64,000 nucleotides of DNA, taken from NCBI RefSeq assembly GCF_025642135.1, contig NZ_CP106793.1:2215001-2279000 (forward strand), read 5' to 3'. Below the pieces are notes generated by a model. The model saw only the letters and a program-made list of their open reading frames with translations. It made no database searches and was not told the DNA's origin. This DNA is from Streptomyces cynarae. Lineage in GTDB: Bacteria; Actinomycetota; Actinomycetes; Streptomycetales; Streptomycetaceae. A program made the translations under genes and the position numbers. Below, in pieces: positions 1-64,000 of the stretch; position 1 is the stretch's first letter; each line of letters starts with the position of its first letter.

Positions 1-881
1 CGGTCCTGCCCGGCCTGAACGCCGACCCCGACGTCGCCTACCTGGACGGCCAGTACTGGATCTACCCGACGAGCGACGGCTACAACGGCTGGAGCGGCAC
101 CAGCTTCAAGGCGTACTCGTCGAAGGACCTGGTCCACTGGAAGGACCACGGCGTGATCCTGGATCTCGGCCCGGACGTCTCCTGGGCGGACAAGTACGCG
201 TGGGCGCCGACGATCGCCGAGAAGAACGGCAAGTACTACTTCTACTTCTGCGCCGAGCAGCAGATCGGCGTGGCGGTGGCCGACTCGCCCGCGGGCCCGT
301 TCAAGGACGCGCTGGGCAAACCGCTGGTCGCCAAGGGCGGGAGCCTGAAGGGCCAGATGATCGACCCTGCGGTCTTCACGGACGACGACGGCCAGTCGTA
401 TCTGTACTGGGGCAACGGCCACGCGTACGTCGTCCCGCTGAACGCGGACATGACGTCGTACGTCGCCTCCCAGGTGAAGGACATCACCACGGGCGACTTC
501 CGTGAGGGATCCTTCGTGATCAAGCGCAACGGCACGTACTACTTCATGTGGTCCGAGGACGACACCCGCAGCGAGAACTACCACGTCGCCTACGCCACCG
601 GCCCGTCCCCGCTCGGCCCGTGGACCAAGCGGGGCACCATCCTGTCCAAGCGCCCCGAGTACGGCATCCTGGGCACCGGCCACCACTCAGTGGTGAACGT
701 GCCCGGCACCGACGACTGGTACATCGTGTACCACCGGTTCGCCCTGAACGGCCCCGGCAAGGCCGGCGGGGACGGCATGCACCGGGAGACGACCGTCGAC
801 CGCATGGAGTTCGCGGCCGACGGCACGATCAATCCGGTGGTGCCGACCCTGCAGTCGGTGAAGCCGGTGCGGCCTAGCTGA
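1..881 (+). CDS. Glycoside hydrolase family 43 enzyme (arabinanase/arabinofuranosidase-like), 5' end missing
   Basis: The reading frame is open from the left window edge (frame starting at base 3) to TGA at 879-881, so the start and any signal peptide lie outside. The visible 292 residues form a five-bladed beta-propeller of the GH43 type: NADPDV near the start (catalytic base Asp), MIDPAVF (pKa-modulating Asp) and FREGSFV (general acid Glu). These enzymes cleave arabinose- or xylose-containing plant polysaccharides. The neighbouring pectinolytic genes favour arabinan side chains of pectin, but the exact substrate cannot be read from the sequence. Its last 8 bases overlap the convergent phosphatase gene, and no terminator lies between them. 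Confidence 0.85.
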   Translation, partial: VLPGLNADPDVAYLDGQYWIYPTSDGYNGWSGTSFKAYSSKDLVHWKDHGVILDLGPDVSWADKYAWAPTIAEKNGKYYFYFCAEQQIGVAVADSPAGPFKDALGKPLVAKGGSLKGQMIDPAVFTDDDGQSYLYWGNGHAYVVPLNADMTSYVASQVKDITTGDFREGSFVIKRNGTYYFMWSEDDTRSENYHVAYATGPSPLGPWTKRGTILSKRPEYGILGTGHHSVVNVPGTDDWYIVYHRFALNGPGKAGGDGMHRETTVDRMEFAADGTINPVVPTLQSVKPVRPS

Positions 882-1668
882 CGAAGTACGTCGGGTTGGG
901 CAGCTTGTACGTCCGGTCGGCGTAGCCGCCGTCAAGGTCGGAGTACTGGTCGCCGAAGTTGGCGACGATGTCGTACCCCAGGTCCTCGATGTGCTTGCGG
1001 GTGCCGGACTTGTACTGGACGGTCGTGCACTTCCAGGCACCCGGGGTGGCGCAGCCGCTCAGGTAGGACGGCGGGTTGGCCGCGTCCTTGAGGAACATGT
1101 GGTCGGCGTCGAGGTTCACATCGGCGCCGACCTTCTTCAGGTTCTCGACGGCGGCGGAGCGCTGCGCCTCGCTGAGCCCCGAGTTGTAGAAGACCTCGAC
1201 GCCCTTGGACGCGGCGTACCGGACGAGTTCGGGGCTGCCGAACACCGCGGGGCGGTCCGCCCTGTTCACGTACGCGGCCCAGGTCGCCGAGTTGTACGTG
1301 TAGTTGTAGCGCTTCTCGTAGTCGAGGCTGAGCAGCAGCGTGTCGTCGATGTCGAAGACGACGGCCGGCTTCTCACCCCGGTGGTGCGCCTTGCGGGCGG
1401 CCTTGTCGATGTAGTGCTTGGCGTCGGCGTCGATGCGCGCCAGGTCCTCGGCGTACGGGCTGTCCGGGGACGCCTGGTAGACACCGTTGGCGTCGGCCGT
1501 GGTGCCGTAGTAGGTGTCGATGTCCTTCACCAGGAGCCCGATGTTGTAGGGCTCGTGGGTGGAGTTCGCCGTCGACTGACCGGCGGTGGCCGCGCCGGCG
1601 CCGTAGAGGGCCCCGCCGGCGACGGCACAGGCGGCGACGAGGGCCGCGATACGAAGTGGCTTATGCAT
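874..1668 (-). CDS. Secreted HAD-superfamily acid phosphatase (class B/IIIB type)
   Basis: 264 residues. A hydrophobic signal peptide (residues about 5-30, Ala/Gly-rich) predicts export. VFDIDDT at about residues 105-110 is the HAD motif I, with Asp106 the expected nucleophile and Asp108 the general acid; FGDQYSDLDGG near the C-terminus fits the metal-binding motif IV. Class IIIB acid phosphatases remove phosphate from small extracellular organic esters. The gene ends the minus-strand pectinolytic series, 101 bp after the pectate lyase, and may be transcribed with it or alone. No convincing ribosome binding site precedes the ATG. The physiological substrate is unknown. Confidence 0.8.
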   Translation of the reverse strand: MHKPLRIAALVAACAVAGGALYGAGAATAGQSTANSTHEPYNIGLLVKDIDTYYGTTADANGVYQASPDSPYAEDLARIDADAKHYIDKAARKAHHRGEKPAVVFDIDDTLLLSLDYEKRYNYTYNSATWAAYVNRADRPAVFGSPELVRYAASKGVEVFYNSGLSEAQRSAAVENLKKVGADVNLDADHMFLKDAANPPSYLSGCATPGAWKCTTVQYKSGTRKHIEDLGYDIVANFGDQYSDLDGGYADRTYKLPNPTYFVS

Positions 1669-1769
1669 GACAGGTTTTCTACGCGCGTCACCACCGTGAG
1701 CGCGAGGCCCGTTGCCCGATCGATACCTTCCCGACCGGCCAACGGGCCCAATGCGGTGCCCCTCCCGGG

Positions 1770-2882
1770 TCAGTTCATGGTCGCGCCGACGGTGGTGCTG
1801 CCCGTGGTCAGGAAGGTCGTGTCAGGCAGGGAGCCGTCGGACTTGCGGGCGTTGTACGTGGTCGACGCGTCCGTGGACCTGAAGGCCGGGGTCGAGACAC
1901 CGGAGTCCCAGTTGTTGCCGGCCGAGGTCACCTTGGAGCCCTTGCTGACCAGGCCGCTGCCGTTGCCGACCGCCAGGTTCCTTCCGAGCTTCGCGAAGCT
2001 GGTGGCGAAGTAGTAGCCCCACTTGGCGTTGGCGTACGCGGTGGTGCGGTTGATGACGATGGCACCGGTGTTGGAGTTCTCGGTGAAGCCGTTGCCCGCG
2101 TTGTCCCAGGCGGCGGAGTTGTTGACGACGTGGGCGACCGTCACGCCGTTGCCGCCCAGTTTGTAGCCGTTGCCGTTGCCCTCGAAGGCGGGGTCGTTCC
2201 AGCGGTTCTTGCCGTTGCCGAAGGACCAGGTGTGCTCGATGGTGACGGGGGACGAGAACGACCACAGGTCGATGCCGTCGTCCGAGTTGTTGTAGAGCCG
2301 GGCCCCGGTGACCAGGTTGCCGGTCCCGGAGCCGAACTTGATGGCGACGCCGTCGGCGTTCTGACCGTGGTCGGCGGCGTCGTAGTTGCCGTAGGAGTCG
2401 AGGTTCTTCACCGTGTTGTTCACGGTGCCGTCGCCGGTGAGCGTGAATCCGGAGTCGCCGCCGTTGATGGTCTTGATGTTGTTCCAGTTGGTGCCGGTGC
2501 AGGACTGGCAGACGACCGCGCTGTCCGGGGAGTTCTGGAAGGTGATGTTGGAGACGTTCCAGTAGTCGGCGGTCAGTTTGAAGATCCACGAGCCGGACGG
2601 CAACTTGGAGCCGTCGATCTTCACCGTCTCCGAGCCGTACGCGGTGAGCGTGATCGGCGTCGAGGAGGTGCCGTTGGCCGTGGACTGCAGGGTCGCCGTC
2701 GGATAGTAGGTGCCGCCGCGCACCTGGATGACGGTGCCGGCGGTGGCGGTCTTGACGGCGTTCGCCAGGTCGGTCGAGTTGCTGACGACGACCGTCGCGG
2801 CCTGCGCCTGGGTGGGGAGCACGGCGAGACCTGCGCCGAACGCCAGGGCGGCGCCCAGGGTGAGAGCGGTGCGACGAGACAT
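1770..2882 (-). CDS. Secreted pectate lyase, PL9-like right-handed beta-helix
   Basis: 370 residues. An N-terminal MSRRT start followed by a hydrophobic stretch to AQA (about residue 28) is a secretion signal, possibly Tat. The rest is Asn/Gly/Thr-rich with recurring N-T/V-I turns typical of a parallel beta-helix. The segment QNADGVAIKFG (about 174-184) followed by NNSDDGIDLW (about 198-207) matches the PL9 active-site region, with Lys182 the likely catalytic base and the Asp cluster binding calcium. It should cleave polygalacturonate by beta-elimination. AAAGGA about 9 nt upstream of the ATG is a good ribosome site. It lies 46 bp downstream of the pectinesterase pair, probably in the same transcript. 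Confidence 0.85.
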   Translation of the reverse strand: MSRRTALTLGAALAFGAGLAVLPTQAQAATVVVSNSTDLANAVKTATAGTVIQVRGGTYYPTATLQSTANGTSSTPITLTAYGSETVKIDGSKLPSGSWIFKLTADYWNVSNITFQNSPDSAVVCQSCTGTNWNNIKTINGGDSGFTLTGDGTVNNTVKNLDSYGNYDAADHGQNADGVAIKFGSGTGNLVTGARLYNNSDDGIDLWSFSSPVTIEHTWSFGNGKNRWNDPAFEGNGNGYKLGGNGVTVAHVVNNSAAWDNAGNGFTENSNTGAIVINRTTAYANAKWGYYFATSFAKLGRNLAVGNGSGLVSKGSKVTSAGNNWDSGVSTPAFRSTDASTTYNARKSDGSLPDTTFLTTGSTTVGATMN

Positions 2883-2928
2883 GGAGTGCGGTCCTTTCGT
2901 CTCGGGGAAGGGGTGGGGGGTTGGTGCG

Positions 2929-3963
2929 TCAGTGGGGGACGCGGGGCCTGAAGTCGCCGAGGTAGGTCTCCCGCGTGTGGAGCGCGGCTTCCTCGTCCGT
3001 GAGTCGGGGGCGGTTGTCGGGCACGCTGATCACGGCGCCGGGTCCGGTGTTCCGGTACTCGCGGAAGCGCATGGACTGCCAGGGGTGGGCGTCCCGCATG
3101 TCGGTGTAGGGGGCGGCCGCGTCGATGCCGGGTCCGAGCCAGGTGTCCCGGACCACCAGCGACGGCCAGGCGGTCGTCTCGTACGACGGCACCCAGGGCC
3201 GGGCCAGCTTGTACGCCCCGTCCTCGGCGCCGGAGGTCACCCGGCAGCGGACCGCGAGGAATCCACGCGGGTTGGCGCGGGCCGTGGAGGGTGCGAAGAC
3301 CATGCCCTCCGGCTTGAAGGCGACGTACCGGTCGAGCGTGTGGAAGTGGCAGCGTTCGAAGACGGCGGTGGCCCGGCCGAACACGAAGTCGACGTCACCC
3401 TCGATGTAACAGTCCCGGTAGTACTGCCGGTCGAAGGAGGCCAGGACGGTGGTGTCCGCGAACAGGGTGTCCTGGTGGGCCAGCAGCCGGACGCGGTGGA
3501 AGAGGGAGCGGTCCCCCGTCACGTACGCCGCGACCGCCTGCGTGCCCGTGATCTCCGGGTGGTCGGCCCGCAGCCAGTCGTTGGCGAGGGTCAGGTCGCG
3601 CACGGTCAGGCCGGGCGCGGCCGAGGTGAAGGTGGCCGAGCCGGCCGTGCCGTAGGTGCCGGAGCCGTCCGGTTTCCGGGTGCCGTTGGCGTTGTCGTGG
3701 ACGATGACGGTGTCCCGGGGGTCGCCCGTGGCGCCGCGCAGGGTCAACTCGCGTGCGGTGGCGGGCACGCTCACGACCTCCCGGTAGGTACCCGGGTGGA
3801 GGACGATCGTCCACCCGGGCCCGGTGACCGCGTCCACCGCGGCCTGTACCGAACCGCCGGGGCGTACGTGCAGGACCCGGCGTGCGGCGGACGCGAAGGC
3901 GGGGGTGGTGCCGGCGGCGAGCAGACCGCCGGCGAATGCGGTCAGCAGGGTGCGTCGGTCCAT
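2929..3963 (-). CDS. Secreted pectinesterase, CE8 (first copy)
   Basis: 344 residues from the ATG at 3961-3963, chosen because AAGGGG lies 8 nt upstream and the protein then starts MDRRTLL, a Tat-like signal. CE8 marker segments appear in order: GTYREVV, QAVAAYV, HQDTLFAD, DVDFVFG (with the catalytic Asp) and LARPWV (Arg binding the carboxylate). It removes methyl esters from homogalacturonan so that pectate lyases can act. The start lies 2 bp after the stop of the second pectinesterase, so the two are translationally coupled. The two proteins share most motifs and clearly come from a tandem duplication. Confidence 0.9.
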   Translation of the reverse strand: MDRRTLLTAFAGGLLAAGTTPAFASAARRVLHVRPGGSVQAAVDAVTGPGWTIVLHPGTYREVVSVPATARELTLRGATGDPRDTVIVHDNANGTRKPDGSGTYGTAGSATFTSAAPGLTVRDLTLANDWLRADHPEITGTQAVAAYVTGDRSLFHRVRLLAHQDTLFADTTVLASFDRQYYRDCYIEGDVDFVFGRATAVFERCHFHTLDRYVAFKPEGMVFAPSTARANPRGFLAVRCRVTSGAEDGAYKLARPWVPSYETTAWPSLVVRDTWLGPGIDAAAPYTDMRDAHPWQSMRFREYRNTGPGAVISVPDNRPRLTDEEAALHTRETYLGDFRPRVPH

Positions 3964-3965
3964 TG

Positions 3966-5069
3966 TCAGCACCCCTTCCACCAGGGGGTCCAGTCACCGA
4001 GGTAGGCCTCGCGGGTGGCCGACCGGGCCTCCGGGGCGGTGAGCTGGGGCCGATTGGCGGGGACGCTGATCGCGGCGCCGGGTCCCGTGTTGCGGTACTC
4101 CGCGAACCGCTGGTTCTGCCACGGGTGGGAGTCGGACATGTTGGCGTACGGTGCGACCGCGTCGATGCCGGCACCGAGGTGGGTGTCCCGGACGGTCAGC
4201 ATCGGGCGGGCGGTGGGGTCGGATCCGGGCACCCACGGACGCGCGAGCTTGTAGTACGCGTCCGGAGCCTCGCTGCTGATGCGGCTCCTCGTGACCAGGT
4301 AGCCGCGCGGGTCGGCGACCGCGGTCGAGGGGGCGAAGACGAAGCCGTAGGGGGCGGCTGCCAGGTCCGTCCGGTTCACAGTGCGGAAGTGGCAGCCCTC
4401 GAAGACGGCGGTGGCCCGGCCGAACACGAAGTCGACGTCGCCCTCGACGTAGCAGTCCCGGTAGTACTGCCGGGCGAAGGTGCCGAGCGCCATCGAGTCG
4501 GCGTACAGAGTGTCCTGGTGGCCGAGGAACCGGCACCGCTCGAAGGCGCTGCGGTCGCCCTGCACCTTGATGGCGACGGCCTGCGTGCCGGTGATCTCGG
4601 GGTGGTCGGCGCGCAGGAAGTCGTTGGTGAAGGTGAGGTGGCGGGCGGTGAACCCGTCGGCCTGCACGGTGGTGGTGGCCGAGCCTGTGGTGCCGTGGGT
4701 GCCGCCGCCGGGCTTGGGCGTCCCGTTGGCGTTGTCGTACACGATCACCACGTCCCGGGCGTTCCCGGAGGCGCCGATCCAGGTCATGCCGGTGCGGACG
4801 GCGTCCACGACGACCGTCTCCCGGTACGTCCCCGGGGCGATGACCAGCGTGTACCCGTCCCCGCTCGCGGCCGTGACGGCGGCCTGCACGCTGGTGAAGT
4901 CCCCGGCGCCGCCCGGGTGGACGTACAGGGTCTTCCCGGTGAGGCGGGCGGACGGCGAGCCGTACCGCCCGAACGCGGAGTCCGCCCGGGCGGGGCACGG
5001 GAGACCGAGCGCGACGGCGGCGCCGGCGCTCGCGGCGAGGAGGGCTCTGCGTCCCACGGTGGCCGCCAC
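3966..5069 (-). CDS. Secreted pectinesterase, CE8 (second copy)
   Basis: 367 residues if translation begins at the GTG at 5067-5069, which sits 2 bp after the pectate lyase stop and has AAAGG about 10 nt upstream; a GTG at 5055-5057 is an alternative. The N-terminus VGRRALLAASAGAAVALG then ARA is a Tat-like signal peptide. CE8 motifs are complete: GTYRETV, QAVAIKV, HQDTLYAD, DVDFVFG and LARPWV. It acts outside the cell on methyl-esterified pectin. It is tightly coupled between the PL1 pectate lyase and the first pectinesterase, so de-esterification and cleavage enzymes are made together. Confidence 0.9.
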   Translation of the reverse strand: MAATVGRRALLAASAGAAVALGLPCPARADSAFGRYGSPSARLTGKTLYVHPGGAGDFTSVQAAVTAASGDGYTLVIAPGTYRETVVVDAVRTGMTWIGASGNARDVVIVYDNANGTPKPGGGTHGTTGSATTTVQADGFTARHLTFTNDFLRADHPEITGTQAVAIKVQGDRSAFERCRFLGHQDTLYADSMALGTFARQYYRDCYVEGDVDFVFGRATAVFEGCHFRTVNRTDLAAAPYGFVFAPSTAVADPRGYLVTRSRISSEAPDAYYKLARPWVPGSDPTARPMLTVRDTHLGAGIDAVAPYANMSDSHPWQNQRFAEYRNTGPGAAISVPANRPQLTAPEARSATREAYLGDWTPWWKGC

Positions 5070-5071
5070 GG

Positions 5072-6454
5072 TCAGCAGACCTTTCCCGCACCCGCGCGGT
5101 GGTCGACGATCCCCGGAACCGCCCGGGCCGGGTCGACCTTGGTACGCAGGGTCGGCGTCCAGTCGGCACCCGACTGCAACGTCTCGCCGGGGATCTCCGC
5201 GTTGTGCACGGCGATCAGGTCGGTGAGCGTGCCGTTGACGTAGTTGTCGGCAGCGGTGACCGGCGCCTCCTTCCACTTCTTCAGGATCGAGCCTGCCTTG
5301 ACCCCGTCGGGCAGCGTGAACGCGTTGTGCTCGGCGACGAGCTGGGACTCCATGCCGATGCCGTAGCTGTAGGAGTAGCCGTCGCCCGCCACGAAGTGGT
5401 TGTTGTAGGAGTCGACCTGCCCGAAGCGGACGCGCGGGGCGCGCTCGACCAGGTTCGAGAACAGGTTGTGGTGGAAGGTGACCTTCAGGTGGCCCCGGTC
5501 GACGGCGGCGGTGGAGGCGCTGTCGCTGTTGCCGATGAGGATCGTCTTGTCGTGGTCGGCGAAGACGTTCCAGGAGGCGGTCACGTAGTCGGCGCCCTTG
5601 ACGATGTCGAGCTCGCCGTCGTGCTGCTCGTAGATCCGGCCGTAGTAGTACGGCAGCGTGCTGTCCGGGTGGTCGCCGTCGGTGAAGGTGTTGTGGTCCA
5701 TCCACACGTGGGTGGAGCCGTAGACGACCGCGCTGTCGTACTCGGAGTTCCAGTTGCCGTCGGCGGTGTCGGTCGGGTCCCACTGCGGGAAGCAGTCGAG
5801 GGGGCTCTCGAAGGTCAGGTTGCGGACGATGACGTTGTCCACGCCCTTGATCTGGAGGCTTGCGCCCTTGAAGCCGGCGTCCTTGCCGATGCCGACGATG
5901 GTGGTGTTGGCCGGGACGTTCGCCTTGATGTAGGCGTCCTGGTCGGCGGCGGAGGCGCGGCGCAGGCCCTCGGGGCTGTTGTCGGGCTCGCCGTCCAGGT
6001 TCTTGCTGCGGCCCCACGTCTCGGGGGCGTAGGTCTTCAGGTAGGTGTCGAAGTCGTAGCCGGGCACCGCGAAGGACGCACAGCTCGGCCCGTCGGCGTC
6101 GATCATGCCCTTCACCTTGACGATCTTGGGGGCGGAGCCGCCGTCGGCGAGGGCGGCCTTGAACTGGTCCCAGGTGGTGACGGTGTAGACGTGCGCGGCG
6201 TCGGCGGCCGCTCCGCCGGTGGTGCCGGTGCCGTAGGAGCCCCAGCCGTCGTGCGCGGCGAGGGTCCGGCGGCCGAGGTCGCGGGGCTGGGCGGCGTGCG
6301 CGGCGGGGCCGGTCACGGTCAGGACGAGGGCGGTGCAGCCGATCAGCACGGTCGCCGTGGCTGTGGCTGTGGCTGTGGCTGTGGCTGTGGCTGTGGCTGT
6401 GGCTGTGGCTGTGGCTGTGGCTGTGACATGACCATGCCATTTCTGTGGGCGCAT
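5072..6454 (-). CDS. Secreted pectate lyase, PL1, with a Thr-Ala repeat in its signal peptide
   Basis: 460 residues. The ATG at 6452-6454 has AAGGAG 9 nt upstream, which fixes the start. After MRPQKWHGHV the protein runs through about twelve consecutive Thr-Ala pairs, coded by an 11-copy hexanucleotide repeat, then a normal hydrophobic core (VLIGCTALVLTV) and an AHA cleavage site. The mature part has PL1 hallmarks: VWMDHNTF (calcium-binding Asp) and RAPRVRFG (catalytic Arg). It cleaves de-esterified homogalacturonan. Its stop is 2 bp from the downstream pectinesterase start. The repeat makes the signal peptide unusually long and probably length-variable between strains. Confidence 0.9.
   Translation of the reverse strand: MRPQKWHGHVTATATATATATATATATATATATATVLIGCTALVLTVTGPAAHAAQPRDLGRRTLAAHDGWGSYGTGTTGGAAADAAHVYTVTTWDQFKAALADGGSAPKIVKVKGMIDADGPSCASFAVPGYDFDTYLKTYAPETWGRSKNLDGEPDNSPEGLRRASAADQDAYIKANVPANTTIVGIGKDAGFKGASLQIKGVDNVIVRNLTFESPLDCFPQWDPTDTADGNWNSEYDSAVVYGSTHVWMDHNTFTDGDHPDSTLPYYYGRIYEQHDGELDIVKGADYVTASWNVFADHDKTILIGNSDSASTAAVDRGHLKVTFHHNLFSNLVERAPRVRFGQVDSYNNHFVAGDGYSYSYGIGMESQLVAEHNAFTLPDGVKAGSILKKWKEAPVTAADNYVNGTLTDLIAVHNAEIPGETLQSGADWTPTLRTKVDPARAVPGIVDHRAGAGKVC
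6359..6424 (+). repeat. Hexanucleotide tandem repeat (GGCTGT)x11
   Basis: Eleven perfect uninterrupted copies of GGCTGT on the plus strand (ACAGCC on the coding strand), followed on the signal-peptide side by a degenerate copy (ACGGCG). In the pectate lyase frame each copy adds Thr-Ala. Six is a multiple of three, so slippage changes signal-peptide length without shifting the frame. No other simple repeat of this size was noticed in the window. Confidence 0.97.
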
Positions 6455-6484
6455 GGTGCGGCTCTCCTTGGGATGGATGGGTGG

Positions 6485-7282
6485 TTACGCGGCGGGCGGC
6501 GGCCAGGTGATCCAGGACTCGGGGATCTCCTCGCCGAGCCGGCGGACGTCCCGGGGCGCCAGCACATGCCGGTGCAGCAGCTCGCCCGCGACGAGACGGG
6601 CCACGGCGATCGCTCCGGGCGGGTTGAAGTGGGTGTTGTCCTGTTCGGTCGCCGTCCAGTTGAAGTACTTCTTGGTCTCCTCGACACCGAGCCGCTGCCA
6701 CAGCGCCAGCGACAGGGCCTCGATGTCGAGCAGCGCGACACGCTCGTCCTCGGCGAGGGCGCGCATCGCCGCCGGGTAGTCGCCGTGGGTCGGCACGGCG
6801 TTGCCGTCCGCGTCGAACTTCCGCCGCTCGACGGGGGTGGCGAGAACGGGCCTGGCGCCGTGCGCCCGCGCACCGTCGATGTACAGGCGCAGATAGTCCT
6901 GGTAGGTGGTCCAGGGCTCGGTGTATCGGGCCGGGTCGGCGGTCTTCTCGTCGTTGTGCCCGAACTGGATGAGAAGGAGGTCGCCGGGGCGGATCACGGA
7001 GAGGACGGCGGCGAGCCGCCCCTCGTCGACGAAGCTCTTGGAACTGCGCCCGTTCACGGCGTGGTCGGCGACGGCCAGGCCCTCACGCAGAAAGAAGGGG
7101 AGCGCCATGCCCCACCCGGTCTCGGGCGCGGCGTCGGCGTACTTCTGGGCGGCCGTGGAGTCTCCGGCGATGTAGAGGGTGCGGTGGCGGCGGCCTGCGG
7201 CGCGCGCGGGGCCGCTCACCGCGAGGGCGAGCGGAACGGCGGCGACGGCTGCGGAGGTGACCTGTCTACGAGTAAGAGACAC
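6485..7282 (-). CDS. Secreted rhamnogalacturonan acetylesterase (SGNH hydrolase, CE12-like)
   Basis: 265 residues from a GTG at 7280-7282 preceded by AAAGG 8 nt upstream. MSLTRRQVTSAA then a hydrophobic run to ARA is a Tat-like signal. IAGDSTA (nucleophile Ser), FGHND (oxyanion Asn) and DNTHF (catalytic Asp/His) are SGNH blocks I, III and V. The arrangement and length fit rhamnogalacturonan acetylesterases, which remove acetyl groups from pectin backbones. It is 30 bp upstream of the PL1 lyase and probably starts the esterase/lyase operon or continues the transporter transcript (78-bp gap). Confidence 0.87.
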   Translation of the reverse strand: MSLTRRQVTSAAVAAVPLALAVSGPARAAGRRHRTLYIAGDSTAAQKYADAAPETGWGMALPFFLREGLAVADHAVNGRSSKSFVDEGRLAAVLSVIRPGDLLLIQFGHNDEKTADPARYTEPWTTYQDYLRLYIDGARAHGARPVLATPVERRKFDADGNAVPTHGDYPAAMRALAEDERVALLDIEALSLALWQRLGVEETKKYFNWTATEQDNTHFNPPGAIAVARLVAGELLHRHVLAPRDVRRLGEEIPESWITWPPPAA

Positions 7283-7360
7283 AGCGGGTGCCTTTCCACA
7301 GAGAGGTGGTGACCCGCACCCTCTCGAAAGGCGCGGGTCAGCGCTGATCCGAAACGGGTC

Positions 7361-8701
7361 TTAACGTTGCTGCTTCTTCCACTCGGCCTGGGCCTTGTTC
7401 AGCTGGTCCGCCAGGGTGTCCAGGAACTGCCGGGCCGTCATCTTCCCGAGCAGCACCTTCTGGAAGTTCGGCTCGTTGTCGGCCTTGGAGATCGTGTTCC
7501 AGTCCGGCAGGTAGTACGGCAGCTGCACGATCTTGGTGCCGGAGCCGTTGAGCGCTTCGGCCGCGAGCTTCGTCGGCTCGGCCTTCTGGATCCACGCGTC
7601 CTTCGCCGCGTCCACGTTCGCCGGCACCTGCCCCGCCGACTCGTTGAACTTCGAGTTCTCCTCGTGCGAGACGGCGAACTCGATGAACTTCCAGGCCGCC
7701 GCCTTGTTCTTGCTGGACTTGAACACGCTCAGACCGTCGACCGGGTTGGACACCTGCACCCGGGTCCCGTCGTCCAGCGTCGGGTTCGGAATGCCGCGGA
7801 ACTTGTCCGGTCCGAGCGCCTTCACATGGTCCTGGTAGGACCCGAGGTTGTGGCTCAGCATGCCGATGGTGCCGCTGTCCCACTGGGCGACCATCTTGGT
7901 GAAGTCGTTGTTGACGTCGGCGGTCGGGGTGTCCTTCTTGTACAGCGCCACGTACTTCTCGAGGGCGGCCACGTTCTTCGGGTCGTTGACGGTGGTCTTG
8001 TCGCCGTTCCAGAAGGAGGTGATGCCGGTCTGGCTGTACATCGCGTCCAAGGCCGGTGCGATGGAGCCCTTGCCGCCCCGGATGGTGAAGCCGAACTCGT
8101 TCTTGCTCCTGTCGGTCAGCTTGTCCGCCGCCTCGTAGAACGTGGACCAGGTGGTCGGCGCGTCGAGGCCCGCCTTCTTGAACAGGTCGGTCCGGTACCA
8201 CAGGGTGCCGTTGTTCGCGGAGGTCGGAATCTGGTACAGCTTGCCGTCGCCGCCCGCCGCCTTGCTGCTGTCCAGCAGGTTCTGGCTCAGCTTGCCGCCC
8301 AGCGGACTCTTCTCCAGGCGGCTGTCCAGCGGCTCCAGCGCGCCCTGCGCGGCGACCTCGGCGAGCATCGCGGTGCCGACACCGCCGACGTCGGGCAGGC
8401 CGCCGCCCTGGATGGCGGTGTCGTACTTGGACTGGGCACTCGCGGCCGGAATGCCGACGTAGTCGACCTTGATGTCCGGGTACTTCTTCTCGAAGTCGGC
8501 GATGACCTGCTTCCAGATGTCGGTGCGCACACCGCCGTTGTTGTCCCAGAAGGTGATCTGGCCCTTGCCGGAACCCTCGGTGCCCTTGTCGCCGGCGGAG
8601 CCGCTGCCGTCGTCGCCGCACGCGGTGGCGGTGAGGGCGAGCGCGGAACCCACGGCGACGGCCAGAGCGGCACGCCTGCTTCTGCGGTCGGTGATCTTCA
8701 T
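7361..8701 (-). CDS. Sugar ABC transporter substrate-binding lipoprotein
   Basis: 446 residues. A basic start, a hydrophobic stretch and LTATACGD (lipobox, Cys about residue 28) show a lipoprotein anchored outside the membrane. The rest resembles family 1 extracellular solute-binding proteins: TFWDNNGG near the mature start, YQIPTSANNGTLWYRTDLFKKAGL in the middle and a C-terminal domain ending in a Lys-rich helix. It captures a sugar, probably an oligosaccharide released from pectin or arabinan, for the two permeases at 12.5-14.3 kb. Unusually it is separated from them by three genes, but all lie on one strand with short gaps. Confidence 0.9.
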   Translation of the reverse strand: MKITDRRSRRAALAVAVGSALALTATACGDDGSGSAGDKGTEGSGKGQITFWDNNGGVRTDIWKQVIADFEKKYPDIKVDYVGIPAASAQSKYDTAIQGGGLPDVGGVGTAMLAEVAAQGALEPLDSRLEKSPLGGKLSQNLLDSSKAAGGDGKLYQIPTSANNGTLWYRTDLFKKAGLDAPTTWSTFYEAADKLTDRSKNEFGFTIRGGKGSIAPALDAMYSQTGITSFWNGDKTTVNDPKNVAALEKYVALYKKDTPTADVNNDFTKMVAQWDSGTIGMLSHNLGSYQDHVKALGPDKFRGIPNPTLDDGTRVQVSNPVDGLSVFKSSKNKAAAWKFIEFAVSHEENSKFNESAGQVPANVDAAKDAWIQKAEPTKLAAEALNGSGTKIVQLPYYLPDWNTISKADNEPNFQKVLLGKMTARQFLDTLADQLNKAQAEWKKQQR

Positions 8702-8746
8702 TGATCGGCTCTCTTCTTCTGGTTACGACGGGGAGGTGAAGGTGTT

Positions 8747-10471
8747 TCAGGTGGAGGTGATGCGGAAGTGCGTGAACGTGGCCGCGCCGGCGTGTCCCTC
8801 GCCGGCGGGGGCGAGCGCGAAGAGGCCGAGCAGGGCGCCCACCCAGCGCCAGGGGGTTGCGGAGAAGACCTGGCCGGACGGCAGGAAGCCCTCGCCCAGG
8901 TCGTACGAGAACCGGCAGCGTGCCCCGCGGCCGATCTCGATCCGCAGTCGGGCCCGCCCTTCGGGTGCTAGTGCCCCGGCAGGCAACGTTCGCCCGTCAA
9001 GGAGCGGCGTTCGGTGCGTGCTCTCGGCGAGCCGGCCGGAAGCCCTCGTACTGGATGTACTTGGGCTTTCGGGCGGTGCGGCGAGTGGGGGTCCCCCCTG
9101 CTCGAAGAGCTTGGGGGAGCGTGCCGGGCGTCGCGACGGGGCGAACGTTGCCTGTTGGGGCACTAACCGCGGATACGCCGCGTCGCGCTCCGTCTCGGCC
9201 ACCTGCTCGGCGAACCGGTGCACCAGGTGAACCGTCCCGTCGGCCCCCCGTTGCAGTCCGATCCAGCTGAACGCGTCCCCGAGCACCGCCAGCCCCGCCC
9301 GGGCCCCGGGCTCCTCACCGGCCAGCCGCAGTTCGACCTCAACCGCGCAGGGCCGTCCCGGCAGCCGCTGGGTGAGGACGTTCGGCAGGGTGCGCAGGTC
9401 ATGGACGTCGGCGGAGCGGACGCAGGTCAGCCGTAACCCGTCGGCGGAGTGCCGGGTGACCCAGCCGCCTCTGGGGTTGGCCGTCCACTGCCACTGGCGG
9501 CCGTACCGTCCGCCGGGGAAGTCGTCGTCGGTGGCCGGCGCGGCGGGCGGCTGCGGCGGCAGGTCCGGCTTCGCGTGCACGGCGACGGGGGCGCCCTCGT
9601 CCCCGATGACCGGCCAGCCGTCCGTCCCCCAGCGCAGGGGCTGGAGGTGGACCACTCTCCCGTACGCGCCCCGCTGCTGGAAGTGCAGGAACCAGTCCTC
9701 TCCGGCAGGGGTGCGCACCCAGCCGCCCTGGTGCGGCCCGTTGACGTCGGTGTCCCCCTGCTCCAGGACGACCCGCTCCTCGTAGGGTCCGAAGAAGTCG
9801 CGCGAGCGGAAGGCGCCCTGCCAGCCGGTCTCCACTCCCCCGGCCGGGGCGAGGATCCAGAACCAGCCGTCGTGCCGGTGGACCTTGGGCCCTTCGAGGG
9901 TGAACCAGCCGGGGATCCGGTCACCGTCGACGATCACCTTGCCCTCGTCGAGGACCGCCGTGCCGTCCGGGTGCATACGGTGGCCCGTGAGCCGGTTCTT
10001 GATACCGGAGCGGGATTTCGCCCAGGCGTGCACGAGGTAGGCGTCGCCGGTCTCGTCGTCCCACAGCGGACACGGGTCGATCAGGCCCTTGCCCTCCTTG
10101 ACCAGGTGGGGGCGGGTCCATGGGCCGCGGATCGCGGGGGCGTTGACCTGGTGGACGCCGTGGTCGGGGTCGCCCCAGAAGATCCAGAAGCGGTCGTCGT
10201 GGTGCCGGATCGACGGTGCCCACACGCCGCAGTCGTGGCGCGGGGAGGCGTACTCGTCCTCCGGCTCCAGGCGTTCGAGGGCATGCCCGACGAGGGTCCA
10301 GTTCACCAGGTCCCGGGAGTGCAGCAGCGGCAGTCCTGGCGCGCGGCCGAAGCTGGAGGCGGTCAGGTAGAAGTCGTCGCCGACGCGGACGACGTCCGGG
10401 TCGGACCAGTCGGCGTCGAGGACCGGGTTGCGGTACGTGCCGTCGCCCAGGTCCGCGCTGGTCAGGCTCAT
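8747..10471 (-). CDS. GH43 glycosidase with C-terminal beta-sandwich, carrying a 65-codon element insertion
   Basis: 574 residues; the ATG at 10469-10471 overlaps the previous stop (ATGA). No signal peptide, so it is cytoplasmic and probably trims imported oligosaccharides. N-terminal GH43 propeller motifs: DADWSDPDVV (base), LIDPCPLW and TLEGPKVH (general acid Glu). From about residue 330 a beta-sandwich of the beta-xylosidase C-terminal type begins (DDFPGGRYGRQW). Inside it, a Pro/Ser/Arg-rich run of 65 residues between AAYPRL and APEGRARL is coded by an inverted-repeat element (8971-9163 plus a TA). Removing it gives a continuous 509-residue protein of ordinary family length. Whether the enlarged enzyme still folds is unknown. 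Confidence 0.88.
   Translation of the reverse strand: MSLTSADLGDGTYRNPVLDADWSDPDVVRVGDDFYLTASSFGRAPGLPLLHSRDLVNWTLVGHALERLEPEDEYASPRHDCGVWAPSIRHHDDRFWIFWGDPDHGVHQVNAPAIRGPWTRPHLVKEGKGLIDPCPLWDDETGDAYLVHAWAKSRSGIKNRLTGHRMHPDGTAVLDEGKVIVDGDRIPGWFTLEGPKVHRHDGWFWILAPAGGVETGWQGAFRSRDFFGPYEERVVLEQGDTDVNGPHQGGWVRTPAGEDWFLHFQQRGAYGRVVHLQPLRWGTDGWPVIGDEGAPVAVHAKPDLPPQPPAAPATDDDFPGGRYGRQWQWTANPRGGWVTRHSADGLRLTCVRSADVHDLRTLPNVLTQRLPGRPCAVEVELRLAGEEPGARAGLAVLGDAFSWIGLQRGADGTVHLVHRFAEQVAETERDAAYPRLVPQQATFAPSRRPARSPKLFEQGGPPLAAPPESPSTSSTRASGRLAESTHRTPLLDGRTLPAGALAPEGRARLRIEIGRGARCRFSYDLGEGFLPSGQVFSATPWRWVGALLGLFALAPAGEGHAGAATFTHFRITST
8971..9163. mobile_element. MITE-like 193-bp inverted-repeat element with TA target duplication, in frame inside the GH43 gene
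   Basis: The ends GTGCCCC...GGGGCAC extend into imperfect terminal inverted repeats of about 28 bp (8971-8998 against 9136-9163) that share the core CAGGCAACGTTCGCCC. TA flanks both sides (8969-8970 and 9164-9165), the target duplication expected of IS630/Tc1-mariner-type transposition. Element plus one TA is 195 bp, exactly 65 codons, and there is no stop in the host gene's frame. It codes for no transposase, so it must have been moved in trans. It contains a smaller hairpin (about 9091-9118) that recurs elsewhere in the window. Confidence 0.85.
9096..9118. repeat. 23-bp hairpin repeat, copy 1 (inverted relative to copy 2)
   Basis: This 23-bp sequence is identical, in reverse complement, to 27880-27902. 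It contains the small palindrome GCTCGAAGAGC between C-rich and G-rich arms. Here it lies inside the MITE-like element; the other copy is intergenic. Short C-rich hairpins of this kind are scattered in Streptomyces genomes. Confidence 0.85.
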
Positions 10472-11313
10472 GGGCTCACCGCCTTGCGCACCAGGGCGGC
10501 GGCCCCGTCCCGGCCGAGGCGGCCGTCGGCGACGACGGTGACGATCCGGCGGACGACCGTGTCGCCGGGAGCGACGGTGAGCCGTTCCTCGTGGGCCAGG
10601 GAGGAGCCCACGCCGGGGTACTCCTCGGCGCGCACGAACCACGGGTCGCGGCGGGTGTCGTCGGTGGCCGCGGCGAAGACCAGGGTCCAGGTGCTGCCGC
10701 CGAGGGCCAGCCAGTCGGCGCGGGTGCCGTGGACCTCGCTCTCGCCCTGGCGATCGGCGGTGAAGACCCGCGGGGACTCTGCCTCCTTGCGGGCGCGCCA
10801 GAAGAAGCCGCCGTAGGCCGCGCCGGGGCGCCCGTTGGTGGCGGGGCTTCCGATCGACAGCAGGCCCGAGGTCACATTGGTGAGGGAGAACGTGAAGTCC
10901 ATCGCCCAGGCGCCGTCGGTGAGTTCGGTGGCGGCGACGGTGCGGCGCTCACGCAGCAGTTCGCTGCGCGCGGCCACCCACCGCAGCTCCTCCACGAAGC
11001 CGTCGGGGTCGCGGAGCTGGAAGGCGCTGTGGCGCTGGGTGCCGTGGTCGTCCAGCTCGGTCGGCCCCTGCCCGCGGACGAAGGTACGCCCGCCCCAGAA
11101 GTTGTGCCCCTCGACGTCGGGAACGGCGACACCGACGCCGAGGTGGTGTGGGTGGTCGGCGGGGCTCAGCTCGGTCACGGCCGTGCCCGCCAGTGTGGTG
11201 ACCGGGTGCAGGTAGGGGCGCGGCGAGAGCCGGGCAGGCAGCTCGGGGCGGGTGACGTAGCGGCCGACGGGGCGACCCGCGACACGCAGGACCAGCGAGT
11301 CGGTGGTCGTCAT
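10468..11313 (-). CDS. DUF6807 (PmoA-like) family protein
   Basis: 281 residues from the ATG at 11311-11313, which overlaps the upstream stop as ATGA; its own stop overlaps the GH43 start in the same way. The protein contains RPYLHPVTTLAGTAVTE, then SPADHPHHLGVGVAV and GHNFWGGRTFV, His-rich segments characteristic of the DUF6807/PmoA family, and a C-terminal beta-rich part. No signal peptide. Members usually sit in carbohydrate-use operons next to Gfo/Idh/MocA oxidoreductases, as here. The biochemical activity is not established; a sugar-binding or isomerising role on an oxidised sugar is only an inference. Confidence 0.75.
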   Translation of the reverse strand: MTTTDSLVLRVAGRPVGRYVTRPELPARLSPRPYLHPVTTLAGTAVTELSPADHPHHLGVGVAVPDVEGHNFWGGRTFVRGQGPTELDDHGTQRHSAFQLRDPDGFVEELRWVAARSELLRERRTVAATELTDGAWAMDFTFSLTNVTSGLLSIGSPATNGRPGAAYGGFFWRARKEAESPRVFTADRQGESEVHGTRADWLALGGSTWTLVFAAATDDTRRDPWFVRAEEYPGVGSSLAHEERLTVAPGDTVVRRIVTVVADGRLGRDGAAALVRKAVSP

Positions 11314-12476
11314 CGGGTGCTCACCTCTTCCGGGAGCACGGCCGGAAGCGCCCACGGCGCGTCCAGCTCGGAGTAGAGGGCGAGGGTGTCGGCGGCTGCC
11401 GCGACCAGGCCGTCGACGCCGGGTACGACACGGCGGTTCTCGCCGGGGATCCGGTGCCAGGCGCCCTGCGGAAGCGGTGCCGGGTCGGGGGCCTGCCGCA
11501 CGGCCTCCACGACCTTCATGAAGGCGCCGGTCGAGTCCGGGGTGACCAGCAGCTCGTCGCCGTCGGTGAGGTGCCGGGCGAGGTTCTCCAGCAGGTCCGT
11601 CCTGCGGTACTCGAACTCCTCCGGGCCGTGGCCGGCCCGCTGCAGCAGCACGCGGTCCTGCTTGTACCAGAAGGTGATCCGGCCGCTGCTGCCGTGCACG
11701 AGGACGTACGGCTCGTCGGGGTGCTCGGCGCACAGGGTCGCGGCGACGGTGACGGGGCGGCCCTGCGCGGTGGTGACGCGGACGCAGGAGGTGTCGTCGG
11801 ACTCGATGGCGTTGGCGTGCCACAGCTCGGTCTCGATGCCGGTGACGTCCTCGGCGCGGGTGCAGCCGCCCAGGGCCAGGGCGGTGGCGACGGCGTGGGC
11901 GAGGGGGTTGGTGAGCGCGCCGTCGACGACGTCGACGCCGTTCAGCCGACGCCTGCCGGCCCAGGGGACACGCCGGTAGTACGCCTCGTCGCGTGCCCAG
12001 GCACCGGCCCCGCCGACGCCGACGACCTCTCCGATCGCCCCTCGCGCCATCAGCGCCCGGATCGCGGGCAGGGCGTGCGAGCCCAGCGACTGGAAGCCGA
12101 TCTGGCAGGCGACACCGGCCCGGGCCACCCCGTCGGCCATGCGCCGGAACTCGGCGAACGAGGGCGCGGGCGGTTTCTCCAGCAGCAGGTGGACGCCCTT
12201 CGCGGCGGCCGTCAGCGCCAGGTCCGTGTGGGTCGGGATCGGTGTGCAGACGACGGCGATCCGGGCCCCGGTGGCCTCCAGGAGCGCGCCGAAGTCGGCG
12301 GACTGCCGCGGTGAGCCCAGTCCCCGGGGGATCTCGTCCTCGGTCAGCGGGGTCAGCTCGCAGATGCCCGCGAGCCGTACGACCCCCCGGTGCTGGAGCC
12401 GGCGGATGTTCTCCATGTGCCAGCGGCCGTGTCCGCGGGCTCCGGCGAGTACGACGGGCAGTGCTGTGGTCGTCAT
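11310..12476 (-). CDS. Gfo/Idh/MocA-family oxidoreductase
   Basis: 388 residues. The N-terminal Rossmann segment VLAGARGHGRWHMENI binds NAD(P); VVCTPIPTHTDLALTAAAKGVHLLLEKPPA carries the EKP motif with the catalytic-site Lys. The C-terminal part forms the usual alpha/beta sugar-binding domain. These enzymes oxidise or reduce sugars and sugar derivatives at a single carbon. It is coupled to the DUF6807 gene by ATGA and begins 50 bp after the inner permease gene, so it probably processes the imported sugar in the cytoplasm. The substrate is not identifiable. Confidence 0.87.
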   Translation of the reverse strand: MTTTALPVVLAGARGHGRWHMENIRRLQHRGVVRLAGICELTPLTEDEIPRGLGSPRQSADFGALLEATGARIAVVCTPIPTHTDLALTAAAKGVHLLLEKPPAPSFAEFRRMADGVARAGVACQIGFQSLGSHALPAIRALMARGAIGEVVGVGGAGAWARDEAYYRRVPWAGRRRLNGVDVVDGALTNPLAHAVATALALGGCTRAEDVTGIETELWHANAIESDDTSCVRVTTAQGRPVTVAATLCAEHPDEPYVLVHGSSGRITFWYKQDRVLLQRAGHGPEEFEYRRTDLLENLARHLTDGDELLVTPDSTGAFMKVVEAVRQAPDPAPLPQGAWHRIPGENRRVVPGVDGLVAAAADTLALYSELDAPWALPAVLPEEVSTR

Positions 12477-12526
12477 CGGATCCTCCCCGCGCGCCATCTC
12501 TCGGCCGGCCTGGTCGACGGTTCCCC

Positions 12527-13411
12527 TCACCCCTTCACCGCCCCCGCGCTGAACCCCGTGATCAGCCACTTCTGGATGAAGGCGAACACGATCACGACGG
12601 GTACGGCGGCGATGATGCCGCCCGCGGCGAGCGCCCCGAGGTCGACGCTGTCCGCGCTCATCAGGGTGTTCAGACCGACCGGGATGGTCTGCTTGCTCTG
12701 GTCGGACAGGAACATCAGGGCGAACAGGAAGTGGTTCCAGGCGTGCACGAAGGCGAAGGAACCGACGGCGATCAGGCCGGGCCGCAGCAGCGGCAGGACG
12801 ACGATCCGGAAGGCGGCGAAGCGGTTGCAGCCGTCCACCCAGGCGGCCTCCTCCAGCGAGGGCGGAACATTCCTGATGAAGCCGCTGATCAGAATCATCG
12901 ACAGCGGCAGCTGGAAGACGGTCTCGGCGACGATGACGCTGCCCAGTGAGTTGATCATCCGCAGGTTGGCGAAGATCTGGAAGAGCGGGACCAGCAGCAG
13001 CGCGCCCGGCACGAACTGCGAGCAGAGGAGGGCGAGCATGAAGGCGCGCTTGAGGCGGAAGTCGAACCGGGCGAGCGCGTAGCCGCCGGCGAGCGCCACC
13101 AGCGTCGTCATCACGAGGGTCGCGAGGCCGACGAGCACGCTGTTCTGGAAGTAGGTGCCGAAGGCCCGCTCGGTCCACACCTTCTCGAAGTGGTCGAAGG
13201 TGACCGGCCAGGGAACCAGCGAGGTGGAGCCGGCCGGGCGCAGGGCGAAGAGCAGGATCCAGTAGAACGGAACGAGGGTGAAGAGCAGGTAGAGGGACAG
13301 CGGCAGGTAGATCTGCCAGCGCGGGACCTCGTCCCAGGCGCGGTGCCTGCCCTTCGGACGGGCCGGCTCGGACACCACGCGGTCGGGTGCGGGCGCGATC
13401 TCGGTGATCAC
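12527..13411 (-). CDS. ABC sugar transporter permease (MalG type)
   Basis: 294 residues with six predicted membrane segments (first at about residues 35-55, LPLSLYLLFTLVPFYWILL). The cytoplasmic EAA loop is present as EEAAWVDGCNRFAAFRIVVLP, which docks on the ATPase. The ATG overlaps the partner permease stop (ATGA). It forms the channel with the MalF-type permease and receives sugar from the lipoprotein at 7.4-8.7 kb. No ATPase gene accompanies it; in Streptomyces such CUT1 importers commonly use the shared ATPase MsiK. Confidence 0.92.
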   Translation of the reverse strand: MITEIAPAPDRVVSEPARPKGRHRAWDEVPRWQIYLPLSLYLLFTLVPFYWILLFALRPAGSTSLVPWPVTFDHFEKVWTERAFGTYFQNSVLVGLATLVMTTLVALAGGYALARFDFRLKRAFMLALLCSQFVPGALLLVPLFQIFANLRMINSLGSVIVAETVFQLPLSMILISGFIRNVPPSLEEAAWVDGCNRFAAFRIVVLPLLRPGLIAVGSFAFVHAWNHFLFALMFLSDQSKQTIPVGLNTLMSADSVDLGALAAGGIIAAVPVVIVFAFIQKWLITGFSAGAVKG

Positions 13412-14343
13412 TTGTCCTCACTTCCGAACTTGCTCAGCCGCAGATAGACCATCGAGAAGAAGAGCAGGATCACGAACGCCACCGTCGTCAAAGCCGACGC
13501 ATAGCCGAAGTTGTGTGCGTCCACGCTGGTGTTGGCGATGTACAGCGGGAGCGTGGTGGTCTCACCGGCCGGGCCGCCGCCGGTGAGGGTGTAGAGCAGG
13601 TCGACGTTGTTGAACTCCCACACCGCGCGCAGCAGTGTGGACAGCACGATGGCGTCCTTCAGATGCGGCAGCGTGATGTGCCAGAACTGCTTCAAGCGGC
13701 TCGCCCCGTCGACCTCGGCGGCCTCGTACAGGTCCTTCGAGACGGACTGGAGGTCGGCGAGGATGAGGATCGCGAAGAAGGGGACGCCGCGCCACAGGTC
13801 GGCGACGACCGCCGCCGGGAAGACGGTGGAGGTGTCCGACAGCCAGCTCGTGCCGTAGGAGCCGATGCCCATGTCGGCGAGGTAACGGGTGATGCCGGTC
13901 TGGGAGTTGTAGAGCAGCACCCAGATCGCGGAGGTCAGCACCCCGGAGACGGCCCACGGGGAGAACACCAGCGCCCGGCCGAGCGCCCGGCCCACGAAGG
14001 TCTGGTTGACGATGAGGGCGAGGGCCAGACCGAACAGCAGCTGCAGCCCGACCTCGACGACGACCCACTTGGCGCTGAAGGTCAGCGTGTGCCAGAACTG
14101 CGGGTCCTTGGTGAAGGCCTGGACGAAGTTGTCGAAGCCCGCGTAGCCGTTCCGCCACGGCTTGGTGGGGTTGTAGTTCTGCAGGCTGTAGTAGAAGACG
14201 CTGAGGACCGGGTAGGCGATGAAGCCCAGCATCAGCAGGGCCGCCGGGGCGATCAGCAGGTACGGGAGCCTGCGCGGCGTGGCGGAGGCACGGCGCCGCC
14301 GGGGTGGCGCGGGCGGTTTCGCCACGGCTGCGGCTTGGGCCAT
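13408..14343 (-). CDS. ABC sugar transporter permease (MalF type)
   Basis: 311 residues from the ATG at 14341-14343; an in-frame upstream ATG at 14406 would run the gene through the operator region and is less likely. A Pro/Arg-rich cytoplasmic start is followed by six membrane segments (first YLLIAPAALLMLGFIAYPVL). The EAA motif reads EAAEVDGASRLKQFWHITLP. It pairs with the MalG-type permease immediately downstream. Two LacI-type palindromes lie 43-81 bp upstream, so this is probably the first gene of the importer operon and is repressed by a LacI-family protein not coded in this window. Confidence 0.92.
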   Translation of the reverse strand: MAQAAAVAKPPAPPRRRRASATPRRLPYLLIAPAALLMLGFIAYPVLSVFYYSLQNYNPTKPWRNGYAGFDNFVQAFTKDPQFWHTLTFSAKWVVVEVGLQLLFGLALALIVNQTFVGRALGRALVFSPWAVSGVLTSAIWVLLYNSQTGITRYLADMGIGSYGTSWLSDTSTVFPAAVVADLWRGVPFFAILILADLQSVSKDLYEAAEVDGASRLKQFWHITLPHLKDAIVLSTLLRAVWEFNNVDLLYTLTGGGPAGETTTLPLYIANTSVDAHNFGYASALTTVAFVILLFFSMVYLRLSKFGSEDK

Positions 14344-14385
14344 GACTGTTCTCCGTTCGCAATGGGACTGGTTACAGCGCGTGCA

Positions 14386-14424
14386 GGAAGCGCTTGCTAC
14401 GTACACGTGCTTGAAGCGCTTCGA
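14386..14424. promoter_or_regulatory. Two LacI/CcpA-type operator palindromes upstream of the sugar importer
   Basis: GGAAGCGCTTGC at 14386-14397 and TTGAAGCGCTTCGA at 14411-14424 share the core AAGCGCTT with a central CG, the hallmark of LacI-family operators. Their centres are 26 bp apart, and both lie in the 156-bp gap between the sugar-acid dehydratase stop and the permease start. No LacI-family gene is in the window. Confidence 0.65.
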
Positions 14425-14499
14425 CAGCGCTGACCGGGGGTGCTCGGTACCCCGGGACCTGCGGTGGTGCGTGGGCGGGCCCGGGGGTCGTGCGGTGTG

Positions 14500-16221
14500 T
14501 CAGCCGGCGTACGGGTCCGGGACCTGGCCGGACCGGGCCAGGAACTCGAAGTCGCAGCCGGTGTCTGCCTGGGTGATCTGGGAGTTGTAGAGCACGCCGT
14601 AGCCGCGCTCGTAGCGCACGGGCGGCGGTGTCCACTCCGCCCTGCGGCGCCTGAGCTCCGCGTCGTCCACGTTGAGCCGGAGGGTGCGGGCCTCGACATC
14701 GAGGGTGATGCTGTCCCCTGTGCGTACCAGGGCGAGCGGTCCGCCGATGTGCGACTCGGGCGCCACGTGCAGCACGCACGCGCCGTAACTCGTGCCGCTC
14801 ATCCGGGCGTCGGAGATCCGCACCATGTCCCGCACGCCCTGCTTGAGCAGGTGGTCCGGGATCGGGAGCATCCCGTACTCGGGCATCCCGGGGCCGCCCT
14901 TGGGTCCCGCGTTGCGCAAGACCAGCACGCTGTCGGCGGTGATGCCGAGGTCCGGGTCGTTGATGGTGCGCTGCATGGTCCGGTAGTCGTCGAAGACGAC
15001 CGCGGGACCCGTGTGCTGGAGCAGGTGCGGTTCGGCGGCGATGTGCTTGATGACGGCGCCGTCCGGGCAGAGGTTGCCGCGCAGGACGGCGACGCCGCCC
15101 TCGCGGGCGACCGGGTTGTCGCGGGGCCGGATGACGTCGTCGTTGTGGACCTGCGCGCCCGCGATCTGCTCGCGCAGGGTGTCGTGGGACACCGTCGGCC
15201 GGTCCAGGTGCAGCAGGTCCGGGATCCGGGAGAGGAACCCGGGCAGGCCGCCGGCGAAGTGGAAGTCCTCCATCAAGTACCGCTCGCCGCCGGGCCGGAC
15301 GTTGGCGAGCACGGGGACCGTGCGTGCGATGCGGTCGAAGTCGTCGAGCGTGAGCTTGACCCCGGCCCGTCCGGCCATGGCGATCAGGTGGATGACGGCA
15401 TTGGTGGAGCCGCCGAGCCCGAGGACCGTCGTCACCGCGTCCTCGAACGCCTCAGGGCTGAGGATGTCGGACAGCTTCCGGTCCTGGTGGACCAGTTCGA
15501 CGATCCTCAGGCCGGCGGCGGCGGCCATCCGGTCGTGCCCGGAGTCGACGGCGGGGATGCTGGATGCGCCCGGGATCGTGACACCGAGCGCTTCGGCGGC
15601 GGCCGTCAGCGTGGACGCCGTCCCCATCGTCATGCAGTGCCCGGGCGACCGGGCGAGGCCGCTCTCCAGCTCCTGCATCTCGCAGTCGCCGATGAGGCCG
15701 GCGCGCTTGTCGTCCCAGTACTTCCACATGTCGGTGCCGGAGCCGAGGACCTCACCCCGCCAGTGGCCCGGCAGCATCGGCCCCGCGGGCACGAAGATCG
15801 TGGGCAGGTCGACGCTCGCGGCGCCCATGAGCAGCGCCGGCGTGGACTTGTCGCAGCCGCCCATCAGCACGGCCCCGTCGACGGGGTAGGACCGCAGCAG
15901 CTCCTCGGTCTCCATCGAGAGCAGGTTGCGGTACAGCATCGGGGTCGGCTTCTGGAAGGTCTCGCTGAGCGTGGAGACCGGGAACTCCAGCGGGAAGCCG
16001 CCCGCCTGCCACACGCCCCGCTTCACGGCCTGCGCGCGATCCCGCAGATGCACATGACAGGGATTGATGTCGGACCAGGTGTTCAGGATGGCGATGACGG
16101 GCTTGCCCAGGTGCTCCTCGGGCAGATAGCCGAGCTGACGGGTGCGGGCCCGGTGGCTGAAGGAGCGCAGCCCGTCGGTGCCGTACCACTGGTGGCTTCT
16201 GAGCTGTTCCGGCTTCTTCAT
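14500..16221 (-). CDS. IlvD/Edd-family dehydratase, probably a sugar acid (L-arabonate-type) dehydratase
   Basis: 573 residues; the ATG at 16219-16221 overlaps the upstream stop. IlvD/Edd markers: LNTWSDINPCH (iron-sulfur Cys), VLMGGCDKSTPALLMGAASVD (second Cys and Lys), GDCEMQ (third Cys) and a C-terminal MSGTSYGACVLHVAPES. The N-terminal SHQWYGTDGLRSFSHR is typical of pentonate/hexonate dehydratases rather than IlvD proper. The enzyme converts an aldonic acid to a 2-keto-3-deoxy acid in the cytoplasm. Coupling to a DapA-superfamily lyase suggests the oxidative L-arabinose pathway, which would suit arabinan degradation; xylonate or galactonate cannot be excluded. Confidence 0.82.
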   Translation of the reverse strand: MKKPEQLRSHQWYGTDGLRSFSHRARTRQLGYLPEEHLGKPVIAILNTWSDINPCHVHLRDRAQAVKRGVWQAGGFPLEFPVSTLSETFQKPTPMLYRNLLSMETEELLRSYPVDGAVLMGGCDKSTPALLMGAASVDLPTIFVPAGPMLPGHWRGEVLGSGTDMWKYWDDKRAGLIGDCEMQELESGLARSPGHCMTMGTASTLTAAAEALGVTIPGASSIPAVDSGHDRMAAAAGLRIVELVHQDRKLSDILSPEAFEDAVTTVLGLGGSTNAVIHLIAMAGRAGVKLTLDDFDRIARTVPVLANVRPGGERYLMEDFHFAGGLPGFLSRIPDLLHLDRPTVSHDTLREQIAGAQVHNDDVIRPRDNPVAREGGVAVLRGNLCPDGAVIKHIAAEPHLLQHTGPAVVFDDYRTMQRTINDPDLGITADSVLVLRNAGPKGGPGMPEYGMLPIPDHLLKQGVRDMVRISDARMSGTSYGACVLHVAPESHIGGPLALVRTGDSITLDVEARTLRLNVDDAELRRRRAEWTPPPVRYERGYGVLYNSQITQADTGCDFEFLARSGQVPDPYAG

Positions 16222-17126
16222 ACGGACCACCCGGCGGCTATGGCGGCGACCTCCGCACGCTCCTCCTCGGGCAGCGCCCTGCTCGGCGGGCGCACGTCCC
16301 GGCGGCACAGGCCCAGGGAGGCGAGGGCCTCCTTGACGACGGTGACGTTGTCGGCGGAGCCGTTCGCCGCGCGCAGCTCCTCGAAGCGGCGGATCTGTTC
16401 CCAGACCTTCATGGCGGCCGGGTAGTCGCCCGATCGAAGCGCTTCGATCATGTTCAGCGAGACGGACGGGGCGACGTTCACGAGCCCCGAGGTGAAGCCC
16501 GTGGCGCCCGCCGAGAAGTAGGAAGGCGCGTACGGTTCGGCGAGGCCGGCCACCCAGACGAACCGGTCCAGACCGGCGTCGCGGGCGAAGGCCGCGAACT
16601 TCGCGGCGTCCGGGACGGCGTACTTCACCCCGATGACGTTCGGGCAGTGGTCGGCGAGCTCGGCGAGCCGCGCGCCGGACAGCTGGGCGTTGCGGATGTA
16701 GGGGACGACGCCCAGTTCGGGCACGGCCTCGGCGATCGCGCGGTGGTAGTCGACCCAGCCGGCGGCCGAGACGTACGGGTGGACGGGCTGGTGGACCATC
16801 ACCATCTGGGCGCCGAGCTCGCGGGCGTGCCGCGCGGAGGCGACGGCGGTGGGCACGTCGTGTCCCACCCCGACCAGGATCGCGGCCCGCTCCCCCGCCT
16901 CCTGGACGGTCAGTTCGGTGACGAGGCGCCGCTCCTCGGGGGTGAGGGCGTAGAACTCGCCGGTGTTTCCGTTGGGCGTCAGGGTCCTCACCCCACCGTC
17001 GAGCAGGCGACGCAGCAGGGCCCGGTGGGCGGTCTGGTCCACGCGGCCGTCCTCGGTGAACGGGGTCACCGGGATCGCCACCACGTCGGCCAATGCCGTC
17101 CGCTGGGTCTCGAACGTCGTTGTCAT
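16218..17126 (-). CDS. DapA-superfamily lyase, probably 2-keto-3-deoxy sugar acid dehydratase/aldolase
   Basis: 302 residues from the ATG at 17124-17126 (overlapping the regulator stop). It is a TIM barrel of the DHDPS family: TPNGNTGEFYALTPEER replaces the GTTGE loop of true DapA, YIRNAQ supplies the Tyr and GVKYAV the Schiff-base Lys. The altered first loop and the neighbouring dehydratase argue for 2-keto-3-deoxy-pentonate (or hexonate) as substrate, giving 2-oxoglutarate semialdehyde or pyruvate plus an aldehyde. Its coding sequence contains a perfect 18-bp palindrome with a LacI-type core (16432-16449). It lies between its likely regulator and the dehydratase in a three-gene overlapping operon. 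Confidence 0.82.
   Translation of the reverse strand: MTTTFETQRTALADVVAIPVTPFTEDGRVDQTAHRALLRRLLDGGVRTLTPNGNTGEFYALTPEERRLVTELTVQEAGERAAILVGVGHDVPTAVASARHARELGAQMVMVHQPVHPYVSAAGWVDYHRAIAEAVPELGVVPYIRNAQLSGARLAELADHCPNVIGVKYAVPDAAKFAAFARDAGLDRFVWVAGLAEPYAPSYFSAGATGFTSGLVNVAPSVSLNMIEALRSGDYPAAMKVWEQIRRFEELRAANGSADNVTVVKEALASLGLCRRDVRPPSRALPEEERAEVAAIAAGWSV
16432..16449. promoter_or_regulatory. Perfect 18-bp palindrome with LacI-type core, inside a coding sequence
   Basis: GATCGAAGCGCTTCGATC reads the same on both strands and shares GAAGCGCTTC with the importer operator at 14413-14422. It codes for part of MIEALRS in the lyase gene. It may be an auxiliary intragenic operator or chance; position and core make it worth noting. 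Confidence 0.4.
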
Positions 17127-17800
17127 GCCTGACCGTCCTCTCCCTGGGCCTCCGGCTCCGCCGCTTCGGTCGCGGGGAAGGCCCGTCGCACGAACGACGC
17201 GATGTGGGCATGGAGGGCGCTCGCGGCCCCGTCGGCGTCGCCTCCGAGGGCGAGCCGCAGGATCTCCCGGTGCTCGGTGGCCTCCCGCTCCCAGGAGGGA
17301 TCGGCGGCCCAGGCGACGGCGGAGACGAGGGCGGCCTGGTCGCGGACCTCGTCGAGCATCCGGCCGAGCAGCGGGTTGCCGCACGGCAGGTACAGGGCGC
17401 GGTGGAACTCCCGGTTGGCCAGGGAGCGTTCGGCGGTGTCGCTCGCCTCGTCGGCCCGCTTCAGCGCGTCGCGCGCGGCGTCCAGGGAGGCCCCGCGCCG
17501 CACCGAGCGCCGCAGCGCCTCCGGCTCCAGGAGCAGCCGGACGTCGTAGACCTCGCGCGCCATGTCCGCGTCCACCATGCGCACCGTGACGCCCTTGTAC
17601 TGGCTCATCACGACGAGCCCGGTCCCGGCCAGGGTCTTGAGCGCCTCGCGCACGGGGGTCTTCGACACCCCGAACTGTGCGGCGAGTTCGGTCTCCACCA
17701 GGGCCTGGCCGGGCGTCAGCTGCCCGGTGAGGATGCGGTGTTTGATCCCCTCCAGCACGTACTGCGTGCGGGAGGGGATCGGCGTGGGCACAGAGGTCAT
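17123..17800 (-). CDS. GntR-family (FadR/FCD) transcriptional regulator
   Basis: 225 residues. The N-terminal winged helix is clear: LEGIKHRILTGQLTPGQAL, then ELAAQFGVSKTPVREALKTLAGTGLV. An all-helical FCD ligand domain follows, with conserved Asp/His metal-binding positions (Asp near VYDVR, NREFHRALY, TEHREIL). FCD regulators usually bind sugar acids. It is the first gene of the sugar-acid operon and overlaps the lyase start as ATGA, so it probably controls that operon and itself. Three 14-bp direct repeats and an inverted repeat lie just upstream. Confidence 0.92.
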   Translation of the reverse strand: MTSVPTPIPSRTQYVLEGIKHRILTGQLTPGQALVETELAAQFGVSKTPVREALKTLAGTGLVVMSQYKGVTVRMVDADMAREVYDVRLLLEPEALRRSVRRGASLDAARDALKRADEASDTAERSLANREFHRALYLPCGNPLLGRMLDEVRDQAALVSAVAWAADPSWEREATEHREILRLALGGDADGAASALHAHIASFVRRAFPATEAAEPEAQGEDGQA

Positions 17801-18102
17801 GCGCGCCTCTCGGATGTCGCGTATGCGATGTCGCGTACCTGATCTCGCGTATCGCGTCTCATATATGACGTACGAAGTACGACGCGTCGAAGGTAAAAGC
17901 GGTCCTGTGTTTCGTCAATGCTTCTGACAAAGGGAGTTGGGGCAACGTGTGCGTGACGGGCGGACACTCACCGCGTATCGCTCCCAGGGGCACAAGTGAC
18001 GGCGTTCCAACGGATTTCCGTCCAGCGCGGCCCCCGACCCGCGCTTTTCTAAGGCACCTGCCCGATCCGGCCCCCGTGTCCTTAGAGCCACGATGACCGG
18101 GC
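17801..18102. other. Divergent intergenic region, GntR regulator / MFS transporter
   Basis: About 300 bp without a gene. The GntR-proximal 85 bp are AT-richer and repetitive: three 14-bp direct repeats (17813-17854), a run CATATATGACG and the inverted repeat CGTAC-GAA-GTACG (17869-17881). The remaining 200 bp towards the transporter show nothing I recognise. Confidence 0.7.
17813..17854. repeat. Three tandem 14-bp repeats upstream of the GntR gene
   Basis: The word GATGTCGCGTA (third copy GATCTCGCGTA) starts at 17813, 17827 and 17841, an exact 14-bp period. The repeats lie 13-54 bp upstream of the GntR start and could be regulator-binding sites. Confidence 0.8.
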
Positions 18103-19335
18103 ATGACGACGACATGGACGGCGGCACGCGTGCTGCGCGACCGCGATGCGGGGCTCTGTCTGGCCGGGGTGGTGGTGTCCGGCTTCGGCACGTCGGCGCT
18201 GTGGCTGGCGTCCGGGGTGTGGGTCAAGGACCTCACGGGCTCGGACGGCCTGGCCGCGCTGTGCCTCCTCGCCCTGTGGGCGCCGGTCCTGGCCGGCCCG
18301 GTCCTGGGCACGCTTGCCGACCGCGTCCGCCGCAAGCCGCTGCTGATCGCCACGAATCTCGGCCTCGCGGCCCTCCTGCTGACGCTCTTCACCGTCCGTT
18401 CCCGGGACGGGCTGTGGCTGCTGTACGCGGTCCTGTTCGTCTACGGGGCGGCCGGGATCGTGCACGACGCGGCCGAGTCGGCGGTGGTCGCCGCCGCCGT
18501 CGACGGCTCGCTGCTCGGCGACTTCAACGGACTGAGGATGACGGCCACGGAGGGCATGAAGCTCGTCGCCCCGCTGGCCGGCGCGGGGATCTACGCGGCG
18601 TACGGCGGCCCCTGCGTGGCGTTCCTGGACGCCGTCACGTTCGTGCTCGCCACCGGCCTGTACGCGCTGCTGCGGGTCCACGAGGACGGACCGGAGCCGC
18701 CCACCGCCGGGTGGCGCGCCCGGACCGTCGAGGGCGCGCGTCATCTGTGGCGGCACGAGCGGCTGCGGCCGCTGGTCCTGGCGGGCGGGAGCACCATGCT
18801 GTTCGCCGGGCTCAACGGCGCGATGGTCTACGCGGTCGTGGACGGCCTCGGCCGCTCCCCCGCGTACGCCGGGGTGCTCTTCGCCGTCCAGGGCACCGGT
18901 TCGGTGCTGATCGGCACGGTCTCGGGCCCCGCCCTGCGCCGCCTGGGCGAACGCCGGTTCGCGGCCTGCGGCATCGCCCTGTTCGCCGCCGGCGTGGCGT
19001 TCAGGGCGATCCCGTCCGACCCGGTGACGCTGGTGTGCAGCGCGGCCATCGGTGCGGGACTGCCGTGTGTCCTGATCGCGGCGTTCACCGCGGTGCAGCG
19101 GGAGACGCCGGGCCCGCTGCTGGGCCGTGCGGCCGCCACGGCGAACACGCTGCTGTTCGGTCCGAACGCGGTCGGGCTGGCCGTCGGGGCCGGGCTCGTC
19201 GAACCGGTCGGCCACCGGCCGGTGCTGGTGGTGCTGGGCCTGGTAGCGCCGGTGGCGGTGGCGCCGCTGCTTCAGAGCCCCGCGAGAGCGTCCCGTACGG
19301 CGTCGAGGTCGCCGTCGGACGCCAACCCGGCGTGA
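18103..19335 (+). CDS. Major facilitator superfamily transporter
   Basis: 410 residues with about 12 hydrophobic segments. The loop between segments 2 and 3 reads GTLADRVRRKPLL, the MFS motif A. The arrangement resembles Streptomyces MFS exporters of the MFS_1/MFS_3 type, related to macrolide-efflux-like proteins. It is divergent from the GntR regulator, so it may belong to the sugar-acid regulon or be an unrelated exporter. Its last 64 bp overlap the convergent downstream gene; the C-terminal tail after the last membrane segment is Arg/Ser-rich and may simply be read-through into that overlap. Confidence 0.8.
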   Translation: MTTTWTAARVLRDRDAGLCLAGVVVSGFGTSALWLASGVWVKDLTGSDGLAALCLLALWAPVLAGPVLGTLADRVRRKPLLIATNLGLAALLLTLFTVRSRDGLWLLYAVLFVYGAAGIVHDAAESAVVAAAVDGSLLGDFNGLRMTATEGMKLVAPLAGAGIYAAYGGPCVAFLDAVTFVLATGLYALLRVHEDGPEPPTAGWRARTVEGARHLWRHERLRPLVLAGGSTMLFAGLNGAMVYAVVDGLGRSPAYAGVLFAVQGTGSVLIGTVSGPALRRLGERRFAACGIALFAAGVAFRAIPSDPVTLVCSAAIGAGLPCVLIAAFTAVQRETPGPLLGRAAATANTLLFGPNAVGLAVGAGLVEPVGHRPVLVVLGLVAPVAVAPLLQSPARASRTASRSPSDANPA

Positions 19336-20435
19336 TAGAGCCGCAGTTCGGTCGCGCCCAGTTCGGCGGCGCCCCGGGCGTCCCGCGCGAGTGTCCCCGG
19401 GCTGCCGCCCATGCCGGAGACCACCGTGAAGTTGGCCGCGAGGACGGCACCCGTCCGGTTCTGTTCCGCGAAAGGGGCCAGCAGGCCGGCGCCGCCCGTG
19501 CAGGGCACCACCACGCCGTCCGCCAGGGACAGGATGTGCGCGGGGTCGACGCCCGCGTTGGCGCCGCAGTGGTACGGGACCGGATCCGCGTGCAGCAGTA
19601 CCTGGAAGCCCTCGGGCGCGGCCGCCCGGACCGCTGCCACGGCCTCCTCCTGGAGCGTGCGGGCGGTGGTGTCGCGCCACGCGCGCGTGGCGGCCGCCTT
19701 CGCCTCACCGAGGAGCTGCTCGACGCCCGCCCAGCCCCCGTCGGAGGGTGCACCGCGCCACACGGGCTCCAGCGCCGCCCGCACCGCCGCGGCCAGTTCA
19801 CCGGCATCCAGTCCGTGCCGTCCGTAGCCCTCACGGCAACTCGGGCAGAAGCACAGGGACATGAGGTACTGCCCGGCGTCCCCGAGCGTCACGCCGCCGA
19901 TCTTGTCGTGGGCGTGCAGGTGAGCCAGCCCGTACCAGCCGAGCGATTCGAGCTCGGTGCCGCGCGCGCCGGGCCGTACGGCCGCCTCGGCCGCCAGGTC
20001 GACGAGGTACGCGCGCGTGGCGGGCTGCGCGATGCACGGCGCCCAGGGGTAGCGGTCACCGTAGGCGTTGACCACGGAGGTGCCGGGATGCTCCTCACCC
20101 ATGCGCGAGTTGTGCGCCAGCACCACCCAGGTGTGCACCTCGAGCCCGGCCGCGGTGAGCGCGCGGGCCGCCTCGCCGAAGGCGTCGCCCGGGGCCCAGT
20201 CGCCGGCCGGCCAGGGGCGCAGGGCGCGGCCCTCCCAGCGCGCGTCCGCCGGGTAGAGCACGGCCGCGTGGCGGGCGGTCACGACGCGGTGGTGCGGATG
20301 CCGGGGCGTGAGGGCGCGTGTGGAGTGGTAGGCGGAGGCGAGGGTCGCCTGCCGGGCGCCCAGCGCGGCGATGCGGTCGGGGGCCTCGGGGTCCCCGTTG
20401 ACGTCCCAGGGGTAGACGAACGCCGACGCCTTCAC
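19272..20435 (-). CDS. Uncharacterised TIM-barrel-like protein with CxxC motif
   Basis: 387 residues, Ala-rich, no signal peptide. It begins KASAFVYPWDVNGDPEAPDRIAALG and contains YGDRYPWAPCIAQPATRAYLVDLAAEA and SLCFCPSCREGYGRHGLD, a CxC-x2-C cluster. The layout resembles glycoside-hydrolase-like (GHL) TIM-barrel proteins, in which a substrate pocket is followed by a CPxC element, but I cannot assign an activity. Its start overlaps the KdgD-type dehydratase stop (ATGA), so the two are co-translated; a role in uronate metabolism is an inference from that coupling alone. It overlaps the MFS gene 3' end by 64 bp. Confidence 0.75.
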   Translation of the reverse strand: MKASAFVYPWDVNGDPEAPDRIAALGARQATLASAYHSTRALTPRHPHHRVVTARHAAVLYPADARWEGRALRPWPAGDWAPGDAFGEAARALTAAGLEVHTWVVLAHNSRMGEEHPGTSVVNAYGDRYPWAPCIAQPATRAYLVDLAAEAAVRPGARGTELESLGWYGLAHLHAHDKIGGVTLGDAGQYLMSLCFCPSCREGYGRHGLDAGELAAAVRAALEPVWRGAPSDGGWAGVEQLLGEAKAAATRAWRDTTARTLQEEAVAAVRAAAPEGFQVLLHADPVPYHCGANAGVDPAHILSLADGVVVPCTGGAGLLAPFAEQNRTGAVLAANFTVVSGMGGSPGTLARDARGAAELGATELRLYHAGLASDGDLDAVRDALAGL

Positions 20436-21373
20436 ATGCCCTCCTCGAGCAGCGCGTACCCGTGGTCGATCAGTGCGGCGAGTTGTTTGACGTGGTCCTC
20501 GGACGGCTCGTGCAGGGGCGGCCGCACCTCGCCGACGTCGAGGCCGCGCAGCCGTACGCCCGCCTTGACGAGGGACACGGCGTAGCCGCGGCCGCGGGAG
20601 CGCAGTTCGACGAACGGGCGGTAGAAGCCGTCGAGGAGCCGGTTCACGGTGGTGTCGTCGCCGGAGGTGAGCGCGCGGTGGAAGGCGAGGGCGATCTCCG
20701 GGGCGAAGCAGAACACGGCGGACGAGTACAGCGTGACACCGATGCCGCGGTAGGCGAGCTGGGTCTGCTCGGCGGTCGGCAGGCCGTTGAAGTAGAGGAA
20801 GTCGCCCGGGACCTCGCTGCGCACGGCGCTGACGATGCGCTGCATCAGATCCAGGTCGCCGAGCCCGTCCTTGAGGCCGATGACACCGTCCGTACGGGCG
20901 AGTTCCACCACCGTCCCGGGCGTGAACACGGCGTTGTCGCGCTGGTAGACGACGGTCGGCAGCGAGGTCGCGGCGGCCAGCTCCCGGTAGTGCCGCAGCA
21001 GCCCCTCCTGGCCCGCGACCACGAGGTAGGGAGGCATGGCGAGCAGCCCGTCCGCCCCGGCGGCCTCCGCGAGCTTGGCGTAGCGCACGGCGAGCGCGGT
21101 CCCGTAGCCGGCGCCCGCCACGACCGGAACCCGTCCGTCGGTCGCCTCGACGGCCACCCGTACGCAGGCCTCGAATTCCTCGGGCGTCAGCGCGTGGAAC
21201 TCACCCGTGCCGCAGCACGCGAACACGGCGGCGGCGCCCGCCTCGACCCCTCCCCGCACATGGGCGCGGTAGACGTCGAGCGCGAGGGTGCCGTCGGGCC
21301 CGTACGCGGTGACGGGGAAGAACAGCGGCCCGCTCGGGATGCCGAGTCGAGCGGCGAGAAGGGCTGACGTCAC
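20432..21373 (-). CDS. kdgD: 5-dehydro-4-deoxyglucarate dehydratase (KdgD type)
   Basis: 313 residues of the DHDPS superfamily. Features specific to KdgD are seen: GPLFFPVTAY at the start, CCGTGEFHALTPEE in place of GTTGE, MPPYLV, YQRDNA (Tyr) and GLKDG (Schiff-base Lys). The reaction is decarboxylating dehydration of 5-dehydro-4-deoxy-D-glucarate to 2-oxoglutarate semialdehyde, EC 4.2.1.41. With the divergent uronate dehydrogenase it makes part of the oxidative pathway from galacturonate or glucuronate to 2-oxoglutarate. The lactonase, aldarate dehydratase and semialdehyde dehydrogenase needed to complete the route are not in the window. Confidence 0.87.
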   Translation of the reverse strand: MTSALLAARLGIPSGPLFFPVTAYGPDGTLALDVYRAHVRGGVEAGAAAVFACCGTGEFHALTPEEFEACVRVAVEATDGRVPVVAGAGYGTALAVRYAKLAEAAGADGLLAMPPYLVVAGQEGLLRHYRELAAATSLPTVVYQRDNAVFTPGTVVELARTDGVIGLKDGLGDLDLMQRIVSAVRSEVPGDFLYFNGLPTAEQTQLAYRGIGVTLYSSAVFCFAPEIALAFHRALTSGDDTTVNRLLDGFYRPFVELRSRGRGYAVSLVKAGVRLRGLDVGEVRPPLHEPSEDHVKQLAALIDHGYALLEEGM

Positions 21374-21426
21374 GGGCTCTCCCTTGAACAGGCGCTCCTA
21401 CGCGGACCGACGCGCGCTCCCAAGTG

Positions 21427-21464
21427 GACCACACCCCGGACAGGTGACCACATCCCGGACAGGT
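21427..21464. repeat. Two tandem 19-bp direct repeats between kdgD and udh
   Basis: Units 21427-21445 and 21446-21464 differ at one base; each contains CCCGGACAGGT. They lie 54-91 bp upstream of the kdgD start in the divergent kdgD/udh region. Near-perfect adjacent direct repeats here suggest an operator shared by both genes, or a recent local duplication. Confidence 0.85.
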
Positions 21465-21582
21465 GCACGTTTCTGATCCGCGTCCATATTTCTGAACGAA
21501 TCCACGCTATGGGGCCACCTCGGGGCGGGTCAAGCACGCAATCGGGCAAGTCAGAGGTGGATTCCGCACTTCCGCGCCACAC

Positions 21583-21612
21583 TTGACGGGTCGGGTCGAC
21601 GCTCCTTAGCGT
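21583..21612 (+). promoter_or_regulatory. Vegetative-type promoter for udh
   Basis: TTGACG (21583-21588), an 18-bp spacer and TAGCGT (21607-21612) match the Streptomyces HrdB consensus. The predicted start near 21619 gives an mRNA leader of about 50 nt before the udh ribosome site. Confidence 0.6.
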
Positions 21613-21669
21613 GTCCACGAATGTGAATCCTGTGCATGAATGCGGCCGTTGATCTCAAGGAGACCGAGG

Positions 21670-22479
21670 ATGCCCGCTCCCCGCACCGTTCTGCTCACCG
21701 GCGCCGCCGGCGGACTCGGCACCCTGATGCGGGGACTGCTGCCCCAGTACGGCTACCGACTGCGCCTCCTCGACCTGCTGCCGATCGAGGGCGAGCCGGG
21801 CGCGATCACCGCGGATCTCGCGGACAAGGACGCCGTGCGCGAGGCCGTACGGGGCGTCGACGCGATCATCCACCTCGCGGGCATCTCCCTGGAGTCCACG
21901 TTCGAGAAGATCCTGAAGGCGAACATCGAGGGCACGTACAACGTGTACGAGGCGGCGCGCGAGGAAGGCGTACGCCGGATCGTGTTCGCCTCCTCCAACC
22001 ACGCGGTCGGCTTCACCCCGCGCCCCCAGGGCGACGACCCGCTGATTCCGATCGACACCCCGCGCCGCCCCGACACCTTCTACGGACTGTCCAAGTCCTT
22101 CGGCGAGGACCTGGCCCAGTTCTACTGGGACAAGCACGGCCTGGAGACCGTGTCGGTGCGCATCGGCTCCTGCTTCCCGGAGCCCACCAGCGTCCGCATG
22201 CTCTCCGTCTGGATGAGCCCCGAGGACGGCGCCCGCCTCTTCCATGCCGCCCTGACCGCCGAGGACGTCGGCCACACCGTCGTCTACGGCTCCTCGGCCA
22301 ACACCCGCCTGTGGTGGGACCTGACCACCGCGCGGGCCCTCGGCTACGAACCGCAGGACGACTCCGAGCCGTACGCCGAGAAGCTCATCGCCGAGCAGGG
22401 CGGGCTGGACCCGGACAACCCGGCGCACGCACACCTGGGCGGCCACTTCGTCACGGACCCGCCCATCTGGCCGTACTGA
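21670..22479 (+). CDS. udh: Uronate dehydrogenase
   Basis: 269 residues from the ATG at 21670, with AAGGAG 7 nt upstream. It is a short-chain dehydrogenase/epimerase fold: TGAAGGLG binds NAD, HLAGIS follows, and YGLSKSFGEDLA carries the catalytic Tyr-x3-Lys in the form seen in characterised uronate dehydrogenases. It oxidises galacturonate and glucuronate to the aldarolactones (EC 1.1.1.203) in the cytoplasm. Divergence from kdgD across a shared regulatory region links both to uronate released from pectin. A hairpin followed by TTTT (22495-22534) ends the transcript. Confidence 0.9.
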   Translation: MPAPRTVLLTGAAGGLGTLMRGLLPQYGYRLRLLDLLPIEGEPGAITADLADKDAVREAVRGVDAIIHLAGISLESTFEKILKANIEGTYNVYEAAREEGVRRIVFASSNHAVGFTPRPQGDDPLIPIDTPRRPDTFYGLSKSFGEDLAQFYWDKHGLETVSVRIGSCFPEPTSVRMLSVWMSPEDGARLFHAALTAEDVGHTVVYGSSANTRLWWDLTTARALGYEPQDDSEPYAEKLIAEQGGLDPDNPAHAHLGGHFVTDPPIWPY

Positions 22480-22494
22480 GACGACGCACTCCAA

Positions 22495-22534
22495 GGGCGG
22501 GCGGGCACCGAACGGGCCCGCCCGCGCCGCTTTT
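22495..22534 (+). terminator. Rho-independent-like terminator after udh
   Basis: A GC-rich inverted repeat (GGGCGGGCGGGC against GCCCGCCCGC) with a short loop, followed by GCGCCGCTTTT, lies 16 bp after the udh stop. Confidence 0.65.
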
Positions 22535-22683
22535 CGGGCACGGAAGCTGCCCGATCTCACCCGGCACAGCGCTCCGCCCCAGGTCCGACGCGGGCACACA
22601 TCCGGCCAAGCGGGCAGGGTCGGGCACACACGGGCACGCAACAGGCCTGGTCACCGCCGCGCCCCCGCTGTAGAACTTCCCCC

Positions 22684-23541
22684 ATGAGCCCTGCCGGGCC
22701 CGAACGGGCACCACCGGTCAGGCACCCCGGAGGCGAACGAGCGCAAGAGCACGAAAGACAGGTGTCGGCGATGACGGACAGGACCGCGGAGGAACGCCAG
22801 CGCGAGATCGTCAGAGCCGCCCGTCGCACGGGCTCGGTCGACGTCACCACACTCGCCGCGGAGCTGGGAGTGGCGAAGGAGACCGTACGACGCGACTTGC
22901 GCGCCCTGGAGGACCACGGCCTGGTCCGCCGCACCCACGGCGGGGCCTACCCCGTGGAGAGCGCCGGTTTCGAGACGACCCTCGCCTTCCGCGCCACCAG
23001 CCACGTACCCGAGAAGCGCCGGATCGCGTCCGCCGCGGCCGACCTGCTCGGGGACGCCGAGACCGTCTTCGTCGACGAGGGGTTCACTCCGCAGCTCATC
23101 GCCGAGGCGCTGCCGCGGGACCGGCCGCTGACCGTGGTCACCGCGTCCCTGGCCACCGCGGGCGCGCTCGCGGAGGCCGAGAACACCACCGTCCTGCTGC
23201 TGGGCGGCCGGGTGCGGCACGGCACGCTCGCCACCGTCGACCACTGGACGACGAAGATGCTGGCCGGTTTCGTCATCGACCTGGCGTACATCGGCGCCAA
23301 CGGCATCTCCCGCGAACACGGCCTGACCACCCCCGACCCCGCGGTCAGCGAGGTCAAGGCGCAGGCGGTCCGCGCCTCCCGGCGCACGGTGTTCGCGGGG
23401 GTGCACACCAAGTTCGGGGCGGTCAGCTTCTGCCGGTTCGCCGAGATCGGCGAACTCGAGGCGATCGTCACGAGCACGCTGCTGCCCACCTCCGAAGCCC
23501 ACCGCTACTCACTACAGGGCCCGCAGGTCATCCGCGTCTGA
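22684..23541 (+). CDS. DeoR-family transcriptional regulator
   Basis: 285 residues if started at the ATG at 22684, which has no ribosome site but has TAGAAC 7 bp before it, as in leaderless mRNAs. A start at the ATG at 22771 (256 residues, MTDRTAEERQREI) is closer to usual family length and equally possible. The DeoR helix-turn-helix is VDVTTLAAELGVAKETVRRDLRALEDHGLVRRTHGG; the C-terminal DeoRC domain has VDEGFT and YIGANGIS, which bind phosphorylated sugars. It lies upstream of a polyol-type ABC importer and probably represses it. Confidence 0.88.
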   Translation: MSPAGPERAPPVRHPGGERAQEHERQVSAMTDRTAEERQREIVRAARRTGSVDVTTLAAELGVAKETVRRDLRALEDHGLVRRTHGGAYPVESAGFETTLAFRATSHVPEKRRIASAAADLLGDAETVFVDEGFTPQLIAEALPRDRPLTVVTASLATAGALAEAENTTVLLLGGRVRHGTLATVDHWTTKMLAGFVIDLAYIGANGISREHGLTTPDPAVSEVKAQAVRASRRTVFAGVHTKFGAVSFCRFAEIGELEAIVTSTLLPTSEAHRYSLQGPQVIRV

Positions 23542-23618
23542 AAACGAACACAGTCCCCCCAGGGGCACACCCACGCCCGCGTATGCCCCTTACCTCCCCA
23601 TTGGTTCAGGAGTACCCC

Positions 23619-24998
23619 ATGCGAAGCCAGAGCCGACGAACACCCCGCGCCCTGTTTGCCGTGGCCGCCGTAGGAACGCTGATCACCCCGCTGCTCGCCG
23701 GCTGCTCGGGAGCCGGCGGCGCGGGCGGCGTGGGCGGCGGATCGGCCCATGCCATCAACGTCCTGATGGTGAACAACCCGCAGATGGTGGAGCTGCAGAA
23801 GCTCACCTCCGACAACTTCACGAAGAAGACCGGGATCAAGGTGAACTTCACCGTGCTGCCGGAGAACGACGTCCGCGACAAGATCAGCCAGGACTTCGCC
23901 AACCAGGCGGGCCAGTACGACGTCGCCACCCTCAGCAACTACGAGATCCCGATCTACGCCAAGAACGGCTGGCTCCACGCGCTCGACTCGTACGTCAAGA
24001 GCGACAGCGGCTTCGACCAGCAGGACATCCTCGCCCCGATGCGGCAGGCCCTCACCGCCGCGGACGGCAAGCTCTACGGCGAGCCCTTCTACGGCGAGTC
24101 CTCCTTCTTGATGTACCGCAAGGACGTATTCCAGAAGAAGGGCCTGACCATGCCGGCCAAGCCCACCTGGCAGCAGGTCGCCGACCTGGCCGCCAAGGCG
24201 GACGGCGCCGAGCCCGGCATGAAGGGCATCTGTCTGCGCGGGCTGCCCGGGTGGGGCGAGGTGATGGCTCCGCTGACCACCGTCGTCAACACCTTCGGAG
24301 GCACCTGGTTCGACAAGGACTGGAAAGCACGGCTGGACTCCCCGGAGTTCAAGCAGGCCACGCAGTTCTACGTGGATCTGGTGCGCAAGCACGGCGAGTC
24401 CGGCGCGCCTCAGTCCGGCTTCGCCGAGTGCCTGAACGACATGACGCAGGGCAAGACGGCGATGTGGTACGACGCCACCTCCGGCGCGGGTTCGCTGGAG
24501 GCCGCCGGATCCCCGGTCAAGGGCAAGATCGGCTACGTCCCGGCCCCGGTGGAGAAGACCGACAGCTCCGGCTGGCTCTACACCTGGGCGTGGGGCATCC
24601 AGAAGGCGTCGAAGAACGCCGGCGACGCCTGGAAGTTCATCTCATGGGCGTCCGGCAAGGACTACGAGAAGCTGGTGGGCGAGAAGGCAGGCTGGGCCAA
24701 TGTGCCGGCCGGCAAGCGGTCGTCGACCTATGACATCCCGGAGTACCGCAAGGAGGCGGCCGCCTTCGCGGACGTCACCCGCGACGCCATAGCCAGTGCC
24801 AAGCCGAACGACCCGGGCGTGCAGCCCCGCCCCGCGCCCGGCATCCAGTTCGTCGACATCCCCGAGTTCACCGATCTGGGCACCAAGGTCTCGCAGGAGA
24901 TCAGCTCCGCCATCGCGGGCCGGGAGTCCGTGGACAGCGCGCTGAAGAAGTCGCAAGCGCTCGCCGAGGCCGTCGCCAAGAAGTACGAGGGGTCATGA
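23619..24998 (+). CDS. ABC transporter substrate-binding lipoprotein (polyol/sugar)
   Basis: 459 residues from the ATG at 23619, with AGGAG 6 nt upstream. Signal peptide with lipobox LLAGCSG (Cys about residue 28). The mature protein is a family 1 solute-binding protein: LPENDVRDKISQDFANQAGQYDV, then GEPFYGESSFLMYRKDVFQKKGL, and WLYTWAWGIQKASKN near the C-terminal lobe, resembling mannitol/sorbitol-binding proteins. It heads an overlapping operon with two permeases and a zinc dehydrogenase, which together suggest polyol uptake and oxidation. The actual ligand is not certain. Confidence 0.9.
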   Translation: MRSQSRRTPRALFAVAAVGTLITPLLAGCSGAGGAGGVGGGSAHAINVLMVNNPQMVELQKLTSDNFTKKTGIKVNFTVLPENDVRDKISQDFANQAGQYDVATLSNYEIPIYAKNGWLHALDSYVKSDSGFDQQDILAPMRQALTAADGKLYGEPFYGESSFLMYRKDVFQKKGLTMPAKPTWQQVADLAAKADGAEPGMKGICLRGLPGWGEVMAPLTTVVNTFGGTWFDKDWKARLDSPEFKQATQFYVDLVRKHGESGAPQSGFAECLNDMTQGKTAMWYDATSGAGSLEAAGSPVKGKIGYVPAPVEKTDSSGWLYTWAWGIQKASKNAGDAWKFISWASGKDYEKLVGEKAGWANVPAGKRSSTYDIPEYRKEAAAFADVTRDAIASAKPNDPGVQPRPAPGIQFVDIPEFTDLGTKVSQEISSAIAGRESVDSALKKSQALAEAVAKKYEGS

Positions 24999-25933
24999 CC
25001 ATCACCACCTCCGCCCGGGTCGCCGCCGCCACCGCGCGGCCGGCGACCCGGCCGCCGAACCGTATGCGGGCGTGGGCCACCCGAGCGCCTCTGCTGCCCG
25101 CCCTGGTCTTCATGATCGTGGTGACCCAGCTGCCGTTCGTGGCCACGCTGGTGATCTCGTTCTTCGACTGGAACGCGCTCTACCCGAAGGACCGCCACTT
25201 CACGGGCGTCGACAACTACCGCCAAGTCCTCACAGACCCGGACCTGCGTCACTCGGTGTGGACGACGGTCCTGCTGACGGCCACGGTGGTTCTTGTCAGC
25301 CTGGTCGTGGGTCTCGGCATCGCGTTGCTGCTCAACCGGAAGTTCCGGGGCCGCGGCGTGGTTCGCACGATGCTGATCGCCCCGTTCCTGGTGGTGCCGG
25401 TGGCAGCCGCACTGCTCTGGAAACACGTGCTCTACAACCCTGAATACGGCCTGTTCAATGGTTTGTTGCACTATGTGGGCGGCCCCCAGCCAGACTGGAT
25501 CTCCAACACCCCCCTGCTGGCGGTCGAGGCCTCGCTGATCTGGCAGTGGACGCCGTTCATGATGCTGATCCTGCTGGCGGGCCTGCAGAGCCGTGACCAC
25601 GAGCAGCTCGAGGCCGCGCGGGTCGACGGCGCGAGCGACTGGCAGATCTTCCGCCACCTCACGCTCCCCCATCTGCGCCGCTACCTGGAACTCGGCGCCC
25701 TGCTGGGCTCGATCTACATCGTGCAGAACTTCGACGCCGTCTTCACGCTCACCTCGGGCGGCCTGGGCACCGCGAACCTCCCCTACACCGTCTACCAGAG
25801 CTTCTACCAGGCCCACGAGAACGGCCTCGCCTCCGCCGCCGGCGTCCTGGTCGTCATCGGTTCGATCATCATCGCGACCTTCGCCCTGCGCGTGGTGTCG
25901 TCCCTGTTCCGCGAGGAGGTGTCCCGCGCATGA
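24995..25933 (+). CDS. ABC transporter permease (MalF type)
   Basis: 312 residues, ATG overlapping the previous stop as ATGA. A Thr/Arg/Pro-rich cytoplasmic start is followed by six membrane segments; the first is LLPALVFMIVVTQLPFVATLVISF. The EAA loop reads EAARVDGASDWQIFRHLTLP. It forms the pore with the next gene's product and accepts ligand from the lipoprotein just upstream. Confidence 0.92.
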   Translation: MTITTSARVAAATARPATRPPNRMRAWATRAPLLPALVFMIVVTQLPFVATLVISFFDWNALYPKDRHFTGVDNYRQVLTDPDLRHSVWTTVLLTATVVLVSLVVGLGIALLLNRKFRGRGVVRTMLIAPFLVVPVAAALLWKHVLYNPEYGLFNGLLHYVGGPQPDWISNTPLLAVEASLIWQWTPFMMLILLAGLQSRDHEQLEAARVDGASDWQIFRHLTLPHLRRYLELGALLGSIYIVQNFDAVFTLTSGGLGTANLPYTVYQSFYQAHENGLASAAGVLVVIGSIIIATFALRVVSSLFREEVSRA

Positions 25934-26790
25934 GCGCCGTCGCCGCACGCACCGCCACCGTACGCCCCCGCCGTCGCCGCGGAGTCGGGCTCGGCCTGCT
26001 GGCCTGGCTGGTCGGTCTGCTGTTCTTCCTGCCCATCGCCTGGATGGCCCTGACGTCGTTCCACTCCGAGGCGGACGCCGCGACGAACCCGCCGTCCTTC
26101 GGGGCCGCCCTGACCCTGGACAGCTACCGGGACTTCTTCGGCGCGGGCGGCGGCGCGAGCCCCTGGCCGGCGTTGATCAACTCGACCATGGCGTCGGTGG
26201 TCTCGACCCTGTGCGTGCTCCTGCTGGCCCTCCCCGCCGCGTACGCCCTGTCCATCCGCCGGGTGGAGAAGTGGACGGACGTCCTGTTCTTCTTCCTGTC
26301 CACCAAGATGCTGCCGGTGGTGGCGGGCCTGCTGCCCGTCTACCTGTTCGCGAAGAACGCCGGGATGCTCGACAACATCTGGCTGCTCGTCATCCTCTAC
26401 ACGTCCATGAACCTGCCGATCGCGGTGTGGATGATGCAGTCGTTCCTCGCCGAGGTGCCGGTCGCGGTGATCGAGGCGGCTCGGGTGGACGGGGCGCGCC
26501 TGCCGACGGTCCTTACGCGGGTGGTGGCCCCGATCGCGCTGCCGGGAATCGCGGCAACGGCGTTGATCTGCTTCATCTTCAGCTGGAACGAGCTGCTCTT
26601 CGCCCGGGTGCTCACCGGCGTGGTGGCCGAGACGGCCCCCGTCTTCCTGACCGGCTTCATCACCAGCCAGGGCCTGTTCCTGGCGAAGGTGTGCGCCGCG
26701 TCGCTCGTCATCTCCCTGCCGGTGCTCGCGGCGGGGTTCGCCGCCCAGGACAAACTGGTCCAGGGCCTGTCGTTGGGAGCCGTGAAATGA
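25930..26790 (+). CDS. ABC transporter permease (MalG type)
   Basis: 286 residues, with an ATGA overlap at each end of the gene. Six membrane segments, the first GLGLLAWLVGLLFFLPIAWMAL, and the EAA loop VIEAARVDGARLPTVLTRVVAP. It completes the importer. As with the first importer there is no ATPase gene beside it, so a shared ATPase such as MsiK is expected. Confidence 0.92.
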   Translation: MSAVAARTATVRPRRRRGVGLGLLAWLVGLLFFLPIAWMALTSFHSEADAATNPPSFGAALTLDSYRDFFGAGGGASPWPALINSTMASVVSTLCVLLLALPAAYALSIRRVEKWTDVLFFFLSTKMLPVVAGLLPVYLFAKNAGMLDNIWLLVILYTSMNLPIAVWMMQSFLAEVPVAVIEAARVDGARLPTVLTRVVAPIALPGIAATALICFIFSWNELLFARVLTGVVAETAPVFLTGFITSQGLFLAKVCAASLVISLPVLAAGFAAQDKLVQGLSLGAVK

Positions 26791-27776
26791 AGGCCGCCGT
26801 CATCGAGTCCGTGGGCCGCGCAGTCGTCTCCGAGGTCCCGGACCCGACGCCCGGGCCGCGCGAGGTGGTCGTGGAGGTCGCGGCCTGCGGTCTGTGCGGG
26901 ACCGATCTGCACATCCTCCAGGGCGAATTCGCGCCCAAGCTGCCGATCGTGCCCGGGCACGAGTTCGCGGGCGAGGTCGTCGGAGTGGGTACGCAGGTCA
27001 CGGAGCTGGCGGTCGGCGACCGGGTCGCCGTGGACCCGTCCCTGTACTGCCACGAGTGCCGGTACTGCCGTACGGGCCACAACAACCTGTGCGAACGATG
27101 GGCGGCGATCGGTGTGACGACGGCCGGCGGGGCCGCGCAGTACGCGGTCGCGCCGGTGGCGAACTGCGTGAAGCTCCCGGAGCACGTCCGCACCCAGGAC
27201 GCGGCGTTGGTGGAGCCGCTGTCGTGCGCGGTGCGCGGCTACGACGTCCTGCGGTCCCGGCTGGGGGCGCACGTCCTGATCTACGGCTCGGGAACGATGG
27301 GCCTGATGATGCTGGAGCTGGCCAAGAGGACGGGAGCGGCCAGCGTGGACGTGGTGGACGTCAACGCGGCGCGGCTGGAGACGGCACGGCGGCTGGGTGT
27401 CTCGGGCTCGGCGGCGAACGCGGACGAACTGGACCGACCGCAGGGCTGGGACGTGGTCGTGGACGCCACGGGCAACGCGGCGGCGATCCAGGACGGCCTG
27501 GAGCGGGTGGCCAAGGCGGGGACGTTTCTGCAGTTCGGGGTGGCGGACTATGCGACGCGGGTCACGATCGATCCGTACCGGATCTACAACCAGGAGCTCA
27601 CGATCACGGGTTCGATGGCGGTGCTGCACAGCTTCGAACGGGCGGCGGAGCTGTTCGCGAACGGGGTGTTGAACCCCGAGGTCTTCATCAGCGATCGCCT
27701 GCCTCTGGAGCGGTACCCGCAGGCGCTGGAGCAGTTCGCGGCGGGAGTGGGGCGGAAGATCGTGGTGGTGCCGTAG
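26787..27776 (+). CDS. Zinc-dependent alcohol/polyol dehydrogenase
   Basis: 329 residues, medium-chain dehydrogenase. CGLCGTDLHI holds the catalytic-zinc Cys, GHEFAGEVV the His-Glu pair, and CHECRYCRTGHNNLC the four structural-zinc Cys; IYGSGTMGLMMLELAKRTGA is the nucleotide-binding loop. Related sequences oxidise sorbitol, arabinitol or similar polyols to ketoses. It is the last gene of the importer operon (ATGA overlap), so it should act on the imported compound in the cytoplasm. A hairpin terminator lies about 50 bp downstream. Confidence 0.88.
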   Translation: MKAAVIESVGRAVVSEVPDPTPGPREVVVEVAACGLCGTDLHILQGEFAPKLPIVPGHEFAGEVVGVGTQVTELAVGDRVAVDPSLYCHECRYCRTGHNNLCERWAAIGVTTAGGAAQYAVAPVANCVKLPEHVRTQDAALVEPLSCAVRGYDVLRSRLGAHVLIYGSGTMGLMMLELAKRTGAASVDVVDVNAARLETARRLGVSGSAANADELDRPQGWDVVVDATGNAAAIQDGLERVAKAGTFLQFGVADYATRVTIDPYRIYNQELTITGSMAVLHSFERAAELFANGVLNPEVFISDRLPLERYPQALEQFAAGVGRKIVVVP

Positions 27777-27825
27777 GGGTGCGGCGTGGATGGTCCTCGC
27801 CCCGCCGCCCCTGCCCTTCCCGTCC

Positions 27826-27844
27826 CTGGGGGCTGCGCCCCCAG
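27826..27844 (+). terminator. Stem-loop terminator after the polyol operon
   Basis: CTGGGGGC-TGC-GCCCCCAG is a perfect 8-bp stem 50 bp after the dehydrogenase stop. C- and G-rich hairpins of this form are common downstream of Streptomyces genes. Confidence 0.6.
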
Positions 27845-27879
27845 ACCCCCCTTCGGCCTGAAGGGCCTCGTCCTCGAAC

Positions 27880-27902
27880 TCCCCCAAGCTCTTCGAGCAG
27901 GG
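27880..27902. repeat. 23-bp hairpin repeat, copy 2
   Basis: Identical in reverse complement to 9096-9118 inside the MITE-like element. It lies in the 273-bp gap between the polyol operon and the TerD gene, in a stretch built of C-rich/G-rich hairpins (27820-27970); nothing else was recognised there. Confidence 0.85.
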
Positions 27903-28049
27903 AAACCCCCAGACGGGCTCGCTGATGCCGACCGGCGGAAAGATCAGCCCCCCGACGTTGGGGGACGGGTAGGGGCGGCGGGGGCTGGGGCCGTGCGGTG
28001 GGGCGTCGGGTAAGGGAACGGTAAAGCGGCCTCGCTCGTTACCCCTGGC

Positions 28050-29240
28050 ATGACAGCTATGACCCCCGGCTCGAACCTCGCCCTCGGCGTCCCCCGCGTG
28101 ACCGTCGACGTCGCCGCCCCGGTGCGGCTCGACGTGTCGGCCCTGCTGCTCACCGCCGACGGCAAGGTCCGCTCCGACGACGACTTCATCTTCTACAACC
28201 AGCCGATGGGCCCGGGTGTCACCTACCGCTCCGGCGGCGGCACGAACCCCGACTCGATCACAGTCGACACCGCCTCCCTCCCCCCGGGCATCGAGAAGAT
28301 CGTCGTCACCGCGAGCCCCGACGCCGCCGGCCAGACCTTCCAGGGCATCGAGCCGACGGCCACCCTCCGCAACGCGGACGACAACAGCGTGCTGGCCACC
28401 TTCACGCCGCCGCAGCTCGGCACCGAGACCGCGCTGGTGGTCATGGAGGTCTATCTGCGGGGCGGCGCGTGGAAGGCGCGTGCCGTGGGGCAGGGCTACG
28501 CCAACGGCCTCGCGGGCATCGCGACCGACTTCGGCGTCACGGTGGAGGAACCGGCCGCGCCGCCGCAGCCCGTCGCCCCGCCGCAGACCATTCCCCCGGT
28601 ACCCGTCGCTCCGCCGGCACCCGTCGCTCCGGCGGCACCGCCCACCCCGGCCCCCGGCGCCGGAAAGATCAACCTCGACAAGGGCCGTGTCAGCCTCCAG
28701 AAGAACCAGACCGTGTCCCTCGTCAAAGCCGGCCGCCCGCTGCTCTCCCAGGTCAGGATGGGCCTCGGCTGGGAGCCCGCCTTCCACGGCAAGGACATCG
28801 ACCTGGACGCCTCCGTCATCGCGTACGGCCCGCAGCGCAACCACATCGACAGCTGCTACTTCGGCAAGCTGACCATCCTCAACGGCGCGATCAAGCACTC
28901 CGGGGACAATCTCACGGGAGAGGGCGGAGGCGACGACGAGGTCATCGCCGTCGACCTCGGACGCCTGCCCCAGGAGGTCACGGGCCTGGTCTTCACCGTG
29001 AACTCGTTCTCCGGCCAGAAGTTCACGGAGGTCGCCAAGGCGTACTGCCGCCTCGTGGACGCCGCCACCGACCAGGAGCTGGTGCGTTTCGACCTCACGG
29101 GTGCGGAGCCGCAGACGGGCGTGATGATGGCCAAGCTCGTCCGCCAGTTCTCCGGCGAGTGGGACATGACCGCGATGGGCGACTTCGTCAAGGCCCGCAC
29201 GGTACGGAACATGGTCAAGCCGGCGGCCGAGGCACTGTAG
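28050..29240 (+). CDS. Tandem TerD-domain protein
   Basis: 396 residues. Two TerD-like beta-sandwich domains (about 1-165 and 205-390) are joined by a Pro/Ala/Val-rich linker (about 167-203). Each contains a Ser-Asp/Asp-Asp calcium-binding region: KVRSDDDFIFYNQP and DSITVD in the first, GKDIDLDASVIAYG and HSGDNLTGEGGGDDEVIAVDL in the second. TerD proteins are calcium-binding stress proteins tied to tellurite and phage resistance; Streptomyces has many of unknown role. An ATG 9 bp downstream is an alternative start. It is monocistronic, with a hairpin between it and the convergent TetR gene. Confidence 0.87.
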   Translation: MTAMTPGSNLALGVPRVTVDVAAPVRLDVSALLLTADGKVRSDDDFIFYNQPMGPGVTYRSGGGTNPDSITVDTASLPPGIEKIVVTASPDAAGQTFQGIEPTATLRNADDNSVLATFTPPQLGTETALVVMEVYLRGGAWKARAVGQGYANGLAGIATDFGVTVEEPAAPPQPVAPPQTIPPVPVAPPAPVAPAAPPTPAPGAGKINLDKGRVSLQKNQTVSLVKAGRPLLSQVRMGLGWEPAFHGKDIDLDASVIAYGPQRNHIDSCYFGKLTILNGAIKHSGDNLTGEGGGDDEVIAVDLGRLPQEVTGLVFTVNSFSGQKFTEVAKAYCRLVDAATDQELVRFDLTGAEPQTGVMMAKLVRQFSGEWDMTAMGDFVKARTVRNMVKPAAEAL

Positions 29241-29262
29241 CCGGTCGTACGGCAGCCACCAC

Positions 29263-29299
29263 ACTCGCGGGTGCCCCTCGGCGGGCGCCCGCGGGTGAG
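29263..29299. terminator. Bidirectional hairpin between terD-like gene and TetR gene
   Basis: CGCGGGTGCCC pairs with GGGCGCCCGCG (one G-U) around a 6-nt loop, extended by CTC/GAG, in the 71-bp gap between convergent genes. Confidence 0.6.
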
Positions 29300-29311
29300 G
29301 CAGCCGGGGGT

Positions 29312-29878
29312 CTACGGCCGCAACCCCTCCGTCAGCAGCGACAGGTAGCGGCGGATGTAGGCGCCCTGACCGTTCGCCAGTTCCGAGGCGATGGCGATGC
29401 CGTGGGCGAGTCGCAGCACCTCGATCGGCTCGACGTCGGCCCGCAGGGTCCCCTCCCGCTGCGCCGCCTCCACCAGTCGTGACGCCGCTTCCTTCATCGA
29501 GGTGCCGCAGGCCGTGACCGCGGCGGAGCTGCCGTCCGTGACGGCCGAGCCCAGCAGGACCTTCATCCCGCGCACCTGGATCGTCCCGACGCACAGCTCG
29601 TGCAGCCACTCCACCAGCGCCTCGCCCGGCGGAAGCGCCTTCGCGATCTCGCCGGCCCGGGTCGCGATCGCCTCGATCCGGTCGACGTACGCGGCCTCCA
29701 GCAGCGCCTGACGGTTCGGGAAGTGCCGGTACAGCGTGCCCGACCCGACCCCCGCCCGCTTCGCGATGTCGTCGAGCGACGCGTTCTCGCCATGCTCGGC
29801 GAAAGCCTCGGCCGCCACCTTCAGCAACCGCTCGTAGTTGCGCCGTGCGTCCGCTCGCATGGGCCTGACCTGCGCCAT
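29312..29878 (-). CDS. TetR-family transcriptional regulator
   Basis: 188 residues. The N-terminal helix-turn-helix is NYERLLKVAAEAFAEHGENASLDDIAKRAGVGSGTLYRHFPNRQALLEAAY, a textbook TetR pattern. The helical C-terminal ligand domain is not diagnostic. It is divergent from a SnoaL-like gene across 109 bp that contain a palindrome (29931-29951), so it probably represses that gene and itself. Confidence 0.93.
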   Translation of the reverse strand: MAQVRPMRADARRNYERLLKVAAEAFAEHGENASLDDIAKRAGVGSGTLYRHFPNRQALLEAAYVDRIEAIATRAGEIAKALPPGEALVEWLHELCVGTIQVRGMKVLLGSAVTDGSSAAVTACGTSMKEAASRLVEAAQREGTLRADVEPIEVLRLAHGIAIASELANGQGAYIRRYLSLLTEGLRP

Positions 29879-29930
29879 CCAGCTACTCCTTGCGAACCGG
29901 GGGCTCTCTCCGTATCTTATCCGGCACTTG

Positions 29931-29951
29931 AACCGGAGACAGTCCCCGGTT
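29931..29951. promoter_or_regulatory. Putative TetR operator
   Basis: AACCGG-N9-CCGGTT lies between the divergent TetR and SnoaL-like genes. Arm length and spacing fit operators of TetR regulators that act on divergent neighbours. Confidence 0.5.
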
Positions 29952-29987
29952 ATCCGAGCCTCGGCCGAGTGAACGGAGTCCCACCGT

Positions 29988-30455
29988 ATGCCCCCCGCTG
30001 CCTCGGCCGCCCTCGGCCCCCGAGACGTTCTCGCCCGCTACCGGAGTGCCATGGTCGACAGGTCGGCTGACGATCTGGCCGACCTGTACTCGGTCGATGC
30101 CGTCCATGAATTGCCGTTCCTCTTCCCGGGCATGCCCGCGCGCTATCACGGACGCGAAGAGGTACGCGCGGGGTACAGGGCCGCCTGGGGCGCGAGTCCG
30201 GCGCAGCCGCGGCGGATCCATGAGGTGGCCGTCCACGAGTCCACCGACCCCGAGGTGATCATCGTGGAGCAGATCGTCACCGGGACCGTGGCCACCACCG
30301 GTGAGCCGTTCGCCTTCCCGGGCCTTCTGGTGATGCGGGTCCGGCACGGCTTGATCGTGCACGTGCGCGACTACATGGACGGCCTCGCAGTGGCTCACGC
30401 GATGGGGCGACTGCCTGCCGTGGCCGCCATGCTCAGCGGCCGTCGGGATGGATGA
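29988..30455 (+). CDS. SnoaL-like (NTF2-fold) protein
   Basis: 155 residues. ARYRSAMVDRSADDLADLYSVDAVHELPF followed by PARYHGREEVRAGY is the usual start of a SnoaL/NTF2 cone. The second half, EQIVTGTVATTGEPFAFPGLLVMRVRHGLIVHVRDYMD, completes the sheet and ends in the R-D-Y-D element seen in limonene-epoxide-hydrolase-like and ketosteroid-isomerase-like members. It may bind or isomerise a small hydrophobic molecule; the substrate is unknown. The divergent TetR gene probably controls it. It ends 4 bp from the convergent ACC deaminase gene. Confidence 0.8.
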   Translation: MPPAASAALGPRDVLARYRSAMVDRSADDLADLYSVDAVHELPFLFPGMPARYHGREEVRAGYRAAWGASPAQPRRIHEVAVHESTDPEVIIVEQIVTGTVATTGEPFAFPGLLVMRVRHGLIVHVRDYMDGLAVAHAMGRLPAVAAMLSGRRDG

Positions 30456-30459
30456 CGGG

Positions 30460-31476
30460 CTAGAAGAGCGCGCTGTACGCGTTCAGCGCGGGTTGTCCGC
30501 CCAGGTGGGCATAGAGGACGGTGGAGTCCCGACCGATCTCCCCGCGCGAGACCAGATCGACGAGCCCGGCCATCGACTTCCCCTCGTAGACGGGATCGGT
30601 GACCATCCCCTCCGTGCGTGCGGCGAGCCGCATCGCCTCCAGCGTCCTCTCGTCGGGGATGCCGTAGGTACCCGCGTGGTACCGCTCGTCCAACTCGACG
30701 TCCGCCTCCGTCAACTCCTTCTCCACACCGATGAGCTCTCCGGTGGCGCGGGCGATCCTGGCGATCTGCTCCCGTGTGCGGGTGGGCTCCGCGGACGCGT
30801 CGATGCCGATCACACGGCGCGGACGCCCGCCCGCCTCCTCCAGCGCGCGGAACCCGGCGATCATGCCGGCCTGGGTGGAGCCCGTCACGGAACACACGAT
30901 CACGGTGTCGAAGAAGACGCCCGACTCCCGCTCCTGCTCGGCGACCTCGTACGCCCAGTTCGCGAATCCGAGGCCGCCGAGCGGGTGGTCGGAGGCACCG
31001 GCCGGGATGGCGTACGGCTTGCCGCCCGCCTCCTCGACCTCCCGCAGCGCCTGCTCCCAGCTCTCCTTGAATCCGATCCCGAACCCGGCCCTGACCAGCC
31101 GAACGTCGGCCCCGGCGAGCCGGCTGACGAGGATGTTGCCGACCTTGTCGTACACGGAGTCGGGCCAGTCCACCCAACTCTCCTGGACCAGCACGCACTT
31201 GAGTCCTACGTGGGCGGCGACCGCGGCGACCTGCCGGGTGTGGTTGGACTGCACCCCGCCGATCGAGACCAGCGTGTCGCAGCCCTGCGCGAGCGCGTCG
31301 GCGACGAGGTACTCCAGCTTGCGGGTCTTATTCCCGCCGTACGCGATGCCGGAGTTGCAGTCCTCCCGCTTGGCCCACACGGAGGCACCGCCGAGGTGGG
31401 CGGTGAGCCGCTGAAGCGGGTGGACCGGGGAGGGCCCGAAGAGCAGGGGGAAACGCTCGTACGTGGACAGGGACAT
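30460..31476 (-). CDS. acdS: 1-aminocyclopropane-1-carboxylate deaminase
   Basis: 338 residues, the standard length. The sequence follows known AcdS proteins almost throughout: [35 protein letters not shown] (PLP-binding Lys), [31 protein letters not shown] (phosphate loop), [11 protein letters not shown] and a C-terminal [12 protein letters not shown]. It opens the cyclopropane ring of ACC, the plant ethylene precursor, to 2-oxobutyrate and ammonia, letting soil bacteria use plant ACC as nitrogen. GGGAGG lies 4 nt upstream of the ATG. A GntR regulator gene ends 14 bp upstream on the same strand. D-cysteine desulfhydrase is the related alternative, but the whole-length pattern favours AcdS. 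Confidence 0.92.
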
Positions 31477-31490
31477 GGGACCTCCCGGGA

Positions 31491-32162
31491 TCAGCGGGCC
31501 TCTTCGTCGGTTCGGTCGGTTTCGTCGGCCAGGTCTGCGAGAGTGCGCCAGATCTCCGCGGTGACGTGAACCGCCCCGTCCACGTCACCGTCCGCACAGG
31601 CCTCGATGAGCCGCTCGTGCAGCCCGGCGGATCGGCAAGTGCCGCCCTCGCCGAAGCGCCGGCGCTCCAGGCGGCGGATGAGCGGCATGCAGCGGGCGAT
31701 GGTGGCGGCGGCCGCTCGATTGCCGCAGACCCGGACCAGCACGTCGTGCAACTCGTCGTCGGCGCGCAGGGCGGCGTCCACGTCACCGGCGCGTACGGCA
31801 CCCGCGAACCGCTCGTTGGCCGCGCGCATCTCCGCCACGTCCGCTGCCCGCAACCGGGGCACGGCGACCCTCGTGGCCAGCTCGTGCATGGCGCCCACGA
31901 CGGCCGCCGCGTCCCGTACGTCGTCGGCGACGACCGGGGTCACCCGCGTGTAGCTCTGCGGCTTGCTCTCCAGCAGCCCCTCGTCCACGAGCCGCGAGAA
32001 AGCCTCCCGCACGGGCGCCCGCGACAGCCCGAGCCGCTCGGCGAACTCGGTGTCGCGCACCACCGCCCCGGGTTCGATCTCCCCGGCCACGATGGCGTCC
32101 CGGATGGCTTCGTAGGCACGGTCCCGCAGCAGGGTGCGGGGCACGGGTCGAAGGGCCTCCAT
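31491..32162 (-). CDS. GntR-family (FCD) regulator, probably of acdS
   Basis: 223 residues. Winged helix: [49 protein letters not shown]. The helical FCD domain follows, with [17 protein letters not shown] as the metal/ligand element. It lies 14 bp upstream of acdS on the same strand and is probably co-transcribed. In Streptomyces and relatives acdS is often beside a GntR regulator. A TGTT-N7-AACA site (32172-32186) directly upstream is a candidate autoregulatory operator. Confidence 0.9.
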
Positions 32163-32171
32163 GGACTGAAA

Positions 32172-32186
32172 TGTTAGATATCAACA
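32172..32186. promoter_or_regulatory. Candidate GntR operator upstream of the acdS regulator
   Basis: TGTTAGATATCAACA (TGTT-N7-AACA) starts 10 bp upstream of the GntR start codon. FCD regulators typically bind short AT-rich dyads of this kind. Confidence 0.45.
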
Positions 32187-32251
32187 GGCGCGCGAACAAG
32201 GGTGCGGCCCGCACCCCCGTGAAGGTGCGGGCCAGGCTCATCGAGCGGCGC

Positions 32252-33838
32252 TCAGACCTCCGCCCACGGCCAGTCGGCGTCCCGGGCGGCTTCCAGCAGC
32301 GGCACCATCCGGAAGGCCGCGTCCGACAGGCCGCCGAAGGTGTGCCTGTTGCCCGTCCCGGACGGGCCGTGGCCCACCCGGTATCCGGCCAGGTTCCAGG
32401 TGTAGACCGGAATGTGCGCCGGGACCTGCCCGGTCGGGTCGCCGTGCCCGTTGTAGCCGTACTGCTCGTCGGTGACGATCAGCACCCGGTCCTGCCCCCG
32501 GTAGTGCGAGCGGATCGCGCTGGTGGTGTCGGTACCGCCCAGGTCGCCGAAGCGGCCGAGGACCTTCAGCACCGACTCGCCCTTGCGGAACCTCAGCCGC
32601 TTGCTGGTCGTGCCGAACTCGACGAGATCCGCGTCCGCCGCCCGCAGCGCGAGCGCCGTACCGAAGATCGCCGCCGCGTCGGCACGGTTCAGCTCGGAGC
32701 GGTCCGACAGCCGGGAGTAGAACATCGAACCCGATCGGTCCACGAGCACCAGCGTGCGTCCGGGCAGCGCGGGCACGTTGGCCAGCGAGTGGCCGAGCGC
32801 CTGCTCCAGCGGGTACGACCAGCGCAGCGACGGCGCGTGCTGGTGGGCGGCGAGGTAGCGGAACGGGAACTGCCGCGACCGCTTGACCTCCGCCGGGTCG
32901 CCGAGGCGCGCGGCGACCTGGGCAGCCACCTCGTCGGACACACCGGCCTCGTCGAAGTTCCGCAGGTTCCTCACCAGTGCCATCTGGCCCATCGACGGGA
33001 TCACGGCCTCCCAGGCCGCCTTGTCCATCGGGCCCTGGAGCCAGCCCGCCAGCGCCTCCCAGGTGATGCCTGCGGCGGCCAGCCGCTCGGCGCCGCCGGG
33101 AGCCGTGACGACCGCCCGGCGCTCGGCGACCGGCAGCGCCATCAGCTCACGGTGCGCGCCGAGCACGGGGATCGAGACGGGTGGAACGGCGGCATCCGGG
33201 TTGTGCCGGCGGTCCAGCGCGTACTGGAACAGGTCGCCCTGCCACGGCTTGCCGGGGTCCGGCGCGGCGTGCACCAGGTTGAGGATGTCGCCGAAGCGGT
33301 AGCCCTTCGATGCGGTGTCGTACTTCAGCAGTGCCTTGCCGGTGTAGAGGCGTCGTACGGCGTCGGCGACACCACGCTTGACGGGCTTGGGGACGGCGCG
33401 GCCGTATGTGGCCGTCCAGTACGCGAGCAGCTCGCCGGGCTCGTCGGGGCGCCGCAGCACGCAGTCCACGACCTGCCGGTTCGAGGGACCGTCGACCGCG
33501 CACGCGTCGAGCCGTGCCTTCACGTACTCGGCGGCGCCCACGAGGGACGCCGTGCGCAGGTTGCCCTCGCCACGGAGCCAGCCGAGCAGGCCGGCGGTCC
33601 ACGAGGGGTCGGTGACGGCGAGTTCGCGTACGAGCGCGGCGAACCGGTCGTCGCGGTCCGTGCCGGTCTCGTAGAAGGTCTGCTGCGACACGAAGTTCGA
33701 GACCGCGAGCAGAAAAAGTTCGGAGCGCGCGTCGCGCTCTCGGCCACGGCCGCCCTCGTACGTGCGGAGCACGCGGCCGGTGGAGGTGACGCGCGAAGTG
33801 GGCTGCGCGCGGGCGGTTCTGGTGTTGAATCGCGCCAT
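32252..33838 (-). CDS. rsr: TROVE-domain protein, bacterial Ro60 (Rsr)
   Basis: 528 residues from the ATG at 33836-33838, preceded by GGGGGAA. Residues about 15-350 form the TROVE HEAT-like ring (ELFLLAVSNFVSQQTFYE, LVGAAEYVKARLD, MGQMALVRNLRNFDEAGV). The C-terminal third is a von Willebrand A domain with an intact MIDAS: VDRSGSMF (DxSxS), GGTDTTSAI and IVTDEQYGYN. Ro60 proteins bind noncoding Y RNAs and misfolded RNAs and, in bacteria, can tether exonucleases. The gene follows directly on three Y-RNA-like genes (33874-34279) on the same strand. Confidence 0.93.
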   Translation of the reverse strand: MARFNTRTARAQPTSRVTSTGRVLRTYEGGRGRERDARSELFLLAVSNFVSQQTFYETGTDRDDRFAALVRELAVTDPSWTAGLLGWLRGEGNLRTASLVGAAEYVKARLDACAVDGPSNRQVVDCVLRRPDEPGELLAYWTATYGRAVPKPVKRGVADAVRRLYTGKALLKYDTASKGYRFGDILNLVHAAPDPGKPWQGDLFQYALDRRHNPDAAVPPVSIPVLGAHRELMALPVAERRAVVTAPGGAERLAAAGITWEALAGWLQGPMDKAAWEAVIPSMGQMALVRNLRNFDEAGVSDEVAAQVAARLGDPAEVKRSRQFPFRYLAAHQHAPSLRWSYPLEQALGHSLANVPALPGRTLVLVDRSGSMFYSRLSDRSELNRADAAAIFGTALALRAADADLVEFGTTSKRLRFRKGESVLKVLGRFGDLGGTDTTSAIRSHYRGQDRVLIVTDEQYGYNGHGDPTGQVPAHIPVYTWNLAGYRVGHGPSGTGNRHTFGGLSDAAFRMVPLLEAARDADWPWAEV

Positions 33839-33873
33839 GGTGAATTCCCCCGAATTCTTTTCGGTTTCGGAGA

Positions 33874-34035
33874 GAGGCGCAGAAAGGAGGGTGTCCGAGA
33901 TCAGGGATCGGCGACGGGACTGTAACCTGGCGCGTCTTCCAGTTCCGCCACATCGGCCCGGAGCCGATGACGGGATTCGAACCCGCACCAATTTCTTGAC
34001 CAGGTCCCTGAAGTATCCGCTGCCTGCGCACCGGG
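33874..34035 (-). ncRNA. Y-RNA-like RNA C with circularly permuted tRNA-like domain (YrlA type)
   Basis: Reading the minus strand: a 5' repeat (34010-34035), then a T-arm (33970-33986, GCGGG stem with loop TTCGAAT), then CATCGGC-TCCGG-GCCGATG (33951-33969), a 7-bp acceptor-like stem closed by a 5-nt loop, then a Leu-type D-arm (33929-33950). The order T-arm, closed acceptor stem, D-arm is a permuted tRNA, as known for YrlA Y RNAs. Outer ends pair as GCGCAG/CTGCGC (34022-34030 region with 33877-33882). It ends 35 nt before rsr. It is not a normal tRNA, because the acceptor stem has no free 3' end. Confidence 0.75.
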
Positions 34036-34125
34036 CATCCACCATGTGCTGCGCCTCCCGAGATCAAGTCGGCGGCGGCATCGGATTCTTTGGAGAGAAG
34101 AAGTAGCCGCAGCCCGCGCACCGGG
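34036..34125 (-). ncRNA. Possible short Y-RNA-like RNA B (no tRNA-like domain)
   Basis: It starts with a 26-bp repeat (34100-34125) that matches the 5' ends of RNAs A and C (23 of 26 identical to C), but no TTCGA T-arm follows. Its 5' GTGC-GCG can pair with GCGC-A-GCAC near the 3' end, leaving a one-base bulge, as in a Ro-binding stem. About 90 nt, the size of a classic Y RNA. It is supported mainly by the repeat and its position between two better candidates. Confidence 0.45.
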
Positions 34126-34279
34126 AGGTGCGTGAAGTTGTGGTGTCCAGAGATCGAGGTCGGCGGAACCGACGTTGGTGCTCTGCCCCTGAGCTACACC
34201 GGCCTGTTGTACCGGTGGCGGGACTCGAACCCGCGGCCGCCCCATTATCAGTGGAAGTAGGTCCTGCCTTCGCACCTGG
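34122..34279 (-). ncRNA. Y-RNA-like RNA A with circularly permuted tRNA-like domain (YrlA type)
   Basis: On the minus strand: AGGTGCG-AAG (34268-34277) pairs with CTT-CA-CGCACCT (34126-34137), a bulged helix like the Ro-binding stem. Inside it are a T-arm (34218-34234, GCGGG/CCCGC with loop TTCGAGT), CACCGGT-ACAACAG-GCCGGTG (34197-34217), an acceptor-like stem closed by a 7-nt loop, and a D-arm (34180-34194, GCTC-AGGGGCA-GAGC). The permuted order matches RNA C. A -10-like TAGAGT at 34289-34294 would start transcription near 34281, at the predicted 5' end. Confidence 0.78.
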
Positions 34280-34288
34280 ACGTGCATC

Positions 34289-34294
34289 ACTCTA
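34289..34294 (-). promoter_or_regulatory. -10-like element for the Y RNA cassette
   Basis: TAGAGT on the minus strand lies about 9 nt before the predicted 5' end of RNA A. No good -35 element is visible. Confidence 0.4.
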
Positions 34295-34349
34295 GGAGGA
34301 GTACCGCGGGCCGGGCGAACGAATTAAATTGCGCCGGGAGTTGCCGCCG

Positions 34350-35795
34350 TCAGTCGCGCTTCTGCCGCTTCCAGGGCCCCGTGACGGCCAGCATGATGCC
34401 GGGCTCCTGGATGTTGGCGTACAGGGTCCTGCCGTCGGGCGAGAAGGTGACGCCGGTGAATTCGCTGTACTCCGGCTCGTCCTCGGTGCCGATGTTCAGT
34501 TCGTTGCGGGCGATGGGGTACGTGCGGCCGCTGTCGGTGGCGCCGAAGAGGTGCTGGACGCCCTCGCCGTCCTCGGCGATGACCAGGCCGCCGTACGGCG
34601 AGACGGTGATGTTGTCGGGGCCGTCGAAGCCGCCGTCCTCGGCCGGGTCGGGGTTCACCCCGAGCAGGACCTTCAGGGTGAGGGTGCGGCGCTTCGGGTC
34701 GTAGAACCAGACCTGGCCGTCATGTTGGACGGGGCTCTCCTCGCGTGCGTAGGAGGACACGATGTAGGCGCCGCCGTCGCCCCACCACATGCCCTCGAGC
34801 TTGCGGGCGCGGGTGACCTGGCCGTCGGTGAACTGCTTGCGGATCGAGGTCGTCTTGGCGTCGCGGTCGGGGACGGTCACCCAGTCGACGCCGTACACCG
34901 TGCCGATCTTCGTGGCGCGGGACAGGTCGTCGACGAACTTGCCGCCGGAGTCGAAGCACTTGAAGGCCTGCAGCACGCCCGCTTCGTCCGCGAGGGTACG
35001 CAGCTTGCCGCGGCCGTGCTTGAAGCCCTCCGGCGGGGTCCACCGGTAGAGCAGGCCGTTCGGGCCGGACGCGTCCTCCGTCAGGTACAGGTGGCCGCGC
35101 TTGGGGTCGACCACGACGGCCTCGTGGGCGTAGCGGCCGAGGGCCTTGATGGGCTTGGGGCCGCGGTTGGCGCGGCGGTCCTCGGGGTCGACCTCGAAGA
35201 CGTACCCGTGGTCCTTGGTCATGCCGTTCTGGCCGGCCTTGTCCTCGGTCTCCTCGCAGGTCAGCCAGGTCCCCCAGGGGGTGTTGCCACCGGCGCAGTT
35301 GGTGGAGGTGCCGGCGATGCCGACCCACTCGGCGACATGGTCTTGGCGGACCTCGACGACGGTGCAGCCGCCGGACGCGGCCGGGTCGTAGACGAGGCCC
35401 TCGGTGAGCGGTACCGGGTACTTCCACTGGGAGCGGGGGCCCTTGAGCTCGTGGTTGTTGACGAGGAGGGTGGCGCCGCGGGGGCCGGTGAAGGTGGAGG
35501 TGCCGTCGTGGTTGGACGGGGTGAACTCGCCGGACTCCAGCTTGGTCCTGCCGCTGTAGGTGATGACGCGGTACGAGAACCCGGCGGGCAGGGCGAGGAT
35601 GCCGTCAGGGTCGGGGACCAGCGGCCCGTAGCCGACTCCGCCGTGCGCGCCGGCCGCTTCCGCGCCTTCGCTGTCGGTCTCCGTGGAGGCAAGGGCGTTG
35701 GGAGCGGTGGCGAGGGCGCCGACGCTGCCCGCCAGTGCGACTCCGGCACCGGTGATCGCGGATTTTCTGGCGAAGTCCCTGCGGGTGAGCGACAT
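34350..35795 (-). CDS. PhoX-like secreted alkaline phosphatase (DUF839)
   Basis: 481 residues from the ATG at 35793-35795, with AGGAG 5 nt upstream. SLTRRDFARKSAITGAG is a Tat signal. The mature part has PhoX/DUF839 beta-propeller markers: YSGRTKLESGEFTPSNHDG, LVNNHE, AGGNTPWGTWLTCEET (calcium-iron site region), LGRYAHEAVVVDP, and SPYGGLVIAEDGEG near the end. PhoX enzymes are calcium/iron-dependent monoesterases exported by Tat. A PHO box 69 bp upstream supports induction under phosphate limitation. It is monocistronic. Confidence 0.87.
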   Translation of the reverse strand: MSLTRRDFARKSAITGAGVALAGSVGALATAPNALASTETDSEGAEAAGAHGGVGYGPLVPDPDGILALPAGFSYRVITYSGRTKLESGEFTPSNHDGTSTFTGPRGATLLVNNHELKGPRSQWKYPVPLTEGLVYDPAASGGCTVVEVRQDHVAEWVGIAGTSTNCAGGNTPWGTWLTCEETEDKAGQNGMTKDHGYVFEVDPEDRRANRGPKPIKALGRYAHEAVVVDPKRGHLYLTEDASGPNGLLYRWTPPEGFKHGRGKLRTLADEAGVLQAFKCFDSGGKFVDDLSRATKIGTVYGVDWVTVPDRDAKTTSIRKQFTDGQVTRARKLEGMWWGDGGAYIVSSYAREESPVQHDGQVWFYDPKRRTLTLKVLLGVNPDPAEDGGFDGPDNITVSPYGGLVIAEDGEGVQHLFGATDSGRTYPIARNELNIGTEDEPEYSEFTGVTFSPDGRTLYANIQEPGIMLAVTGPWKRQKRD

Positions 35796-35863
35796 GGTGT
35801 CTCCTGTGACGGTGGGCGTGCCGTGGAGGGTGGCGGACCTCGGGTCGGCGAAACAGTCGCGCC

Positions 35864-35885
35864 CGTGCCTGAACTCCCGTTGAAC
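35864..35885 (-). promoter_or_regulatory. PHO box upstream of the PhoX-like gene
   Basis: On the minus strand two adjacent 11-nt units, GTTCAACGGGA and GTTCAGGCACG, match the Streptomyces PhoP direct-repeat unit GTTCACC-N4, with one and two mismatches in the 7-nt core. They lie 69-90 bp upstream of the start codon of a phosphatase gene, the expected target. Confidence 0.7.
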
Positions 35886-36023
35886 GGCAGCCGACGGCTG
35901 GGCACGTTTTTCCATGAATCCGCAAAGCACAGCTCTGGGCGGGCAGGGCACACACCAAGACCGGGCAATGCCACGGCAACGTCCCGCCCCGTCACCCACC
36001 GAGCGAGGCCACGGCGCCGACGG

Positions 36024-37451
36024 TCAACCCCCCTGCTGCGACCGCGCCTTGAACGCCGCCTTCCTCGCCTCCTTCGCCACCTTCTTGTCCGGGTGCAGAC
36101 GCCCCATCGCCTCCAGGACGTCCGGAGTGGCCGGATGGTCCACCCGCCACGCCGTCGCGAAGAAGCCGCTGTGCTGGGCCGCCAGGCCCTCCACCAGGCC
36201 CTGCAGTTCCTCCGAGTTGCCCTCGGCCGCCAGCTGCGCGGCCACCGTGTCGATGGTCAGCCAGAACACCATCGACTCCGGCGGTGCCGGCACGTCCGCC
36301 GCCCCGCGCTCGGTGAGCCAAACCCGTGCCAGGCCGCCCAGTTCGGCGTCGTCCAGCACCTCGCGCAGCGCGGGCTCCGCCTGAAGTCCGACGAGGGACA
36401 GCGCCTGTTGGCAGCGGAGCCGGCGCAGGGGCGCTCCGGCGTCCGAGCCCCGTGCGGCGGCCAGCAGATCCCGCGCCGCCGTCAGCGGTTCCCGGCGTGC
36501 CAGCCACTGCTCCGTCTCCGCCTGTGCGGCCGCGGGCGGGAACCCCGACGTGCCGTCGAGCAGGGCGTCCGCGCCCTTGTCGGCCAGCTCCCCCACCGCG
36601 GGCGCCGTCATCCCGGCCTCCTGCAGCCTGGTCCGCATCCCGTACAGCCCGAGCGGCGTCAGCCGTACCATCCCGTACCGGCTCACGTCCGCCACGTCGA
36701 CGCCCGCCGTGGACTCGTCCTCGGCGTCGGTCATCAACGCCTCGTCGACCGGCTGGAAGTCGACGAGCCCGATGGGCTCGAGGATCCGGAACTGGTCGTC
36801 CAGCCGCATCATGGCGTCCGAGACCTGCTCCAGGACGTCGTCGGTGGGTTCGCCCATGTCGTCGGGCACGATCATCGACGCGGCGAGGGCAGGCAGCGGC
36901 ACCGCGCTGTCGCCGGGTCCCCCCTCACTGACCGTCAGCACGTAGAGGTTGCCGAGCACTCCGTCGAGGAACTCGGCCTCCGCCTCCGGGTCCCAGTCGA
37001 GGGAGGACAGGTCGATCCCGCCGTCCTCCCCCATGGCGTCGGCGAGCCCGTCCAGCTCGGGCACGCTCGCGTCGGCGAGCACGGCCTCCAGCGCGCCCAG
37101 CCAGACGCCGAGCACGTCGCCCGGGCTGCCGGAGGTGAGCAATGCCAGGTCGGCGCCGGTGGTGACCGTCCCCGCCTCCAGGTCCACGACCTGGACGAGG
37201 CCGGCGTCGACGGCGACCCGCCAGGCCTCGCTCGCGTCGGCGACGGCGCCCTCGCCGGTCAGCCCGAGGACCTCGGCCGCGGCGGGCAGCTGCTCCTCGA
37301 CCAACTCGCCCCCGGGGCCGACGCGTGTGTCCGGTCCGGCCCAGCGGGCGAGCCGGGCAGCGCGGGAGAGCAGCGGTGTGGCGAGCGCGTCCCGTGCGAG
37401 CTCCGCCTCGGAACGCAGCCGGACCGGCGGCAGGAGGGAGCTGTGTGACAT
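36024..37451 (-). CDS. Conserved protein of unknown function (475 aa, acidic, repeat-like helices)
   Basis: The ATG at 37449-37451 has AAGGAG 9 nt upstream. The protein is acidic and helix-rich without signal peptide or membrane segments. It contains LPAAAEVLGLTGEGAVADASEAWRVAVDAGLV near the start, an Asp/Glu-rich middle (about 130-250) and a Lys-rich C-terminal tail (HPDKKVAKEARKAAFKARSQ). The last 150 residues read like HEAT or TPR-type helical pairs. I do not recognise a named family with certainty; similar proteins are common in Streptomyces. It is divergent from the secreted nuclease gene. Confidence 0.75.
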   Translation of the reverse strand: MSHSSLLPPVRLRSEAELARDALATPLLSRAARLARWAGPDTRVGPGGELVEEQLPAAAEVLGLTGEGAVADASEAWRVAVDAGLVQVVDLEAGTVTTGADLALLTSGSPGDVLGVWLGALEAVLADASVPELDGLADAMGEDGGIDLSSLDWDPEAEAEFLDGVLGNLYVLTVSEGGPGDSAVPLPALAASMIVPDDMGEPTDDVLEQVSDAMMRLDDQFRILEPIGLVDFQPVDEALMTDAEDESTAGVDVADVSRYGMVRLTPLGLYGMRTRLQEAGMTAPAVGELADKGADALLDGTSGFPPAAAQAETEQWLARREPLTAARDLLAAARGSDAGAPLRRLRCQQALSLVGLQAEPALREVLDDAELGGLARVWLTERGAADVPAPPESMVFWLTIDTVAAQLAAEGNSEELQGLVEGLAAQHSGFFATAWRVDHPATPDVLEAMGRLHPDKKVAKEARKAAFKARSQQGG

Positions 37452-37762
37452 CGGCTGGGTCTCCTTGGGGGACGTACGTGGTGGCCGAGGGGCGCCCCGA
37501 AACACACTGCTCAGCCTAGACGGATTTCCACCCATGCCGCCCGGTTCATCTCCTGGCCGGAGGCCGTACATGGCCGAAACCTTGACAACTGGCCTGAGAA
37601 CACAGGAGATTGACGCGCGTAGAAGTCGGGGGACAGCTGTTCACTGAGGTTCGGTGCCGTCCGTCGCCTGCTACGCGCGTCGCCACCGCCCCACCGGTCG
37701 CGGCCCCCGGTTCCACGCTCCACTTCGTCCCGGCGCCCACGTATCTCCCCGGAGGGATTCCG
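37452..37762. other. Divergent intergenic region, 475-aa protein / secreted nuclease
   Basis: 311 bp with no gene. A consensus -35 TTGACA on the plus strand at 37582-37587 may belong to the nuclease promoter, though the matching -10 is weak. The sequence GTTCACTGAGGTTCGGT at about 37639 resembles a PHO box but has a 10-bp rather than 11-bp period. Confidence 0.5.
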
Positions 37763-39589
37763 TTGCCGAGCAAGTCTTCCGCGCGGCTCGCCGCGCTCAC
37801 CGTCGCCGCCGTCTGCTCCGCCGTGTCCGGGGTGGTCCTCACCTCTCCCGCGCACGCGGACACCGTGCGCATCCACGACATCCAGGGCACCACCCGGATA
37901 TCACCGCTCGCGGGCCAGAAGGTCACGGACGTGGCCGGAATCGTCACGGGTGTGCGGACCTACGGCTCGTCGAGAGGGTTCTGGATGCAGGACCCCACCC
38001 CGGACGACGACCCGGCCACCAGTGAGGGCGTCTTCGTCTTCACCAGCTCCACCCCGAAGGTCGCGGTCGGCGACGCGGTGACGGTGACGGGCACGGTATC
38101 GGAGTACGTCCCGGGCGGCACCTCGTCCGGCAACCAGTCGGTCACGGAGATCACCAAGCCGACGGTGACGGTCCGTTCCAGCGGCAACACCGTCCCGGCG
38201 CCGGTCGTGATCGACGAGGACTCCGTCCCCGCCGAGTACGCCCCGGCGGGCGACCCGGCCGCGAACGGCTCGATCAACGGTCTGACGCTTCGGCCGTCGA
38301 CGTACGCCCTGGACTACTACGAGTCCCTGGAGGGCATGAACGTCCAGGTCGCCGATGCCCGCGTGGTCACCGCCACCGACCCGTACAGCGAGCTGTGGGT
38401 CACGGTGAAGCCGCACGAGCACGCCAACCGCCGCGGCGGCACGGTCTACGGCTCCTACGACTCCCAGAACACCGGACGGCTGCAGATCCAGTCCCTCGGC
38501 TCGACCGCCGACTTCCCGCAGGCGAACGTCGATGACACGCTCGCCGGCACCACGACCGGTCCGCTGGACTACAACCAGTTCGGGGGTTACACCCTGGTCG
38601 CCGGCCGGCTGGGCACTCTCGAGAGCGGCGGGCTGCAGCGGGAGACCACCCGCAAGCAGGAGCGCGGCGAGCTTGCCGTGGCGACCTACAACGTGGAGAA
38701 CCTGGACCCGTCGGACACCACGTTCGCGGCCCACGCCTCCGCGATCGTGAACAACCTGCAGTCGCCGGACATCGTGTCCCTGGAGGAGATCCAGGACGAC
38801 AACGGCGCCAAGGACGACGGCACGGTCGACGCGAGCCAGACGGTGAACACGCTGATCGACGCGATCGTCGCGGCGGGCGGCCCGAAGTACGACTGGCGCT
38901 CGATCGACCCGGTCAACGACCAGGACGGCGGCGAGCCCGGCGGCAACATCCGCCAGGTCTTCCTGTTCAACCCGCAGCGGGTCTCCTTCACCGACCGGCC
39001 GGGCGGCGACTCCACGACCGCCGTGGGCGTCACCAAGGTGCACGGCAAGGCGCAGCTGACGGTGTCGCCCGGTCGTATCGACCCGGCCAGCGACGCATGG
39101 AAGTCCAGCCGCAAGCCGCTGGTCGGCGAGTTCGTCTTCCGCGGCCGGACGGTCTTCGTGATCGCCAACCACCTCACCTCCAAGGGCGGCGACCAGTCGC
39201 TGCACGCGCAGTACCAGCCGCCGACGCGCAGCTCGGAGGTGCAGCGCCACCTGCAGGCCACCGAGGTGAACACCTTCGTCAAGGACATCCTCGACACGCA
39301 GAAGAACGCAGACGTCATCGCGCTCGGCGACATGAACGACTTCGAGTTCTCCGGCACCGCGAAGATCCTCGAGGGTGACGGCGAGCTGTGGTCGGCGATC
39401 AAGTCGCTGCCGAGGAGCGAGCGGTACACGTACGACTACCAGGGCAACGAGCAGGTCCTGGACCAGATCCTGGTCAGCCCGTCGATCCGCCGCGGCTGCG
39501 ACCTGGACTACGACAGCGTGCACGTCAACTCGGAGTTCCACGACCAGATCAGCGACCACGACCCGCAGGTGCTGCGGTTCCGGCCGTAG
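37763..39589 (+). CDS. Secreted endonuclease/exonuclease/phosphatase-family nuclease
   Basis: 608 residues from a TTG at 37763, chosen because GGAGG lies 8 nt upstream and a signal peptide (SARLAALTVAAVCSAVSGVV then AHA) follows at once. The first third is an OB-like domain seen in ExeM/NucH-type extracellular nucleases (VTDVAGIVTGV, VTVTGTVSEY). The rest is a DNase I-like fold: ATYNVENLDP (Asn/Glu), SLEEIQDD (metal Glu), NHLTSKGGDQ (catalytic His), LGDMNDFE and SDHDPQVLRF (C-terminal Asp-His). It probably degrades extracellular DNA for phosphate and nitrogen. A perfect 11-bp stem terminator follows. Confidence 0.88.
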   Translation: MPSKSSARLAALTVAAVCSAVSGVVLTSPAHADTVRIHDIQGTTRISPLAGQKVTDVAGIVTGVRTYGSSRGFWMQDPTPDDDPATSEGVFVFTSSTPKVAVGDAVTVTGTVSEYVPGGTSSGNQSVTEITKPTVTVRSSGNTVPAPVVIDEDSVPAEYAPAGDPAANGSINGLTLRPSTYALDYYESLEGMNVQVADARVVTATDPYSELWVTVKPHEHANRRGGTVYGSYDSQNTGRLQIQSLGSTADFPQANVDDTLAGTTTGPLDYNQFGGYTLVAGRLGTLESGGLQRETTRKQERGELAVATYNVENLDPSDTTFAAHASAIVNNLQSPDIVSLEEIQDDNGAKDDGTVDASQTVNTLIDAIVAAGGPKYDWRSIDPVNDQDGGEPGGNIRQVFLFNPQRVSFTDRPGGDSTTAVGVTKVHGKAQLTVSPGRIDPASDAWKSSRKPLVGEFVFRGRTVFVIANHLTSKGGDQSLHAQYQPPTRSSEVQRHLQATEVNTFVKDILDTQKNADVIALGDMNDFEFSGTAKILEGDGELWSAIKSLPRSERYTYDYQGNEQVLDQILVSPSIRRGCDLDYDSVHVNSEFHDQISDHDPQVLRFRP

Positions 39590-39604
39590 CCGTCCCTCGG
39601 GCTC

Positions 39605-39637
39605 GGGGCCGGCTGAACACCCCGTCCAGCCGGCCCC
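39605..39637. terminator. Bidirectional stem-loop terminator
   Basis: GGGGCCGGCTG pairs perfectly with CAGCCGGCCCC across an 11-nt loop, between the nuclease gene and the convergent Cys-rich protein gene. Confidence 0.7.
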
Positions 39638-39655
39638 GCCACCAGAGAGTCCCGG

Positions 39656-40317
39656 TCACCGCTTGGGTCCGCCGTTCTCCAGACGCGCCAGTCGGCTCTG
39701 GAACCAGTCGAGCCGGGCCTGGAGCAGGGCCGCCTCGGCGACCAGCTCGGACACGCCGAGATCGGCCGGTGGGGCCTCGGCCCCCGATGCGGCCCGAACC
39801 CGCAGCCCCTCCCCCGCGAGCCGGGCGAACGCCGCGAGCGACAGGGACGTACGGCCGCGTACGCACCCGGCGCACGACGCCTGGAGGACGCGCCAGCCCG
39901 GCCGCCCCCAGCCGGCGTCGGCCAGCGCCGCGGCGGCGCTCCGCACGCGCAGGCGCCGACCGTCATCGTCCGCACCCGCTGGCGCGCGTACCGGAAGCCG
40001 CGTTCGAAGCGGATGTACGCGCCGAGGACCGCGACCTCGAGCAGCACGGCCGCCCGGTGCTCCCCGGTGCACAGCAGCGCCTCCGCCTCCGCGCGGTCGT
40101 GGACGCAGTGGAAGCCGCAGTCGCAGCGGCGGTGCGGCGCGCGGTGCCGCAGGCCGTAGACGCACCGGGCCTCGTCGAGGACCGCGTAGGGCAGCGCGCC
40201 GCCCAGCGACACACCGGTGAACCCGGCCCGGGTGCCGTCCTGGGACAGCACCGGGTGGGCGATCTTGTATCCGGTCGGCGGCTCCGTCGGTCGTTCCTCG
40301 GGGAGCCGCAGTCTCAT
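39656..40317 (-). pseudogene. Cys-rich conserved Streptomyces protein, single-base frameshift
   Basis: From the ATG at 40315-40317 the frame gives a sensible N-terminal half (PPTGYKIAHPVLSQDG, GLRHRAPHRRCDCGFHCVHD, RYARQRVRTMTVGACACG). Near 39940 this frame decays into a Pro/Arg-rich run, while the adjacent frame continues with SAAAALADAGWGRPGW, VLQASCAGCVRG and a coiled-coil end (ALLQARLDWFQSRLARLE) to a stop at 39656. A one-base loss around 39940-39942 explains both halves. The protein would have three CxC/CxxC clusters, suggesting zinc binding; function unknown. Real mutation and sequencing error cannot be told apart here. Confidence 0.7.
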
Positions 40318-40466
40318 CGCGCGACCGGAACCTCTTCGGGGGCGGGTGCCTCCTCGACGGGCTCCGCGATGTCGGCGACGTCGGCGACCCGGAGGTCGGC
40401 CTGTTCCTCATGCACCTGCGGGCGCTCCTCGGCGACCCCGGTGGCGAGTGCCTTGCCCAGCTTCAT
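40314..40466 (-). CDS. Small conserved protein (50 aa), coupled to the Cys-rich protein
   Basis: MKLGKALATGVAEERPQVHEE then an acidic tail rich in Ala/Val/Pro. The ATG at 40464-40466 has GGGAGG 4 nt upstream, and the stop overlaps the next start (ATGA), the pattern of a translated gene. No signal peptide or membrane segment. Function unknown; the coupling suggests it works with the Cys-rich protein. Confidence 0.65.
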   Translation of the reverse strand: MKLGKALATGVAEERPQVHEEQADLRVADVADIAEPVEEAPAPEEVPVAR

Positions 40467-40698
40467 GACGCCTCCCGGCTGTTGGTTACCGTCCCGGCCA
40501 TGGTGACCCACGCGGCCCGATTTGGCACCAGTGCCTGGTCGCCGACGGTCCCGCACCGCGCACCGCGTGGGCCCCTCCCGTGCACTCCGCGCCCCAAGGG
40601 CTCGCTCCACTGGAAGCCCCCCCACTCAAGCATCCCTAATCAATATCCTGTAGGAGAATTAAGTGGAGCTTCACGGTTGAGATGCCGAGACTACTCCC
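40467..40698. other. Divergent region upstream of dapA
   Basis: 232 bp. It contains TCCT-GT-AGGA (40646-40655) in an AT-richer patch about 44 bp before dapA, possibly an operator or part of the promoter; nothing else is recognised. Confidence 0.4.
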
Positions 40699-41601
40699 AT
40701 GACGACCACACTCCTCACCGCCCGTCCCTTCGGCCGCGCGCTGTGCGCCATGATCACCCCCTTCACCGAGGCCGGCGCACTCGACCTCGACGGCGCACAG
40801 CGGCTCGCCGACCTGCTCGTGAGCGAGGGCTGCGACGGCCTGGTGCTGTCGGGCACCACGGGAGAGTCCCCGACCACCACCGACGCCGAGAAGTCCGCGC
40901 TGGTACGGGCGGTACGGGAGGCGGTCGGCGAGCGGGCGTCCATCGTCGCGGGTGTCGGCACCTCGGACACCCGGCACACCGTGGAACTGGCACTGGAGGC
41001 CGAAAAGGCGGGCGCGGACGGGCTGCTGGTGGTCACGCCGTACTACAGCCGCCCGCCGCAGGACGCGGTAGAGGCCCACTTCCGCGAGATCGCCGACGCC
41101 TCGGCACTGCCGCTCATGCTCTACGACATCCCGGGCCGCACCGGCACCCGCATCGAGCCGGAGACGATGATCCGGCTCGCGGCGCATCCGCGGATCGTGG
41201 CGGTCAAGGACTGCGCGTACGACTTCCTCGGCACCCAGAAGGTGCTGGCGCGGACCGAGTTGGCGTACTACGCCGGCTGCGACGAGCACAACCTCGCCCT
41301 CTACGCGGTCGGCGCCGCCGGTTACGTCAGCACGGTCGCGAACGCCGTCCCGCGCCGGCTCCGGTCGGTTCTGGACGCGTTCGACGCGGGGGACACGGCT
41401 CGTGCGGCCCGGCTCCAACAACAGGCCACCCCGCTCATCGACCTGATGATGGCCGCCGGCCTGCCCGGCACGGTGACCGCCAAGGGCCTGCTGGGGGCGC
41501 TCGGCCGGCCCGCGGGCCCGGTCCGCGCGCCGCTGCGGCCCGCCGGCCGCGAGACGGTCGACGGACTGCTGGCGGCGTACGAGCGGCTGGTGACGGCCTG
41601 A
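40699..41601 (+). CDS. dapA: 4-hydroxy-tetrahydrodipicolinate synthase
   Basis: 300 residues. All DapA marks are present: SGTTGESPT (Thr-Thr of the proton relay), TPYYSRPPQ (Tyr), YDIPGRTGTRI (second Tyr and substrate-binding Arg), AVKDCAYD (Schiff-base Lys) and AGCDEHNLALYAVGAAGYVSTVAN. It condenses pyruvate with aspartate semialdehyde, the first committed step of lysine/diaminopimelate synthesis. Unlike the two other DapA-superfamily genes in the window, it keeps the canonical GTTGE loop. dapD lies 0.7 kb away in the opposite orientation. Streptomyces often has more than one dapA copy, so it may not be the only one. Confidence 0.88.
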   Translation: MTTTLLTARPFGRALCAMITPFTEAGALDLDGAQRLADLLVSEGCDGLVLSGTTGESPTTTDAEKSALVRAVREAVGERASIVAGVGTSDTRHTVELALEAEKAGADGLLVVTPYYSRPPQDAVEAHFREIADASALPLMLYDIPGRTGTRIEPETMIRLAAHPRIVAVKDCAYDFLGTQKVLARTELAYYAGCDEHNLALYAVGAAGYVSTVANAVPRRLRSVLDAFDAGDTARAARLQQQATPLIDLMMAAGLPGTVTAKGLLGALGRPAGPVRAPLRPAGRETVDGLLAAYERLVTA

Positions 41602-41698
41602 TCACCACAGAGCGTTCCGCAGCAGGTCCTCGACGGCGTACCGGTCCCCGCTGCCGAGCGGGACCGCCGTGCCCCTTCCGACCCCTCTGGATGCCCGG

Positions 41699-42070
41699 TC
41701 AGCTCCGGGTGATGCAGAAAGGATGTCCAGCCGGATCGGTGAGAACCCGCGCCCTGGCAGCCTCGTGAGGCTGGTGGTCCGGCTTGCCCGCGCCCAGCTC
41801 CAGCAGGCGGGCTTCGGCTTCGTCCAAGTCATCGACCTTGAAGCAGATGTGAAGCTGCTGGGGAACGGTTTGTTCAGGCCAGCGCGGAGCCCGGTAGTCG
41901 TCGACGCGTTGAAAACCGATGAAGAGTCCGTCTTCATGGTTGAGACCGGCGAAGTCGGCGTCCGACTTCGGGTGGGGTTCGAGACCGGTGGCCTGCTGGT
42001 AGAACGCCGCCAAAGCCGGCGGATCAGGGCAGTCGAGGGTTATCGCGACCAACTTCATCTGCAGGGGCAC
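41699..42070 (-). CDS. VOC-family (glyoxalase/bleomycin-resistance fold) protein
   Basis: 123 residues from a GTG at 42068-42070, preferred because GGGAG lies about 5 nt upstream; an ATG at 42056-42058 is the alternative. MKLVAITLDCPDPPALAAFYQQATGLEP and LHICFKVDDLDEAEARLLELGA with DPAGHPFCI are the two beta-alpha-beta modules of a VOC protein. Metal ligands are incomplete by eye, and the specific reaction is unknown. It is monocistronic, on the opposite strand to dapA. Confidence 0.8.
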   Translation of the reverse strand: MPLQMKLVAITLDCPDPPALAAFYQQATGLEPHPKSDADFAGLNHEDGLFIGFQRVDDYRAPRWPEQTVPQQLHICFKVDDLDEAEARLLELGAGKPDHQPHEAARARVLTDPAGHPFCITRS

Positions 42071-42178
42071 GGCATCTCCCAACCGATCGGTGGACTTCCG
42101 CGATGAACAGCCCGGAGGCGGCCGCAGGCCAGAACCTGGCGCCGCCCACTGTCGTCCGGGGCAGGACATGAGCGACAC

Positions 42179-42220
42179 GAGCGCCCTCCCGGGCCGTCCT
42201 CGGGCCGTGGAAGGGCGCTC
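42179..42220. terminator. Inverted repeat between the VOC gene and dapD
   Basis: GAGCGCCCT (42179-42187) pairs perfectly with AGGGCGCTC (42212-42220). The 236-bp gap otherwise shows nothing recognised. The position fits a terminator for dapD, read on the minus strand. Confidence 0.45.
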
Positions 42221-42306
42221 AACGATGACCAAGGCCGACGACTGCCACACCTCGGCAGCTCAGGGCGTTGATCGATGAGGCGGCCGCAGGTCACGGCCGC
42301 CGTTGG

Positions 42307-43296
42307 TCAGTTGTGGCTGTGCAGGATCTCGTTCAGGCCGCCCCAGACCGCGTTGTTCGGCCGGGCCTCGACCTTGCCGGTGACGGAGTTGCGGCGGAAG
42401 AGGATGTTGGAGGCGCCGTTGAGCTCACGGGCCTTGACGATCTGGCCGTCGGGCAGGGTGACCCGGGTGCCGGCGGTGACGTACAGGCCTGCCTCGACGA
42501 CGCACTCGTCGCCGAGGGCGATGCCGACGCCCGCCTCCGCGCCGATCAGGCAGCGCTCGCCGATGGAGATGATCACGTTGCCGCCGCCGGACAGCGTGCC
42601 CATGGTGGAGGCACCGCCGCCGATGTCCGAGCCGTCGCCGACCACGACGCCCGCGGAGATGCGGCCCTCGACCATGGAGGTGCCGAGCGTGCCGGCGTTG
42701 AAGTTCACGAAGCCCTCGTGCATGACGGTCGTGCCCTCGGCGAGGTGCGCACCGAGGCGGACCCGGTCGGCGTCGGCGATGCGGACGCCCTTGGGGGCGA
42801 CGTAGTCCGTCATGCGCGGGAACTTGTCGATGGAGGTCACCTGGAGGTGCAGGCCCTCGGCGCGGGCGTTCAGGCGCACCTTCTCGACGTCGTCGACGGC
42901 GACCGGGCCGAGCGAGGTCCAGGCGACGTTGGCGAGGAGCCCGAAGATGCCCTCCAGGTTCTGGCCGTGCGGCTTGACCAGGCGGTGGGAGAGCAGGTGG
43001 AGGCGCAGATAGACGTCGTGCGTGTCGATCGGCTTCTCGTCGAGCGAGGCGATGACCGTGCGCACCGCGACCACCTCGACGCCCCGGCGGGCGTCCGGGC
43101 CGATCGCCTTGGCGGCGCCTTCACCGAGCAGCTCCACGGCCTTCTCGGCGGACAGCCGCTCGGTGCCGGACGGGCCGGGCTCGTCGGTCAGCTCGGGAGC
43201 GGGGAACCAGGTGTCGAGAACGGTGCCGTCGGCGGCGACGGTGGCGAGGCCGGCGGCCACGGCACCGGTGGTACGGGGAGCAGTCGTGTCGGTCAT
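42307..43296 (-). CDS. dapD: 2,3,4,5-tetrahydropyridine-2,6-dicarboxylate N-succinyltransferase
   Basis: 329 residues, the actinobacterial DapD length. The N-terminal domain has [28 protein letters not shown]. The C-terminal left-handed beta-helix is visible as hexapeptide repeats around [69 protein letters not shown] is the substrate pocket. It transfers succinyl from succinyl-CoA in the diaminopimelate pathway. It acts downstream of dapA, which lies nearby. Confidence 0.93.
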
Positions 43297-43390
43297 AGGG
43301 GAAACCTAACGTGGCCGGGCGCGCAGGGGCGAACCGGTGCGGGGGGCGTCTCAGGTGCCGGTCGGCCTCGCCGTCGGAGTCGGGCACGGA

Positions 43391-43927
43391 TCAGGGGATG
43401 ACCCGGGCCAGGGCCTCCCGCGCGTACTCCTCGTCGTACGGCGCCCCCGTCAGCAGTACCTGTAGACAGATCCCGTCCAGCAGGGCGAGCAGTGCCCGGG
43501 CCGTGGCCGGATCCGTACGCCGCGCCAGCCACTCGGCGGTCTGCTCCGCCCACTCGGCGGCGACGGGCCGCAGCGCCGGACGGCGCAGGGCCGCGAGATA
43601 CAGCTCGTACTCCAGCTCGACGCCCGCGCGGTCGCCGTCCAGCCACTTACCCAGCAGCCGGGCGAGGCCCGCCGCGAGGTCGCCCTCGGTGTTCTCCAGC
43701 AGGCCGCTCTCGGTGAGCGTCCTGGCGAACCCCTCGTTCGCCTGCCGCAGCGCGGCGACCATCAGCTCGTCCAGGGTTTTGAAGTGGTACGTCGTGGAGC
43801 CGAGCGGCACGTCGGCCTCGGCGGCGACCGAGCGGTGGCTCAGCCCGGCGATGCCCTTCTTCCCCACCACCCGGATCGCCGCGTCGATGATCCGCCGGCG
43901 CCGCTCGGGGTCGTAGCGGCGGGGCAT
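43391..43927 (-). CDS. TetR-family regulator of the SMR efflux gene
   Basis: 178 residues. DPERRRRIIDAAIRVVGKKGIAGLSHRSVAAEADVPLGSTTYHFKTLDELMVAALRQ is a typical TetR helix-turn-helix. Its start overlaps the SMR stop (TGATG), so the pump and its regulator are one operon. The 34-bp perfect inverted repeat at 44261-44294 in front of the operon is the likely binding site. Confidence 0.92.
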   Translation of the reverse strand: MPRRYDPERRRRIIDAAIRVVGKKGIAGLSHRSVAAEADVPLGSTTYHFKTLDELMVAALRQANEGFARTLTESGLLENTEGDLAAGLARLLGKWLDGDRAGVELEYELYLAALRRPALRPVAAEWAEQTAEWLARRTDPATARALLALLDGICLQVLLTGAPYDEEYAREALARVIP

Positions 43928-44247
43928 CAGTGCGCACCTCCCAGGTTCAGGACCACCACCCCGCCGACGATCAGCGCGATGCCGGCGATCTTCGCAAGGC
44001 CCAGCCCCTCCCCGAAGAGCACCAGGCCGATCATGGCGACGGTGGCGGTTCCGGCGCCGGACCAGATCGCGTACGCGGTGCCGATCGACAGGGTCTTCAG
44101 GGTCTGTGCCAGCAGCAGGAAGGAGACGACATAGCCGAGGAGGGTCACCAGCGAGGGCCCGAGCCTGCTGAACCCGTCGCTGTACTTCATGGCGGTCGTG
44201 GCCGCGACTTCGGCCGCGATGGCCCCGGAGAGGAACGCGTATCCCAT
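43927..44247 (-). CDS. Small multidrug resistance (SMR/EmrE-type) efflux protein
   Basis: 106 residues with four membrane helices. Helix 1, YAFLSGAIAAEVAATTAMKYSDGF, holds the membrane-embedded Glu that couples protons and drug; helix 4 is IAGIALIVGGVVVLNLGG. SMR pumps exchange protons for quaternary ammonium and similar cations. The ATG at 44245-44247 was chosen because it directly follows a -10-like TACACT with a 7-nt gap, suggesting a leaderless message whose promoter is overlapped by the operator. Confidence 0.92.
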   Translation of the reverse strand: MGYAFLSGAIAAEVAATTAMKYSDGFSRLGPSLVTLLGYVVSFLLLAQTLKTLSIGTAYAIWSGAGTATVAMIGLVLFGEGLGLAKIAGIALIVGGVVVLNLGGAH

Positions 44248-44260
44248 GTGGACGAGTGTA

Positions 44261-44294
44261 CGCATCGATGTGTACGCCCGTACACATCGATGCG
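44261..44294. promoter_or_regulatory. 34-bp perfect inverted repeat, operator of the SMR-TetR operon
   Basis: CGCATCGATGTGTACG-CC-CGTACACATCGATGCG: 16-bp perfect arms around two bases, starting 14 bp upstream of the SMR start codon. Length, symmetry and position fit a TetR operator blocking the promoter. Confidence 0.8.
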
Positions 44295-44529
44295 CGCACA
44301 AAATGGGGACGCTGGGCGCGCCATCGAGAAACCGCTCTCAAACGGGTGCTGAGAACCCGTCATGTCCACTACAGTTTCACCGTTCGATCACCCGGCTTTC
44401 ACGGTCGCCGCCGTTCCGCGTGCCCGTGGCCCGGGTCGGCCTCTGTCTTCCCCGCTTTCTCCCGTTGTGCCACAACCCGCTTTCTGACGATTCCGCGTCC
44501 GCCGTACGGCGACGCCGAGGGAACCGCGC

Positions 44530-45384
44530 ATGCCAGACACCAACCCCCCACCCGCTCCGGCCCGGCCCGCCCCTTCCCCGGTGTGGGAGACGGGCAATGT
44601 CCCGGGCGAAGCCCGGACACCGGGATCCCGCAGACTCTGGGCGGCAGGGCTGCTCGCCGTGGCCGTCTTCTCCACCAGCGCGATAGCGATCTCCGTACTG
44701 GGCAGGACAAGTGACTCCCCGTCACCGAAGCGCGCGCAGGACACGGCCGTCGCGCTGGGCGACCCGGACGTGCCCGACTTCTCGCTGCCCCCCTCCCCCG
44801 TGGCGGCGCCCAGCGGGAAGAGCGGCCTGACGTCCGGCAAGGCGTCCCCGGCCACCCAGGCGGACTCGCCCTCTCCCGAGCCCGCCCAGCACTCGGCCGG
44901 GGCAGAGCCCGCCTCTCACGCCTCGAAGCCGACCGCCCCCAAGCCCCCGAAGTCCACGCCGTCCGCCACCTGGAGCTCGGTCCGCTCGGTCAACTACCGC
45001 GACCGGTACTGGCACATCAGCGGCGACTACGTGAAGCTCGACCCGATCGGCTCCGCCCCGGCCCGCCGCGACGCCAACTTCAAGGTCGTCAACGGCCTTG
45101 CGGACGCCTCCTGTTACTCCTTCGCCACGACCGACGGCACCTACCTGCGCCACCGGAACTTCCTCCTGCGCGACGAGCCCGACGACGGCTCCTCCCTGTT
45201 CCGGCAGGACGCCACCTTCTGCCCCCGCCCGTCGTCGTACTACGGAGCGGTCATGCTGGAGTCGGTCAACTACCCCGGCCGCTTCCTGCGCCACCAGAAC
45301 TTCCAGCTCAAGCTGGACCCGTACCAGGCCGGCGACCTGTACCGGGCGGACTCGGCGTTCCGTCTGGTGGACGGACTCGCCTGA
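44530..45384 (+). CDS. Membrane-anchored AbfB (arabinose-binding) domain protein
   Basis: 284 residues, AGGGA 9 nt upstream. A Pro-rich cytoplasmic start, one membrane segment (about 36-58, LWAAGLLAVAVFSTSAIAISVLG), then a low-complexity Pro/Ser/Ala/Lys spacer (about 60-150) and a C-terminal AbfB/CBM42-like beta-trefoil of about 130 residues. The trefoil repeats are visible as SVNYRDRYWHI, TYLRHRNFLLR and SVNYPGRFLRHQNFQLKLD. CBM42 domains bind arabinofuranose side chains. No catalytic domain is present, so it may hold the cell to arabinan-rich material or serve another adhesive role. Confidence 0.82.
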   Translation: MPDTNPPPAPARPAPSPVWETGNVPGEARTPGSRRLWAAGLLAVAVFSTSAIAISVLGRTSDSPSPKRAQDTAVALGDPDVPDFSLPPSPVAAPSGKSGLTSGKASPATQADSPSPEPAQHSAGAEPASHASKPTAPKPPKSTPSATWSSVRSVNYRDRYWHISGDYVKLDPIGSAPARRDANFKVVNGLADASCYSFATTDGTYLRHRNFLLRDEPDDGSSLFRQDATFCPRPSSYYGAVMLESVNYPGRFLRHQNFQLKLDPYQAGDLYRADSAFRLVDGLA

Positions 45385-45401
45385 ACCGGTCCGGGCATGC
45401 G

Positions 45402-45433
45402 AAACGGCGAGGCCCCATCGGACCTCGCCGTTT
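45402..45433. terminator. Bidirectional terminator between the AbfB gene and sufT
   Basis: AAACGGCGAGG pairs perfectly with CCTCGCCGTTT around a 10-nt loop. The A and T runs at the ends make it work on both strands. Confidence 0.85.
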
Positions 45434-45462
45434 CTCCGCTAGTGGCTCGCGCCTCGGGGATC

Positions 45463-45798
45463 TCAGACGTTGAACCCGAGCGCCCGCAGCTGCTCGCGGC
45501 CGTCATCCGTGATCTTGTCGGGGCCCCACGGCGGCATCCAGACCCAGTTGATGCGCAGCTCGTTGACGAGGCCGTCCGTGGCGGACTTGGCCTGGTCCTC
45601 GATCACGTCCGTCAGCGGGCAGGCCGCCGAGGTCAGGGTCATGTCGACGGTGGCGATGTTCGCCGCCTCGTCGATGTGGATGCCGTAGATCAGCCCCAGG
45701 TTGACGACGTCGATGCCCAGCTCGGGGTCGACGACGTCCATCAGGGCCTCGCGGAGCTCCTCCTCCGAGACCGGCTTCATCTCCACGGTGTCGCTCAT
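45463..45798 (-). CDS. sufT: Fe-S assembly factor SufT (DUF59/MIP18 family)
   Basis: 111 residues. LREALMDVVDPELGIDVVNLGLIYGIHI is the DUF59 signature (DPE-x-nVVdLGLIY), followed by MTLTSAACPLTDVIEDQ with the conserved Cys. SufT-type proteins help maturation of iron-sulfur proteins. It is the last gene of the suf operon, with an ATGA overlap with sufU. Confidence 0.9.
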   Translation of the reverse strand: MSDTVEMKPVSEEELREALMDVVDPELGIDVVNLGLIYGIHIDEAANIATVDMTLTSAACPLTDVIEDQAKSATDGLVNELRINWVWMPPWGPDKITDDGREQLRALGFNV

Positions 45799-46262
45799 GC
45801 CGTCTTCCTTTCGGCCTCGGCTCCGCCCAGCGCCTGGGCCGTCGCGTCCTTCCACGCCATCCAGCTCAGGAGGGCGCACTTCACCCGCGCCGGGTACTTG
45901 GACACCCCGGCGAACGCGACCGCGTCCTCCAGGACGTCCTCCATCGCGTCGTCGGGCTCGGTCCTGCCCTTGGACTGCATCAGCTCCAGGAAGGTCTCCT
46001 GGATCTTCTGCGCCTCGGCCAGTTCCTTGCCGACGAGCAGCTCGTTCAGTACGGAGGCCGAGGCCTGGCTGATGGAGCAGCCCTGGCCCTCGTACGAGAC
46101 GTCCTTGATCGTCGTGCCGTCGTACTTCACGCGAAGGGTGATCTCGTCGCCGCACGTCGGGTTCACGTGGTGCACCTCGGCGTCGCCATCCCGCAAGCCC
46201 CGCCCGTGCGGGTTCTTGTAGTGGTCCAGGATGACTTCCTGGTACATGGAGTCCAGCTTCAC
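45795..46262 (-). CDS. sufU: Fe-S cluster assembly sulfur-transfer protein SufU
   Basis: 155 residues. Three conserved Cys are present: NPTCGDEI, EGQGCSIS and RVKCALLSW, with Asp in CGD as fourth zinc ligand. The zinc-site protein takes persulfide from SufS and passes it to SufBCD. LDHYKNPHGRG near the start is typical. It lies between sufS and sufT. Confidence 0.93.
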   Translation of the reverse strand: MKLDSMYQEVILDHYKNPHGRGLRDGDAEVHHVNPTCGDEITLRVKYDGTTIKDVSYEGQGCSISQASASVLNELLVGKELAEAQKIQETFLELMQSKGRTEPDDAMEDVLEDAVAFAGVSKYPARVKCALLSWMAWKDATAQALGGAEAERKTA

Positions 46263-46279
46263 GTTTCAGCTCACGCCCT

Positions 46280-47532
46280 TCAGCCGAAGAAGTTCCGTAC
46301 GTGCTCCAGGCCCTCGACCAGTGCGTCGATCTCGGCCGGCGTGGAGTACAGATAGAACGACGCTCGCGTGGTCGCAGGAATTCCGTACCTGAGGCACACC
46401 GGGCGGGCGCAGTGGTGGCCGACACGGACCGCGATGCCCTGCTCGTCGAGGACCTGGCCCACGTCGTGCGGGTGGATGTCGCCGAGCGTGAAGGAGATCG
46501 CGGCGCCCCGGTCCTCGGCCGTGGTGGGGCCGATGATCTTCAGGTCGGGAACCTCGCTCAGCCGCTTCACCGCGTACTCGGTGAGCGCGTGCTCGTGGGC
46601 GAGGATCTTGTCCATGCCGATCGAGTTCAGATAGTCGATGGCGGCGCCGAGACCGACCGCCTGCGCGATCGGCGGGGTGCCCGCCTCGAACTTGTGCGGG
46701 GCGGGGGCGTACGTCGACGAGTGCATCGACACCGTCTCGATCATCTCACCGCCACCCAGGAACGGAGGCAGGTCCTCCAGCAGCTCCTGGCGTCCCCACA
46801 GCACGCCGATGCCGGTCGGGCCGCACATCTTGTGGCCGGTGAAGGCCACGAAGTCGGCCTGCAGGGCCTGCACGTCCAGCGGCATGTGCGGCGCAGCCTG
46901 GGAGGCGTCGATGCAGACCAGGGCGCCTACCTCCTGGGCGCGGCGCACTATCGCATCGACCGGGTTCACGGTGCCCAGGATGTTCGACACCAGCACGAAG
47001 GAGACGATCTTCGTCTTCTCCGTGATGATCTCGTCGATGTCGGACAGGTCGAGGCGGCCGTCCTCGGTGAGGCCGAACCACTTCAGCTTCGCGCCCGTGC
47101 GCTGCGCCAGCAGCTGCCACGGCACGATGTTGGAGTGGTGCTCCATCTCCGTGATGACGATCTCGGTCTCGGAGTCCACCCGGTAGGGCTCGTCGGCCCA
47201 GCCGAGCATGTTCGCCACGAGGTTCAGCGACTCGGAGGCGTTCTTGGTGAAGATCACCTCGTCGCGGCTCGGCGCGTTGATGAACTCGGCGACCTTGTCA
47301 CGCGCGCCCTCGTACAGCGCCGTGGCCTCCTCGGCGAGCACATGCACACCGCGGTGGACGTTGGCGTTGTAGCGCTCGTAGTACTCGCTGAGGACGTCCA
47401 GCACCTGGCGCGGCTTCTGCGACGTCGCCGCGTTGTCCAGGTACACGAGCTTCTTGCCGTCGTGGACCAGTCGGTCCAGGACGGGGAAGTCCTTACGGAT
47501 CGCCTCGGTGTCGAGGAGGCCCGGCAGCTGTG

Positions 47533-47536
<4 letters not shown>
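46280..47536 (-). CDS. sufS: Cysteine desulfurase SufS
   Basis: 418 residues, group II aminotransferase class V. DNAATSQKP near the start, EMEHHSNIVPWQ, DASQAAPHMPLDVQ (PLP Asp), FTGHKMCGPTGIGVLWG (PLP Lys) and VRVGHHCARPVCLR (catalytic Cys in the RVGHHCA loop of SufS-type enzymes). It takes sulfur from cysteine for cluster assembly. Its start overlaps the sufC stop (ATGA). Confidence 0.95.
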
Positions 47537-48297
<761 letters not shown>

Positions 48298-48304
48298 GGG
48301 TGCC

Positions 48305-48625
48305 TCAGGACTCCTGGGTGAGGGAGACGAGCACGTCGTCCCCTTCGATCTTTACGGGGTATACGGGGACGGGGCGCGTCGCGGGAAGGGCGTCCGGCTT
48401 GCCGGAGCGGAGGTCGAAGCGCGAGCCGTGCAGCCAGCACTCGATGTGGCAGTCGTCGACCTCGCCCTCGGACAGGGAGACGTTCGCGTGCGAGCAGATG
48501 TCGTTGATCGCGAACACCTCGCCCTCGGTGCGCACGACGGAGATGGGCGTGCCGTCGAGTTCCACCCGCTTCGGGGTGTCCTCCTCCAGCTCGCTCAGAC
48601 CGCAGACACGTACGAAGGCGCTCAT
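48305..48625 (-). CDS. Rieske-type [2Fe-2S] ferredoxin in the suf operon
   Basis: 106 residues. Rieske cluster ligands are clear: NDICSHANVSLSEG (Cys-x-His) and HIECWLHGSRFDLRSGKP (Cys-x2-His). It resembles dioxygenase ferredoxins (HcaC/NirD-like) but sits between sufD and sufC, with its ATG overlapping the sufD stop. This position is usual in actinobacterial suf operons, where it may supply electrons for cluster assembly; that role is an inference. Confidence 0.9.
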   Translation of the reverse strand: MSAFVRVCGLSELEEDTPKRVELDGTPISVVRTEGEVFAINDICSHANVSLSEGEVDDCHIECWLHGSRFDLRSGKPDALPATRPVPVYPVKIEGDDVLVSLTQES

Positions 48626-49806
48626 GCGACCGACGCCTCCAGCTCCTCTTCGATCTTGGCGATCAGCCGCTCCTCGATGTCCGCGACACCGATCTGCTGG
48701 ACCAGCTCGGCGAAGAAGCCTCGGACCACGAGGCGGCGCGCCTCGTGCTCCGGGATGCCGCGGGCCATCAGGTAGAACAGCTGCTCGTCGTCGAAGCGGC
48801 CGGTGGCGCTGGCGTGGCCGGCGCCGACGATCTCGCCGGTCTCGATCTCCAGGTTGGGGACCGAGTCGACGCGGGCGCCGTCCGTCAGGACGAGGTTGCG
48901 GTTCATCTCGTACGTGTCCGTGCCCTCGGCCTTGGCCTCGATGAGCACGTCACCGATCCACACGGCGTGCGCGTCGTCGCCCTGGAGCGCGCCCTTGTAG
49001 ACGACGTTCGACTTGCAGTGCGGGGTGTTGTGGTCGACGAAGAGCCGGTGCTCCTGGTGCTGGCCCCGGTCGGTGAAGTACAGGCCGAACAGCTCGGCCT
49101 CGCCGCCGGTGCCGGCGTAGGTCACCCGGGGGTGCAGACGGACCACGTCGCCGCCGAAGGTCACGATCACGGACTTGAAGCTCGCGTCCCGGCCGACCAG
49201 CGCGTTGTGCTGGGCCACGTGCACGGCCTTGTCGTCCCAGTCCTGGACGGAGACGACGGTCAGCTTGGCGCCGTCACCCACGACGTAGTCGACGTTGGCG
49301 GCGAGCACCGCGTCACCGGTGTGGTCGATGACGACGACGGCTTCGGCGAAGGCGCCCAGCTCGATGACCTGGTGGCCGAAGGCGGTCCCGCCCTCGCCGT
49401 GCACCGCGATACGGATCGGTTCGGTGAGGACGGTGTCCTTGGCGACGGTCACGACCGAGGCCTTCTCGAAGGCGGAGTACGCCTGGGCGGCGACGCGGTC
49501 CACCGGGGTGCCCGCCTTGCCGAGCCGCGCGTCGTCGCGGCCGACGGTCTCGACGGTGACGCCCTCGGGGGCCTGGACGTCGACCTTCACGCCGTCGCCG
49601 TTCGCGACGGCGGTGCCGTCGTGCAGCCCGCGCAGCCGCTCCAGCGGGGTGAACCGCCACTCCTCCTCGCGACCGTGCGGCACCGGGAAGTCCGCCACGT
49701 CGAAGGACGGCGGCGCGCTCATGCGCGTGGCGACGGTCGACTCGGCGGCGACCGCGATCGAGCCGGCGGTGGTCGAACCCACCGGAATGTTCTGGGCCTC
49801 AGCCAT
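48622..49806 (-). CDS. sufD: Fe-S cluster assembly scaffold SufD
   Basis: 394 residues of the SufBD beta-helix family. PHGREEEWRFTPLERLRGL near the start, HNALVGRDASFKSVIVTFGGD in the middle, then HCKSNVVYKGAL with the conserved Cys/Lys, NLVLTDGARVDSVPNLEIETGEI and HASATGRFDDEQLFYLMARG at the end. It pairs with SufB and SufC as the scaffold. It lies 62 bp downstream of sufB. Confidence 0.95.
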   Translation of the reverse strand: MAEAQNIPVGSTTAGSIAVAAESTVATRMSAPPSFDVADFPVPHGREEEWRFTPLERLRGLHDGTAVANGDGVKVDVQAPEGVTVETVGRDDARLGKAGTPVDRVAAQAYSAFEKASVVTVAKDTVLTEPIRIAVHGEGGTAFGHQVIELGAFAEAVVVIDHTGDAVLAANVDYVVGDGAKLTVVSVQDWDDKAVHVAQHNALVGRDASFKSVIVTFGGDVVRLHPRVTYAGTGGEAELFGLYFTDRGQHQEHRLFVDHNTPHCKSNVVYKGALQGDDAHAVWIGDVLIEAKAEGTDTYEMNRNLVLTDGARVDSVPNLEIETGEIVGAGHASATGRFDDEQLFYLMARGIPEHEARRLVVRGFFAELVQQIGVADIEERLIAKIEEELEASVA

Positions 49807-49868
49807 GGCTGTCGTTGTGCTCTCTTCCTGCGTCAGAAATCTGCGTGCTGCTTGTCCGGCGGCGGTCG

Positions 49869-51290
49869 TCAGCCGACCGCACCCTCCATCTGCAGCTCGA
49901 TCAGCCGGTTGAGCTCCAGCGCGTACTCCATGGGCAGCTCCTTGGCGATCGGCTCGACGAAGCCGCGCACGATCATCGCCATCGCCTCGTCCTCGGACAG
50001 GCCGCGGCTCATCAGGTAGAAGAGCTGGTCCTCGGACACCTTGGAGACGGTGGCCTCGTGACCCATGGAGACGTCGTCCTCACGGACGTCCACGTACGGG
50101 TACGTGTCCGACCGGGAGATGGTGTCGACGAGCAGCGCGTCGCAGAGCACGTTCGACTTCGATCCGGCGGCGCCCTCGCCGATCTCGATCAGACCACGGT
50201 AGGACGTACGGCCGCCACCGCGCGCGACGGACTTCGACACGATGTTGGACGACGTGTTCGGCGCCATGTGGACCATCTTGGCGCCCGCGTCCTGGTGCTG
50301 GCCCTCGCCCGCGAAGGCGATGGAGAGGGTCTCGCCCTTGGCGTGCTCGCCCATCAGGTAGACGGCGGGGTACTTCATCGTCACCTTGGAGCCGATGTTG
50401 CCGTCGACCCACTCCATGGTCGCGCCCTCGTAGGCGACGGCGCGCTTGGTGACCAGGTTGTAGACGTTGTTCGACCAGTTCTGGATGGTCGTGTAGCGGC
50501 AGCGGGCGTTCTTCTTGACGATGATCTCGACGACCGCGCTGTGCAGGGAGTCGCTCTTGTAGATCGGGGCCGTACAACCCTCGACGTAGTGCACGTAGGC
50601 ACCCTCGTCGACGATGATCAGGGTCCGCTCGAACTGGCCCATGTTCTCGGTGTTGATGCGGAAGTAGGCCTGGAGCGGGATCTCCACGTGCACGCCCTTC
50701 GGCACGTAGATGAAGGAGCCGCCGGACCACACGGCGGTGTTCAGCGCGGCGAACTTGTTGTCACCGGCCGGGATGACCGTGCCGAAGTACTCCTTGAAGA
50801 GCTCCGGGTGCTCCTTCAGCGCGGTGTCGGTGTCGAGGAAGATGACGCCCTGCTGCTCCAGGTCCTCACGGATCTGGTGGTAGACGACCTCGGACTCGTA
50901 CTGGGCCGCGACACCGGCCACGAGGCGCTGCTTCTCCGCCTCCGGGATGCCCAGCTTGTCGTACGTGTTCTTGATGTCCTCGGGGAGGTCCTCCCAGGAC
51001 TCCGCCTGCTTCTCCGTGGAGCGCACGAAGTACTTGATGTTGTCGAAGTCGATGCCGGACAGGTCCGAGCCCCAGTTCGGCATGGGCTTCTTCTCGAAGA
51101 GCTTCAGGCCCTTCAGGCGCAGCTTGGTCATCCACTCCGGCTCGGACTTCTTCGCCGAGATGTCGCGGACGACCTCCTCGTTGAGGCCGCGCCTGGCGGA
51201 GGCACCGGCCACGTCGGAGTCGGCCCAGCCGTATTCGTACTTGCCCAGGCCCTCGAGCTCAGGGTGGGCAGTCTCCGTGGGGAGAGTCAT
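49869..51290 (-). CDS. sufB: Fe-S cluster assembly scaffold SufB
   Basis: 473 residues. SufB features: [20 protein letters not shown] at the start, [45 protein letters not shown] (conserved Cys), [25 protein letters not shown], the C-terminal [40 protein letters not shown]. It is the main cluster-building subunit. Its ATG overlaps the sufR stop. Confidence 0.96.
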
Positions 51291-52072
51291 GCGGGGTTCC
51301 TCCCGGCCGTGCTAGCGGATGCGTTGTGGGTGGTCTCGGAAATCTTCGAAGCCTTGTGGGGCGTCTGGTGCGCCGCCTTGGGGATGAACGTCGTGCAGAC
51401 GCCGTCGCCGTGCGCGATCGTGGCCAGTCGCTGGACGTGCGTGCCGAGCAGCTGGGAGAAGACCTCCGTCTCGGCCTCGCACAGCTGCGGGAACTGCTCC
51501 GCGACATGGGCGACCGGGCAGTGGTGCTGGCACAGCTGCTCGCCGACCGGTGCGCTGCGCGCCGTAGCAGCGTACCCGTCCGCACTCAGGGCCTTGGCCA
51601 GTGCTTCGGTGCGCCGTTCGGGAGCGGCGGCCTCGATCGCCTCGCGGTACGCGCCGGCCTGGGCGGCGATCCGGGCGCGGGCGAACGCGGCGACGGCCGC
51701 CTCACCGCCCTCGTGCTCGGCGATCCAGCGCAGGGCGTCCGCGGCGAGCTTGTCGTACGACTGGTCGAATGCGTCGCGGCCGCAGTCCGTGAGCGCGAAG
51801 ACCTTGGCGGGCCGTCCGCGCGTGCGCGTGCCGTACACACGCTGCTCGCGCGCCTCCACGACGTCGTCGGCGACGAGCGCGTCCAGATGACGGCGTACGG
51901 CCGCCTGGGTGAGCCCCAGCCGTCCGGCCAGCTCGGCGACGGTCGACGGGCCGTGGTCCAGGATGGACCGCGCGACCCGGTTGCGCGTCGAGCGGTCCGA
52001 GCGCATCCCAGCCGCGAGCTCCTCCTGAGGGGCCCCCACCGGGGTCTCCCGAGCCTCGCCGACGTTTTTCAC
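51287..52072 (-). CDS. sufR: Fe-S-sensing repressor of the suf operon, SufR
   Basis: 261 residues from the GTG at 52070-52072 ([13 protein letters not shown]), chosen because a promoter places the transcription start at this codon. Winged helix: [59 protein letters not shown]. Three Cys in [22 protein letters not shown] are the likely [4Fe-4S] ligands. With a cluster it represses suf; loss of the cluster releases the operon. It is the first gene of the operon, overlaps sufB by ATGA, and has the SufR motif CAAC-N6-GTTG at its own promoter. Confidence 0.93.
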
Positions 52073-52085
52073 AACGCCATTGTTG
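52072..52085. promoter_or_regulatory. SufR operator CAAC-N6-GTTG
   Basis: CAAC-GCCATT-GTTG adjoins the sufR GTG start and overlaps the -10 element. This is the 14-bp palindrome reported for Streptomyces SufR. Confidence 0.85.
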
Positions 52086-52108
52086 CGTAATTCCGCAGAA
52101 GCTGACAA
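52079..52108 (-). promoter_or_regulatory. suf operon promoter (leaderless)
   Basis: On the minus strand: TTGTCA (52103-52108), an 18-bp spacer, AACAAT (52079-52084), then 6 bp to the GTG of sufR. Transcription would start at or next to the start codon. Confidence 0.6.
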
Positions 52109-52143
52109 GCGCCGTCCGGACGGGCGGCCGGTGCGGTACGTCA

Positions 52144-52159
52144 CTTAGGCATACCTAAG
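52144..52159. promoter_or_regulatory. Iron-box-like palindrome (DtxR/DmdR type) between sufR and aac(3)
   Basis: CTTAGG-CATA-CCTAAG. The inner 14 bases, TTAGGCATACCTAA, match 12 of the last 14 positions of the IdeR/DmdR1 consensus. It lies 36 bp upstream of the suf -35 and 75 bp upstream of the divergent acetyltransferase start. Confidence 0.6.
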
Positions 52160-52233
52160 CCGACCTGCGGAAACGCTGGGCGGTCAATCAAACCGGTGGC
52201 GGTCACCGGCGGTGTGGACAAGACTCCGAGCCC

Positions 52234-53025
52234 ATGCCCACACCCCTTCCGACCGGCCCTCTTGTCACCAGGGACGGTCTTCGCGCACAGCTGCGCGCGC
52301 TCGGCGTCACGCCCGGCGGGATCCTCCTCGTGCACTCCTCGCTCAGCGCGCTCGGCTGGGTCAACGGAGGCGCCGTCACGGTCGTCCAGGCACTGCTCGA
52401 CGCCCTCGGCCCGGACGGCACGCTGGTGGTGCCGACGCAGTCCGGCGATCTGTCCGATCCGGCGCTGTGGGGAAATCCGCCGGTGCCCGAGGAATGGTGG
52501 GAGACCATCCGGGCCACCATGCCCGCGTACGACCCGCGGACCACGCCCACGCGCGGGGTCGGCGTGATCCCGGAGACCGTACGCACCTGGCCGGGCGCCC
52601 TGCGCAGCGCGCACCCCCAGACGTCCTTCGCCGCGGTCGGCCCGCACGCCGCGGAGATCGTCGAGGGCCACTCGCCCGACTGCCGCCTGGGCGAGCGCAG
52701 CCCGCTGGCCCGGCTGGAGGCCCTGGGCGCCCGCGTGCTGCTGCTGGGGGCCGGATACGACTCCTGCACCTGCTTCCATCTGGCCGAGTACCGCATACCC
52801 TCGCCGCTCGTCCGGGTGGGACGGCCGGGACCGAACGGATGGGAAGTGGTGACCGAGGTGTCGATCACTTCCGAGCGCTTCGACGAGCTGGGGCACGACT
52901 TCGAGCGGGACCGGCCCGTCACACGGGGAAAGGTTTGCGCGGCCGACGCGCGGCTGTTCCCGGTCGCGGACGCGGTGGCGTATGCGGAGCGGTGGCTGGC
53001 ACTGCACAGGCCGCGTGACGAGTAG
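52234..53025 (+). CDS. AAC(3)-family N-acetyltransferase (aminoglycoside 3-N-acetyltransferase-like)
   Basis: 263 residues. [39 protein letters not shown], then [13 protein letters not shown] and [20 protein letters not shown] are the conserved blocks of the antibiotic_NAT (AAC(3)/YokD) family, with the catalytic His in the last block. Members acetylate aminoglycosides or other amines using acetyl-CoA. Chromosomal Streptomyces copies do not always confer resistance, so the substrate is left open. It is divergent from the suf operon. Confidence 0.85.
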
Positions 53026-53109
53026 TTTCCGGACGTGGTCGTACCCGGTGCAATCGGTTTCCGGCCCCCCTCGTCCGGTGCCCGGCGCGCCTACCTAGAC
53101 TCTGGACCC

Positions 53110-54033
53110 ATGGGAAGTGAGCCGGTCGTCCAGGTACAGGCCCTGGTGAAGCGGTATGGCACGAAGACCGCGGTGAACGGGCTCGACCTGGTGGCCCGGG
53201 CGGGCATCACCGCTGTTCTCGGCCCCAACGGGGCGGGAAAGACGACCACGGTCGAGACCTGCGAGGGCTACCGGAAGCCGGACTCCGGCACGGTTCGCGT
53301 CCTGGGCCTCGACCCGGTCCGGGAGGCCGCCGCACTGCGCCCGCGGGTCGGTGTGATGCTCCAGTCCGGCGGCGTGTACTCGGGTGCCCGGGCGGAAGAG
53401 ATGCTCCGCCACGTGGCCAAGCTGCACGCGCACCCCCTCGACGTGGACGCGCTCATCGAGCGGCTGGGGCTCGGCAGCTGCGGGCGGACGCCGTACCGGC
53501 GCCTGTCGGGCGGGCAACAGCAGCGGCTCGCGCTCGCCATGGCCGTCGTCGGCCGCCCCGAGCTGGTGTTCCTGGACGAGCCGACCGCCGGCCTGGACCC
53601 GCAGGCCCGCAGGGCCACCTGGGACCTAGTCCGCGACCTGCGCACCGACGGGGTTTCCGTGATCCTGACCACCCACTACATGGACGAGGCCGAGCAGCTC
53701 GCCGACGACGTCGCGATCATCGACGCGGGCCGGGTCATCGCCCAGGGCCACCCGGAGGAGCTGTGCCGCGGCGGCGCCGAGAACACGCTCCGCTTCACCG
53801 GGCGGCCCGGCCTCGACGTGGGCTCCCTGCTGAAGGCGCTGCCGGCCGACTGTTCGGCGGCGGAGCTGACGCCGGGCGCGTACCGCGTCATCGGCAAGGT
53901 CGATCCGCAGCTGCTGGCCACGGTCACCTCCTGGTGCGCGCAGCACGGGGTGATGCCGGACAGGATCTCGGTCGAACGGCACACCCTGGAGGACGTCTTC
54001 TTGGAGCTCACCGGCAAGGAGCTGCGCTCGTGA
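53110..54033 (+). CDS. ABC exporter ATP-binding protein (DrrA-like)
   Basis: 307 residues from the ATG at 53110. TAGACT ends 8 bp before it, suggesting a leaderless mRNA. Walker A GPNGAGKTTT, signature LSGGQQQRLALAMAV, Walker B LVFLDEPTAGLDP, H-loop LTTHYMDEAEQLADDV; the C-terminal tail is of the daunorubicin-resistance type (ISVERHTLEDVFLELTGKELR). It powers export through the permease coded next (GTGA overlap). Confidence 0.92.
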   Translation: MGSEPVVQVQALVKRYGTKTAVNGLDLVARAGITAVLGPNGAGKTTTVETCEGYRKPDSGTVRVLGLDPVREAAALRPRVGVMLQSGGVYSGARAEEMLRHVAKLHAHPLDVDALIERLGLGSCGRTPYRRLSGGQQQRLALAMAVVGRPELVFLDEPTAGLDPQARRATWDLVRDLRTDGVSVILTTHYMDEAEQLADDVAIIDAGRVIAQGHPEELCRGGAENTLRFTGRPGLDVGSLLKALPADCSAAELTPGAYRVIGKVDPQLLATVTSWCAQHGVMPDRISVERHTLEDVFLELTGKELRS

Positions 54034-54800
54034 CCACCGTCGGCACCTACACGCCCAAGCCCGGCGCCGCCCCGCTGCCCCGCATGATCGCCGCGCAGGC
54101 CGCGCTCGAGACGCGGATGCTGCTGCGCAACGGCGAGCAGCTGCTCCTGACGGTCGTCATCCCCACGCTGCTGCTGGTCCTCTTCAGCTCGGTCGACATC
54201 GTCGACACCGGCGCGGGCAAGGCCGTCGACTTCCTCGCCCCGGGCGTCCTGGCGCTCGCCGTGATGTCGACCGCGTTCACGGGACAGGCCATCGCGACCG
54301 GCTTCGAGCGCCGCTACGGCGTGCTGAAGCGGCTCGCGTCCTCCCCGCTCCCCCGCTGGGGGCTGATGTCCGCGAAGACGGCCTCAGTCCTGGTCACCGA
54401 GGTCCTCCAGGTGGTCCTGCTGACGGTGATCGCGTTCGCGCTGGGCTGGTCGCCACACGGCAACCCCCTCGCCGTGCTGCTCCTGCTGGTCCTCGGCACG
54501 GCCGCCTTCTCCGGGCTCGGCCTGCTGATGGCGGGCACGCTGAAGGCGGAGGCCACCCTGGCCGCAGCCAACCTGGTGTTCCTGCTGCTGCTCGTGGGCG
54601 GCGGCGTGATCGTGCCGCTGGACAAGTTCCCCCCGGGCGCGCAGGACGTCCTCGGTCTGCTTCCGATCTCCGCCCTCTCCGACGGCCTCAGGTCCGTGTT
54701 GCAGCACGGGGCCGGAACACCCTGGGGCGACCTGGGCATCCTGGCTCTGTGGGCCGTGGTGGGGCTGGCCGCGGCCGGGAGGTTCTTCCGCTGGGAGTGA
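54030..54800 (+). CDS. ABC-2 type exporter permease
   Basis: 256 residues from the GTG at 54030, which overlaps the ATPase stop. About six membrane segments: LTVVIPTLLLVLFSSV, DFLAPGVLALAVMSTAFTGQAI, VLVTEVLQVVLLTVIAFALGW, LAVLLLLVLGTAAFSGLGLLM, ANLVFLLLLVGGGVIVPL and DLGILALWAVVGLAAA. It is an ABC-2 membrane protein as in DrrB. The exported compound is unknown. In actinobacteria this pair often precedes ctaA, as here. Confidence 0.9.
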   Translation: MTTVGTYTPKPGAAPLPRMIAAQAALETRMLLRNGEQLLLTVVIPTLLLVLFSSVDIVDTGAGKAVDFLAPGVLALAVMSTAFTGQAIATGFERRYGVLKRLASSPLPRWGLMSAKTASVLVTEVLQVVLLTVIAFALGWSPHGNPLAVLLLLVLGTAAFSGLGLLMAGTLKAEATLAAANLVFLLLLVGGGVIVPLDKFPPGAQDVLGLLPISALSDGLRSVLQHGAGTPWGDLGILALWAVVGLAAAGRFFRWE

Positions 54801-54854
54801 CCCGTTCCGCCCGGGCCGACCCCTCGTGAAAGCGTGCACAAGCGGCCCCCTACC

Positions 54855-55862
54855 ATGAAAGGCGTGCCAAACGTGACCCGCGCCGACGCCGTAGCGGCCG
54901 TGCGCAACCCGCTCGTCTTCATCGCCGCACGCTGGACCCCGAATCCCAGGACGGTTCAGCGGGCGGCGCTCGCCGCGCTCCTGATGTCGGTGGTGATCGT
55001 CGTCACCGGCGGTGCCGTGCGCCTGACCGGCTCCGGGCTGGGCTGCCCCACCTGGCCCGAGTGCACGGACGGCTCGCTGACCACGACCCGCGCCATGGGC
55101 TGGCACGGCGCCATCGAGTTCGGCAACCGCATGCTGACGTACGTGCTGTGCGCGGCCGTCGGCTGGGCGATCATCGCGGCCCGTTCGGAGAAGCCGCGGC
55201 GGCGCAGCCTCACCCGGCTCGGCTGGGCACAGTTCTGGATCGTGATGAGCAACGCGGTCCTCGGCGGCATCGTGGTCCTCGTCGGCCTCAACCCGTACAC
55301 CGTCGCCGCGCACTTCCTGCTGTCCACCGCGCTGATCACGGTGGCCACGGTGATGTGGCAGCGCACACGGGAGGGCGACGCGGCGCCTCGCCCGCTGGTC
55401 GGCAAGGCCGTCCAGCAGTTGGTGTGGTTCCTGGTCGTCGCCTCGGTGCTGCTGATCGCGGTCGGCACGGTCGTCACCGGTGCGGGACCGCACGCGGGCG
55501 ACTCACGGGAGGTCGAGCGCATCCCGATCGACTGGGAGACCGTCGCCAAGCTGCACGCCGTGCTCGCCTGGATCGTGGTGACGCTGACGTTCGCCCTGTG
55601 GTTCGTCCTGAAGGCGGTCGACGCGCCGAGCGGCCCGCTGCACCGCACCCGTGAGCTGTTCCTGATCCTGCTCGGCCAGGGCGTCATCGGCTACGTCCAG
55701 TACTTCACGCACCTGCCGGAGCTTCTGGTCGGCCTGCACATGTTCGGCTCCTGCCTGGTGTGGATCGGGGTCCTCCGGGTGCTGCTGTCGCTCCGGGAAC
55801 GCACCGGCGTGACCGCCGGCCTTCCCGGTCCCTCGACGGAGTCGGCCCTCACCAACGCCTGA
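54855..55862 (+). CDS. ctaA: Heme A synthase (COX15/CtaA)
   Basis: 335 residues with eight membrane segments. The four heme-ligand His regions are present: GWHGAIEFGNR, AHFLLSTAL, KLHAVLAWIVV and GLHMFGSCLVW; the loop TGSGLGCPTWPEC has the Cys pair. It oxidises heme O to heme A for cytochrome aa3 oxidase. The ATG at 54855 lies close to a TAC-rich -10-like region; a GTG 18 bp downstream is an alternative start. ctaB, the previous enzyme in the pathway, lies 1.6 kb away. Confidence 0.93.
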   Translation: MKGVPNVTRADAVAAVRNPLVFIAARWTPNPRTVQRAALAALLMSVVIVVTGGAVRLTGSGLGCPTWPECTDGSLTTTRAMGWHGAIEFGNRMLTYVLCAAVGWAIIAARSEKPRRRSLTRLGWAQFWIVMSNAVLGGIVVLVGLNPYTVAAHFLLSTALITVATVMWQRTREGDAAPRPLVGKAVQQLVWFLVVASVLLIAVGTVVTGAGPHAGDSREVERIPIDWETVAKLHAVLAWIVVTLTFALWFVLKAVDAPSGPLHRTRELFLILLGQGVIGYVQYFTHLPELLVGLHMFGSCLVWIGVLRVLLSLRERTGVTAGLPGPSTESALTNA

Positions 55863-55888
55863 CGGCCCCCACGCCCCGGCCGTACGGC

Positions 55889-56994
55889 TCACTCCAGCCC
55901 GTAGACCCGCCGCGCGTTCCCCGCCGCGATCATCCCCGCCACCCGCTGCGCGTCCACGAGCGACCAGGCGCCCTCGGCGACCCAGCCGCCCAGTAGTCGG
56001 GACAGCGCCTCGCGGAACAGACGGGCGCCGATCACATGGAGTTCGGGCAGGCCGTGGGCGCCGCTGGAGAAGAGGACCTTGCCGAAGGGCGCCAGCTCCA
56101 GGACCTCGGCCAGGACGGCCGCGGCCCGGGCGCCGGTGCGCACCAGGGCCGCGCCCAGGTCCGCGTAGACGTGCGGGAAGACCCCGGCAAGATGCGCGGC
56201 GTGCCGGTGGTACGGATAGCCGTGCAGCAGGATCAGGTCCGTGCCGAGACCGGCCGTGGCGCGCACGAAGTCGGTGAGCAGGACGGGGTCGGTGCGGTCG
56301 ATGCGCAGGCCCGGTTCTCCGAGGCCGGCGTGGAGCTGGAGCGGCCGGCCCGAGGCCACCGCGCTCCACAGCAGATGGCGCAGCAGCACCGGGTCCGACA
56401 GGGTGCCTCCGACTCTGCGTCCCGCCAGCCAGCGGCCCGCCGCGCCCCGCACCTCCCCGGCCCCGGCGGCTCCGGCGCGAGCGCCAGACCGTGCCGTACG
56501 CCCGCCACCGAGGTGAACGCCACCGCGTGGGCCGCCGCCCCGTGGATCGACTCGGCGAGATTGGCGAGGAATCCCTCGACCGTGCCGGAGGTGTCGGCCA
56601 CTTGTTCGGCGAGCAGCTCCAGGCGGACGATCTCGTGTGCCTCGGCTTCCCCGGCGGACGCCATCTCGGCGGGCCCGGTCAGATCGCCGGGCAGCCCGGT
56701 GTCGACGAGGTAGGTGGTGATGCCGCTGCCTCGCAGCAGCCTGCGCCCCGCCTCCAGGACGCCGAGTTCGCGCCGCCGGGCGAGATAGCGGGCCGGCGGG
56801 CAGTGCGGCTCCAGCCCGAGCAACGGCGGACACCAGCGGCGTACGGCGAAGCCCGTCTGGGTGTCGAACAGGGTCGTACCGGCGGCGGGCGGGCCCTCGG
56901 TACGGGCGAGGTGGGCCTCGAACGTGCCGAGGCCCAGCTCGGTACGGACCACGCCGTGGCAGTACTGGTCCACCAGGGACGGCGTTTCGATCAT
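55889..56994 (-). pseudogene. Amidohydrolase-family protein, single-base frameshift
   Basis: The ATG at 56992-56994 has GGGAG 5 nt upstream and opens a frame with IETPSLVDQYCHGVV (metal His) and GITTYLVDTGLP. After LALAPEPPGPG this frame degenerates. The next frame continues exactly with EVRGAAGRWLAGRRVGG, DFVRATAGLGTDLILLHGYPYHR, ELAPFGKVLFSSGAHG and a C-terminal AGMIAAGNARRVYGLE, all amidohydrolase_2 features. Loss of one G in a GGGG run (plus-strand CCCC at 56455-56458) accounts for it. The intact protein would be about 368 residues. It may be a real null mutation or a homopolymer sequencing error. Confidence 0.78.
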
Positions 56995-57060
56995 CCGGAC
57001 TCCCGTGACTGGACCGTGCCTCCTGAAGGTCCTAACGGGTGAACCCGGCGTGAGGTGTTG

Positions 57061-57396
57061 CTACTGGGCGGTGCGCGTGCCGCCCACCTGGATCCCCGCC
57101 ATGCGCGTCCACTCGTACGGGCCGGTCTTCACCTTGCCCGCGAACTCGCCGTCGAACGCCTCGTGGACGGTGATGCCGGACTTCTCCACCGCCTTCTCGG
57201 CCACGGCGTAGGTGGGCGCCACGAGGTCGCCCCAGGTGCCGTCCTCGCCGACGAGCACGATGCGGGCCCCGCGCTGACCGATGTACGCGACCTGGCCCTC
57301 GGCGCCGCCGTGGGCCTTGGAGAAGGAGTCGATCTGCCGGGCGATCCGGGCCGCCCTGCGCTCGTCCTTGGGGTCAACCTGCTGCGTGTCTGCCAT
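57061..57396 (-). CDS. Small conserved protein of unknown function
   Basis: 111 residues from the ATG at 57394-57396 (MADTQQVDPKDERRAARIARQIDSFSKAHGGAEG). A short basic/acidic helix is followed by a compact beta-rich part (QVAYIGQRGARIVLVGEDGTWGDLVAP) ending GPYEWTRMAGIQVGG. No signal peptide or membrane segment. Such proteins are found beside ctaB in many actinobacteria, but I know of no function. Confidence 0.8.
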   Translation of the reverse strand: MADTQQVDPKDERRAARIARQIDSFSKAHGGAEGQVAYIGQRGARIVLVGEDGTWGDLVAPTYAVAEKAVEKSGITVHEAFDGEFAGKVKTGPYEWTRMAGIQVGGTRTAQ

Positions 57397-57475
57397 GGTC
57401 AGGATGCTACCCACGAGTAGATCGACTGGCGAGAGCGGTGCCCTGTGACGTACGTCGGCTGCCCGAAGGTGTTCG

Positions 57476-58456
57476 TCAGCGGAGGAACGGATCCACCGCC
57501 ACCGCGACGAACAGCAGCGAGACGTACGTGATCGACCAGTGGAAGAGCCGCATCTCCTTCAGCTTGGCCCCGGTGGCCTCCGCCTTCGCCCGGTTCTGCA
57601 GCGCGTGCGCCTCCCACAGCCACCAGCCGCCCGCCGCCAGCGCGACCGCCGTGTAGAACCAGCCGGTGTAGCCGAGCGGGGTCAGCAGCAGGGAGACGAC
57701 GACCATCACCCAGCTGTAGATCACGATCTGCCGGGCGACCACCTTGTTGGAGGCGATGACCGGCAGCATCGGCACGCCCACGCGCGCGTAGTCCTCCCTG
57801 ACCTTCATGGACAGCGGCCAGTAGTGCGGCGGCGTCCAGAAGAACATCACGAGGAAGAGGATGACGGGCGCCCACGACATGGAGTCGGTGACGGAGGACC
57901 AGCCGATGAGCACCGGCATGCAGCCGGCGATGCCGCCCCACACGATGTTCTGCGAGGTACGGCGCTTGAGGATCATCGTGTAGACGACGACGTAGAAAAG
58001 GAGGGCTCCGAGCGACAGCCACGCCGACAGCCAGTTGACGGTGAAACCGAACAGGAGCGTCGAGACGACCGCCAGCGTGATGCCGAAGGCGAGGCATTCT
58101 CGCGGGCTGACCATGCCGGTGACCAGCGGGCGCTGGGAGGTGCGGTCCATGAGCGCGTCGATGTCGCGGTCGATGTACATGTTCAGCGCGTTGGCGCCGC
58201 CCGCGGACAGGTAGCCGCCGATGCAGGTGAGCAGGACCAGCTTCAGGTCCGGCACGCCCTGCTGGGCGAGGAACATCACCGGGACCGTGGTGATCAGCAG
58301 CAGCTCGATGATCCGCGGCTTGGTCAGTGCCACGAACGCCTTGACACGGGCCCCGAACGGCCGGTGGCTCGGGCTCTGGCGCGCACCGAGCTCCCCCACA
58401 GCCTTGAGGGCGTGGGAGGTACCCCCACCCGCTGGACGGGATTCGACGGCCGTCAC
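57476..58456 (-). CDS. ctaB: Protoheme IX farnesyltransferase (heme O synthase)
   Basis: 326 residues from a GTG at 58454-58456 with AGGGG 5 nt upstream; ATGs at 58477 and 58531 are less well placed. UbiA-family prenyltransferase with about nine membrane segments: [38 protein letters not shown] (first Asp motif) and the second motif region [14 protein letters not shown]. It adds farnesyl to heme B. Residues about 11-31 come from a C/G-rich hairpin repeat (58391-58419), unlike the conserved parts either side. It is divergent from tkt. Confidence 0.93.
58391..58419. repeat. C/G-rich hairpin repeat inside the ctaB N-terminal coding region
   Basis: CTCCCCCAC and GTGGGAG arms enclose about 13 bases. 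Hairpins of this form are typical of Streptomyces intergenic repeats; here the repeat is translated in frame near the ctaB N-terminus. Confidence 0.6.
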
Positions 58457-58831
58457 GCACACCCCTGACAGAGACATCCCAGCGAGCCGTGGCTGTGAAC
58501 GCCCAGTAAAGGCTCGCGCGTACTCACGCAACTTTAGACGTTGCCCGAAGCGCGCCCTTCGCGGGGGGTGGGTCGTGTTGGACGGTGGCCGTGCCGCTGG
58601 TGGAGGAGAGGGAAGGAAGAGCCGGGCAGAGCTCGATTGAGCGATCGGATGAGCGGGTCCGTATTCAGTTGCCGACTACGGATATGGCGGGTCGGGAGGC
58701 GGACGTCCAAGACTCCCGGCAGTCTGGAATGACCCGAAAAGACGCACGTACTTACAGGGGTAGGCTCAGCAGCGGCCGGTGGGCGCCCAGTGCACCGGCA
58801 TTCGACATGTGGAGAGGAGCCCTGACCCAGG
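58457..58831. other. Divergent intergenic region ctaB / tkt
   Basis: 375 bp. It holds the promoters of both genes, none of which I can place with confidence. GCAAC-N7-GTTGC (58528-58544) lies 72-88 bp upstream of ctaB and could be an operator. TAGGCT at 58762-58767 is a -10-like word for tkt. Confidence 0.5.
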
Positions 58832-60919
<2,088 letters not shown>

Positions 60920-60953
60920 CGCTGATACACGACACGTAGGAGATGCATTTTCC

Positions 60954-62072
60954 ATGACAGACGCACTCAAGCGCCTCTCCGAGGAAGGCGTCGCGATCTG
61001 GCTGGACGACCTGTCGCGCAAGCGGATCACGTCCGGCAACCTCGCCGAACTGATCGACCAGCAGCACGTCGTGGGCGTCACCACCAACCCGACGATCTTC
61101 CAGAAGGCGATCTCCGAGGGCGACGGCTACGACCAGCAGCTCGCCGACCTCGCCGCCCGCAAGGTCACCGTCGAAGAGGCGATCCGCATGATCACCACGG
61201 CGGACGTCCGGGACGCCGCCGACATCCTGCGTCCGGTGTTCGACGCCACCGAGGGCCAGGACGGCCGGGTGTCGATCGAGGTCGACCCGCGGCTCGCGCA
61301 CAACACCCGGGCAACCGTCGCCGAGGCCAAGCAGCTGGCCTGGCTGGTGGACCGTCCGAACACCCTCATCAAGATCCCGGCGACCCGTGCGGGCCTGCCG
61401 GCGATCACCGAGACGATCGGCAACGGCATCAGCGTCAACGTCACGCTGATCTTCTCGCTGGAGCGCTACCGCGAGGTCATGGACGCCTACCTCAGCGGCC
61501 TGGAGAAGGCCCGCGAGAAGGGTCTGGACCTCTCCAAGATCCACTCGGTGGCGTCCTTCTTCGTCTCCCGCGTCGACACCGAGATCGACAAGCGGATCGA
61601 CAAGTTGGGCACCGACGAGGCCAAGGCGCTGCGCGGCAAGGCCGCCGTCGCCAACGCCCGCCTGGCCTACGAGGCGTACGAGGAGGTCTTCTCCTCGGAC
61701 CGGTGGAGCGCGCTGGAGAAGGCGGGCGCGAACAAGCAGCGTCCGCTGTGGGCCTCCACCGGCGTGAAGGACAAGGCGTACAAGGACACCCTGTACGTGG
61801 ACGAGCTGGTGGCGCCGAACACGGTGAACACCATGCCGGAGGCCACCTTGGTGGCCACCGAGGACCACGGCGAGATCACCGGCAACACCGTCGCCGGCAC
61901 CTACGAGCAGGCGCGCGCCGACCTCGACGCGCTCGCGAAGCTCGGGATCTCGTACGACGAGGTGGTCCAGCTCCTGGAGGACGAGGGCGTCGAGAAGTTC
62001 GCGGCCTCCTGGAACGACCTGCTCAAGTCGACCGAGGCGGAACTGCAGCGCCTCGCGCCCTCGGAGGGCTGA
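60954..62072 (+). CDS. tal: Transaldolase
   Basis: 372 residues, actinobacterial-type transaldolase. [15 protein letters not shown] (conserved Asn), [37 protein letters not shown] with the Schiff-base Lys, and [15 protein letters not shown]. It transfers dihydroxyacetone units between sugar phosphates. AGGAG lies 11 nt before the ATG at 60954. It lies 34 bp after tkt, in the same operon. Confidence 0.95.
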
Positions 62073-62076
62073 CATC

Positions 62077-63609
62077 TTGACATCCGTACACGGAGCGAAT
62101 CCGCTTCGTGACGCCGCGGACCGACGGCTCCCGCGCATCGCGGGGCCGTCGGGCCTGGTCATCTTCGGCGTTACGGGCGATTTGTCACGTAAAAAGCTGA
62201 TGCCGGCCGTTTACGACCTGGCAAACCGCGGCCTGCTGCCGCCGGGCTTCTCCCTCGTCGGCTTCGCCCGCCGCGACTGGGAGCACGAGGACTTCGCCGG
62301 GGTGGTCCACGACGCCGTCAAGGAGCACGCCCGTACGCCGTTCCGCGAGGAGGTCTGGCAGCAGCTCATCCAGGGGATGCGCTTCGTCCAGGGCACCTTC
62401 GACGACGACGACGCGTTCGAGCGGCTGCGCGGGACGATCGAGGAGCTCGACAAGGCGCAGGGCACGGGCGGCAACTTCGCCTTCTACCTCTCCGTGCCGC
62501 CCAAGTCCTTCCCGGTGGTCATCCAGCAGCTGAAGAAGCACGGCCTCGCCGACCAGCAGGCCGGCTCCTGGCGCCGCGCGGTCATCGAGAAGCCGTTCGG
62601 CCACGACCTGAAGTCGGCCGAGGAGCTCAACGCGATCGTGCACGAGGTCTTCGCCCCGGACCAGGTCTTCCGCATCGACCACTACCTGGGCAAGGAGACC
62701 GTCCAGAACATCCTGGCGCTGCGCTTCGCCAACACGATGTTCGAGCCGATCTGGAACCGGTCCTTCGTGGACCACGTGCAGATCACCATGGCCGAGGACA
62801 TCGGCATCGGCGGCCGCGCGGGCTACTACGACGGCATCGGTGCCGCCCGGGACGTCATCCAGAACCACCTGCTCCAGTTGCTGGCGCTGACGGCCATGGA
62901 GGAGCCCGCCTCCTTCGACGCCGACGCGCTCGCCGCGGAGAAGACCAAGGTGCTCGGCGCGGTCCGGCTGCCCAAGGACCTGGGCACCTCGACCGTGTTC
63001 GGGCAGTACGCGGCCGGCTGGCAGGGCGGCGAGAAGGTCATCGGGTACCTCGAGGAAGAGGGCATCGACAAGAAGTCGAAGACCGACACCTACGCCGCGG
63101 TGAAGCTGGGGATCGACAACCGCCGCTGGGCGGGCGTGCCGTTCTACCTGCGCACCGGCAAGCGGCTGGGCCGCCGGGTGACGGAGATCGCGGTCGTCTT
63201 CCAGCGGGCCCCGCACTCCCCCTTCGACACCACGGCCACCGAGGAGCTGGGCCAGAACGCGGTCGTCATCCGCGTCCAGCCGGACGAGGGCGTCACCGTG
63301 CGCTTCGGTTCCAAGGTGCCGGGTACGTCGATGGAGATCCGGGACGTCTCGATGGACTTCGCCTACGGCGAGTCGTTCACCGAGTCCAGCCCGGAGGCGT
63401 ACGAGCGCCTGATCCTGGACGTGCTGCTGGGTGACGCCAACCTCTTCCCGCGGACGGAGGAGGTCGAGCTGTCCTGGAAGATCCTCGACCCGATCGAGGA
63501 GTACTGGGACGAGCACGGCAGGCCCGCGCAGTACCCGGCCGGAACCTGGGGGCCCGTCGAGGCGGACGAGATGCTTCAGCGAGACGGACGGAGCTGGCGC
63601 CGGCCATGA
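62077..63609 (+). CDS. zwf: Glucose-6-phosphate dehydrogenase
   Basis: 510 residues from a TTG at 62077, 4 bp after tal, with GGAGG within the end of tal. IFGVTGDLSRKKLMPAVYDLA is the NADP-binding motif, EKPFGHDL and RIDHYLGKETVQN the active-site signature (His and Lys). It makes 6-phosphogluconolactone and NADPH. Its stop overlaps opcA as ATGA. Confidence 0.96.
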   Translation: MTSVHGANPLRDAADRRLPRIAGPSGLVIFGVTGDLSRKKLMPAVYDLANRGLLPPGFSLVGFARRDWEHEDFAGVVHDAVKEHARTPFREEVWQQLIQGMRFVQGTFDDDDAFERLRGTIEELDKAQGTGGNFAFYLSVPPKSFPVVIQQLKKHGLADQQAGSWRRAVIEKPFGHDLKSAEELNAIVHEVFAPDQVFRIDHYLGKETVQNILALRFANTMFEPIWNRSFVDHVQITMAEDIGIGGRAGYYDGIGAARDVIQNHLLQLLALTAMEEPASFDADALAAEKTKVLGAVRLPKDLGTSTVFGQYAAGWQGGEKVIGYLEEEGIDKKSKTDTYAAVKLGIDNRRWAGVPFYLRTGKRLGRRVTEIAVVFQRAPHSPFDTTATEELGQNAVVIRVQPDEGVTVRFGSKVPGTSMEIRDVSMDFAYGESFTESSPEAYERLILDVLLGDANLFPRTEEVELSWKILDPIEEYWDEHGRPAQYPAGTWGPVEADEMLQRDGRSWRRP

Positions 63610-64000
63610 AGATAGACCTCACGGACACCACGGCCAGCAAGATCAACAAGGCGCTGGTGCAGGGTCGCCGAGCGATCGGCACGCCCGCCGTCGGCATGGT
63701 GCTCACGCTGGTCATCGTCACCGACGAGGAGAACGCCTACGACGCGCTGAAGGCCGCGAGCGAGGCCTCGCGCGAGCACCCCTCGCGCACCCTCGTGGTC
63801 ATCAAGCGCGTCTCGCGTTCGCCGCGCGACCGCACCTCCTCGCGTCTGGACGCGGAGGTGCGGGTGGGCGCGGAAGCGGGCACCGGCGAGACGGTGGTGC
63901 TGCGGCTGTACGGCGAGGTGGTGGACCACGCCCAGTCCGTGGTGCTGCCGCTGCTGCTGCCGGACGCGCCGGTCGTCGCCTGGTGGCCGGTGAACGCGCC
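63606..64000 (+). CDS. opcA: Glucose-6-phosphate dehydrogenase assembly protein OpcA, 3' end missing
   Basis: The ATG at 63606-63608 overlaps the zwf stop, and the frame stays open to the right edge (131 codons seen). MKIDLTDTTASKINKALVQGRRAIG, GMVLTLVIVTDEEN and LPLLLPDAPVVAWWP are the expected OpcA start. OpcA is an allosteric partner of Zwf in cyanobacteria and actinobacteria. Order and overlap with zwf confirm the call. Confidence 0.93.
   Translation, partial: MKIDLTDTTASKINKALVQGRRAIGTPAVGMVLTLVIVTDEENAYDALKAASEASREHPSRTLVVIKRVSRSPRDRTSSRLDAEVRVGAEAGTGETVVLRLYGEVVDHAQSVVLPLLLPDAPVVAWWPVNA

Follow-up and report, generated by a model that had tools for sequence, protein, structure and literature searches.

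That YrlA-type Y RNAs are circular permutations of tRNA is already known (PMC11472068). According to PMC8394870 and PMC7790460, the basal stem of a bacterial Y RNA binds the Ro60 orthologue Rsr, its tRNA-like domain binds PNPase, and the same domain is modified by DusA and TruB. Deinococcus is described as the only organism in which the function of Rsr and its Y RNAs has been examined, and the Salmonella rsr-yrlBA-rtcBA operon as responding to damaged tRNAs (PMC7790460). The array presented here bears on the question of which purpose the tRNA-like end of bacterial Y RNAs serves.

The window analyzed is a stretch of 64,000 nucleotides from Streptomyces cynarae (NZ_CP106793.1). It contains rsr, the sole TROVE match in the genome, and upstream of it three co-directional Y-RNA-like units on the minus strand, here called A, B and C (Table 1). 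A common design was read by eye from the units. An outer stem is followed by GGUGCG (5' side) and, in most cases, GANCUC (3' side), then come an inner stem and the motif UACUUC. The inner stem has 9 bp with a mismatched fourth pair; in unit C it has 8 bp. The permuted order T-arm, acceptor stem, D-arm is present in A and C and absent from B. An earlier note on this DNA had described a cassette of two units, at 34122-34279 and 33874-34035; A and C were retained with revised edges, but unit B had been missed. The T-arm, acceptor-like stem and D-arm were found as that note had them, including the two T-loops, the 7-bp acceptor-like stems (CACCGGU/GCCGGUG with one G-U pair in A and the fully complementary CAUCGGC/GCCGAUG in C), the 7- and 5-nt loops and the hexamer TAGAGT, but the anticodon arm of A and the anticodon stem and variable arm of C had escaped it.

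Table 1. Features of the rsr locus in the window; position 1 is the first nucleotide of the window, and tRNA numbering is given in brackets.
Feature	Positions	Strand	Details
-10-like promoter hexamer TAGAGT	34289-34294	-	7 nt between hexamer and unit A base 1
Unit A, Y-RNA-like gene, class I permuted tRNA domain	34145-34281	-	In 58/81 arrays
Unit A stems		-	Outer GUCCAG/CUGGAC; inner GGCAGGACC/GGUUCCGCC, fourth pair mismatched
Unit A anticodon arm UUCCA-CUGAUAA-UGGGG (27-43)	34240-34256	-	Stem covaries
Unit A "anticodon" GAU (34-36)	34247-34249	-	
Unit A variable loop CGGCC (44-48)	34235-34239	-	C48 matches G15 (Levitt pair)
Unit A T-arm	34218-34234	-	T-loop TTCGAGT
Unit A acceptor 3' strand	34211-34217	-	
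Unit A joining loop ACAACAG, acceptor 3' to 5' strand	34204-34210	-	7 nt
Unit A acceptor 5' strand	34197-34203	-	
Unit A D-arm, elongator type	34180-34194	-	Among D-arms of the same genome, best match to tRNA-Arg(CCT)
Unit B, Y-RNA-like unit without tRNA domain, with hairpin	34054-34128	-	In 81/81 arrays
Unit B stems		-	Outer CCUCCCG/CGGGAGG; inner GGCUGCGGC/GCCGCCGCC, fourth pair mismatched
Unit C, Y-RNA-like gene, class II (tRNA-Leu-like) permuted domain	33890-34039	-	Module in 79/81 arrays
Unit C anticodon-stem 3' strand CCUGG (39-43)	34000-34004	-	
Unit C variable arm UCAAGAAAUUGGU	33987-33999	-	13 nt; weak in the window, -0.2 kcal/mol, GAAA loop
Unit C T-arm	33970-33986	-	T-loop TTCGAAT
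Unit C acceptor 3' strand	33963-33969	-	
Unit C joining loop TCCGG	33958-33962	-	5 nt
Unit C acceptor 5' strand	33951-33957	-	
Unit C D-arm, Leu type GCGGAACUGGAAGACGC	33932-33948	-	
Unit C anticodon-stem 5' strand CCAGG (27-31)	33926-33930	-	
rsr, TROVE/Ro60 orthologue, 528 aa	32252-33838	-	PF05731 56 bits, cut-off 23

For close comparison we used the window and the best 80 of 266 matching Streptomyces rsr loci, all found via Rsr. The array upstream of rsr was kept in each of these 81 arrays, and the two that had no C module (L002 and L038) retained unit A. Fifty-eight of the arrays begin with unit A. In 57 of them a TANRGT sequence begins 13 nt upstream of the unit and in the remaining one 14 nt, and it reads TANAGT in 55. 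Arrays that begin with unit B had TANAGT at 21-23 nt from that unit in 18 of 23 cases. This agrees with the distance of TAGAGT having been judged right in the earlier note, and the first base of unit A is a likely start site. Alignments were made after removal of identical sequences, which left 51 of 58 A units, 68 of 70 long B units and 77 of 79 C units; 11 mini forms of unit B were excluded.

The predicted pairing of unit A gives an entire class I tRNA body with a circular permutation at position 26/27 and an intact 5-bp anticodon arm. The MFE fold of the unit contains the anticodon hairpin. Across Streptomyces A loci, a 5/5-bp stem with a 7-nt loop was found in 111 of 118 (best of three offsets) and a 5-nt variable loop after the arm in 112 of 118; four of the seven exceptions to the anticodon arm were modules without a D-arm (L216, L217, L248, and L286). 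The stem varied in a compensatory manner, reading UUCCA/UGGGG in 100 cases, UUCGA/UCGGG in six, UUCCG/CGGGG in three and UUCGU/ACGGG in one. When de-permuted, all 78 distinct A modules were called as tRNAs by ARAGORN, compared to 0/78 after shuffling, and unit A of the window was called tRNA-Ile(GAU). With the modules left in their native order, ARAGORN reported a tRNA in 15 of the 78 upstream regions, and on the 64-kb window it reported none, i.e., no unpermuted cloverleaf. An unpermuted tRNA model, named in advance as one that might do better, was thus not the better description.

The anticodon loop of unit A combined nearly frozen with highly variable positions. In 112 aligned A loci, the entropy was highest at positions 35 (1.13 bits) and 34 (1.10 bits) out of 60, narrowly above position 72 (1.06 bits). 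Counted on the Rsr tree (100 rows, 15 positions), the most changes were found at 34 (28) and 35 (23), followed by 47 (18), 59 (15), 72 (14) and 37 (11), compared to 0, 0, 1 and 0 changes at 32, 33, 36 and 38, respectively. U36 was present in 110 and A38 in all 112 of the aligned loci, and the "anticodons" found across Streptomyces were CAU, GAU, CUU, GUU, GCU and others, nearly all with U36. A loop fixed as U36-A37-A38, which would make a t6A37 site, was rejected, as position 37 was C in 10/112 and viral anticodons include G36; a t6A37 site in the loop of unit A is a possibility. Apart from the anticodon stem, covariation in the Streptomyces A units was thin because unit A is so conserved: 99.8% of pairs formed in 51 distinct units, one pair had double changes, and nearly all positions were invariant, outer stem included. 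What strength the predicted A structure draws from covariation comes from the anticodon-stem variants and the viral set described below.

The predicted pairing of unit C corresponds to a permuted tRNA-Leu-like body of class II, with the opening in the anticodon loop. Its anticodon stem, CCUGG/CCAGG, is built from the two flanks of the module, and it has no anticodon loop of its own. The Leu-type pattern of its D-arm was found only in tRNA-Leu(CAG), tRNA-Leu(GAG) and tRNA-Leu(TAG) among the ARAGORN calls at tRNA places of the same genome, and the previous assignment of an elongator-type D-arm to A and a Leu-type D-arm to C holds. The outer stem of the window's unit C carries two mismatches. In the 79 close arrays with a C module, 38 were of Leu type and 41 of elongator type. 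Among parsed Leu-type C loci the variable region was 11-19 nt in 49/59 (33 of them distinct) and 6 nt in 10/59, with the lengths of L005, L020 and L276 set by hand. The variable loop of the elongator type was searched for at 4-6 nt only, and the fair comparison is the unrestricted spacer from the CTTC motif to the T-stem; it was 13-19 nt in all elongator-type loci measured (81/81). The Leu-type loci fell into 49 with a spacer of 20-28 nt and 10 with one of 15-17 nt; a further 11 loci were unmatched. In the 26 regions that were long enough, the five stem pairs of the variable arm formed in 97.7% of cases compared to 75.1% (maximum 83.1%) with partners swapped, and in the 33 distinct long regions the hairpin persisted through sequence turnover (mean -6.4 kcal/mol vs. 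-1.7 kcal/mol when shuffled). De-permuted and provided with a borrowed loop, 56/56 class I and 47/47 class II C modules were called as tRNAs by ARAGORN, and none of the shuffled ones.

The leucine identity elements of E. coli are given as A15-U48, G18G19, A20a and A73 (PMC9976931). A15-U48 was found in all 47 distinct Leu-type modules; an A was second after the GG in 47/48, and an A at position 73 was found in 0/48. The base after the acceptor in 107 distinct C modules was U in 69, C in 36, A in one and G in one.

Covariation was assessed in 77 distinct C units that had been picked by flanking motifs and not by pairing. Altogether 93.0% of cells were paired compared to 90.2% when shuffled, and the covariation score was 0.166 compared to 0.105 (reached by 0/500 shuffles). 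Three of five measures were above all 500 shuffles, while the numbers of double-change pairs and of further pair types were matched by 56/500 and 77/500 shuffles, respectively. Switches were observed in the acceptor stem (A-U/G-C and U-A/C-G/G-C), the outer stem (C-G/U-A) and the D-stem (U-A/G-C). The columns of the anticodon stem, which are misaligned between the two C types, paired in only 56%. RNAalifold recovered the outer, T, acceptor and D stems of the C units unaided. For unit B, 70 forms were 73-79 nt long and 11 had shrunk to a mini hairpin of 31-36 nt. The 68 distinct long forms had six double-change pairs compared to 2.4 in shuffles (0/500 reaching this number), and the inner stem was found to covary, which together with the covarying outer stem of C bears out a base-paired basal stem. 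The test across Streptomyces relatives that the earlier note had called for thus came out positive for the stems of both C and B, and a structural array conserved in Streptomyces with covariation is, on sequence comparison, well supported.

The contacts that hold the elbow of a tRNA were also present. At the Levitt pair 15-48, which played no part in any selection step, 179 of the 180 distinct modules from Streptomyces had G-C or A-U, mostly G-C in A units and mostly A-U in C units; A14 was found in 180/180 and the D-loop GG in 179/180. In 104 distinct viral and plasmid modules the pair was G-C or A-U in 101, where 59 would be expected if the positions were independent. The corresponding Fisher value (p of 1e-25) is no true probability because the sequences are related. 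Since these contacts are kept, it is very likely that the permuted RNAs fold as tRNA.

Searches with covariance models gave a less clear separation from tRNA genes. A scan with a YrlA model had been proposed in the earlier note; the Rfam model of YrlA (RF02553) matched both units, but at 33.4 bits for A and 18 bits for C these are not filed as RF02553, being below the gathering score of 69 bits. The same model matched a tandem tRNA-Asn pair of the same genome at 41.3 bits, above unit A, and gave matches below the cut-off in 7/14 control genomes. As both units were sub-threshold and tandem tRNAs and control genomes were matched as well, the Rfam YrlA scans were not taken as proof. A covariance model of the permuted modules, with unit A as one of the 50 sequences behind it, matched only A (78.9 bits) and C (31.1 bits) in the window at E-values up to 1; it also matches tandem tRNA genes, one of them above unit A (82.9 bits vs. 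78.9 bits). A purpose-built model, R1, had 23/24 of its matches in the same genome overlapping tRNA genes and matched all 296 genomes of the phylum, and it was therefore left out of the presence counts. The fold energies of the single units were ordinary compared to shuffles (z of -0.68 and 0.05).

Relatives of the array were found beside the Ro60 genes of phages and plasmids. From 131 viral and plasmid loci fetched, six were without usable upstream sequence and 125 were kept, including five identical copies. A detector of permuted modules found 120 modules upstream of rsr in these loci; an equal stretch on the coding side gave none, the reverse strand likewise gave none, and block shuffles gave a mean of 0.2. 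This contrast (0-0.2 vs. 120), together with the conserved array and the covarying stems, confirmed that permuted tRNA-like, Y-RNA-like genes lie upstream of Ro60 genes. At least one permuted module with a UACUUC-like motif was present in 87/125 loci and two or more modules in 24/125, while the detector found no motif-bearing module in the other 38/125. An anticodon arm, defined by at least 4 of 5 bp, U33 and a variable loop of 4-5 nt, was present in 58 of the 104 distinct modules compared to a mean of 3.8 and a maximum of 10 in shuffles; position 37 was a purine in 56 and position 38 an A in 53 of these 58, neither of which had been required. The full long-range anticodon stem was found in 19 of the 46 modules without an anticodon arm (2.6, maximum 7, with partners swapped), and in 5 of the 58 modules with such an arm (1.1, maximum 3). 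As the long-range stem is concentrated in modules that have no arm, two layouts exist, and by its predicted pairing the window has one unit of each, with and without anticodon arm.

Fifty anticodon-bearing modules were aligned, seven Streptomyces A units including that of the window and 43 viral or plasmid ones, after 14 of 57 viral modules with odd spacing had been removed by hand (alignment A4). Altogether 95.5% of cells were paired compared to 74.7% in shuffles, 17 of 22 pairs had double changes, and all covariation measures exceeded all 500 shuffles; these modules came from a detector that required most of the stems. The 15-48 pair, which it did not require, was present in 50/50. The loci L324 and L325 have modules with class II D-arms, one kind of which has a variable-arm-like hairpin when inspected by eye. 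The range of anticodons in phage Ro60 arrays was found to be wide. Some of the phage Y RNA units are annotated as tRNAs in their records. In phage Kela an annotated RNA ligase gene adjoins the Ro60 gene.

Within Streptomyces, TROVE was found in 95 of 199 sampled genomes. The earlier note had regarded two tRNA mimics beside one Ro60 gene as unusual, which does not agree with their frequency: two T-arm modules were found in 55/80 rsr loci of a first Streptomyces sample and in 50/103 of those from the 199 genomes, a genus sample that overlaps with it, and the viral and plasmid loci with two or more modules add to this. The genus sample further contained 36 loci with one module and 17 with none, of which 13 belong to a second Rsr paralogue of 66-72% identity. 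The proposition that an array is never left without a tRNA module was true for 81/81 close arrays and failed for these 17/103 loci, so the tRNA domain is dispensable at some rsr genes.

The turnover of the units was followed on an Rsr tree of 142 proteins (FastTree; 38/139 inner branches starred). Rows entered it if they had 480-600 residues, at least 74% identity and a match beginning no later than residue 10; duplicates were removed. Unit C changed type 25 times on this tree (independent pairs on starred branches: 12), and changes in the presence of unit A numbered 20; recombination at the locus would inflate these counts. In the sisters L009 and L053 the C type differs while the long B units differ by one base, and unit C can therefore be exchanged alone. 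Set against the presence of unit A, Leu-type C gave 45/51 vs. 47/80 tree rows, which was not significant in independent pairs.

Altogether, the locus is probably an array of three bacterial Y RNA genes that serve the Ro60 orthologue next to them, with A and C carrying permuted tRNA bodies. Units A, B and C would be transcribed from one promoter, and Rsr would bind the stem common to the units, as it is known to do in Y RNAs of other bacteria. The tRNA body may then be the effector end, through which tRNA-recognizing proteins engage the Rsr particle; PNPase, tRNA-modifying enzymes and tRNA-attacking nucleases are candidate partners. With two identities, one of them with an anticodon, a single Rsr could address different tRNA-directed partners. 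The array would then present tRNA bodies of chosen identity on Rsr, with partners and a purpose that we infer.

An alternative is that the array acts chiefly as the leader of the rsr mRNA and lets Rsr control its own production. In its favor, the units are co-directional with rsr, and the gap between the end of unit C and the rsr start is 51 nt in the window and 47-94 nt in the relatives measured. However, the tRNA identity elements, the promoter at unit A and the number of three units would be left unexplained, and we find this reading improbable as the main one; it is compatible with the Y RNA array. It is far less likely that A and C are genuine circularly permuted tRNA genes whose transcripts are processed and re-ligated into working tRNAs. 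De-permuted unit A is indeed a complete cloverleaf, and the base after the acceptor is A in 66 of 86 distinct A modules, but the bodies are enclosed by a Y-type stem, for which B and C show covariation, no CCA is present, the joining loops are as short as given in Table 1, unit C is without an anticodon loop of its own, and the anticodon often changes among related species. The genome moreover encodes tRNA-Ile(GAU) in ordinary form, as well as five distinct tRNA-Leu, and the association with Ro60 points away from plain tRNA genes. Least credible of all are decayed remnants of tandem tRNA genes, or chance. The models of permuted modules do match tandem tRNA pairs, but the acceptor 3' strand covaries with the strand downstream of it, the window has no tRNA call, the detector controls were empty, and stems and the 15-48 pair are kept across species and phages.

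Turning to what the displayed bodies are for, they might be decoys: tRNA-cleaving toxins or anticodon nucleases of phage or host would be baited and kept occupied by the tRNA bodies, in particular by the anticodon arm of A, and the changes at 34 and 35 and the swaps of unit C type would reflect an arms race. This model would fit the variable anticodon best, and competitive inhibition of an anticodon nuclease by the tRNA-like domain of YrlA has been suggested in PMC7790460. The excess of changes at 34 and 35 over 32, 33, 36 and 38 agrees with it, as do the 25 switches of unit C type (e.g., L009 vs. L053), the many anticodons of phage Ro60 arrays and the RNA ligase gene annotated in phage Kela. 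Against it, the near fixation of U36 in Streptomyces confines the variation to NNU anticodons, and the neutral-looking positions 47, 59 and 72 also change often, so relaxed constraint could explain the pattern. The counts depend on a FastTree tree with 38/139 inner branches starred and would be inflated by recombination, and the target nuclease is hypothetical. We therefore hold the decoy function to be possible but rather doubtful. The broader view is slightly more doubtful still: that bacterial and phage Ro60 particles display circularly permuted replicas of whole tRNAs, with a chosen identity and with the anticodon arm, which diversify at the anticodon and swap between class I and Leu-like class II as in an arms race with nucleases, so that Y RNAs would be exchangeable decoys and more than tethers for PNPase.

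The observations suggest that Ro60 proteins display specific tRNA look-alikes. If the mimicry of particular tRNAs includes the anticodon arm, the proteins that engage these RNAs must recognize such features, and exchanging anticodon letters, or a class I for a class II body, could test the role directly. It would also follow that tRNA annotation near Ro60 genes, above all in phages, includes Y RNA units mistaken for tRNA genes. The kind of RNA, a YrlA-type bacterial Y RNA, is known; a description of an anticodon arm or of a class II form in a Y RNA was not found in the literature searched, which did not extend to the primary YrlA papers.

Some algae have circularly permuted tRNA genes, the products of which are processed and re-ligated to working tRNAs. 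As in units A and C, the 3' half precedes the 5' half, but A and C are enclosed in a Y stem and give no sign of tRNA processing. Compared to ordinary tRNAs, unit C shares with class II tRNA-Leu the D-arm GGCGGAA..AGACGC, A15-U48, G18G19 and the variable arm, and unit A shares with tRNAs of NNU anticodon the loop C32 U33 NN U36 A37 A38; both differ from these tRNAs in the order of parts and in being without CCA.

Among bacterial Y RNAs, YrlA (RF02553; Salmonella YrlA, PDB 6CU1) likewise lies beside rsr and has a basal stem and the permuted order of T-arm, acceptor stem with a short closing loop, and D-arm. An anticodon stem formed by the two flanks is shared between its Rfam consensus and unit C. 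The anticodon hairpin of unit A is absent from that consensus, and the description in PMC8394870 has D, T and acceptor arms alone, where A has an anticodon arm as well. Unit C differs by being class II with a variable arm, and both A and C score below the Rfam cut-off. The Salmonella rsr-yrlBA-rtcBA operon resembles the array in that more than one Y RNA accompanies its Ro60 orthologue (PMC7790460), whereas the Streptomyces array has three units. The Y RNAs found with Ro-like proteins in actinophages and other phages share with the array the multi-unit arrangement upstream of rsr, the UACUUC-like motif and permuted modules both with and without anticodon arm, and they differ in a wider range of anticodons and in some units being annotated as tRNAs.

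Within the window, the unit array and the TROVE/Ro60 gene rsr lie between genes on the same strand. Two adjoining genes lie downstream of rsr, and of these the 1-aminocyclopropane-1-carboxylate deaminase gene matched TIGR01274 with 560.8 bits, while the GntR-like regulator gene gave matches under curated cut-offs. For the gene upstream of the array, which by eye carries a twin-arginine-like signal, no NCBIfam match was found. Of 28 loci inspected by eye, most likewise have the 3' end of this gene ahead of the array.

Locations of genes flanking the array and rsr, of phage features and of a tRNA-Asn pair (L-numbers are rsr/Ro60 loci; G000:C1 is a contig of the window's own genome)
Feature	Location	Strand	Remark
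1-aminocyclopropane-1-carboxylate deaminase gene	30460-31476	-	downstream of rsr
GntR-like regulator gene	31491-32162	-	downstream of rsr
Gene with twin-arginine-like signal	34350-35798	-	ends about 70 bp upstream of array
Y RNA unit annotated as tRNA-Ser(gct)	L293:1274-1347		phage Alone3
Y RNA unit annotated as tRNA-Arg(tct)	L296:1204-1275		phage VanLee
Annotated RNA ligase gene	L299:729-1481		Streptomyces phage Kela; between Y RNA units and Ro-like gene
Tandem tRNA-Asn pair	G000:C1:2877368-2877480

At six loci (L211, L251, L258, L263, L281, and L287) the acceptor stem of unit C, one of the two units with a permuted tRNA body, was found to be shortened to about 5-6 bp by eye, with T- and D-arms otherwise normal. 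Upstream of divergent Rsr (54-57% identity), a unit in L216 and L248 consists of a T-arm and a long acceptor hairpin without a D-arm. This module is minihelix-like, and in both loci, which were read, it is followed by a module-less unit; L217 and L286 were typed as the same kind by the detector only.

A second Rsr paralogue, with 66-72% identity to that of the window, was observed at 13 Streptomyces rsr loci (L187-L192, L194-L196, L200, L201, L203, and L207). The detector found no permuted module at any of the 13, and in the two loci read (L188 and L195) the paralogue is preceded by one B-like unit lacking a tRNA body.

Several phage Y RNA units of the kind annotated as tRNAs were also called tRNAs by ARAGORN. 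The Rfam YrlA model scored the tandem tRNA-Asn pair at 41.3 bits, higher than the true unit A, and this pair is a trap for YrlA searches.
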